Assembly (NCBI GenBank): GCA_944369075.1
Contig: CALVXK010000013.1
Location: 1-33,846, forward strand
From: an uncultured Bacilli bacterium
Lineage (GTDB): Bacteria; Bacillota_I; Bacilli_A; RFN20; CAG-826
Reading direction: 5' to 3'
Length of the DNA stretch: 33,846 nt
Position numbers and translations under genes: made by a program. The notes beneath the pieces were generated by a model. The model had not been told where the DNA came from. It did no database searches and saw nothing but the letters and a program-made list of their open reading frames with translations. Below, in pieces: positions 1-33,846 of this stretch. Position 1 is the first letter of the stretch; every line of letters begins with the position of its first letter.

Positions 1-80
1 TTTTTAAAATTCCATATTTTTGGACTTTTTTATAATGCTTTTTTAATTTTAGTTGACTTATTAATAGTTAAATACCTAAT

Positions 81-1847
81 TTATTTAATTATTACGTTAA
101 ATAATTCCTTATATTTGTTAATTAAATTATTAGATTCTTCCTCACTTTTTGAACTTACTTCAATGTAACATTTAAGTTTAGGTTCAGTTCCACTAGGTCT
201 AATCATAAATCTAGAATTATTTTTAAAATTAATAATTAATACATCAGATTTAGGTAAACTAAGATCTTTAATTTCATTATTAACATTAATTTCTTTCGAT
301 AATAAATAATCTTCTTTAGATTTAACTTCTTCTTTTAATAAGTTAGATAACTCATTTAAATTTAATTCTCTAAGATTCTTCATTATCTTTTTCATCTTAT
401 TCATTCCATCTTCTCCTAAGAAATTATGAGTAAGTAAGATGTTTTTATAGTAACCATATTCTTTATAAAGTAAATCTAACTTATCAACTAAATCTAAACC
501 TTGTTCTTTATAAAAATAAGTCATTTCACTAATTAAAATAGAGGCATTTATACTGTCTTTATCTCTAATATCAGTGTTAGTTAAATATCCATAAGATTCT
601 TCAAAACCTAATAAATAAGAATCTAACTTATTATTTAATTCTAAGTTATTTATTTCTTCTCCAATAAACTTAAAACCAGTTAATACTGTTTTAAGTTTAA
701 TGTTATATTTTTTACATATTTTATCTACTAATGAAGTAGAAACTATACTTCTAACTACTTCTTTATCTTTAAAATAACTTATATCTTTATGTAAGTAATT
801 TAGATTATATTCGATAATAAAATTAAGTAATAATATAGCTATTTCATTACCTGAAGGTAGATATATTTCGTTATCATTACTATTAATATTTAATCTTTTT
901 ATTCCTACTCCACATCTATCAGCATCAGGATCAGTTGCAATAAGTAAATCAGCATTATTTTCTTTTAAATATTTTATTCCTAACTCTAAAGTTTCTTTTA
1001 ATTCCGGATTAGGTTTAGGACAAGTAGTAAAGTTAGGATCAGGCAATTCTTGTTCTTTTACAATTATTACATCATTAAACCCATCTTTATTTAAAGCTTT
1101 AGGAACAAACTTTCTTCCTGTCCCATTTAGTGGAGTATAAATAATTTTAAAGTTATTTTTATTAGATTTATCTGTTAAGATTGATGAATTTAAATTTGAT
1201 TCAATAAACTTATCTAAAATATCATCATCAATAAATTTAATCAACGAATTATTAATATAATTCCTTGATGTATGTTCTTTAAATTCTTTAAATGTATCAA
1301 CATTATTTATCTTTTCTAATATTAAATTAGCTTCATCTAAAGTTATTTGATATCCGTTCTCATTATAAACTTTATAGCCATTATATTCTCTAGGATTATG
1401 AGATGCCGTAATAATTATTCCAGCTTTAGCCTTTAATTTTAAAATAGCAAAAGAAACAACTGGAGTAGGAACTAATTCTTTAAATAAATATACTTTTATA
1501 TTGTTTGATGCTAAAACTAGACTTGCTAAAGTAGCAAACTCTTTAGAATTAAATCTAGAATCATATCCAATAACTACACTTATTTCATCTTTCTTATCTT
1601 TATATTTATCTAGTAAATATAACGATAATCCCATAGTTGCTTTATAAATTGTATAGTTATTAAGTCTAGAAGAACCTAGATCCATTATTCCTCTAAGTCC
1701 TCCTGTTCCAAAACTTAAATCTTTATAAAACAAATCATTAATCTTATCTTCATCTTTAATACTTTTTAGTTTTAAATAATCTTCACTTGAAATATCTTTT
1801 AATGAATTTAACCAATATTCATATCTAACTCTAGTTTCTTTTTCCAT
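81..1847 (-). CDS. pgcA: Alpha-D-phosphohexomutase (phosphoglucomutase/phosphomannomutase)
   Basis: A cytoplasmic enzyme of the phosphohexomutase superfamily that should interconvert glucose-1-phosphate and glucose-6-phosphate, or the mannose equivalents, and so link glycolysis to cell-envelope sugar nucleotides. The 588 residues carry all four expected landmarks: the phosphoserine loop TASHNP (residues 147-152, Ser149), the metal loop DPDADR (306-311), the sugar-recognition loop GFEESYGYL (near 417) and the C-terminal phosphate-binding motif RPSGTEPK (near 553). The length fits the Bacillus PgcA-like branch. The start is the first ATG of the frame. It lies 63 bp downstream of an ABC-transporter ATPase gene on the same strand, separated from it by a strong hairpin, so co-transcription is possible but partial. 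Glucose versus mannose specificity cannot be decided by eye; the gene symbol follows the closest family. Confidence 0.93.
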   Translation of the reverse strand: MEKETRVRYEYWLNSLKDISSEDYLKLKSIKDEDKINDLFYKDLSFGTGGLRGIMDLGSSRLNNYTIYKATMGLSLYLLDKYKDKKDEISVVIGYDSRFNSKEFATLASLVLASNNIKVYLFKELVPTPVVSFAILKLKAKAGIIITASHNPREYNGYKVYNENGYQITLDEANLILEKINNVDTFKEFKEHTSRNYINNSLIKFIDDDILDKFIESNLNSSILTDKSNKNNFKIIYTPLNGTGRKFVPKALNKDGFNDVIIVKEQELPDPNFTTCPKPNPELKETLELGIKYLKENNADLLIATDPDADRCGVGIKRLNINSNDNEIYLPSGNEIAILLLNFIIEYNLNYLHKDISYFKDKEVVRSIVSTSLVDKICKKYNIKLKTVLTGFKFIGEEINNLELNNKLDSYLLGFEESYGYLTNTDIRDKDSINASILISEMTYFYKEQGLDLVDKLDLLYKEYGYYKNILLTHNFLGEDGMNKMKKIMKNLRELNLNELSNLLKEEVKSKEDYLLSKEINVNNEIKDLSLPKSDVLIINFKNNSRFMIRPSGTEPKLKCYIEVSSKSEEESNNLINKYKELFNVIIK

Positions 1848-1867
1848 ATATTTTACCTAAATTTTAA

Positions 1868-1894
1868 ATATAGGGCATCAAAGATGCCCTATAT
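1868..1894 (-). terminator. Hairpin between ABC ATPase and phosphohexomutase genes
   Basis: A perfect 12-bp stem (ATATAGGGCATC and its complement) with an AAA loop sits between the two minus-strand genes. Downstream on the minus strand the sequence is TTAAAATTTAGG, a weak U-tract, so it may be a partial terminator or an mRNA-stabilising hairpin. Confidence 0.6.
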
Positions 1895-1910
1895 AAAAAA
1901 ACTAATTATC

Positions 1911-3926
1911 TTATTCACCTAAGAACTTTAAACTTCCTTGAGAAAGTAATTTACCACTCTTTCTATCAAATAGAAGTATTTCTTTACCAATAAAGTTAAA
2001 TTTACAATTAGATCCTACTTTATAATCAACCCCACCAAATATAACACCAGTTAAGATAAATTCATTTAGTCTAATTTTAACTGTTGTTTCCATACCTGAA
2101 GGTAAAGCATTATAAATTTCACCACTAATTACTCCATTATCATTTAAAGAAATAAATTCAGGTCTAATACCAATAACATATTCATTATCTTTAATTTCTC
2201 TTTCTTCATCAGAAGTAATTATTCCAGTTACTTTAGAAATAGCGAATTTAAACGAAACATCTTTGTTACCTTTTTCAACATATTTCTTGTTTTCTTTTAA
2301 GGCTTCAGTTTTTTCTTCTTTTTCTTTAAATTCTAAATCTCTTTCTTCTTTTAATTTAGTTAAATCTAAATCAAGAGTTGGAACATATTCAAACTTTAAT
2401 CCATCAAGCATTGTTAAAGTAATCTTTTTATCTTCTTTTTGATCAACAAATGCTTCGATAAAGTTAATAGCAGGTGAACCAACGAAATCAGCTACGAAAA
2501 TATTGTTAGGTTTTTTATAAACATCAAGTGGAGCATCATATTGTTGTAATACACCATTATTAATTAAACAAATCTTAGTAGCCAAAGTCATAGCTTCTAA
2601 TTGATCATGAGTAACATAGACGAATGTTGAACCAGTTTCAATGTGAAGACGTTTAAGTTCTCCTCTCATCTCTAATCTAAGTTTAGCATCAAGATTAGAT
2701 AAAGGTTCATCCATAAATAATACTTTAGGTCCTGGAGCGAGAGTTCTTGCAATAGCAACTCTTTGTTGTTGACCACCACTAAGTTCACTAGGATATCTTT
2801 CCATGAATTCTCCGATTTTAACAACACGAGAAACATGTCTAACTTTAAGATCAATTTCTTCATCACTTAATTTTCTATATTTCATTAAGTGAACTTTTTT
2901 ACCATCCCAATTTTTATTATCAAAATCAATAGAAGGAATCTTTTCCCCTTTTTCATTAAGATGGAAATTATTGTTTAAATAGCCATTTTTTACTCTTTCA
3001 AGTTCAATTTCATAGCTCTTTAACTCGTTTTTAGCCTCTTCTTCTTGTTCTTTTTCACTCTTATCTTTAATAGATAAAGCAAATTCAAGAAGAGTTTTTG
3101 CAGTCTTTTGAGAAACGTTAGTTTTTCTCATAATAACTTTTAGAGGTTTTTCGCCTTCTTTAGAAGCTAAATCTGAGTAAGAAAGTAATCTTTTATAATC
3201 TTTAATTACATCATAAGAAAGTTTTAAAGCGATATAATCTTCTGCTAGTTCTGGTTCAGCCATAACATAGCCATCTTTATTTAAATCAATGCCTTTTTCT
3301 TCGTATTTATGAGTAATATTTTCTAAAGCTTTTTCTTTTTCAGCAATTTTAGCTTTAGTTAAACTTTCAACTTCACTTTCTTCTTTTTCTTCTAAATGAA
3401 GATCGAAGATTTCTTTTGCAGTAAAGTTAGAAACTTTAAAGTAATCAATAATGGCAATTAAAGTTCTTCTTTTATCGACTTTTCCTTTTTTATCAATATT
3501 TTGTTTAACTAATTCGATAACCTTTTTAGGATTAGATAAAACTAAAATATCATTTTTAATTTTAGTAAATTCTGAATCAACAACTGGGAGGAATTCTTTT
3601 AAATTTTGTAAACCAAATTCAATATTCTTTTGAACGGTCATATGTGGCCAAAGAGCATAGTTTTGGAACAAGAATCCAACATGTCTTTTACTAGCAGGAA
3701 CATTAATTCCTAAATCACTATCAAATACAGGAATACCATTAATTAAAATCTTTCCACTAGTTGGAGTTTCAAGTCCAGCAATCATACGTAATGTGGTTGT
3801 TTTACCACAACCTGATGGACCAAGTAATGTAATAAATGAATAATCATCAATGTGAAGATTTAAATTATCAACAGCATAGAAATCTCCCCATCTTTTTGTA
3901 ACATTAATCAAATCAATTGTAGGCAT
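1911..3926 (-). CDS. ABC transporter ATP-binding protein with large internal insertion
   Basis: The nucleotide-binding subunit of the importer encoded upstream, of the MalK/UgpC/PotA/FbpC type with a C-terminal TOBE region. It shows Walker A GPSGCGKT (residues 36-43), Q-loop Gln88, signature LSGGQQQ (382-388), Walker B VLFMDEP (402-408), D-loop SNLDAK and switch His440. The family normally has about 50 residues between Q-loop and signature; here there are almost 300. About 235 extra residues (roughly 111-345), charged and helical with possible coiled-coil stretches, are inserted in the helical domain. A second charged, Lys/Glu-rich insert (about 515-560) interrupts the TOBE region. The frame is open throughout, so this is not an assembly fusion. 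Long insertions are known in Mollicutes MalK/PotA-like ATPases. The start is 2 bp after the permease stop and has an excellent GGAGG ribosome binding site. Confidence 0.93.
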   Translation of the reverse strand: MPTIDLINVTKRWGDFYAVDNLNLHIDDYSFITLLGPSGCGKTTTLRMIAGLETPTSGKILINGIPVFDSDLGINVPASKRHVGFLFQNYALWPHMTVQKNIEFGLQNLKEFLPVVDSEFTKIKNDILVLSNPKKVIELVKQNIDKKGKVDKRRTLIAIIDYFKVSNFTAKEIFDLHLEEKEESEVESLTKAKIAEKEKALENITHKYEEKGIDLNKDGYVMAEPELAEDYIALKLSYDVIKDYKRLLSYSDLASKEGEKPLKVIMRKTNVSQKTAKTLLEFALSIKDKSEKEQEEEAKNELKSYEIELERVKNGYLNNNFHLNEKGEKIPSIDFDNKNWDGKKVHLMKYRKLSDEEIDLKVRHVSRVVKIGEFMERYPSELSGGQQQRVAIARTLAPGPKVLFMDEPLSNLDAKLRLEMRGELKRLHIETGSTFVYVTHDQLEAMTLATKICLINNGVLQQYDAPLDVYKKPNNIFVADFVGSPAINFIEAFVDQKEDKKITLTMLDGLKFEYVPTLDLDLTKLKEERDLEFKEKEEKTEALKENKKYVEKGNKDVSFKFAISKVTGIITSDEEREIKDNEYVIGIRPEFISLNDNGVISGEIYNALPSGMETTVKIRLNEFILTGVIFGGVDYKVGSNCKFNFIGKEILLFDRKSGKLLSQGSLKFLGE

Positions 3927-3928
3927 AA

Positions 3929-5755
3929 CTAACCTCCGATACCTTTATCTAAACTTGCTCCTGTAACTTTATTAATTAACCAGTTAAAGATTAAAATTAC
4001 GACAACAAGAATTAAGTTTGCTCCATTTTCAAGAGCTGGAAGACCAGTTTCTTCAAGTTGGAACATAAGTGTTGTAAGAATCATTCCAGTAGGAGCGATA
4101 AATACAAATAATGAGAGTTCTCTCATACAGCTAATAAATGGTAATAAATAACCACTTAAAAAGCTTGATTTTTGAATTGGGAAGACAATCCTAAGCATTC
4201 TCTTCCACCAAGGAATATTTTGAATCATTGCAGCTTCTTCAATTTCACCACTAAGTTGAAGCATAGCATTTAAACTACTTCTACTTGCAAATGGAATATA
4301 TTTTAAGACACCAACGATAGTACAAAGTAAGAATGGCATTGCATATAACCATGAAATATTAAGTGATACCATGAAGAAGATAGCTGAAATAGAAATTGAT
4401 GGGAGTAAGTAAGGTAAGAATGCTAAAGCATTAACACCTTGAGCAAGAATTGATTTTCTCTTCTTAGAAACAGCATACCCAATAAGAAGACCAAATGTAC
4501 CTGCAAATAAAGCACATACTAGTGAAAGTAAAATTGATCCACCTAAAGCTTGCCAGATTTGAGGGGTATAGAATATACCTTTATAACCATTTCTTAATAC
4601 TTCTTTTGAAGTCCACCATTTAGTTGTAAATCCAATTGAATAGTCACCACTATTTGGAAGTAATGATTCAAAAATAAATGAAACCATCGGACCAATACAG
4701 AAGAATAAAACTAAGATTGAAAGAATAACAGCAACAATCCATTTGCCAACTTTTCCAAGGTTATTTTTACTAACTTGACCTGATTTACCACTAACTGTTG
4801 TATATTGTTTTCTATTACCAGTTGAAACTTGGTTAATAGTAAGAATAATTACACCAATTAAAATAAGAATTATTGAGATAATTGAACCCATGCCAGCTTG
4901 AGAAGAGAATTTACCTCCTTGAAGCATAACTTGAAGTTCAGTTGCTAATACCTCAAAGTTAATTGGTTTTCCAAGAGTAACAGCTACAGGGTAAGAAGAC
5001 ATTGCACTTGAAAAAACAAGCAAAATTGTTGATAAAATAGCAGGTTTTACAATAGGAATTGTAATTCTAGTAAATATTTTCCAACGAGGAATATTTAAAA
5101 TTGTTGCAGCTTCTTCTAAGTTAGCATCCATATTTCTTAAGATGCCACCAATTAAAATATAAGCAAAAGGTGCATAGTGTAGACCTAAAACTAATGAGAT
5201 AGAAAAAGGTCCATATACAAGCCATTCAGGAGAAGCAAATCCAGTTAAGGCTTGAAGTTCACCAACATAACCTGCAGTACAATTAGTTGAAATGAAGAAA
5301 TTCTTCCAAAACAATGCTAATGTCCATTGAGGCATAATGTAAGGGAAAATAAAGACACTAGAGATAAACTTTTTAAATGGCATGTTAGTTCTTGTAACTA
5401 AGAATGCTACTACTCCACCAAAGATAATTGAAAAAACACATGCAAGAACTGAAACAAGTAATGAATTTCCAAGTGGTTTATAGAAATATCCAACACTTGT
5501 ATCACTAGCAAAAAGTTCTTTCCAGTGATAAAAAGTCCAAGATCCTACAGGTAGACCAGATGCACCTGCTTCCATTAAGTGAATCGTAAATGCATCAATA
5601 ATTACATATATCATTGGAATTAATGTTAAAACGAGCAACATTATCCCAAATATAATAAGAATTGAGTTAGCTGGTACACCAAAGAAAGTTAGACCTTTAT
5701 TAACACTTTTCTTAACTTTTAATTTTAAGGAGTTTAAATTCATTGTATTTTCCAT
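3929..5755 (-). CDS. ABC transporter permease, fused double-domain (FbpB/ThiP type)
   Basis: The membrane channel of the importer. One 608-residue chain holds two homologous binding-protein-dependent permease domains of about six membrane helices each. The two ATPase-docking EAA loops are visible: EEAATILNIPRW (from residue 214) and EEAAMIQNIPWW (from residue 506). A polar linker (about 310-335) joins the halves. This fused arrangement is typical of the iron(III)/thiamine/2-aminoethylphosphonate-type permease group, but the sequence does not fix the substrate. It lies between the solute-binding lipoprotein gene and the ATPase gene, 2 bp from the latter, forming one operon. A Shine-Dalgarno-like AGGAGCG lies upstream of the ATG. 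Confidence 0.93.
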   Translation of the reverse strand: MENTMNLNSLKLKVKKSVNKGLTFFGVPANSILIIFGIMLLVLTLIPMIYVIIDAFTIHLMEAGASGLPVGSWTFYHWKELFASDTSVGYFYKPLGNSLLVSVLACVFSIIFGGVVAFLVTRTNMPFKKFISSVFIFPYIMPQWTLALFWKNFFISTNCTAGYVGELQALTGFASPEWLVYGPFSISLVLGLHYAPFAYILIGGILRNMDANLEEAATILNIPRWKIFTRITIPIVKPAILSTILLVFSSAMSSYPVAVTLGKPINFEVLATELQVMLQGGKFSSQAGMGSIISIILILIGVIILTINQVSTGNRKQYTTVSGKSGQVSKNNLGKVGKWIVAVILSILVLFFCIGPMVSFIFESLLPNSGDYSIGFTTKWWTSKEVLRNGYKGIFYTPQIWQALGGSILLSLVCALFAGTFGLLIGYAVSKKRKSILAQGVNALAFLPYLLPSISISAIFFMVSLNISWLYAMPFLLCTIVGVLKYIPFASRSSLNAMLQLSGEIEEAAMIQNIPWWKRMLRIVFPIQKSSFLSGYLLPFISCMRELSLFVFIAPTGMILTTLMFQLEETGLPALENGANLILVVVILIFNWLINKVTGASLDKGIGG

Positions 5756-5784
5756 TTTTTAACGCTCCTTTATAAATAAAATTT

Positions 5785-5816
5785 TATAGTTAGGGTTGAT
5801 AACAACCCTAACTATA
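5785..5816 (-). terminator. Attenuator-like hairpin between binding-protein and permease genes
   Basis: A perfect 14-bp stem (TATAGTTAGGGTTG and its complement) with an ATAA loop lies in the only long gap of the ABC operon, followed on the minus strand by AAAATTTTATTT. Such hairpins after a binding-protein gene commonly cause partial termination or 3'-end protection, giving an excess of binding protein over membrane subunits; that role is inferred here. Confidence 0.65.
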
Positions 5817-5843
5817 TCTATAGGAAATAATAATTATGAAAAA

Positions 5844-7208
5844 CTATTTATTTGCAATAACTTGTCTAATGAAGCTATCAACGTTATTGTAGTCACTAAC
5901 AATATATGCTGGATCTTCAATAACTACATTAGCTTCATCTTCCCACCAAGAAGATGCAGGATCGTTTAAGCAGGAGAATACATTTTCAGCATTATCATCT
6001 TGTGTCCAAGTATAATCACTACCTAATGTACCATGTCCATATTTAGTTCTATCGACATTAATTGATGGCATTGAAGGATAGTCACCAATATCTACTGCCC
6101 ATGCACTATAGCCTTCTTTAGTTGTAGAAAGGAAGTTAATAAATGCACAAGATGTCCAAGGATGTGCACTATAAGGCATAACTTGGAGATAGTGTTTATA
6201 CATAAATCCACCAAATCCTTTTACTTTTGAAGCACCTTGAGTTGCTCCATCTGTTGCGTCTTTTCCAAGAGCTGCAATAGTAATAGCTTTCTTTGTAATA
6301 GCAGCTGTTTCTTGAATAGAAGCAATCTTAGAATAGACAATCCAACCAAATCCACCTTGGTCTTTCATAAATGCGTCTCTAGCAGCACCATCATCAGCAT
6401 AGAAGATAGCATTCTTTAAGAAGCCTTCGATAAATGCATAAGCATATTTTTGATCACCATATTTTTCGTAAGGTGTTAAATCTAAATCTTTATTATCGTT
6501 AGTTGGATCATTAAATGCTTCTTCAAGTACTGAACACCATTCATCATCTGTAAGCATAATTAACCAGTCTCTATTAACGTTTTCATTATCTGGTGACATA
6601 GTATGGATTCTTGCTCCATCAACTGTAACATCCCATACGTTATCTAAAACTACATCAGCACCACTTCCACCATTATTAACCATCCAAGTCTTCATATTAT
6701 ATTGAAGTGAGAATGGGTTAGAGTTTAAATCCTTATTTGTTTCAGGATCATCACTCCATTCTTTTGGAACATAGTTTAAGAAGTAACCGGTATTAATACC
6801 TAAATTTTGTAATTGATAACCATCTTGAACTAATGCAGCATCATATCCATCAGTAATTCCAGCTTCAATTTCACCACAAAGTGTAAGATAAATTTCACCA
6901 TCTACAGCAGTATCTGTAGTAATAGTCATATTAGCACATTCTGGATTATATTTGGAAAGTTCAGCTTTAAATGCATCAATAGCATTTTTAAATCTAGAAG
7001 ATGTACCAATAAATTTTAATGTTCCACCGCCAATTTCTTCAGCAGCCTTTTTCATTAATTCGTCTCTACTTAAAGTTTGAGCTTCAGCAATGATTTCTTT
7101 ATTTGTTTCTTTAATTTCTTCTACACCTGAAGTTCCACCACATCCTGTCATTGTACATGCACAGAGCATTGCGGCACTAATGGTTAGTAAATTTCTAATT
7201 TTTCTCAT
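5844..7208 (-). CDS. Extracellular solute-binding lipoprotein of the ABC importer
   Basis: The secreted, lipid-anchored receptor that captures substrate for the adjacent permease. The N terminus has a basic start (MRKIR), a hydrophobic core and a lipobox ending TMTGC with the lipidated Cys at residue 23. The mature 430 residues have the aromatic-rich, Asp/Asn-rich look of cluster-type periplasmic binding proteins such as iron(III), polyamine or sugar binders; the ligand is not recognisable. The gene starts at an ATG preceded by a strong GGAGG. It heads the operon binding protein - permease - ATPase, with a well-formed promoter and operator immediately upstream. The carbon-catabolite-type operator makes a sugar or organic nutrient a more natural guess than a metal, but that is inference. 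Confidence 0.88.
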   Translation of the reverse strand: MRKIRNLLTISAAMLCACTMTGCGGTSGVEEIKETNKEIIAEAQTLSRDELMKKAAEEIGGGTLKFIGTSSRFKNAIDAFKAELSKYNPECANMTITTDTAVDGEIYLTLCGEIEAGITDGYDAALVQDGYQLQNLGINTGYFLNYVPKEWSDDPETNKDLNSNPFSLQYNMKTWMVNNGGSGADVVLDNVWDVTVDGARIHTMSPDNENVNRDWLIMLTDDEWCSVLEEAFNDPTNDNKDLDLTPYEKYGDQKYAYAFIEGFLKNAIFYADDGAARDAFMKDQGGFGWIVYSKIASIQETAAITKKAITIAALGKDATDGATQGASKVKGFGGFMYKHYLQVMPYSAHPWTSCAFINFLSTTKEGYSAWAVDIGDYPSMPSINVDRTKYGHGTLGSDYTWTQDDNAENVFSCLNDPASSWWEDEANVVIEDPAYIVSDYNNVDSFIRQVIANK

Positions 7209-7249
7209 GAATTATTTTCCTCCATTTAGAAATTTGTCTTGATACTAAA

Positions 7250-7277
7250 ATTATAGTTGTAAGCGCTTACATTTCAA
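7250..7277 (-). promoter_or_regulatory. Promoter with cre/LacI-type operator in the spacer
   Basis: Read on the minus strand this is TTGAAA (7272-7277), a 16-bp spacer, then a perfect TATAAT (7250-7255). The spacer contains the perfect 14-bp palindrome TGTAAGCGCTTACA (7258-7271), which matches the consensus of catabolite-responsive elements bound by CcpA and of LacI-family operators. Protein bound there should block RNA polymerase, so the ABC operon is predicted to be repressed, by CcpA or by a substrate-responsive LacI-family repressor. Confidence 0.85.
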
Positions 7278-7280
7278 GAG

Positions 7281-7376
7281 AAATTTTTTACAATTTAATT
7301 TTTTATATTTTTAAAAGTGTTAATTTTATCGATAACTATCGACATTAATTTGATTTTTAAAATTGTAAAGAAATTT
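7281..7376. repeat. Inverted repeats upstream of the ABC operon promoter
   Basis: Two nested symmetries. The outer arms AAATTTTTTACAATTT (7281-7296) and its near-complement (7360-7376, one extra base) could fold across a loop of about 60 nt and reach the 3' end of the histidine kinase gene, possibly serving as its terminator. Inside lies TCGATA-AC-TATCGA (7329-7342), a clean small dyad located about 55 bp upstream of the -35 box, a plausible position for an activator site. Confidence 0.4.
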
Positions 7377-9043
7377 TAGAAGTAAATTATGAATTCAGCT
7401 CCTTGATCAAGCTCAGAGATAACTTTAATATCTAAATCATAATAGTTACAAATGTATTTTGCGATTGATAAACCTAAGCCAGTTCCACCGTTTTGTCTAC
7501 TTCTAGCTTTATCAACTCTATAGAACCTTTCAAAAATTCTTTGTTGGTTTTCTTTTGAGATACCAATACCATTATCTTTAATAGAGACAAACTTATTTTT
7601 ACTATCAATAGTAATCCAAATACTTCCACGTGGTAAATTATATCTAAGACTATTCTCGATTAAATTCTTAAATAGGTTATAAAAATCATCTGGATTTATC
7701 TTAACAATCATCTTTTCATATTTCTTATGCAAGGTAATATTCTTTTCTTTAATTTGATCATCAAGCATTGCAACAATCTTATCAATTTCTTCGCTAACAT
7801 CGATTTTTTCAATAGTTCTAAGGTTATTATTCTCTAAAGAAGAAAGTTCAAGCATTTCCATAATGAGTTTATTCATTCTTTCTCCTTCTTTAATAGTCCT
7901 TTCATTAGCATTAACTAGTTCATCTTTTGTTGATAAAAGACCATCTTTAATTAATTCTTGGAATCCTAAAATAGAAGTTAAAGGAGATTTTAATTCGTGA
8001 GCGGCATTTGCAAAGAAATCTCTTTTCATTTTTTCGGAATTATAAGATTCAGTAATATCTAAAATTAAAATAGAAACCGATTTATTATTTGGATTATATT
8101 CTAAAGATTCAGAGATTGGGTTGATAATAAATTCATATATTCTTCCATTAATTTCTTTATTAAATAGCATCTTTCTTGAGGTTGAAAGTACGATTCTTAT
8201 GTTAGTAGAAACTTCTTTAGGCAAATCTTCATCTAATAATTTATGAATATTTTTATCAAAATTTAATATTTCTCTAGCTTTTTGGTTAGAAATAACTACT
8301 TCATGATTAGAATTTAAGACAAAAATACCTTGTTCAATTGAGTCCAAAATAAAATCTAATTTCTTTTCGCTTAAAAAGTTATTTTGTAATTCAATATCAA
8401 GTTTTCTTCTCGTGTCTTTTAAAATATTAGCTAAATTTTCAACATCATTATCGTATTCAACCATTGTATCGATTTTAGCAATACTTCTAAGTTTTCTAAC
8501 TTGATGTTTAAGGTATTGGGTCTCGTTTTTACTTTTCTTATAATCAATAAACCAATAAGTAAATAAGACTATAAAAGTTAATAAAGGCATGATTATAGCT
8601 AAAGTTTTTAAAGTTAAATAAGTATCACTAATTGAAATTACAGTTAATAAATATAAGTGGGTATCTTGATTATAAGAAATATAACCAAAACCTTGATTAG
8701 CAAATAAACTTTTATCTTCAATTAATAAAATTTGCTTAGTTTTTGTAGAAAAATAGGTTAAATCTTTAGAAGAATAATTATCTTTTAAAGATGTAATAAA
8801 AGTATTATTTTGTAAAGAGAATACAAGTAATTTATAGTTAACAAAACTAGAAGATATCTCTTCTACATAAGAAGTAGCATTATCTTCATTTATTTTATAT
8901 ATAATATTATTATTTAAACTTATTATATTATTTTTAAGTCGATTTTCTTCTTGATAAAAAGGAACTAATAAACTTATTAAAGCAATTAGAGTTATAAAAA
9001 GGTTAATTAAAAATGAGATAGTAATTCTTCGAGATTTCAGCAT
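7376..9043 (-). CDS. PhoR/WalK-type sensor histidine kinase
   Basis: A membrane sensor kinase of 555 residues that phosphorylates the adjacent response regulator. Order: transmembrane helix (about 8-28), extracytoplasmic sensor region (about 30-145), second transmembrane helix (about 146-166), linker, PAS-like domain (about 225-335), HisKA dimerisation helix with the phospho-accepting His349 in FFANAAHELKSPLTS, and a C-terminal HATPase domain with N box (NLIENSLRYN), G1 box (DNGIGIS), F box (RFYRVDKAR) and G2 box (GGTGLGLSI). All catalytic elements are present. Its ATG overlaps the regulator stop as TAATG, implying translational coupling. The signal is unknown; the small extracellular region has no family I recognise. 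Confidence 0.95.
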   Translation of the reverse strand: MLKSRRITISFLINLFITLIALISLLVPFYQEENRLKNNIISLNNNIIYKINEDNATSYVEEISSSFVNYKLLVFSLQNNTFITSLKDNYSSKDLTYFSTKTKQILLIEDKSLFANQGFGYISYNQDTHLYLLTVISISDTYLTLKTLAIIMPLLTFIVLFTYWFIDYKKSKNETQYLKHQVRKLRSIAKIDTMVEYDNDVENLANILKDTRRKLDIELQNNFLSEKKLDFILDSIEQGIFVLNSNHEVVISNQKAREILNFDKNIHKLLDEDLPKEVSTNIRIVLSTSRKMLFNKEINGRIYEFIINPISESLEYNPNNKSVSILILDITESYNSEKMKRDFFANAAHELKSPLTSILGFQELIKDGLLSTKDELVNANERTIKEGERMNKLIMEMLELSSLENNNLRTIEKIDVSEEIDKIVAMLDDQIKEKNITLHKKYEKMIVKINPDDFYNLFKNLIENSLRYNLPRGSIWITIDSKNKFVSIKDNGIGISKENQQRIFERFYRVDKARSRQNGGTGLGLSIAKYICNYYDLDIKVISELDQGAEFIIYF

Positions 9044-9714
9044 TATTCTATTTTATAACCATTTCCATATATTGAAACAATAAATGTTTTATTTTCATCT
9101 AAAATCTTTTCTCTAATTGATTTAATATGCATATCTATTGTTCTAGAAGAAGTATTTTTATCATCTTTTCCCCATATAACTTTAAAAAGTTCATCACGAG
9201 AAACAACATTACCTCTATTTAAAAATAAATATTTTAATATCTTAAATTCATTATTAGTTAAATCAATCTTTTGATCATAACGATAAAATTCTTCATTTTT
9301 TTGATCTAAAGTATAATCTCCAATCTTAATTATAAATTTAGAAGCTAAATATTTACGGTAATTAACATTAACTCTAGAAATTAATTCTTTAATGTTAAAT
9401 GGTTTTACCATGTAATCATCAGCTCCGGTATTTAATAAACTAACTTTATCTTCAATTAAAGATTTTGCACTTAAAATAATTACTGGAATATCTAAAGAAG
9501 ATTTTCTAATCTCTTTTAACACTTCTTCTCCTTGTATTCCTGGAAGCATTAAATCTAGAAGAACTAAATTAGGTTTAACCTTATTAAACTCTTCTAAAAA
9601 AGATTCTCCTGAATCAAAAGTTTTAACGTTAAAATTAGATTTTGTTAAAGCAATAGAAATAACAGCAGCAATTTCTTCATCATCTTCAACTGAATAGATT
9701 AGATATTCGTTCAT
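9043..9714 (-). CDS. OmpR/PhoB-family response regulator
   Basis: A two-component transcription regulator of 223 residues. The receiver domain has the acidic pair (Asp11/Asp12), the phospho-acceptor Asp54 in LLDLMLPG, and the conserved Lys in MVKPF. The C-terminal winged helix (about 125-223) is the Trans_reg_C type, ending in the typical SRTIDMHIKSIREK recognition helix and YGNGYKIE wing. It is encoded upstream of, and overlaps by one base with, its kinase. It lies 70 bp downstream of ldh on the same strand, so it may be partly co-transcribed with it. Targets are not evident from the sequence; no clear binding repeats were found in the 70-bp gap. Confidence 0.95.
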   Translation of the reverse strand: MNEYLIYSVEDDEEIAAVISIALTKSNFNVKTFDSGESFLEEFNKVKPNLVLLDLMLPGIQGEEVLKEIRKSSLDIPVIILSAKSLIEDKVSLLNTGADDYMVKPFNIKELISRVNVNYRKYLASKFIIKIGDYTLDQKNEEFYRYDQKIDLTNNEFKILKYLFLNRGNVVSRDELFKVIWGKDDKNTSSRTIDMHIKSIREKILDENKTFIVSIYGNGYKIE

Positions 9715-9784
9715 AAATCTTATTTTACTATTATTTTTATCTTTACATAAATAAATAATTGAAAATAAGATGAATTTATCTATT

Positions 9785-10729
9785 TTATAAGTCTAATTTA
9801 TTAATTATTTCTTTTAATTGTAAATAAGATTCTTTAAGTTTTAATTCTTCTTCTTTACTTAATTTAATAGGTATATGTGAGATTAATCCTTCTTTTCCTA
9901 CTATAGAAGGTAAAGATAAAGCAATATCATCCATACCATATTCATCATCAATATAGGATGATATTGGTAATATAGATTTCTCATCATTAATTATTGCATC
10001 TACTATTCTTTTAGTTGATAAAGCAATTCCATAATATGTTGCTCTTTTTTTATTAATTATTTCATAAGCACTATTTTTAACATCTAAAGCAATTTTAGAT
10101 GTTTCATAATCATGATCAAAGAATCCTCTTAATTCACAAAACTTATGTAAAGGAATTCCACTTACATTAGCTTGACTCCATAAAACAATTTCACCATCTC
10201 CATGTTCTCCAACAATAAAAGCATGAATTGATCTAGAATCAACATTTAAATGTTCTCCTAACTTATATTTTAACCTAGCACTATCTAAAACAGTTCCACT
10301 ACCTATAACTCTATTTTTAGGAAACGAAGATAGTTTTAAAGTAACATAGGTTAAAATATCAACTGGATTAGAAACAATAAGTAATATTCCTTTATAATCT
10401 CTATTTTTAATTTCAGGAATAATTGATTTAAAGATAGCTACATTTTTATTTACTAAATCTAACCTAGTTTCTCCTTCTTTTTGAGCAGCCCCAGCAGTAA
10501 TAATAATGATTTTTGCATCCATTATATCATCATAACTTCCGGAAACTATTTTCATTGGCCTAAGAAATGGTAAACCATGAGATATATCTAAAGCTTCTCC
10601 TTCTGCTTTATCTTTATTTGAATCTACAAGTACTATTTCATTAAAATCTTTAGATAAAGCAAGAGTATAAGCAATTGAAGCTCCTACATTACCTAAACCT
10701 ATAATTCCTATTTTTCTTTCATTTAACAT
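9785..10729 (-). CDS. ldh: L-lactate dehydrogenase
   Basis: A cytoplasmic NAD-dependent enzyme converting pyruvate to L-lactate, regenerating NAD during fermentation. The 314-residue length is standard. The Rossmann motif GLGNVGAS (11-18) is followed by the NAD-selecting acidic residue in LVDSN. Substrate specificity is set by Gln83 in AAQKEGETR, where malate dehydrogenases have Arg. Arg89, Arg152 in LDSARL and the proton donor His176 in GEHGDGE are all present. A strong AGAAAGGAG precedes the ATG. It is the first gene of a minus-strand run leading into the two-component pair. A malate dehydrogenase is unlikely because of Gln83. Confidence 0.95.
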   Translation of the reverse strand: MLNERKIGIIGLGNVGASIAYTLALSKDFNEIVLVDSNKDKAEGEALDISHGLPFLRPMKIVSGSYDDIMDAKIIIITAGAAQKEGETRLDLVNKNVAIFKSIIPEIKNRDYKGILLIVSNPVDILTYVTLKLSSFPKNRVIGSGTVLDSARLKYKLGEHLNVDSRSIHAFIVGEHGDGEIVLWSQANVSGIPLHKFCELRGFFDHDYETSKIALDVKNSAYEIINKKRATYYGIALSTKRIVDAIINDEKSILPISSYIDDEYGMDDIALSLPSIVGKEGLISHIPIKLSKEEELKLKESYLQLKEIINKLDL

Positions 10730-10845
10730 AAACTAACTCCTTTCTAAACACTAAATCTTATTTCATAACTTAGTTTTTGTAAAAGAAGATGCTTTGTTAG
10801 TTTAGATTAACGATAATATTTTAATTTTTCTATCAAAAATATAGC

Positions 10846-11076
10846 TTATTTTATTATTTTCCAAACACCAGTCTTATTAGAGCCATTACGAATAATATAC
10901 CCTTTTTCTTGCAATAACTTTAGATGGCGTTCTATAGTTCTTTTACTTTTGCTAATAATTGAAGATAACTTATCTGCAGTTAGAGAAGGATTCTTTATTA
11001 GTTCGTTTAACATAATCTTATCAACATCTTTTATATCTTCGTTTATACCGTCATTTATACCGATAAATATAATAAT
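10846..11076 (-). pseudogene. Remnant of an AlbA/RecG-C-like protein: C-terminal winged helix only
   Basis: About 70 codons translate to a segment starting with GINDGINEDI, a linker typical of Schlafen-AlbA / RecG-C-like proteins, followed by a winged helix (KNPSLTADKLSSIISKSKRT...RHLKLLQEKGYI) and a GVWKIIK ending. This matches the layout of the C terminus of the intact AlbA protein at 30835-32136 (SERTIQSVLKKL...YWIVL). The frame is closed upstream by a TAG and has no suitable start with a ribosome binding site, and the AlbA and ATPase-like parts are missing. It is therefore called a decayed fragment. It lies just downstream of a tRNA gene and its terminator. Confidence 0.75.
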
Positions 11077-11084
11077 CTAATAAT

Positions 11085-11106
11085 AAAAAAGTCCGATTTC
11101 TCGGAC
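11085..11106 (-). terminator. Rho-independent terminator of tRNA-Lys
   Basis: A 6-bp GC-containing stem GTCCGA / TCGGAC with a 4-nt loop, followed on the minus strand by TTTTTT. It lies 18 bp after the encoded CCA end of the tRNA. Confidence 0.85.
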
Positions 11107-11124
11107 TAATTTAGTTAAAGCAGA

Positions 11125-11200
11125 TGGTGATCCGCCGGAGACTCGAACTCCGGACCCACTGATTAAGAGTCAGTTGCTCTACCAACTGAGCTAGCGGACC
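11125..11200 (-). tRNA. tRNA-Lys (anticodon CTT)
   Basis: A 76-nt cloverleaf on the minus strand. The acceptor stem GGTCCGC pairs with GCGGATC (one G-U pair), followed by discriminator A and an encoded CCA. The anticodon arm is ACTGA / TCAGT with loop CTCTTAA, giving anticodon CTT, which reads AAG (Lys). The D-arm GCTCAGTTGGTAGAGC and T-loop TTCGAGTC are canonical. Confidence 0.97.
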
Positions 11201-11215
11201 AGAAATGCTTATCAA

Positions 11216-11282
11216 TAATACTATAATTTAAGTTAATTTTAAAGTTTTTTTATTTAAAATTTCTTCTTAAATTATAGTATTA
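11216..11282. repeat. 17-bp inverted repeat between tRNA-Lys and its upstream neighbour
   Basis: Arms at 11216-11232 and 11266-11282 are perfect complements (TAATACTATAATTTAAG) around a 33-nt AT-rich loop. Each arm carries a TATAAT in opposite orientation. The right arm could supply the -10 box of the tRNA promoter; the symmetry could also act as a terminator for the gene ending at 11294. Confidence 0.6.
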
Positions 11283-11293
11283 GTTTAATTAAC

Positions 11294-11596
11294 TTAAATA
11301 AAGTAATGATTTATTAACTTATCACGACCAAATAAATCAATAAATTCTTTAGAAGAATATACTTTATCTTTATATTTAAGTTTAGTTACATCTAAATAAC
11401 CATTATTTACTTTTATAATTAAATGATGATGAAAAATAGATATTATTCCACCATAATTTAGATATTGTAATGTTATAGGCCCTTCATATTTTAAATATGA
11501 AATAAATATTACTTCTTCATTATTATCTTGGATTTTAACTCTAAAAGGTTCATTAGAGTTAAAATCAAAATCTTTAGAAAAATCTAGATTAAGCAT
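11294..11596 (-). CDS. Unknown 100-aa protein, C terminus resembles Fmt C-terminal domain
   Basis: No family recognised with certainty. The protein is soluble, beta-rich by appearance and has no signal peptide. The last 45 residues (IIKVNNGYLDVTKLKYKDKVYSS-KEFIDLF, given here in parts) follow the pattern of the C-terminal tRNA-binding barrel of methionyl-tRNA formyltransferase, where a 'GDG-x-L-x-I-x-x-hQPxGKKxMSAxxFL' ending is usual. This is a visual resemblance only. Its ATG overlaps the end of the preceding 549-aa gene by 8 bp in another frame, so the two are surely co-translated. It is followed by a 17-bp inverted repeat and then tRNA-Lys. An alternative is a lineage-specific small protein with chance similarity. 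Confidence 0.7.
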   Translation of the reverse strand: MLNLDFSKDFDFNSNEPFRVKIQDNNEEVIFISYLKYEGPITLQYLNYGGIISIFHHHLIIKVNNGYLDVTKLKYKDKVYSSKEFIDLFGRDKLINHYFI

Positions 11597-13238
11597 TTTT
11601 ATAATTACCTATTAATTTTAATTTAAGATTATACTTAATATCTTTATAATCTTCGATTAATTTAGCAAAAGATGTATGTTTAAATGCTTTATAAAATTCA
11701 ACCATTAATTGATCTTCTACAATATCTCCAAATACTAAATTAGTTGTTTTATTAAGTATTGTAATGATATTTAAACAAAGACCATAATAATAAATCTTAT
11801 GTTGTTCAAAGAAATAGAGCAATATTCTAGTAACAAATTTAAGATTAACTTTAAACATATCTAAAGCATATCTTTCATCAATATCATATTTAACATGATT
11901 ATCTAAAACATTATATAACTTAGTAAAGCTACCTAGTTTATTAAATTCTTCATCAAACGTTTCTTTAGCATTACCTTCTAATAATGGTCTAAATGATAAA
12001 ACAATCATAGTTAATAAGAATTCTCTATCAAATATATCTGGAGAATCAATCATGAAAGTAATATAAGAATTAAGTAGTAATGTCAAATTTTCTCCATTAG
12101 TTAATAAATAATCAATAATATCAATAAGCAACCTAGAATCTACTGCTTTTTCACCATTATTATTAACTAAACATGTTTTTAATTCTTTTAACTTATCATC
12201 TAAATCATCGTTTAAATAACGATTAATATAATCAAAGAAAGAGCTAATATCATTAAATGAAACTATTAAATCAATATATGCTTTTTTAACTTCTTCATCA
12301 TGCTTTTTATTATTTAATATTTGATCTAACATGATAATAAGCTTTTTAAATGTAATACCTTCATCTATTTCATAAATAGGAGTATTTTCACTTAGTTTAT
12401 TTACTAAAACATCAAATATATATTCCATTAACTCTTTTGGTAAATTCTTTAAGTTTTTACAAATTATATAACCTACTCCAGAACCTTCTAAATCGATATA
12501 TTCATTCATAAATTCTTTAAACTTTGTTACATCACTAACATCAATATATTCAATTAATACCGAAAAAGCATCAGAATTACGATCTTCTACTTTATTATCA
12601 TCACTTAAATAAGATTCCGAATATAGTTTTAATAAAGAATAGACAAAATCACTAAATTGTTTTAACCCATTTTCACTTCTACTACTTATTAGTTTAAGTC
12701 CATCAAATGTCTCGGTTAGATTATAAGCAATATTACCAAAAATATATGCAAATTCAGGTTTTTTGTAATAGAAAGCAATTAAATTAATTGCTGTTTCTAA
12801 CTTTTGAACATTATCAAACCAAACAACATCATCTTGGTCACCAAAAGTTAATAAATCAAAGAAAGAAATATAATCTTTAAAACCTACATGATAAGCTTTT
12901 TCTATTTTATTAACAAAACTAGCATCTTTTTGTTCATCAATTATTATCTTAAAATTTAAATCATCTAAATCTCTTAAAGCATCCATTGCTTCTTTAAAAG
13001 AACATTCACTTAAATAGGAGACTAAATCTAAGATAAAATCATCAACATATCTTTTAATACAAAACGGATCAGATGAAAAATAAAGTAATGGCGCTTCATT
13101 TGGATAAAGATAATCCGCATCTATTAACCTTCTAAATTCATCTTGATCATCGATTGTAACAAAGAATCCACTTCTTTTACTTAACTTAGTAATTTCTTCT
13201 TTCTTACTTAAATAATTTGTCTTAATTATATTATCCAT
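11589..13238 (-). CDS. Unknown 549-aa helical cytoplasmic protein
   Basis: I do not recognise this protein. It has no signal peptide and no membrane segment, and is acidic and predominantly alpha-helical with many regularly spaced Leu/Ile/Phe, which could reflect HEAT/TPR-like helical repeats. There is no nucleotide-binding or catalytic motif I can point to. The ATG is preceded by AAGGCGG, an acceptable ribosome binding site, and a TATAAT on the minus strand (13268-13273) gives a plausible promoter. It overlaps the following 100-aa gene by 8 bp, so the two products probably act together. Codon use is like that of the neighbouring core genes, so nothing points to recent transfer. Confidence 0.8.
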   Translation of the reverse strand: MDNIIKTNYLSKKEEITKLSKRSGFFVTIDDQDEFRRLIDADYLYPNEAPLLYFSSDPFCIKRYVDDFILDLVSYLSECSFKEAMDALRDLDDLNFKIIIDEQKDASFVNKIEKAYHVGFKDYISFFDLLTFGDQDDVVWFDNVQKLETAINLIAFYYKKPEFAYIFGNIAYNLTETFDGLKLISSRSENGLKQFSDFVYSLLKLYSESYLSDDNKVEDRNSDAFSVLIEYIDVSDVTKFKEFMNEYIDLEGSGVGYIICKNLKNLPKELMEYIFDVLVNKLSENTPIYEIDEGITFKKLIIMLDQILNNKKHDEEVKKAYIDLIVSFNDISSFFDYINRYLNDDLDDKLKELKTCLVNNNGEKAVDSRLLIDIIDYLLTNGENLTLLLNSYITFMIDSPDIFDREFLLTMIVLSFRPLLEGNAKETFDEEFNKLGSFTKLYNVLDNHVKYDIDERYALDMFKVNLKFVTRILLYFFEQHKIYYYGLCLNIITILNKTTNLVFGDIVEDQLMVEFYKAFKHTSFAKLIEDYKDIKYNLKLKLIGNYKNA

Positions 13239-13541
13239 ACTTATCCGCCTTAATATTAGTTAAGTTAATTATATATAATTTTTATTAAAAAAATTAGACC
13301 TATTTTTAATAAAAATATTAATTAACATTTTTCACAATTTTTTTTATATTAAAAACTTTCCACGTGGTAAGTATTACCAAGTAAATACTAATAACTTACT
13401 ACTTAGTTGAATTAAGAAAAGTCGATTTATTTATTATCTATTTTGATGTATCATTTTTATATTGATTTTCATTAAATTTATCTAATCAAAATTACTTAGT
13501 TTAATAAAATCTTTGCTTGACAAAAAATAAACTTTTAACTT
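13239..13541. other. Divergent intergenic region between the unknown pair and nrdG
   Basis: About 300 bp of AT-rich sequence separating divergent genes. The left end holds the probable promoter of the minus-strand gene (TATAAT at 13268-13273). TTCCACGTGGTAA occurs at 13358-13370. A TTGACA at 13517-13522 precedes nrdG but its -10 spacing would fall on the start codon, so it is not accepted as a promoter. I looked for a NrdR box pair and saw none. No open reading frame with a start signal is present. Confidence 0.5.
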
Positions 13542-14234
13542 ATGAAAATAGCTGGTTTAATGAAACTAACATTACTTGATTATCCAGGTGAAATGGCATG
13601 TACAATTTTCACTTCTTCTTGTAATTTTAGATGTCCTTTTTGTCATAATTCATCACTTGTTATCGATACAGAATCTAATCAATTACTCGATAATAACGAA
13701 GTTCTTTCTTTCTTAAAAGAAAGAAAGGGAAGACTAGATGGAGTATGTATTACTGGAGGTGAACCAACTATTCAAGAGGATTTAACTTCTTTTATTAAAG
13801 AGATTAAAGAAATCGGTTATAAAGTGAAGCTAGATACTAATGGATATAACCCTAAAAAGTTAAAAGAAATTGTTTCATCTAACCTTGTTGACTATGTAGC
13901 AATGGATATTAAAAATTCATTAAGTAAGTATCCTCAAACTTGTGGTCTAAATAAGATGATGATAGAAAATATTTTAGAATCTATTTCTTATTTACTTGAA
14001 GATCATGTCGACTATGAATTTCGAACAACAATAATTAAAGAATTTCATGACGAAAATGATATAAGAGAAATAGCTAAATTAATTAAAGGGTGTAAACGTT
14101 ACTTTTTACAGCAATTTGAAGATACACCTTATAACATTAAACAAGGATATCACGCCCATTCAAAAGAGACGTTAGATAGATTCAAAGAAATATTACTTCA
14201 AGAAGGTATTAAAATAGAACTTAGAGGAATATAA
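13542..14234 (+). CDS. nrdG: Anaerobic ribonucleotide reductase activating protein (radical SAM)
   Basis: Activates NrdD by S-adenosylmethionine cleavage, installing its glycyl radical. The 230-residue protein starts MKIAGLMKLTLLDYPG, typical of the NrdG2-like branch, and binds a 4Fe-4S cluster through the CX3CX2C motif CNFRCPFC (Cys27, 31, 34). The SAM-contact segment ITGGEPT (about residues 70-76) is present. It lies 11 bp upstream of nrdD with a GGAGAG ribosome binding site between, so they form one operon. Unusually, no clear ribosome binding site precedes its own ATG; the next in-frame ATG (codon 7) is no better, and the family alignment favours the first. Confidence 0.93.
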   Translation: MKIAGLMKLTLLDYPGEMACTIFTSSCNFRCPFCHNSSLVIDTESNQLLDNNEVLSFLKERKGRLDGVCITGGEPTIQEDLTSFIKEIKEIGYKVKLDTNGYNPKKLKEIVSSNLVDYVAMDIKNSLSKYPQTCGLNKMMIENILESISYLLEDHVDYEFRTTIIKEFHDENDIREIAKLIKGCKRYFLQQFEDTPYNIKQGYHAHSKETLDRFKEILLQEGIKIELRGI

Positions 14235-14245
14235 GGAGAGAGCAT

Positions 14246-16654
14246 ATGTACAAAGTTATTAAAAGAGATGGAAAGGTTGTTGATTTCAACCTCGATAAGA
14301 TTTTAAACGCTATTACTTTAGCTTTTGAAAGTGTTAATCGTGTTCATGACGATAATCAAATTAGAACACTTGGCCTTTTAGTAACATCTAAATTTGATGA
14401 GAAAATTAAAGAAGGCTTTATTCAAGTTGAAGATATTCAAGATTTAGTCGAACAAACATTAATGGAAACAGGTTTTTCTGATGTAGCTAAATCTTACATT
14501 TTATATAGAAAGAAAAGAGAATCATTAAGAAATATTAAATCTACTACTCTCGACTTTAAAAAGACTGTTGATCAATATTTAAAAAATATCGACTGGAGAG
14601 TTAAAGAAAACTCAACTGTTACTTATTCAATTGGTGGATTAATTTTATCTAACTCTGGTGCAATTACTGCAAACTATTGGTTAAGCGAAGTTTATGATGA
14701 TGAAATCGCAAATGCACATAAAAATGCTGATATCCATATTCATGACCTTTCTATGCTTAGCGGATATTGTGCTGGGTGGTCATTAAAACAACTCATTAAA
14801 GAAGGTTTAGGTGGAGTTCAAGGAAAAATTACTAGTGCTCCTGCAAAACATCTTGCTACTCTTTGTAACCAAATGGTTAACTTCCTTGGAATTATGCAAA
14901 ATGAGTGGGCTGGTGCTCAAGCTTTCTCTTCTTTTGATACTTATTTAGCTCCTTTCGTTAGAGAAGATCACCTCGATTATGAACAAACTAAAAAATGTAT
15001 TGAATCATTCGTCTTTGGTTTAAATATTCCATCTCGTTGGGGTACACAATCTCCATTTACAAATATTACTTTAGACTGGGTTTGCCCTCCAGATCTTGCT
15101 AATGAATATTGTATCGTTGGTGGAAAATTACTTAACTATAAGTATAAAGACTGCCAAAAAGAAATGGATATGATTAATAAAGCATTCCTTGAAACAATGA
15201 TTGAAGGTGATGCTAATGGTAGAGGTTTCCAATATCCAATTCCTACATATTCCATTACTAAGAATTTTGATTGGTCAGATAAAGAAAATAATAGATTATT
15301 ATTCGAGTTAACTGCTAAATATGGTACTCCTTACTTCTCAAATTACATCAACTCCGATATGGAACCAAGTGATGTTAGAAGTATGTGTTGTAGATTAAGA
15401 CTTGACTTAAGAGAACTTAGAAAAAAGAGCGGCGGTTTCTTTGGTTCAGGTGAATCAACTGGTTCAGTAGGCGTTGTTACTATTAACCTTCCTAGAATCG
15501 GTTACTTATCAAATTCCAAAGAAGATTTCTTCGCTAGACTTGATAAATTAATGGATATTTCTGCTAGATCTTTAAAGATTAAAAGAGATGTTATTACAAA
15601 ACTTCTTGATGCAGGTCTTTATCCTTATACAAAACACTATTTAGGAACATTCAATAACCACTTCTCAACTATTGGTTTAGTTGGAATGAATGAAGCTTTA
15701 TTAAATGCAAAATGGTTAGCAAAAGATATTACAACTAAAGAAGGTCAAGATTTTGCTGTTGAAGTTCTTAACCATATGAGAAATAGACTTGTTACTTATC
15801 AAGAAAAATACGGTGATTTATATAACCTTGAAGCTACACCAGCTGAATCAACTTCTTATAGACTTGCTAAACATGATAGAGAAAAATATCCAGATATTAT
15901 CACAGCTTCCAAAGATGATAATGCTCCATATTATACCAATTCATCTCACCTTCCAGTTTCTTACACTGACGATGTATTCTCAGCATTAGATATTCAAGAT
16001 AGATTACAAGTTTTATATACATCTGGAACAGTTTTCCATACATTCTTAGGCGAAAAACTACCTGATTGGAAATCAACTGCTAATTTAGTTAGAAAAATTG
16101 CTGAAAATTATAAACTTCCTTATTACACCATTTCTCCTACATATTCTGTTTGTAAAGATCATGGTTATATTGCTGGTGAAGTTTGGGAATGTCCAATTTG
16201 CCATAAAAAGACTGAAGTTTATTCAAGAATTACTGGATATTATAGACCAGTTAATAACTGGAATACTGGTAAGAGTGAAGAATTTAAAGAAAGAAAAACT
16301 TACAACATTAATACATCAGTTTTAACGCATAAAGGTGTCTTGAGTGATGAAATTAAAGATTGTAAGTGCGAACACACTAACGAAGTTCATGAAAATAAAG
16401 CACCAGATTTAACTTCTCCTTCTGAACTTAAATTATTCGTTACTTCTACTTGTGCAAATTGTAAGATGGTTGAAGAAATCTTACATGAAAAAAATATTAA
16501 ATTCACTGAAATTGATGCAAACGCAAATCAAGAATTAGTAAATAAATATCACGTTATGTCTGCTCCAACATTAATTGTTAGAGATGCAAACAATAACGAA
16601 AAAGCAATATCATCATTATCATCAATTGTTGATTATGTTGATACTTTAAATTAA
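14246..16654 (+). CDS. nrdD: Anaerobic ribonucleoside-triphosphate reductase with fused C-terminal glutaredoxin domain
   Basis: Class III ribonucleotide reductase, producing dNTPs without oxygen. Order in the 802 residues: N-terminal ATP-cone (about 1-90, MYKVIKRDGKVVDFNLDKIL); the glycyl-radical barrel with the substrate-site Cys in SGYCAGWSL; a Zn-binding tail (VCKDHG ... CPIC); the radical Gly at about 664 in RITGYYRPV; and an extra redoxin-like domain (about 728-802) with CANC (Cys736/Cys739) followed by a cis-Pro-type SAPT segment. A fused redoxin implies that electrons come from a thiol system, as in the NrdD subtypes known to use NrdH/thioredoxin instead of formate. Partner NrdG is encoded just upstream. 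Confidence 0.95.
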   Translation: MYKVIKRDGKVVDFNLDKILNAITLAFESVNRVHDDNQIRTLGLLVTSKFDEKIKEGFIQVEDIQDLVEQTLMETGFSDVAKSYILYRKKRESLRNIKSTTLDFKKTVDQYLKNIDWRVKENSTVTYSIGGLILSNSGAITANYWLSEVYDDEIANAHKNADIHIHDLSMLSGYCAGWSLKQLIKEGLGGVQGKITSAPAKHLATLCNQMVNFLGIMQNEWAGAQAFSSFDTYLAPFVREDHLDYEQTKKCIESFVFGLNIPSRWGTQSPFTNITLDWVCPPDLANEYCIVGGKLLNYKYKDCQKEMDMINKAFLETMIEGDANGRGFQYPIPTYSITKNFDWSDKENNRLLFELTAKYGTPYFSNYINSDMEPSDVRSMCCRLRLDLRELRKKSGGFFGSGESTGSVGVVTINLPRIGYLSNSKEDFFARLDKLMDISARSLKIKRDVITKLLDAGLYPYTKHYLGTFNNHFSTIGLVGMNEALLNAKWLAKDITTKEGQDFAVEVLNHMRNRLVTYQEKYGDLYNLEATPAESTSYRLAKHDREKYPDIITASKDDNAPYYTNSSHLPVSYTDDVFSALDIQDRLQVLYTSGTVFHTFLGEKLPDWKSTANLVRKIAENYKLPYYTISPTYSVCKDHGYIAGEVWECPICHKKTEVYSRITGYYRPVNNWNTGKSEEFKERKTYNINTSVLTHKGVLSDEIKDCKCEHTNEVHENKAPDLTSPSELKLFVTSTCANCKMVEEILHEKNIKFTEIDANANQELVNKYHVMSAPTLIVRDANNNEKAISSLSSIVDYVDTLN

Positions 16655-16676
16655 TTTAGTCATAATCTCTTAGATT

Positions 16677-16739
16677 AAAAAGACCTTAGTTATAGTCATA
16701 CCTCCTTTCTATATGTTTAAATCTAACTAAGGTCTTTTT
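16677..16739 (+). terminator. Terminator-like hairpin after nrdD with 16S-tail-like loop
   Basis: Perfect 16-bp arms (16677-16692 and 16724-16739) end in TTTTT, so this should terminate the nrdGD transcript. The 31-nt loop is unusually long and contains ACCTCCTTTCTA (16700-16711), the same sequence as the 3' end of bacterial 16S rRNA (the anti-Shine-Dalgarno). The transcript would thus display a C-rich loop able to pair with ribosome binding sites. Confidence 0.75.
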
Positions 16740-16752
16740 ATATTGCTAATTA

Positions 16753-17370
16753 TTATTTCACTATATCTTCTAATGAGATTAAATGAAGATTATTATCTTC
16801 TACTTCTAATAAATCGTCTTCAAACCCATTAACACTAAATAAATAATATTCAATATTTTTATATTTATTAAAAGTGGAACACTTTTGTTTTCAACCATTC
16901 TTAAATAGTCTTTCTTGTTACTTTTCTTTTTCGTGAATTTACATTCGGCGATAAGTTAAGAATCATCTTTTTCAGCACAACAATCGTTTTCAATGCTTCT
17001 ATTTAGTTTAGAATTATCTACATTATAATGATAAAACTCATGATAAAATTTTAAGAACTTGCCATCACCATTTAATTCGTTTAAATAATCCATAACTAGA
17101 AATTCAAATCTATGGTATAAAAATCATTAATTGCATTCTTTTGATCTTCATAGATAAAGCGTCCGTGTCCAAGTTTGATATACTCAGAATTTTTTCTTAT
17201 AAACCTGAAATAGAAAGCTAATACTGGATCATTAAATTCATAAAATATTCCTCTAGTTGATAGAAAACGATATCTTTTCTTTAAAACACCTAACAATACT
17301 AATTCATTCAAATGTTTTGATAGTGCATTTGATTCAATATTAAAAACATCAAAGAGTTCTTGATAACTTC
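16753..17370 (-). pseudogene. Decayed ATPase/DUF234-family gene, C-terminal part
   Basis: The minus strand reads as a degraded paralogue of the intact protein at 24491-25897. Matching blocks are NDPVLAFYFRFIRKN (intact: SDPMLAFFYRFIREN), LNRSIEND then IAECKFTKKK (intact: LNRSIEID, IGEAKFSKTK), and LFSVNGFEDDLLEVEDNNLH (intact: LFGANGFDEKLLEINDSSLH). A frame change near 17100, a TAA just before IAECKF and another frame change near 16875 break it. The N-terminal Walker-motif half is missing; near 17365 the sequence switches abruptly to a helicase remnant on the other strand. The residual open frame 17096-17428 is therefore not a real gene. Confidence 0.85.
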
Positions 17371-17696
17371 TACTTCTTATGAAGACGGATTTATTGATCA
17401 AGAAACATTTAGTTGGCTTTCTAGACACAATAGAACATTAGAAAGTCATGAAATTAGACAAATTTTAGACGAATATGAACGTCATAATCTTAGCATGCCA
17501 TTGTTTATAAGCAAAAATAACTCAAAATATTTAAACGATAACAAATATTTTAAATATTATGGAGATTGCAAGATTTTAAATAAAGAAAACGAAAAAAATG
17601 GCATCAACTAACGAAAATATTGTTAAGTTTACTCTATCTTTAGATGAAGTAAATTTTGCAGAATACAATTATTTAGTGTCTAACTTAGAAAAATAA
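17360..17696 (+). pseudogene. Remnant of DUF3427-type helicase C terminus, frameshifted
   Basis: From about 17366 the plus strand encodes TSTSYEDGFIDQETFSWLSR...LESHEIRQILDEYE...MPLFISK, the pattern of the C-terminal DUF3427 domain of DEAD/DEAH superfamily-II helicases. A one-base shift in the A7 run at 17592-17598 moves the frame; afterwards it continues as NENIVKFTLSLDEV...NYLVSNLEK to a TAA at 17694-17696. The helicase motor is gone. The remnant's 3' end overlaps the 3' end of the convergent NUDIX gene by 28 bp. Family assignment is from memory of the motif pattern, so it is moderate. Confidence 0.6.
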
Positions 17697-18076
17697 GCTT
17701 TAATTAAAGGCAAAACCAAAATATCTGCTGGTAAGAAATCAACAGAGTCTAAATCTTCTAACGCAACGATTTTCTTATCTTCATGTTCAAGTAAAGAAAA
17801 ATTTTCAGAGATCAATTTACATATAAAACAATGCATTTTAAGATGGAAATTTGAATAATCATATTCGATAAAACCTAAATCAGCTATCGGATCAATATCT
17901 GCGTTCATTTCTTCTTTTATTTCTCTAATTATTGCATCTTTTGGGGTTTCTCCTTCTTCTAATTTACCACCAGGAAATTCCCATTTATCTTTAAATTCAC
18001 CATAGCCTCTTTCTACGGTCAAGATTTTATTGTTGTTGAAAACAATAATTGCAGCGCTTACTTCAATATTCTTCAC
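17669..18076 (-). CDS. NUDIX hydrolase, MutT-type (8-oxo-dGTP-like pyrophosphohydrolase)
   Basis: A small cytoplasmic nucleotide-sanitising enzyme of 135 residues. The complete Nudix box runs from residue 36 to about 58 with GGKLEEGETP and REIKEEM; N-terminal VSAAIIVFNNNKIL and the preceding GEFKDKWEFPGG are typical of MutT/CTP-pyrophosphohydrolases. The frame extends to a GTG at 18106, but that lies inside the terminator of the upstream gene; the GTG at 18076 has AGAAAGGAA at proper distance and gives the family's usual MKNIEV start, so I chose it. It is convergent with the helicase remnant. The likely substrate is an oxidised or methylated dNTP. Confidence 0.9.
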   Translation of the reverse strand: MKNIEVSAAIIVFNNNKILTVERGYGEFKDKWEFPGGKLEEGETPKDAIIREIKEEMNADIDPIADLGFIEYDYSNFHLKMHCFICKLISENFSLLEHEDKKIVALEDLDSVDFLPADILVLPLIKAYFSKLDTK

Positions 18077-18097
18077 AAAACATTCCTTTCTTTTTTG

Positions 18098-18123
18098 AAA
18101 AGCCACACTTTTGTGCGGCTTTT
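18098..18123 (-). terminator. Terminator of the InlB-repeat lipoprotein transcript
   Basis: An 11-bp stem AAAAGCCGCAC / GTGTGGCTTTT (minus strand; one G-U pair) with an AAAA loop, ending in TTTT, located 4 bp after the lipoprotein stop codon and partly overlapping the extended NUDIX frame. Confidence 0.7.
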
Positions 18124-18126
18124 AAA

Positions 18127-19458
18127 CTAATTCCACATATTAAATTCTTCAGGCATTCCTTGATCAATCAAGAAGTTTCTAAATCTATGGTTATATTCAG
18201 TAATAATATTATCTTTTACGTATAATTCACATTGATTAACATAGCTATTAAGATTTTCTGGTGGATTAACGGCTAAGATACCAGTAGGTTGCAAAACGTT
18301 TGGCCCACTTGAATTTAAATTAAATGTAACTCTAATTGTTCCCATACCGTCTGCAAATTTAAATACAGTCTCGCCTTTTGCGTGAGCGATATCCTTAAAT
18401 TTGAAAGGAACATATGTTTTTACGTCAGCATAAACATCTCTATTAAGACCATCAGGAGTGGATAATGGCTGCATGTTATTATGTGTGTAGATCAAGAACA
18501 TATTTTCTTCTTTTGAGTATCCGATATATAAATCACCATATTCTGAAGTAGAGAATCTTACTATGTTATATTCAATGCCTTCGTATTCAATAGTTTTTCC
18601 ATCTGAGCTCTCTTCGATCTTATCGCCGATGATTGAGCTATCGGATTGTTGATTTTCCATGGCTTCAAAAATAGCATGAACATTAAGATCTTGTGTAACA
18701 ATTGTATCTTCGTCAACCGACCACCTATCAAAAACATATGTAGTTTGAGTTCTTCCGTCAGCCGAAATATCGGGCTCTTTATAAGGGGTGACACCATTAT
18801 AAGATCCTAAAGGTTGGCCAGCTTCAACTTCTTTTCCCCAAACTCTTGTATCATCAACATAGTAGTTGATTTTATAAGTTCTAAGTGTTTCTTTATATGT
18901 AGCAGTTACATCAAGATCTGATAAAACATTATTTAAATCTTTGTCCCGACCATCGAATAAATAAACATTATCGCCACTAGGATCTCTTGTTGGTAAATCT
19001 TTTCCTGGATAAACAGCGTCGTCACCTGCTTTTACAGAAATTTCATCTAATAAAGTCCCATCATAATTGAAAAATCTAACATCGTAATATCTATCAATGG
19101 ACTTAAAAACAGGTTCAACGGTCATGTCGTCAGTAACTATTTTACCTAAATCTTGAGACCAACCATCGAATTTATAATCATAGTAAGCATCGCTTTCCTT
19201 CGTTGGAATAGGAACTCCATCAGGAATAGGAATGTTTTCCCCAATTAGTTGCCCGCTAACTTTTTGTTGGTCAAAAACAGGTATTTCATAAGTAACACCA
19301 TTAACAACAAAAGTAATTGTGTGTGTAGGAATAACTCCACCATTTACAGGAGGTTTAGTATCTTCTTCATCAGTTACTGTTGTTCCACATGAAGATATAG
19401 ATATAGCACTTATAACTAAAGGTAATATCATTAATAATTTTTTAAATTTTGTTTTCAT
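18127..19458 (-). CDS. Surface lipoprotein with InlB/Listeria-Bacteroides-type repeats
   Basis: A secreted, lipid-anchored surface protein. From the chosen start (MKTKFKKLLMILPL) a signal peptide leads to the lipobox SISSC. Three tandem beta-rich repeats of about 65-75 residues follow, each ending in a variant of FDGWSxDxxxIVTxDMTVxPVF; this is the InlB B-repeat (Flg_new) pattern. The C-terminal 150 residues (from about YEGIEYNIVRFS) are a separate unrecognised domain. An upstream ATG five codons earlier (19473) contains the GAGG ribosome binding site itself, so 19458 is preferred. The gene uses more G/C-ending codons than its neighbours, hinting at transfer. It is 14 bp from the upstream membrane-protein gene, forming an operon. 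Binding partners are unknown. Confidence 0.85.
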   Translation of the reverse strand: MKTKFKKLLMILPLVISAISISSCGTTVTDEEDTKPPVNGGVIPTHTITFVVNGVTYEIPVFDQQKVSGQLIGENIPIPDGVPIPTKESDAYYDYKFDGWSQDLGKIVTDDMTVEPVFKSIDRYYDVRFFNYDGTLLDEISVKAGDDAVYPGKDLPTRDPSGDNVYLFDGRDKDLNNVLSDLDVTATYKETLRTYKINYYVDDTRVWGKEVEAGQPLGSYNGVTPYKEPDISADGRTQTTYVFDRWSVDEDTIVTQDLNVHAIFEAMENQQSDSSIIGDKIEESSDGKTIEYEGIEYNIVRFSTSEYGDLYIGYSKEENMFLIYTHNNMQPLSTPDGLNRDVYADVKTYVPFKFKDIAHAKGETVFKFADGMGTIRVTFNLNSSGPNVLQPTGILAVNPPENLNSYVNQCELYVKDNIITEYNHRFRNFLIDQGMPEEFNMWN

Positions 19459-19487
19459 ATATATTAACCTCAAATGAACTAATCAAA

Positions 19488-20531
19488 TTATTTATTTCCG
19501 TATTTTTCCATTAATTTAGATTTATATTTTTCGTAATCTTCTTTACCAATCATATGATCTTGATAAAGTTTATCAAGATCAGCAATCATCTCATCTAATG
19601 ATTTTTCATTAGATTTTTTGTTTACGTTATTAGCATCGATTGCGTCTTTATAATTAATATCAAATACACCAGTTCTAGTTTTTACTCCATGAGGATTTGA
19701 AGAAGAATTAACTTTAGAACTACTTGTTTCTTTACTTAAATCTCTTTCATATGGAGAAGATGGTTTATTAGGTTTTGAACTTCTAGTATTACTAGACGAG
19801 GAAGCATTACTAGATTCATTAGAATAATCAATTTCTTTAGGTTTATCATCTTCTTTCTTTTCTTCTTTTTTAAAGAAACCTAAGAATTTATTAGAATACT
19901 TTTGTTCAATTTCTTTCTTATCTTCATAACCAATTTTATTTGCACTATAGTCATTAAGTGTTGGACCATAATAGAACTTATGATCATCTTCAGTTTTTAA
20001 TGACATACGATAATCATAGAATGAAACAAAAGCAAGAACTAATGAAAATAAAGCAAAAACTGCTAAAAAGACGATACCAATTATTGCGCCATAAGAAAGT
20101 GTTTCATTACTAATCCAAGAAGGATCTAAACCTAAAGTAGGTGAAGCCATAGAAACATAAGCAATTCTAATAAAGAATATAGTTAAAAACATGTTAACTA
20201 AACTAGCAATACCACTAAAGATGTTTAATGAGAAGAATAAAACACTATCTTTAGTTCTATGAACTAAAGATACTACTCCTAATATAAGAAGTATTAAGGA
20301 TATAATTGCAATAACTAATACAATTACTTGAGGTATTACACTAATTGTTTTATCTAAGAAATAACCAGTATTAGTTGTTCCAAGTCCAAACATAAAGGAT
20401 ATTCCACTAATTGAAATAGAACCAACATATGGATCATTAAAATCTACCCTATAATAAGGAAAGATAAAAGATATAATAGCAAGTATTGCACTTACTATCA
20501 TAATTGATGAAAAAACATACTTTTTTGCCAT
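19488..20531 (-). CDS. Four-helix membrane protein with C-terminal SHOCT domain
   Basis: A 347-residue integral membrane protein. Four transmembrane segments are visible (about 6-26, 68-88, 98-124 and 138-168), with a hydrophilic extracellular loop after the first. A Ser/Asn/Lys-rich low-complexity cytoplasmic stretch follows (about 215-275), then a short C-terminal SHOCT-type helix pair (SLDEMIADLDKLYQDHMIG...YEKYKSKLMEKYG), a module commonly mediating oligomerisation. No enzymatic motif. It is encoded first in a two-gene unit with the InlB-repeat lipoprotein, so a role in presenting or regulating that surface protein is conceivable but only inferred. Confidence 0.8.
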   Translation of the reverse strand: MAKKYVFSSIMIVSAILAIISFIFPYYRVDFNDPYVGSISISGISFMFGLGTTNTGYFLDKTISVIPQVIVLVIAIISLILLILGVVSLVHRTKDSVLFFSLNIFSGIASLVNMFLTIFFIRIAYVSMASPTLGLDPSWISNETLSYGAIIGIVFLAVFALFSLVLAFVSFYDYRMSLKTEDDHKFYYGPTLNDYSANKIGYEDKKEIEQKYSNKFLGFFKKEEKKEDDKPKEIDYSNESSNASSSSNTRSSKPNKPSSPYERDLSKETSSSKVNSSSNPHGVKTRTGVFDINYKDAIDANNVNKKSNEKSLDEMIADLDKLYQDHMIGKEDYEKYKSKLMEKYGNK

Positions 20532-20826
20532 AATTAATTACTTCCTTTTTAAAATAAATATTATTTAATTATAACTTTCTAACATATATTTAATTTAAAA
20601 CTATCTTTAGTAATAAATTTATTTACAATTATTTTATGGGATTAAAGAAATTAATTAATTTATATTAATTATTAATAATTTCCCCAAATAATTAATGATT
20701 AATATAAATTCTACTATTTAATAAAATAAATAGTTTTCTTTAACAAATTATATTATATATTCATCATAATTATTTTTAAACTTAATTCTACTAAAAACTT
20801 ACTTCTTTACAATTAGTTAATAATTA
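20532..20826. other. AT-rich intergenic region with a long hairpin (20657-20710)
   Basis: Nearly 300 bp with no coding signal. Its main structure is a 25-bp near-perfect inverted repeat, arms 20657-20681 and 20686-20710 around a CCCC tetraloop, with one mismatch and one wobble. It could be a transcript end for the gene finishing at 20827, but neither side has a good T-run. No DnaA boxes were seen. Confidence 0.5.
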
Positions 20827-21426
20827 CTATTTAACATTATTATTTTTTAAAGTTCTACCAACAAAAGAAAGTTCAAAGAAATCTTTATAATTTGCTCTAA
20901 TGATATAATCAATATAATTACCAATAATTAAAGCATAAGTATAATAGCCCATTGCATTAGAATGATATCCAAGTGCAAATACTTTTCTAACATTTTCATC
21001 ATAAATTTGACCATATGTTGTAAGATCAATAAGGTAAGTAAAAGAATAAAGTTTAACTACTTTTTTCATTTCACTTGCTACATATTTACATAGTTCATCT
21101 TTAATTAATTCAAAATCATTCTTCCATATTGAAAGAGATATCTCTTTTTTAGCTTTTAATATTAATTCTCTTGCTTTTTTAATAAATTCTTCAAATCCTT
21201 TTATATTAAAGATAAATTCCTCATCATTATTAGATTTAGAATACTTTTTAAGTTCTTCTTTTGCTATTAATAAGTTAGTTTGATTTTCTTTATTTATACA
21301 ATCTATTAATTTTTCATAATTTAAAGGGTATTTTTCTAACAAAGTTAAATAAATCTTAGCTTCTTTTAAACTAAAACCAATCTTAAGTAAGAAGGTATTT
21401 TTTTTATCAATAGTTGTTTTATTCAT
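20827..21426 (-). CDS. TrmB-like transcriptional regulator, divergent
   Basis: A 199-residue protein whose N-terminal IGFSLKEAKIYLTLLEKYPLNYEKLI follows the start of TrmB-family winged helices (G-L-S-x-x-E-A-x-x-Y-x-x-L-L). A helical linker then leads to ELILKAKKEISLSIWKNDFELIKDEL, the typical opening of the TrmB effector domain. The recognition helix is degenerate (a charged NKENQTNLLIAKEELKKY instead of a compact HTH), so DNA binding is uncertain, and the usual sugar-binding C terminus is short. It lies 64 bp downstream of the 587-aa unknown gene on the same strand, suggesting a joint transcript. Target genes are unknown. Confidence 0.65.
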   Translation of the reverse strand: MNKTTIDKKNTFLLKIGFSLKEAKIYLTLLEKYPLNYEKLIDCINKENQTNLLIAKEELKKYSKSNNDEEFIFNIKGFEEFIKKARELILKAKKEISLSIWKNDFELIKDELCKYVASEMKKVVKLYSFTYLIDLTTYGQIYDENVRKVFALGYHSNAMGYYTYALIIGNYIDYIIRANYKDFFELSFVGRTLKNNNVK

Positions 21427-21490
21427 TACGACTATTATAAAAATATATATTTAAAAGAAAATAGTGATAATGTTTATCACTATTTAACTT

Positions 21491-23254
21491 TTATAATTTA
21501 GTAACATCGAACTTACTAACTTCAATTAAAATACGTTTAAGTTCTTCTTTATCTAGTTCTTCATCTTCTTTAATTTTGTTATCTTTAATGAATATATTAT
21601 CTATTTCATCTTTTATTTCATCATTAACATTCTTTAATTTAATAAGTTCACTAAATATATCTAATGTTTCATTACTTCCAACATCGTATTCACTATATAA
21701 AGATGAAAGGTTATTAAAAACAAAATCAATTACTTTAGTAGCAAACATATTAACTAATTTAAATGAATGATATATATCAATCTTAAATGTTTCATCATCT
21801 TTAAAAAGTAAGGCACAAGAAGAATGAGATACTTCAACTCCTTTAATATAAGAAAGAAGATAAGAAGAGAGTTCACTCTTATCATTTTTATTAGGTAAAA
21901 GATTATATAGCATTAAACTAACATTAGATGTTAAGTTATTATCTTTTAAATATATTGCATAAGAAGGATGTAACTTACATCTATTAAGTAATTCTTCTTT
22001 AGTTAATGGTCCAAATCTATTTAATCGATTATATTTTTTTAAGGCATTAAAAAGTTCAATAGAGCCATCTTCTATTTCTTTTTCATATTGTTTCATTGAT
22101 TCATCATATTTAACGTCTTCTTTAGATTTAGTATCTAGTAAATGGGCAGTATAATAAACTGAAGAATCCCAATATAATCTAAATTTAAACGGTATAACTT
22201 CTCTTACTTCATTAATTAAGAAGTTAAATAAAGCAATACGTTCAAAAATATACTTATTTAGGATTAATGTACCTTTAATTTCGTTATCGGAATAAGAAAC
22301 AATTAAAGAGGAATAAGTTGATTTTAAAAAGTTAAATAGATGGATAAATACAGCAAATATTCTTTCAACTTCTTTTTCATCTACTCTTTTTTTATTAAAT
22401 AATGGTTTAAATATATTTTGAGGTAAACTTTGTAATGAATAATCGAGTTTAATAATTAATTCCATTAAATGGTCACATTTGGCTTCAAAAATCTTTTTAC
22501 CAGTAATAGGCCCATCATTAGTTAATCTTAAAACTTCTTTAAGTTTTTTAGCATGAGTTTTATTAATTAATTCGACATATCTTACATCATCAGCAATAAA
22601 AGGTATATCTTCATAGGCTTCATGTATTTTAGATGAAAAAGAATCATAATTTGCTAGCATTACTTCTAAAGCTTCAGGATCATTTTTAAAAGCATTTTCA
22701 ATTAATGTTCTAGGTCTAGAATAATCTGGGATTAAACCAATTAAAAACGAACAAGAAGGTGAAGAAAGTAAAGACTTAAATGCTTTTAAAGATATATTAA
22801 AAGATGAAGACAACTTTTTAAGTTCTTTTTCTCCAACTTCAGTATGTAATGTTTTTATCTTAAATATTCTTAAATTAGTTTTAGATAATTCTTTTCCTTT
22901 TTGATTAGTTAATCTATATAAACAATCAATTTCAATTAATCTTCTAAGTAATGTAGAAAGTTCTATACTTACATTTTCTACTAGCCCAGTTACTTCTATA
23001 CATTTCCAAAAATAATATTCTTTTAACGTAAAATATAATTCATAATCTAAGGAATATTGATATAGTTCTAAATCATTTATCTTAGGATTAATTGAAATAA
23101 TCTCATCATTTTTATCATGATTCGTATTGTTAATATTAATATTATCGAAGACTTTAGATTCAATCATTCTTAAAATAGCATCGCATTGACGATACTTCCT
23201 TACGAACTTACTTGCTTTAGGATCATTAATCTTAAAATCTACGTTCACACCCAT
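21491..23254 (-). CDS. Unknown 587-aa helical cytoplasmic protein
   Basis: Not recognised. There is no signal peptide and no membrane segment. The sequence is charged and alpha-helical, with long Leu/Ile/Lys/Glu-rich stretches and an acidic C-terminal tail rich in Asp/Glu/Lys. No nucleotide-binding motif is visible. A TATAAT on the minus strand (23262-23267) ends only 7 nt before the ATG and there is no Shine-Dalgarno sequence, so the mRNA may be leaderless. It is the first gene of a likely two-gene unit with the TrmB-like protein. It resembles the 549-aa unknown at 11589-13238 in size and composition, but I see no alignable motif between them. Confidence 0.75.
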   Translation of the reverse strand: MGVNVDFKINDPKASKFVRKYRQCDAILRMIESKVFDNININNTNHDKNDEIISINPKINDLELYQYSLDYELYFTLKEYYFWKCIEVTGLVENVSIELSTLLRRLIEIDCLYRLTNQKGKELSKTNLRIFKIKTLHTEVGEKELKKLSSSFNISLKAFKSLLSSPSCSFLIGLIPDYSRPRTLIENAFKNDPEALEVMLANYDSFSSKIHEAYEDIPFIADDVRYVELINKTHAKKLKEVLRLTNDGPITGKKIFEAKCDHLMELIIKLDYSLQSLPQNIFKPLFNKKRVDEKEVERIFAVFIHLFNFLKSTYSSLIVSYSDNEIKGTLILNKYIFERIALFNFLINEVREVIPFKFRLYWDSSVYYTAHLLDTKSKEDVKYDESMKQYEKEIEDGSIELFNALKKYNRLNRFGPLTKEELLNRCKLHPSYAIYLKDNNLTSNVSLMLYNLLPNKNDKSELSSYLLSYIKGVEVSHSSCALLFKDDETFKIDIYHSFKLVNMFATKVIDFVFNNLSSLYSEYDVGSNETLDIFSELIKLKNVNDEIKDEIDNIFIKDNKIKEDEELDKEELKRILIEVSKFDVTKL

Positions 23255-23381
23255 GACCTATATTATACTTGAAAATGTTTCTAGGTTAAGAGGTGATATT
23301 ATTAAATAATATTCTACTTATTAACTACTTTCTTACATAATAGCAATGGTTTTATTTAACTTATAATATTGCTAAATATTT

Positions 23382-23429
23382 CAAAATAAAAACTCCTTAT
23401 GAATTATTATAAAAGGAGTTTTTATTTTG
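23382..23429. terminator. Bidirectional terminator
   Basis: A 17-bp perfect stem (arms 23382-23398 and 23413-23429) with core ACTCCTT / AAGGAGT flanked by A5 and T5 on the two sides, so it works in either direction. On the minus strand it ends the transcript of the small membrane protein that stops at 23460. Confidence 0.85.
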
Positions 23430-23459
23430 TAACCTAGACTTAAAACTTTGTTATAAGTA

Positions 23460-23696
23460 TTAAACTTTACAAAGGAAAAAATGTTTTGTAAATAATACCC
23501 AAATAATATCGACGATTTGAAGGACATAGCCCCAGCCAAAAATAGTGAATAAGATAGCAACAACGATATGTTTGATACTAGGTTTTTCAATAACGGCTGA
23601 CCATCTGATAATAAGTTCAACAACCCAGTTTACTAATGGAATAAGTAAAATAAGGATTTGAACGAGTCTAGGAAGACCAAAAAATTTTTTTGCCAT
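23460..23696 (-). CDS. Small two-helix membrane protein
   Basis: A 78-residue hydrophobic protein beginning MAKKFFGLPR with two predicted membrane helices (about 10-30 and 45-68) separated by a short polar turn. The pattern LLIPLVNWVVE...FGWGYVLQIVDIIW resembles small conserved Bacilli membrane proteins of unknown function, broadly like the YqaE/TM2-type two-helix proteins. A TATTTCTCC-like ribosome binding site (GGAGAAATA on the minus strand) precedes the ATG. It is monocistronic, followed after about 30 bp by a strong terminator. Confidence 0.75.
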   Translation of the reverse strand: MAKKFFGLPRLVQILILLIPLVNWVVELIIRWSAVIEKPSIKHIVVAILFTIFGWGYVLQIVDIIWVLFTKHFFLCKV

Positions 23697-23935
23697 ATAT
23701 TATTTCTCCATAAATTTATAAATTTAGTATATCACATAAATAATTTAAAGATTATTAATTTTAATTAGAAAAAAGAGCAATAATTGTTAATTGACTAAAT
23801 TTATATAACAACGATTATTTCATATTAATATCGTTAAAAATCTTAGAAATTAATAATGAATTGACAAAAGAATTCATTTTACAATACATGTTATTAATAT
23901 TGATTTTATTTACGATTTTTTAGTAAATGAAGATG

Positions 23936-24205
23936 CTAATATAGAAAACCTATACGATGATTTCTATAAGTATCCCAATCTCTATCTTTAAACTTCTTTG
24001 TTGATATATTATCAATAATTAAATCTCCAGAAGTATAATGATCTAAACCACCGATAATATTAAGTAAAGTTGTTTTACCACAACCTGAAGGTCCTAAAAT
24101 AGAAACAAATTCTTTATTTCTAAATGATAAGTTAATGCCTTTCAAGGCATTAACTACTGTATCTCCTACATAATAGTTTTTCTTTATATTCTTTAGTTCT
24201 AACAT
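23936..24205 (-). pseudogene. Truncated LolD/MacB-type ABC ATPase
   Basis: The N-terminal 89 residues of an ABC ATPase of the lipoprotein/antimicrobial-peptide exporter group: Walker A GPSGCGKT (near residue 39-46), then IIGGLDHYTSGDL and YRNHRIGF. The frame stops exactly where the Q-loop (normally IGFVFQ) should be, reading IGFLY then TAG. Signature, Walker B and His switch are absent, and no FtsX-like permease follows. An isolated half-domain cannot hydrolyse ATP, so this is a 3'-truncated remnant. It still has a start codon with an AGAAAGGC ribosome binding site and may be transcribed. Confidence 0.85.
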
Positions 24206-24361
24206 AATGCCTTTCTTTATATAAAATATATATTTCTTAGTCTAAATTCACGTCTATCAACAAGAAAGAATAATATTATGAAATTAAGAAATGAACAAGA
24301 ATTAATTAAGTTATTTTTTACTTACTTTATTACTTTTGTAATTAAAAAAATATTTTTATAT

Positions 24362-24395
24362 TATAGAAGACGTCTTCTAAGAAAACGTTTTATAT
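24362..24395 (+). repeat. 34-bp repeat, copy 1, upstream of the -35 box
   Basis: Identical over 34 bp to the copy at 24440-24473. It contains the perfect 14-bp palindrome AGAAGACGTCTTCT followed by the 10-bp palindrome AAAACGTTTT. It ends 3 bp upstream of the -35 box of the ATPase promoter, so it reads as a distal operator half. Confidence 0.85.
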
Positions 24396-24398
24396 GTA

Positions 24399-24427
24399 TT
24401 GAACAGTTTCTAATCAAAGGATATAAT
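24399..24427 (+). promoter_or_regulatory. Sigma-A type promoter of the ATPase/DUF234 gene
   Basis: TTGAAC (24399-24404), a 17-bp spacer and a perfect TATAAT (24422-24427). Transcription should begin near 24434, within the gap before the second repeat, about 57 nt upstream of the ATPase ATG. Confidence 0.8.
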
Positions 24428-24439
24428 ATTGTTATATTA

Positions 24440-24473
24440 TATAGAAGACGTCTTCTAAGAAAACGTTTTATAT
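24440..24473 (+). repeat. 34-bp repeat, copy 2, in the 5' leader
   Basis: Exact copy of 24362-24395, offset by 78 bp. It lies just after the predicted transcription start and ends 17 bp before the ATPase ATG. The two copies therefore bracket the promoter, the layout expected of a looping or cooperative repressor site. Confidence 0.85.
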
Positions 24474-24490
24474 AAGAAAGGACTAAAAAT

Positions 24491-25897
24491 ATGAAATATA
24501 TTGGTAGAAAGGAAGAATTAAAACTTTTAAATGAAAAATATAGTTCTGATAAATTCGAATTTGGTTATATTTATGGTCAAAGAAGAATTGGCAAAACAAC
24601 ATTAATCGAAATGTTCGCACGAGATAAAAAAGCACTTCTTTTATACCCAACAGATTCAGCAGATATTTCGATTCTTTCTTCTTTTAGCGAAACATTAAAT
24701 TCCTTAAAAGGCATAGTTGGAGCCCCATATCCTACCTGGTTTGACTTTTTTAAAGCCGTTGATGATTATTTCAAAAACGAAAAAGGAGTAATGATAATCG
24801 ATGAATATCCAAATATCGTATTAAACAAAGATGGAAAAAGAAAAAATACCGATTTCCAATCTTCTTTACAAAAAGCAATAGATTTACTCTTTAAAAACAG
24901 AAAATTTACTTTAATTTTAACTGGTAGCAATGTTTCTTTTATTGAAAAAGAAATTGGCGATTATTTTACACCACTTTATCAAAGAAATACTTTCTCTCTT
25001 TTAGTTAAAAAATTCGAATTTAACGAAGCTTTAGAAGTACTTTCGTCCATAAAAGATAATTTTTTAAAAGCTAAAATACTCTCCTTAACAAATACATTTC
25101 CATATTACTTAACATTAATCGACCAAAATAAAGATTTCAATGAAATCCTAGATGATTTATTTTATAAAAGAAATGCCATTTTTATTGATGATCCATCTAA
25201 AATAATAACTTCCTATAAAGCTAGCGGTGGATTTTATTCATCAATACTTTATGGAATTGTTAATGGCAAAAATAACTTAAAAGATATTGCTGCATATTTA
25301 AATGAAGATACTACTTTTATTTATCCTTATATAAAAGAATTATTAAATGATGATATTTTGATAAAGAAAACTACTTTTATGTCAACAAAAAAAGTATATT
25401 TCGAAATTTCTGATCCTATGTTAGCCTTCTTCTATCGTTTTATCAGAGAAAATGTTGAATTAATAAAAAGTGGATATGGAAAAATAATCAAAGAAAAGCA
25501 AAAAAATGCCATAAAAGAGTTTATTGAGCATTATTTTGAAAAATTATGTATAACGTATTTAGACTATCTTTCTAAAAATGGATTATTAAATGGCTACTTT
25601 TTCTATTTTTCTAATTATAAAGTAGAAAATTCTCCTTTAAATCGAAGCATTGAAATTGATATTGTTTCGAGCGATGAAAATAATTTACTTATTGGAGAAG
25701 CTAAATTTTCAAAAACAAAACGAACAATTAAAGATTATTACTTAATGAAAGAAGATGTTTCCGTTCCACCTTTTTCTTCATTTAAAAATAAAGAATTTTA
25801 CTTATTTGGTGCTAATGGATTTGATGAAAAATTACTAGAAATAAATGATTCTTCATTACATTTAATTGATTTAGAAAAAATGTTTAATGTAAAGTAA
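24491..25897 (+). CDS. ATP-binding protein, ATPase_2/DUF234 family with nuclease-like C terminus
   Basis: A 468-residue STAND/AAA-like ATPase of the family frequent in archaea and gut Bacillota. Walker A is GQRRIGKTT (29-37), Walker B MIIDEYP (101-107), and a sensor-1-like LILTGSN (141-147) follows. The middle contains a winged helix (LKDIAAYLNEDTTFIYPYIKEL) and the conserved DPMLAFFYRFIREN block of DUF234. The C terminus has IEIDIV then GEAKFSK: Asp390, Glu403 and Lys405 match the D...ExK core of PD-(D/E)XK nucleases. The start has AGAAAGGA at good distance. Its function is unknown. It is an orphan gene, convergent with and overlapping a small lipoprotein gene by 14 bp. A broken paralogue lies at 16753-17370. 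Confidence 0.88.
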   Translation: MKYIGRKEELKLLNEKYSSDKFEFGYIYGQRRIGKTTLIEMFARDKKALLLYPTDSADISILSSFSETLNSLKGIVGAPYPTWFDFFKAVDDYFKNEKGVMIIDEYPNIVLNKDGKRKNTDFQSSLQKAIDLLFKNRKFTLILTGSNVSFIEKEIGDYFTPLYQRNTFSLLVKKFEFNEALEVLSSIKDNFLKAKILSLTNTFPYYLTLIDQNKDFNEILDDLFYKRNAIFIDDPSKIITSYKASGGFYSSILYGIVNGKNNLKDIAAYLNEDTTFIYPYIKELLNDDILIKKTTFMSTKKVYFEISDPMLAFFYRFIRENVELIKSGYGKIIKEKQKNAIKEFIEHYFEKLCITYLDYLSKNGLLNGYFFYFSNYKVENSPLNRSIEIDIVSSDENNLLIGEAKFSKTKRTIKDYYLMKEDVSVPPFSSFKNKEFYLFGANGFDEKLLEINDSSLHLIDLEKMFNVK

Positions 25898-26315
25898 GTT
25901 CACTAATTGACACTCTTTCACCATTATTTGCTAAAAAGTTAATAATATCTTCACTAGTATATTTATTTAAACTTGAGGAATAAGTGTAATTTTCTAAATT
26001 AAAATAAAGTTTATTGTTATCTCCAATAAAATAATTTTTAATATCGTCATCTTTATAAACAAAAGTTAAAGTTCCTAACAAAAAATAATCTTCGTTATTA
26101 TCTACGTTAAATGATAAATCTTTAATAAAATCTAACTTATTTTTAACTAGTTCTCCTTTGACTAGATAATCATAGAAAAATGAGGAAGTTATTGTTGAAT
26201 AACAAACATATTCTGGATATTTAAATGAACTTAAATATTCGTCATTATTAGTAGTTTGACAACTTGTTATAAGTAAAAATGGTAGAAATAAAGCAAATAT
26301 TTTAGTTTTTAACAT
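25884..26315 (-). CDS. Small lipoprotein of unknown function
   Basis: A 143-residue secreted lipoprotein: basic start (MLKTK), hydrophobic core FALFLPFLL and lipobox ITSC, with Cys19 as the lipid anchor. The mature domain is Tyr/Asn/Asp-rich and shows no family I know. A TATAAT on the minus strand (26361-26366) supplies a candidate promoter. Its 3' end overlaps the end of the convergent ATPase gene by 14 bp, with no terminator between them, so the two transcripts must run into each other's antisense. Confidence 0.75.
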   Translation of the reverse strand: MLKTKIFALFLPFLLITSCQTTNNDEYLSSFKYPEYVCYSTITSSFFYDYLVKGELVKNKLDFIKDLSFNVDNNEDYFLLGTLTFVYKDDDIKNYFIGDNNKLYFNLENYTYSSSLNKYTSEDIINFLANNGERVSISELTLH

Positions 26316-26504
26316 AGTTAGTTTCTCGTAATTATCATAAAAATCTTATTTATTATCTAAATTATAGCATTAAATCTATGTTTATAACTAAATAATAAAC
26401 TTAATAAGAGATAACTTATTTTTACACATATAAAAATAAATGCAAAAAACAGAACATTTCAAAAGTTTTAAGACTATAATAAATATCAAAGGAGATAATA
26501 GGAA

Positions 26505-27266
26505 ATGTTTGATTATACGAACAGAGTAGTTGTCATTACTGGTGCTAGCTCAGGTTTAGGATCACAAATGGCAAAAGGGTTTGCTTCACAACATGCAAAT
26601 CTAGTTCTTTTAGCAAGAAGAGAAGAAAGACTCGTCGCACTTGCTAATGAACTTACAAAAGAATATGGTGTTAAAGTATTAACACTTAAATGCGACGTAA
26701 CTTCAACAGAAAATGTTAATGCATGTGCTAAAAAGACTGAAGAAGAATTTGGTAAGGTTGATGTTTTAGTTAACTGTGCTGGTGCTTCTAAAAATAATGG
26801 GGTCTTAAACATGAGCGATGAAGAATGGGATTGGACTATGGATATTGACTTAAAGAGTGTATTCTTAGTTACAAGAGCATTTGCTAATATCATGAAAAAG
26901 CATAATTATGGAAGAATTATCAATATTGCTTCTATGTATGGCTTAGTTGGTAATACTGCAATGGATACAGTAGCTTATCATACTTCTAAAGGTGGTGTCG
27001 TTAACTTTACTAGAGCTGTTGCTGCTGAACTTGCAAAATATGGTATTACATGTAATGCTATTTGCCCAGGTTACTTTGAAACAGAATTAACTCATGATAC
27101 ATTAGTAACCGATTCATTTACTGCCTATATGAAAGCTACAGTACCTTTAGGAAGATATGGTCATGAAGGTGAACTTAATAGTGCTGCATTATTTTTAGGT
27201 GCTACAGAATCTTCTTATGTTACTGGAGTTATCTTACCAGTTGATGGTGGATATACCTGCGTATAA
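26505..27266 (+). CDS. Short-chain dehydrogenase/reductase (gluconate 5-dehydrogenase/FabG-like)
   Basis: A cytoplasmic NAD(P)-dependent oxidoreductase of 253 residues. It has the cofactor motif TGASSGLG (12-19) with Arg38-Arg39 after the second strand favouring NADP, NCAG at 90-93, catalytic Ser143, and Tyr158-x3-Lys162 (YHTSK). The C-terminal PVDGGYT ending is typical of 250-residue classical SDRs. The overall look (SMYGLVGNTAMDTVAYHTSKG) is closest to gluconate 5-dehydrogenase or 3-oxoacyl-ACP reductase-like enzymes. It is monocistronic, with TATAAT at 26475-26480, an AAAGGAGA ribosome binding site and a terminator after it. No neighbouring sugar-acid genes help to fix the substrate. Confidence 0.9.
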   Translation: MFDYTNRVVVITGASSGLGSQMAKGFASQHANLVLLARREERLVALANELTKEYGVKVLTLKCDVTSTENVNACAKKTEEEFGKVDVLVNCAGASKNNGVLNMSDEEWDWTMDIDLKSVFLVTRAFANIMKKHNYGRIINIASMYGLVGNTAMDTVAYHTSKGGVVNFTRAVAAELAKYGITCNAICPGYFETELTHDTLVTDSFTAYMKATVPLGRYGHEGELNSAALFLGATESSYVTGVILPVDGGYTCV

Positions 27267-27298
27267 TAAATCAAACTTAATATAATCTTATTTAAATT

Positions 27299-27333
27299 AA
27301 TAACAGCGAATATCTAATTAATTCGCTGTTATT
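27299..27333 (+). terminator. Terminator of the SDR gene
   Basis: A 13-bp perfect stem AATAACAGCGAAT / ATTCGCTGTTATT with a 9-nt loop, followed by TTATT. It lies between convergent genes and may serve both. Confidence 0.8.
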
Positions 27334-27339
27334 TTATTA

Positions 27340-27771
27340 TTAATCTAAGATTGATTTTCTAAATATCTTTCTTATATCTTCATCACTTAGAAAAGGATAA
27401 ACTCTATTTATATCTAAATCTATTTCATCTTTTAAATAAGAATCGACTACTTTAGATAATATTTCTTCACTTAGATAAGGTAAATAAGAATAGAATTTAT
27501 CATCTATTTTCTTATTTTCTAACATTTTAGATACTATATCATCATAAAATTCATCATCTAAGAAAGGAAAATAGAAACTAACATCTTTATTTTTATTTAA
27601 ATCACTTTTAAATGCTTTTTCGATTAAATCCTCATCTAAAAATGGTAATAAATCTTTAATTGTTACATTTTTATATATACCTTCTTCACTTTCTAATATT
27701 TTATTTACAAGTAATTCTAATTCTTCATCATCTAGAAAAGGAATCATTTTTTTTAAATTAATATCTTTCAT
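27340..27771 (-). CDS. PFLDDE-repeat protein coupled to the XRE regulator
   Basis: A 143-residue acidic helical protein made almost wholly of five degenerate repeats beginning P-[FY]-L-[DS]-[DE]-[DE] at residues 11, 43, 69, 98 and 126 (26-32 residues apart), each followed by an amphipathic helix such as ELELLVNKIL. I recognise the repeat as similar to C-terminal extensions seen on some XRE-type regulators of gut Bacillota, but no named function is known to me. Its ATG overlaps the stop of the XRE regulator as TAATG, so translation is coupled and the two products probably interact. The repeats suggest a protein-binding solenoid or effector arm. Confidence 0.85.
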   Translation of the reverse strand: MKDINLKKMIPFLDDEELELLVNKILESEEGIYKNVTIKDLLPFLDEDLIEKAFKSDLNKNKDVSFYFPFLDDEFYDDIVSKMLENKKIDDKFYSYLPYLSEEILSKVVDSYLKDEIDLDINRVYPFLSDEDIRKIFRKSILD

Positions 27772-28232
27772 TATTTGTTTCTCCTACTTAATTTATTTAT
27801 ATACATTCTTTCTTCTATACTTAATATATTATTAAAATCATAAATGCTATATCCTTTAATTCTTTTAGATAATATATTTTTAAGTACTACTAATCTTTCA
27901 TCATTACTTAATCGATAAAAATTATCGATTAAGTTAAATTTAAACTCATTATTTAGAATCATAAGAATAATGTAATCCCTACTATGATATTTAAAGTAAT
28001 TATCAACATTTTCACTAATATCTTTTGATATTAATAATAAATCATCAATATTTATATTAAATATATCTTTTAGCATTACAATATTATCAATTGTAGGGAT
28101 AGTTTTAGCTATTTCCCAAGAAGATATAGCTTGTCTAGAAACATAAAGTTTAGATGCAAGTTCTTCTTGAGAATAATTATTCTCTATTCTTAATCTTCTA
28201 ATATTTTCACCTATTCCTTTTAAATCAAGCAT
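27771..28232 (-). CDS. XRE-family helix-turn-helix regulator
   Basis: A 153-residue DNA-binding protein with an N-terminal Cro/CI-type HTH (residues about 7-62: IGENIRRLRIENNYSQEELASKLYVSRQAISSWE), in which SQEELA and VSRQAISSWE form the two helices. The remaining 90 residues are helical and unrecognised, with a conserved-looking LSNDERLVVLKNIL. It lies 6 bp after a 43-codon reading frame and overlaps the PFLDDE-repeat gene by one base. An inverted repeat TAACGCAA-N7-TTGCGTTA upstream of the unit is its likely operator, implying autoregulation. Its own ribosome binding site is weak, consistent with coupling to the upstream small frame. Confidence 0.9.
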   Translation of the reverse strand: MLDLKGIGENIRRLRIENNYSQEELASKLYVSRQAISSWEIAKTIPTIDNIVMLKDIFNINIDDLLLISKDISENVDNYFKYHSRDYIILMILNNEFKFNLIDNFYRLSNDERLVVLKNILSKRIKGYSIYDFNNILSIEERMYINKLSRRNK

Positions 28233-28238
28233 ACTTAA

Positions 28239-28370
28239 TTATCTCATAAATAAAATATTAGAAGATGAGAAATAATACAGTAATTTAGTTTTTTCTTTAT
28301 TTAAATTATTCCTAATATTGAAATCTTTAATCTTCCTATTTGTTTTTTTGTTACTACTTATCTTTTTCAT
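28239..28370 (-). CDS. Possible 43-aa basic small protein at the head of the XRE unit
   Basis: A short reading frame beginning MKKISSNKKTNRK and ending YYFSSSNILFMR. It has the best ribosome binding site of the cassette (AAGGAG, 9 nt before the ATG) and its stop lies 6 bp before the XRE start. The N-terminal half is strongly basic (Lys/Asn/Arg), the C-terminal half Ser/Phe/Tyr-rich. There is no recognised family. It could be a real small DNA- or membrane-interacting peptide, a leader peptide that gates translation of the regulator, or a degraded gene end. Position and ribosome binding site argue that it is translated. Confidence 0.5.
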   Translation of the reverse strand: MKKISSNKKTNRKIKDFNIRNNLNKEKTKLLYYFSSSNILFMR

Positions 28371-28402
28371 AAACTTAAATCTCCTTTTGTTTATGCTTTA
28401 AG

Positions 28403-28448
28403 TTTATATGAAAGATCAAAATTAGTAACGCAAGGCGTAATTGCGTTA
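28403..28448 (-). promoter_or_regulatory. Promoter and operator of the XRE unit
   Basis: The dyad TAACGCAA-N7-TTGCGTTA occupies 28426-28448. On the minus strand a TATAAA (28403-28408) serves as -10; the -35 region then falls within the dyad (TTGCGT at 28428-28433, spacer 19). An operator covering the -35 box fits autorepression by the XRE protein encoded next. Confidence 0.6.
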
Positions 28449-28485
28449 GTCATTTCTAGAAATTATTTCCACGTGATAATAAATT

Positions 28486-29166
28486 TTAATAGTATTTACC
28501 ATGATCTGGCTCTAGTTTATAAGCATTAAGAACTTGTTTATATAATTTAGGAAACTTTTTATTAATTAAATCAATATCTAAAGGTTTATTAAATTCTGAA
28601 ACATCATTAAAGAAATCTTGATACATAAAAGAATTAAGTGGTTCCCAGTCCTCTCCAAATTTTTCTTCTAATACCTTTTTATCATACTTACTAGAAATAT
28701 ATTCATTTAAAGCATTTTTTGAATCTTCAAAAATCATATACCCTTTTCCTTCTTTTAAAATAGCAGTTTTATTAACAGTTAAAAATTTAGGATCTTTAAA
28801 ATTAATGTTAACAATAAATTCGTAATTTTCACCAGTATCATAAGTATAAACACCAGTGCATAAAATAGTGTTCTTTCCTTCTTTTTTATGGTAAAGACGA
28901 TTTCTTAAGAATTCAATTGTATAATCTTTTTGAAAAACATCAGCTTTTCTATCAGGACGATGTTCAAAGTCGCAAAATCTATTTTCAAAAACATATCTAG
29001 ATGTTTCAAACGTTATTATATGATAAACTGCAGTAAATAAATAAGTAGTTATAACTGCACAAAATTCTTCAATATTTAAATCATCTCTTACTAAAAATCT
29101 ACGATAAAACTCATTTGGATAGTCACTATCATATATAAAAGCTTCATAATATTTATATTTAGCCAT
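28486..29166 (-). CDS. Plasmid pRiA4b ORF-3-like protein
   Basis: A 226-residue soluble protein. The N-terminal half follows the pRiA4b ORF-3 fold pattern: an opening strand, YRRFLVRDDLNIEEFCAVI, an Ile-Ile-Thr-Phe strand, and later YTYDTGENYEFIVNINF in place of the usual Y-x-YDxGDxW-x-H block. A C-terminal helical part follows (SKNALNEYISSKY to the end). Known relatives occur on plasmids and in chromosomal accessory regions; their biochemical role is not established. The start ATG has an AGGAGGAATAT ribosome binding site. It is transcribed alone, between the XRE unit and a pseudogene. Family assignment is from pattern and is moderate, because the usual Trp and His of the central block are missing. 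Confidence 0.65.
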   Translation of the reverse strand: MAKYKYYEAFIYDSDYPNEFYRRFLVRDDLNIEEFCAVITTYLFTAVYHIITFETSRYVFENRFCDFEHRPDRKADVFQKDYTIEFLRNRLYHKKEGKNTILCTGVYTYDTGENYEFIVNINFKDPKFLTVNKTAILKEGKGYMIFEDSKNALNEYISSKYDKKVLEEKFGEDWEPLNSFMYQDFFNDVSEFNKPLDIDLINKKFPKLYKQVLNAYKLEPDHGKYY

Positions 29167-29261
29167 ATATTCCTCCTGATATTTATATCTATATTTAAAA
29201 ATATAATATTGAATTAAGCAATATTATTAAATAAATAGATTGTTTAAATGAAATTAAGTTA

Positions 29262-29306
29262 GGAAAAACTCCGATTTAACGAGTTAAAACTTTGGAAAAA
29301 CTCCGA
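29262..29306 (+). repeat. Tandem GGAAAAACTCCGA repeats upstream of the DUF4143 pseudogene
   Basis: The 13-mer occurs at 29262-29274 and 29294-29306, offset 32 bp (about three helical turns). Just downstream, TTGTAA (29312-29317), a 17-bp spacer and GATAAT (29335-29340) form a candidate promoter for the pseudogene starting at 29351. The repeats therefore sit where an upstream regulator would bind. Confidence 0.65.
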
Positions 29307-29350
29307 AATTTTTGTAAAATTAACGATAATAATCGATAATTTTTAATATT

Positions 29351-30700
29351 ATGCTTAAACGCAACATTTAACAATTACTTGAAAATTATTATAAAGATGA
29401 AAATGCACCAATCTTAATTATTGAGGGAGCTAGTAAAGTCGGTAAAACTTATATTATTAGAGAAAATGCCTCTAAATATTTTAAAAATTATATAGAAATT
29501 GATTTAAAAACTGATTTTAATAAAAAGAAGATTTTCAAGAACATTACATCAAGAGATAAATTTTAAATAGCTGTTACATCGCTTTATGGTGAAAATATAC
29601 TTGGAAATATTAATGATACAATCATCTTTCTTGATAATATGGATGTGTATCCGCATCTAATTCCATTACTAAAACTTCTTAAGACACAGAATAAATATAG
29701 ATTTATTGCAAGTTCTACGTCTCTAAAATTAGAATCGATAAATTCTTTTATTCCAGTTGATTTTACTCAAATAGTAAAAATCTATCCTTTAGATTTTGAA
29801 GAATTTCTTCGGGCGACAAAAAATGCTGGAAACAATGTTATTAATTATTTAAGAGAATGTTTTATTAAAAAAGAGAGCGTTATAGATGCATTGCATCCTA
29901 TAATGATGGAATATTTTAGAAAATATCTATTTACCGGAGGTTCCTCTCAAGCTGTTTTAAGATTTGTAGAAAACATCAACATCACTGAAATGAGGAAAAT
30001 TCAAAAAAGTATCGTTTCTTATTACAAAAAAGATGCAAAAATTAATGACGTAACAAATAAACAAAATTCTAGAAGAATTTATAATCTTTTATCAACTTAC
30101 ATGGAAAGCAAAGTAAGAAGAGTTAAAGTAAAAGATATTGAGAATAACAATAAAGCTGAATTTAACAATTATATAAATGATTCTAATTATTTAATTAATA
30201 ATAAAGTTGTAATTCCATCTTTTGCAATAGATTAACTAGCTTCTTTTTCACTACTTCGATCTATATCAAAAAAGCTCATAAAACTATATTTTAATAATTT
30301 TGGATTATTAACGAATATTCTTTATAAAAATAATGTAGGCACAATACTTTATAGCTAAAGTGATACTATAAAATTAGGTTCTGTTTATGAAACAGTTATA
30401 GCGAATGAACTTAATTCTCATGGACACAATTATTTTAATAGTAAGAAAATTGGCGATGTTGATTTTTTAACAAATGATTATGATTCTCTAAAAATATTTC
30501 CAATTATTATAAAATCTAGGAAAAATAAATCTCGGTTAAAAACTTTATCAAAACTTATTGCTGATAAATCAACGTTAATTGATAAAGGATATATATTCTT
30601 TATGATTAATCCGAAATTAAAAAATAAACAATATTTTTTATATTCCGATATATCTAATTATGTTCTTGTGATAAAAAATAATTTAATTTTTAAAATATGA
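29351..30700 (+). pseudogene. DUF4143/AAA_14-family ATPase with four in-frame stops
   Basis: Read in a single frame from the ATG at 29351 to the TGA at 30698-30700, this encodes a full-length (about 450 codons) orphan ATPase: MLKRNI, then ILIIEGASKVGKTYIIRE (Walker A), TIIFLDNMD (Walker B-like), FIASSTSLKLESI (sensor region), YPLDFEEFL, FTGGSSQAVLRF and, in the C-terminal DUF4143 nuclease-like half, GSVYETVIANELNSHG...IGDVDFLTN. Four TAA codons interrupt it (after MLKRNI, RDKF, FAID and TILYS) without any frameshift. Walker A has Ala-Ser-Lys where the family usually has Gly-Ala-Arg. It is an inactive gene of point-mutation type. The open part 29639-30235 alone would not be functional. Confidence 0.88.
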
Positions 30701-30789
30701 TTGTTATATAGATAATTTTTTCACGTGGAATTAAAAATAGCTGAAAATTATCTTTATTTTTAGTTTTATATTATTTATATCAGATATTT

Positions 30790-30833
30790 TTGCGTGTTAA
30801 AAAATTTCTTATACGCAAAAAGTTACATATTAA
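30790..30833. promoter_or_regulatory. Repeat element at the 3' end of the AlbA gene
   Basis: Half-site TTGCGTGTTAA (30790-30800), then CTTATACGCAA (30808-30818), 4 bp, and TTACATATTAA (30823-30833). The same arrangement, in the same order and with nearly the same spacing, occurs at 32192-32237 upstream of the gene, so the gene is flanked by direct copies of a roughly 45-bp element. Confidence 0.75.
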
Positions 30834-30834
30834 A

Positions 30835-32136
30835 CTAAAGAACTATCCAATAGCCGTCTTTCTTTGATCCAACACGACTTATTTTAGATTCGTCTCTTAA
30901 TTTTTTAAGAACACTTTGAATAGTTCTTTCACTTTTATTAGTTAAAGAACTTAATTCACTTATTGTAATCTCCTTCTTATCAACGATATAAGATAATACT
31001 TGTTGCTCTAAAGGTAGATAATTGAAATTCTTTCTATAAAAAATAAAACTAAAGCCTTGATTCGATTTTTCATAAGATGTTTTTACATTTGCTTTTTTGC
31101 AAGTTGAATAAATTCTTCTAAATCCTGTGGCCCGACTATCAATATCATTAGAATAATATAAAACTTTTGATATTAATGGATTTCGTAAAACTGAACTGAC
31201 ACCATTATAGGCAAAATCTTCTGGTTCATAATTACTTGGAAAATTACCGGGATTAAAAATTACTACCCTTGAAGGAGTGATATAAATTTGATTTTCGATT
31301 CCTTTATCGTATGAAGAGTGGCAAAAACTATTCAAAACTGCTTCTCTTATTGCCTCTAAAGGAATTTCAGGTCTTTCTACTCTCTTAGTTTCGACTATTT
31401 CCGCACTATAATTAATATGGGTTTTAATGAAATCTTGAGCTAATTTAATAAGTTCAAAAATATTTCCTTCATATCTATTTAAATCAATAAAAGAAAGCTT
31501 TTCATCAGTAGCAAAAATGGCCGCTTTTAAAACAGTAGGTTTATTTTTAGAAAAAAGGAATTTTCCTGCATTATTAAGCTTTTTGTTTGTTATTAATCCA
31601 AGCTTTTCTAAAACTTCTTCCTTATTTGTATAAGTTTCATTGATTCTTTTAGCATCGTTTGCTCTTGAAATATATTGTTTTAAAAGATCTTCATCAACAA
31701 CATCTAATGTTTCGTTGCTTTCTTCTTTTTCCCGTAAAAAATTAGTTTTATCATTATTTAAGGCAAATTCTATAATCGATTGATAATCCATTTGTTTGTC
31801 TTCATCGAAACTTCTAATATAAAATTTTCCTTTTGCAGAATAAGGTCTATCCATTCCACTTACTTCAACTTTAATAACTCCTGGTGTATCTTCTAAAACT
31901 GAAATTGAAGGATATATTGCAGGCCTAACATCTTCATAAATTTTTCTAGAAATATCTCTTAAAGTATTCTCGCTATATGGTTGCCCAACTGCATCACCAT
32001 TATTTTTTACACCAAAATAAAGTGTACCTTTCCCACTTTTATTAAGCATAGCTACAATAGAAATTATACCTTCATTTAATTCTGAGGTGCTTTTTTTAAA
32101 TTCTAAAACTTCTGATTCTAAGCCTAAATTCAACAT
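30835..32136 (-). CDS. AlbA_2 / RecG-C-like ATP-binding regulator with winged helix
   Basis: A 433-residue protein with three parts: an N-terminal Schlafen-type AlbA_2 domain (SEVLEFKKSTSEL, then a GTLYFGVKNNGDAVG block), a central region ending in the GHKL-like HATPase_c_4 / RecG-C motif (PLEAIREAVLNSFCHSSY then VVIFNPGNFP), and a C-terminal winged helix (EITISELSSLTNKSERTIQSVLKKL). Proteins of this layout are putative transcriptional regulators or accessory nucleic-acid-binding proteins. The frame extends to 32241, but the ATG at 32136 has an AAAGGA ribosome binding site and the family start. A promoter (TTTACT-17-GATAAT, 32156-32184) lies upstream, and half-sites of the palindrome array abut it, so autoregulation is likely. 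Confidence 0.88.
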   Translation of the reverse strand: MLNLGLESEVLEFKKSTSELNEGIISIVAMLNKSGKGTLYFGVKNNGDAVGQPYSENTLRDISRKIYEDVRPAIYPSISVLEDTPGVIKVEVSGMDRPYSAKGKFYIRSFDEDKQMDYQSIIEFALNNDKTNFLREKEESNETLDVVDEDLLKQYISRANDAKRINETYTNKEEVLEKLGLITNKKLNNAGKFLFSKNKPTVLKAAIFATDEKLSFIDLNRYEGNIFELIKLAQDFIKTHINYSAEIVETKRVERPEIPLEAIREAVLNSFCHSSYDKGIENQIYITPSRVVIFNPGNFPSNYEPEDFAYNGVSSVLRNPLISKVLYYSNDIDSRATGFRRIYSTCKKANVKTSYEKSNQGFSFIFYRKNFNYLPLEQQVLSYIVDKKEITISELSSLTNKSERTIQSVLKKLRDESKISRVGSKKDGYWIVL

Positions 32137-32155
32137 AATATTATCCTTTTTAATA

Positions 32156-32184
32156 ATTATCATATAGTTATAAATTAAAGTAAA
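32156..32184 (-). promoter_or_regulatory. Promoter of the AlbA gene
   Basis: On the minus strand: TTTACT (32179-32184), 17-bp spacer, GATAAT (32156-32161), 19 bp before the ATG. The nearest half-site of the operator array begins 8 bp upstream of the -35 box. Confidence 0.6.
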
Positions 32185-32191
32185 GGACTTT

Positions 32192-32316
32192 TTGCATATT
32201 AAAAATATTTTCTTATACGCAATTTGTTGCGTATTAAACACTACTAATAATGATTTTAATACGCAATATTTTGCATATTAAATCTTTTTTCTTATACGCA
32301 TCAACTTTCGTATAAG
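32192..32316. promoter_or_regulatory. Array of TTGCGTATTAA half-sites upstream of the AlbA gene
   Basis: Seven copies of an 11-bp half-site alternate in orientation: TTGCATATTAA 32192-32202, CTTATACGCAA 32212-32222, TTGCGTATTAA 32227-32237, TTAATACGCAA 32256-32266, TTGCATATTAA 32271-32281, CTTATACGCAT 32291-32301 and a degenerate TTCGTATAAG 32307-32316. Reverse-forward pairs separated by 4-5 bp make three palindromes (centres near 32224, 32268 and 32304). This is the layout of a multi-operator control region. Confidence 0.8.
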
Positions 32317-32341
32317 AAAATATTCTTTAGATGTAGCAAAA

Positions 32342-32640
32342 GTGTTAGGTTATATAAAAGTTAATATTTTAAAAAATCCTTCTATTGATGATTGTTTAAA
32401 ATATATAAATAAGGGTAGAACTTCATTTTTAACTACTTTTAAAAATGAAGTTGGTATAACTTTAGGTAAATATATTACAAAAACTAGGTTAAACGAAACA
32501 AAAAATCTTCTAGATTATACAAATTTATCAATTTTAGATATCTCTTTAATTTATAACTTCTCTTCTCAATCTTATTTTCAAAATGTATTAAAAAAGAGTT
32601 TGGTTTAACTCCTTTATCTTATCGAAATAGAAATAAATAA
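32342..32640 (+). pseudogene. AraC-family regulator remnant, frameshifted
   Basis: Only the C-terminal DNA-binding half of an AraC/XylS regulator remains: FLTTFKNEVGITLGKYITKTRLNETKNLL (first HTH) and LSILDISLIYNFSSQSYFQNVLKK (second HTH). The expected K-EFGLTPLSYR ending is present but in another frame, reached through a one-base shift in the A6 run at about 32590-32595; it then runs to the TAA at 32638-32640. The N-terminal ligand domain is absent, and upstream sequence passes directly into the palindrome array of the AlbA cassette. There is no ribosome binding site before the GTG at 32342. Confidence 0.85.
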
Positions 32641-32641
32641 C

Positions 32642-33259
32642 TTAATTCTTATTTTCTATTTCTTTAATTAAAGTAGCTATTTTATTTGCTAAAACTTTAT
32701 GTGTTTTAATAGTAAAATGCACCCCATCTTTACCAACTCCTAGATTTTCATTAGATATAAAATAAATTGACTTTTCTTTAGCAAAACTTTTATAAATATC
32801 ATTAATATCCTTAAATTTTTCGCTTGTTCCTTTAAATTGAGTAAATCCAACTAATCTATCTTCATTAATTATTGGAGGAGCAACTAAGATTATTTTAGCT
32901 TTAGGATATTTCCTATTAATTAAAGAAAGATATTTTTCATCAATTATTTTTATTAAATTATGACCATTTTTATTGTTTTCATTATTTAAATCATTAGTTC
33001 CAAGAGCTAAAACAATATAATCATAACTAGAAAAAATTTTTAAAGTTTTTTCAAAATCCTTATATCCATTAATTTCATCGTCATTTAAATTAAGTAGTTC
33101 TCTAGCGTTTCTTCCTTCTTCTACTACTTTAAAATCATCACCTAATAATTCTTCTAAAATTTTAGGATATCTTTCCTTTTCGTTATATCTAAATCCAGAA
33201 CAAGGAACATAACCCCAAGTATTAGAATCTCCAAAGCATAAAATATACTTAATAGACAT
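32642..33259 (-). CDS. SGNH/GDSL-family hydrolase
   Basis: A 205-residue intracellular hydrolase of the SGNH superfamily, most like small arylesterase/acyl-esterase members. Block I is FGDSNTWG with nucleophile Ser12, block III is LGTND (86-90) with the oxyanion Asn89, and block V is DGVH with catalytic Asp178 and His181. The oxyanion Gly of block II lies in VVEEGRNA. There is no signal peptide. The start is the first ATG, about 20 bp below a TATAAT-like box on the minus strand. It is convergent with the AraC remnant, whose stop ends 1 bp before this gene's stop. The substrate is probably an ester of a carbohydrate or lipid. Confidence 0.92.
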   Translation of the reverse strand: MSIKYILCFGDSNTWGYVPCSGFRYNEKERYPKILEELLGDDFKVVEEGRNARELLNLNDDEINGYKDFEKTLKIFSSYDYIVLALGTNDLNNENNKNGHNLIKIIDEKYLSLINRKYPKAKIILVAPPIINEDRLVGFTQFKGTSEKFKDINDIYKSFAKEKSIYFISNENLGVGKDGVHFTIKTHKVLANKIATLIKEIENKN

Positions 33260-33349
33260 AGTTTTACCTTAACTTTTCTTCTTAAATTATATCTAAAATT
33301 AATAGTAATAATAATGTAAATAATATAATTTTGGTAATAAAATACTAAT

Positions 33350-33846
33350 ATGAATTTAATTGATGAACTATTTAAAAGATATAAGCTCTCAAACGAAAAA
33401 TCGTTAATAAAATATGGTTTTCAAAAAACAAATGAAAATGCATATTTTTATCAAACAAATATAGATGACGAGGGTTTTTCAATATCATTAAAACTAACAA
33501 TATTAAATGACTTATCATATAAATTTAATTTAATTTTCTTAGAAGATAATGAGGAATATCCTTTAACTAATTTTATTCTTAATAATTTTACTCAAACTAC
33601 ACTTAGTGATTTTAATCTAAAAGTTTTACAAAAAATAACCACTTTTTTGCTTGATTTAAGAGATTTTGCTTTTATAAAAGTCGAATTTAATAATGAAATT
33701 GCTAATAAAGTTTCTGATTATATCAAAGAAGTTTATGGAGCAAATGCTGAATTTCCTTTTAAAAACAATCCTGCTTATGCAGTATTTAGGAACAAAGAAA
33801 ATAACAAATGGTTTGCTATGATTATGGATGTACCTTTTTCTAAAAT
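33350..33846 (+). CDS. MmcQ/YjbR-like protein, cut by the window end
   Basis: The reading frame opens with ATG (MNLIDELFKRYKLS) and is still open at the window end after 165 codons. The last 45 residues (YIKEVYGANAEFPFKNNPAYAVFRN, then NKWFAMIMDVPFSK) match the conserved opening of the MmcQ/YjbR family, a CyaY-like fold of unknown function in which W-P-x-PF-x-x-x-AVFR-x-K-x-x-x-KWFA is diagnostic. Here about 120 extra residues precede the YjbR motif, as in the longer two-part members. A TATAAT lies about 20 bp before the ATG; the ribosome binding site is weak. It is divergent from the SGNH hydrolase gene. Confidence 0.85.
   Translation, partial: MNLIDELFKRYKLSNEKSLIKYGFQKTNENAYFYQTNIDDEGFSISLKLTILNDLSYKFNLIFLEDNEEYPLTNFILNNFTQTTLSDFNLKVLQKITTFLLDLRDFAFIKVEFNNEIANKVSDYIKEVYGANAEFPFKNNPAYAVFRNKENNKWFAMIMDVPFSK

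Follow-up and report, generated by a model that had tools for sequence, protein, structure and literature searches.

The gene at positions 30835–32136 (minus strand) of the window, the 33 846-nt stretch of DNA analyzed here, is probably a solo, self-regulated gene of the Schlafen type. The arrays of TTGCGTATWAR half-sites at its two ends would be operators of its own wHTH, silencing it from both sides. We read the arrays as the gene's own operators because, in the family, the repeated unit is coupled to the recognition helix, units of one locus match at synonymous codon positions and promoters are frequently covered by arrays.

In the proposed mechanism, the wHTH would recognize TTGCGTATWAR half-sites specifically, oligomers of the protein would occupy the array ahead of the promoter as well as the second array behind the stop codon, and blocking or bridging of both gene ends would keep the gene silent. 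In relatives, 12-bp direct repeats situated before the start, in the linker codons before the wHTH or after the stop would do likewise. DNA binding, repression rather than activation, and looping or bridging of both ends are the steps that we infer.

Domain organization of the gene product

The ORF (coding part 30838–32136, stop codon 30835–30837) encodes a 433-aa protein with an AlbA_2 domain, a histidine-kinase-type ATPase domain and a wHTH; Pfam reported SLFN_AlbA_2 (3.4e-16), HATPase_c_4 (2e-12) and a C-terminal HTH_Mga. The AlbA_2 (Schlafen nuclease-type) domain, residues 7–116 (31789–32118), was located by Pfam, family alignment and structural matches, and the HATPase_c_4 domain (RecG-C-like, with the histidine-kinase CA fold; 31051–31293) by Pfam and structural matches. 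The C-terminal wHTH, presumed reader of the half-sites, covers residues 373–433 (30838–31020) according to the AlphaFold2 model, structural alignment with MarR-type proteins and the HTH_Mga match; its recognition helix, residues 400–413 (NKSERTIQSVLKKL; 30898–30939), was placed by family alignment. All these features lie on the minus strand.

The AlphaFold2 model, made from 43 homologs, has a mean pLDDT of 91 and aligns structurally with 3LMM of Corynebacterium diphtheriae (Z 23.5, 339 residues). Its N-terminal part matches the nuclease-type domains of the SAMD9 tRNase (Z 10.6) and SLFN5 (Z 9.7), residues 190–372 match catalytic domains of histidine kinases and residues 373–433 match MarR-type wHTHs. 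VIA-align coverage falls mainly on residues 190–433, and absence of other families there is uninformative. The preliminary description had called the gene AlbA/RecG-C-like.

Among 100 aligned sequences, E7 is conserved in 96, E12 in 98 and K14 in 96, and the position of D48 holds D or E in 76. From their spacing, we take E7, E12 and K14 to be equivalent to the Schlafen active-site residues of SLFN11/13. The AlbA_2 domain would be expected to have RNase activity.

Downstream of the gene, the stretch 29639–30700 (plus strand) resembles a decayed, fragmented ATPase gene of the AAA/DUF4143 type; its first piece has no Pfam match. Elsewhere in the query genome (G000:C7:58970-62113) two more distant AlbA_2 paralogs, L002 and L003, stand in tandem; one of them has 12-bp linker repeats.

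Half-site arrays at both ends of the gene

The minus-strand location of the gene makes the array at high coordinates the upstream one and the array at 30790 the downstream one. A scan with TTGCGTAT[AT]A[AG], allowing up to two mismatches, detected seven half-sites upstream (consensus TTGCGTATWAR) and three downstream. In plus-strand coordinates, the upstream array consists of F1 (TTGCATATTAA, 32192–32202), R1 (TTGCGTATAAG, 32212–32222), F2 (TTGCGTATTAA, 32227–32237), R2 (TTGCGTATTAA, 32256–32266), F3 (TTGCATATTAA, 32271–32281), R3 (ATGCGTATAAG, 32291–32301) and F4 (TTTCGTATAAG, 32306–32316), where F and R stand for plus and minus orientation; the layout is F-20-R-15-F-29-R-15-F-20-R-15-F. The downstream array, F-18-R-15-F, is made of TTGCGTGTTAA (30790–30800, plus), TTGCGTATAAG (30808–30818, minus) and TTACATATTAA (30823–30833, plus), and begins 1 bp past the stop codon. 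The R-to-F spacing is 15 bp (11 + 4) in four out of four pairs, each with a 4-bp center; the F-to-R spacing is 20 bp in the upstream array versus 18 bp in the downstream one.

Markov shuffles (n = 2000) of the upstream stretch gave on average 0.71 half-sites with a maximum of 5, so the seven observed are beyond chance. For the downstream stretch (mean 0.42, maximum 4) the three half-sites are suggestive by count alone; the downstream array becomes convincing because it shares the reverse-4bp-forward grammar with the upstream array. The scan and the shuffles thereby confirm that at least ten half-sites, seven upstream and three at the 3′ end, follow this grammar. The view of them as one 11-bp sequence occurring ten times has to be relaxed: the exact 11-mer is present only twice and five times at one mismatch, and a two-variant consensus was needed to recover all ten. 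Similarly, arrays do exist at both ends, but the block of ∼45 bp thought to be copied directly is represented by two blocks 65% identical across 54 bp, with a 2-bp offset. The motif lengthened to TTTCTTATACGCAA is confined, at 0–1 mismatch, to the query locus in the whole 1.25-Mb assembly. An intrinsic terminator, sought as an explanation of the downstream array, was not found there.

Arrays upstream of related genes and their promoters

We collected ∼100 relatives from several phyla. A simple core pattern search for the query half-site in the other relatives revealed no array; only L081 and L106, truncated relatives 78% identical to the query over its first 73 residues and likely to be one sequence, share the half-site. 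Many relatives have a different repeated unit of their own ahead of the gene. Direct repeats with a 12-bp period were detected at −150 to −1 in 42 of 115 relatives as compared with 2 of 2446 control stretches. In a non-redundant set, with relatives >90% identical removed and upstream regions of other ORFs of the same loci as controls, the numbers were 27 of 81 and 0 of 250 (Fisher P = 7e-19). Units found among relatives include GTGACATTTACA, GATAAGATAAAT, GATACAATAAAT, GTGCAGAATAAA, GTAGCAAATAAA, GTTCCGGATAAA and TTTGTGCCATTA. Many relatives thus have arrays, but not of the query sequence: the unit is specific to each gene.

The nearest relatives, L016 (59%) and L081, have inverted F/R arrays as in the query, with F-to-F distances of 35–36 bp, i.e. 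3 × 12. Two upstream arrays were observed at L092, L097, L050 and L236, and the orientation of units relative to the gene varies among relatives. At the thresholds used, 36 of the 96 full-length relatives have no 12-bp array. Most other members of a broad HATPase_c_4 sample lack arrays as well, hence the feature is not general to the superfamily. A search of IMG/VR with a single protein gave no match; a search with an alignment gave two, one having an upstream array. Genes downstream of the relatives differ, and no constant partner was found among them.

Several relatives have peculiar surroundings or composition. Three array-bearing ones (L112, L117 and L121) are located directly behind tRNA genes (Leu, Thr and Met, as judged by eye), which suggests tRNA 3′ ends as landing places for array-bearing relatives. 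L195, L196 and L199 are in type I restriction loci; the Mycoplasmopsis arginini relative has an hsdS-annotated gene on one side, hsdR on the other and a tyrosine recombinase in the vicinity, and the Aliarcobacter relative stands between a KAP NTPase gene and hsdR. L075 and L076 have AlbA_2 domains 66% identical to that of the query and arrays resembling those of the clade with AAAGTATAG units, which L075 also resembles in its overall match; they are possible domain chimeras. At L122, a direct repeat of ∼40 bp (GGCAATGGCGATGAAGAAATTAAAATTGTCATAGAAACG-like) occurs on either side of the gene and once more farther downstream.

In relatives, the best −35 hexamer of the sigma-70 type falls within the array at 23 of 50 loci and the best −10 hexamer at 29 of 50, with a coverage expectation of 13.9 per hexamer; in one example, TTGACA-17-TATAAT, a unit spans the spacer and the −10 hexamer. 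Such overlap of array and promoter points to autorepression. The sole candidate promoter of the query gene, TTTACT-17-GATAAT (32156–32184, minus strand), is weak, such sites being no more numerous than in shuffles, and it lies beside F1, not under the array; for this reason we infer repression at the query from its relatives.

The position of the units also bears on control at the RNA level, by which hairpins formed in mRNA by inverted half-sites would be bound or cut by the Schlafen domain. The R-F pairs are self-complementary indeed, and the AlbA_2 domain resembles RNA nucleases. Still, we consider such control highly improbable given that the direct repeats of relatives form no hairpin, unit orientation with respect to the gene is not constant and units occupy the −35/−10 region, ahead of the transcript start.

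Arrays within the gene and behind the stop codon

Full-length genes carry a 12-bp tandem array inside the coding sequence in 29 of 96 cases, and in 28 of these 29 it corresponds to query residues 369–375, the linker before the wHTH; other lags, not multiples, yielded at most eight genes. The query gene has no linker array. The linker array occurs in the absence of an upstream array in distant relatives from Bacteroidota and Campylobacterota and in a faecal phage record. Where a locus has both arrays, the linker unit matches the upstream unit at 11.1 of 12 positions on average. Among 116 residue-matching cases of linker versus upstream units, the synonymous codon is identical in 111 (50.7 expected); therefore it is DNA, and not the peptide alone, that is conserved.

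The linker units encode four-residue repeats such as NDKI and NERV, as they would if the array were a product of slippage, either neutral or serving as a tetrapeptide repeat of the protein, with upstream arrays arising by coincidence. This explanation is scarcely credible, as the same locus carries the unit in non-coding upstream DNA, and the identity at synonymous sites and the coupling to the recognition helix speak against it too. For loci with both upstream and linker arrays, the match of units and synonymous codons refutes it.

Besides the query, the stop codon is immediately followed by the gene's own unit at L095, L103, L105 and L107; a single locus, L236, combines arrays at all three places, upstream, in the linker and downstream. 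Post-stop arrays recur in six lineages, the query included, and at L105 and L107 the post-stop array is a near-identical copy of the upstream one. Of the loci tested, 4 of 72 had post-stop matches of at least three units, against a background of 18 in 3314 windows. The downstream copy of the query is thus a minority trait, uncommon in placement yet recurrent.

The downstream array might instead be a remnant, or belong as operator to a neighboring copy (a lost tandem duplicate), and play no part in control of the gene. Tandem paralogs L002/L003 in the query genome, double upstream arrays at L092, L097, L050 and L236, and the nature of the next gene, an AAA/DUF4143-like ORF in decay that runs in the opposite direction (as read from the sequence, with no Pfam match), agree with this. 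We give it a small chance, as post-stop arrays are known from six lineages, those of L105 and L107 are near-identical to the upstream array and the window contains no second copy of the gene.

According to the preliminary description, a copy behind the stop codon would be superfluous if the repeats served control only. This does not hold: relatives place gene-specific arrays upstream, before the wHTH and/or after the stop. Arrays upstream, in the gene and post-stop fit autoregulation at multiple sites.

Coupling between repeat unit and recognition helix

One clade comprises 18 homologs whose N-terminal parts are 84% identical and whose wHTHs are 59% identical. Within it, the partial correlation between helix and unit, given the N-terminal part, is 0.64 (permutation P = 0.0005), and that between N-terminal part and unit, given the helix, is 0.05. 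For all 41 loci, which are phylogenetically dependent, the helix–unit value is a modest 0.23, and that for the N-terminal part is similar (0.24). The query locus is excluded from the test set. Identity of the whole wHTH as a predictor of the unit gave a partial correlation of only 0.08; the recognition helix predicts better. Helices of the TIYRH type pair with GATAAG units, DGY[IV]RK with GTAGCA and YINKI with GTATAG; [RK]T[IV]QR helices have mostly G(T/G)GACA-type units. Judging by these sequences, the presumed operator tracks the recognition helix at the level of the family. As helix and operator change together, every copy would have a private operator.

Differences between six loci, 90–99% identical elsewhere, cluster in two places, the upstream array and nt 1141–1240, where the helices of the wHTH are encoded; the last 60 nt are mostly alike again. 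In nt 1141–1240 of this hypervariable clade, which has no linker array, nonsynonymous codon changes predominate (in one example, 17 against 3).

Such sharp divergence of wHTH and array in otherwise similar loci could mean that the arrays are chiefly recombination substrates, by which the nuclease/ATPase part or the wHTH is swapped or deleted and specificity diversified, control being secondary. Arrays do border the wHTH codons, either on the 5′ side (linker) or on the 3′ side (post-stop). The window itself contains a lone wHTH preceded by three in-frame 12-bp units, GGTATAAATGAC, GGTATAAACGAA and GATATAAAAGAT (10850–11061, minus strand), just behind a tRNA-Lys gene (11125–11200). It is a fragment of another AlbA_2 gene whose AlbA_2 and ATPase parts are missing, and its nearest full-length relatives have the linker array in equal register; a deletion between upstream and linker arrays is expected to leave such a product. 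We nevertheless find this alternative doubtful. The mostly nonsynonymous changes fit selection as well as import, the hypervariable clade lacks a linker array, and at many loci upstream and linker arrays are an inverted pair incapable of deletion. The orphan is either a remnant of recombination between the two arrays or a result of 5′ decay. The reading of the arrays as operators for the gene's own winged helix is, at the family level, upheld by units that track the recognition helix, overlap promoters and match synonymous codons.

Gene loss and transfer

The gene had also been described as a possible cassette whose flanking repeats serve as ends for excision or insertion. An array stands in direct copy at each end of the gene, as a cassette would have it. 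In genome G002, with flanks of 95–98% nt identity, positions 28711–32522 of the window (3.8 kb) are absent, with ∼64 bp in their place; the edges, 28710 and 32523, fall off the repeats, within ORF 28486–29166 and an AraC-like fragment (32342–32608). In G025, as compared with G013, the gene is gone, both upstream arrays are retained (one of them decaying) and the right edge is ∼130 bp past the stop, where there is no array. Thus, in both testable comparisons indel edges are off the repeat pairs, contrary to the excision proposal. A clean empty site keeping one repeat was found in neither comparison. Solo arrays do remain after some losses of the gene, and arrays with no gene are present at L144, L151 and L152 as well.

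Genomes of different families share 98% identical 272-bp segments (L144 and L154) in which a GTGACAAAACTA array stands alone, the vicinity being free of AlbA_2 genes; the unit is nearly equal to that of M. arginini L195.

Copies 90–95% identical occur across genera and families, and most such pairs share only the segment from about −110 to the stop codon. The gene therefore spreads horizontally in compact form, and such spread needs no repeat-driven excision. Compact sharing and gene-less arrays would be expected of a cassette too; mobility through the repeats is very unlikely, all the same. Pfam identified no recombinase domain among the flanking ORFs tested, most relatives lack a post-stop array, and arrays are located within coding sequences. 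In many relatives, moreover, the upstream and linker arrays are mutually inverted, not direct, and so would not permit excision.

Significance and comparison with known systems

A widespread bacterial family of the Schlafen type, recently linked to phage defense, gains a directly readable regulatory site. As array sequence goes with recognition helix, control becomes testable and a helix-to-operator code is suggested; an operator doubling as linker-coding sequence is a rare case. More speculatively, array and wHTH may form a transferable specificity module: an operator in or right behind the coding sequence would accompany an exchanged wHTH and then be copied to the promoter. If so, all Schlafen copies of a genome would be orthogonal, each a potentially toxic tRNase silenced from both ends until infection releases it. 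In the open-access literature searched, we found nothing relevant on COG2865/PF04326 with repeats or autoregulation, and no copy-specific, self-matched operator arrays lying partly in coding sequence.

In phage immunity groups, matched repressor–operator pairs avoid cross-talk, and LacI has auxiliary operators, with an extra operator at the far end of the gene. The query gene differs in that it is not phage-borne and encodes an ATPase/nuclease-type protein, with arrays of 2–8 units. The 'predicted transcriptional regulators' of COG2865 (RecG-C-like) are represented by 3LMM, which the query matches in sequence (7e-15) as well as in structure; the entry states neither DNA target nor function.

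An architecture of 'Schlafen RNase + minimal histidine kinase + wHTH' was reported beside BREX loci (PMC12839542), and bacterial Schlafens were tied to anti-phage defense (bioRxiv 10.1101/2025.07.24.666596, as described in a citing paper). The query has the same three domains, with C-terminal HATPase and wHTH after AlbA_2 and with conserved E/E/K, and its relatives in M. arginini and Aliarcobacter are in type I restriction loci; the query copy itself has no adjacent BREX or restriction genes. The passages of PMC12839542 on this architecture make no mention of self-matched operator arrays.

AbiEi antitoxins are described as autoregulators acting cooperatively on repeated promoter sites (PMC7319586), and BldC as binding cooperatively to direct repeats in promoters (PMC5859096). 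On these descriptions, the likeness lies in repeated sites within the own or target promoter. In contrast, units vary among copies of the Schlafen family in step with the recognition helix, and the arrays are located in coding sequence and behind the stop codon as well.
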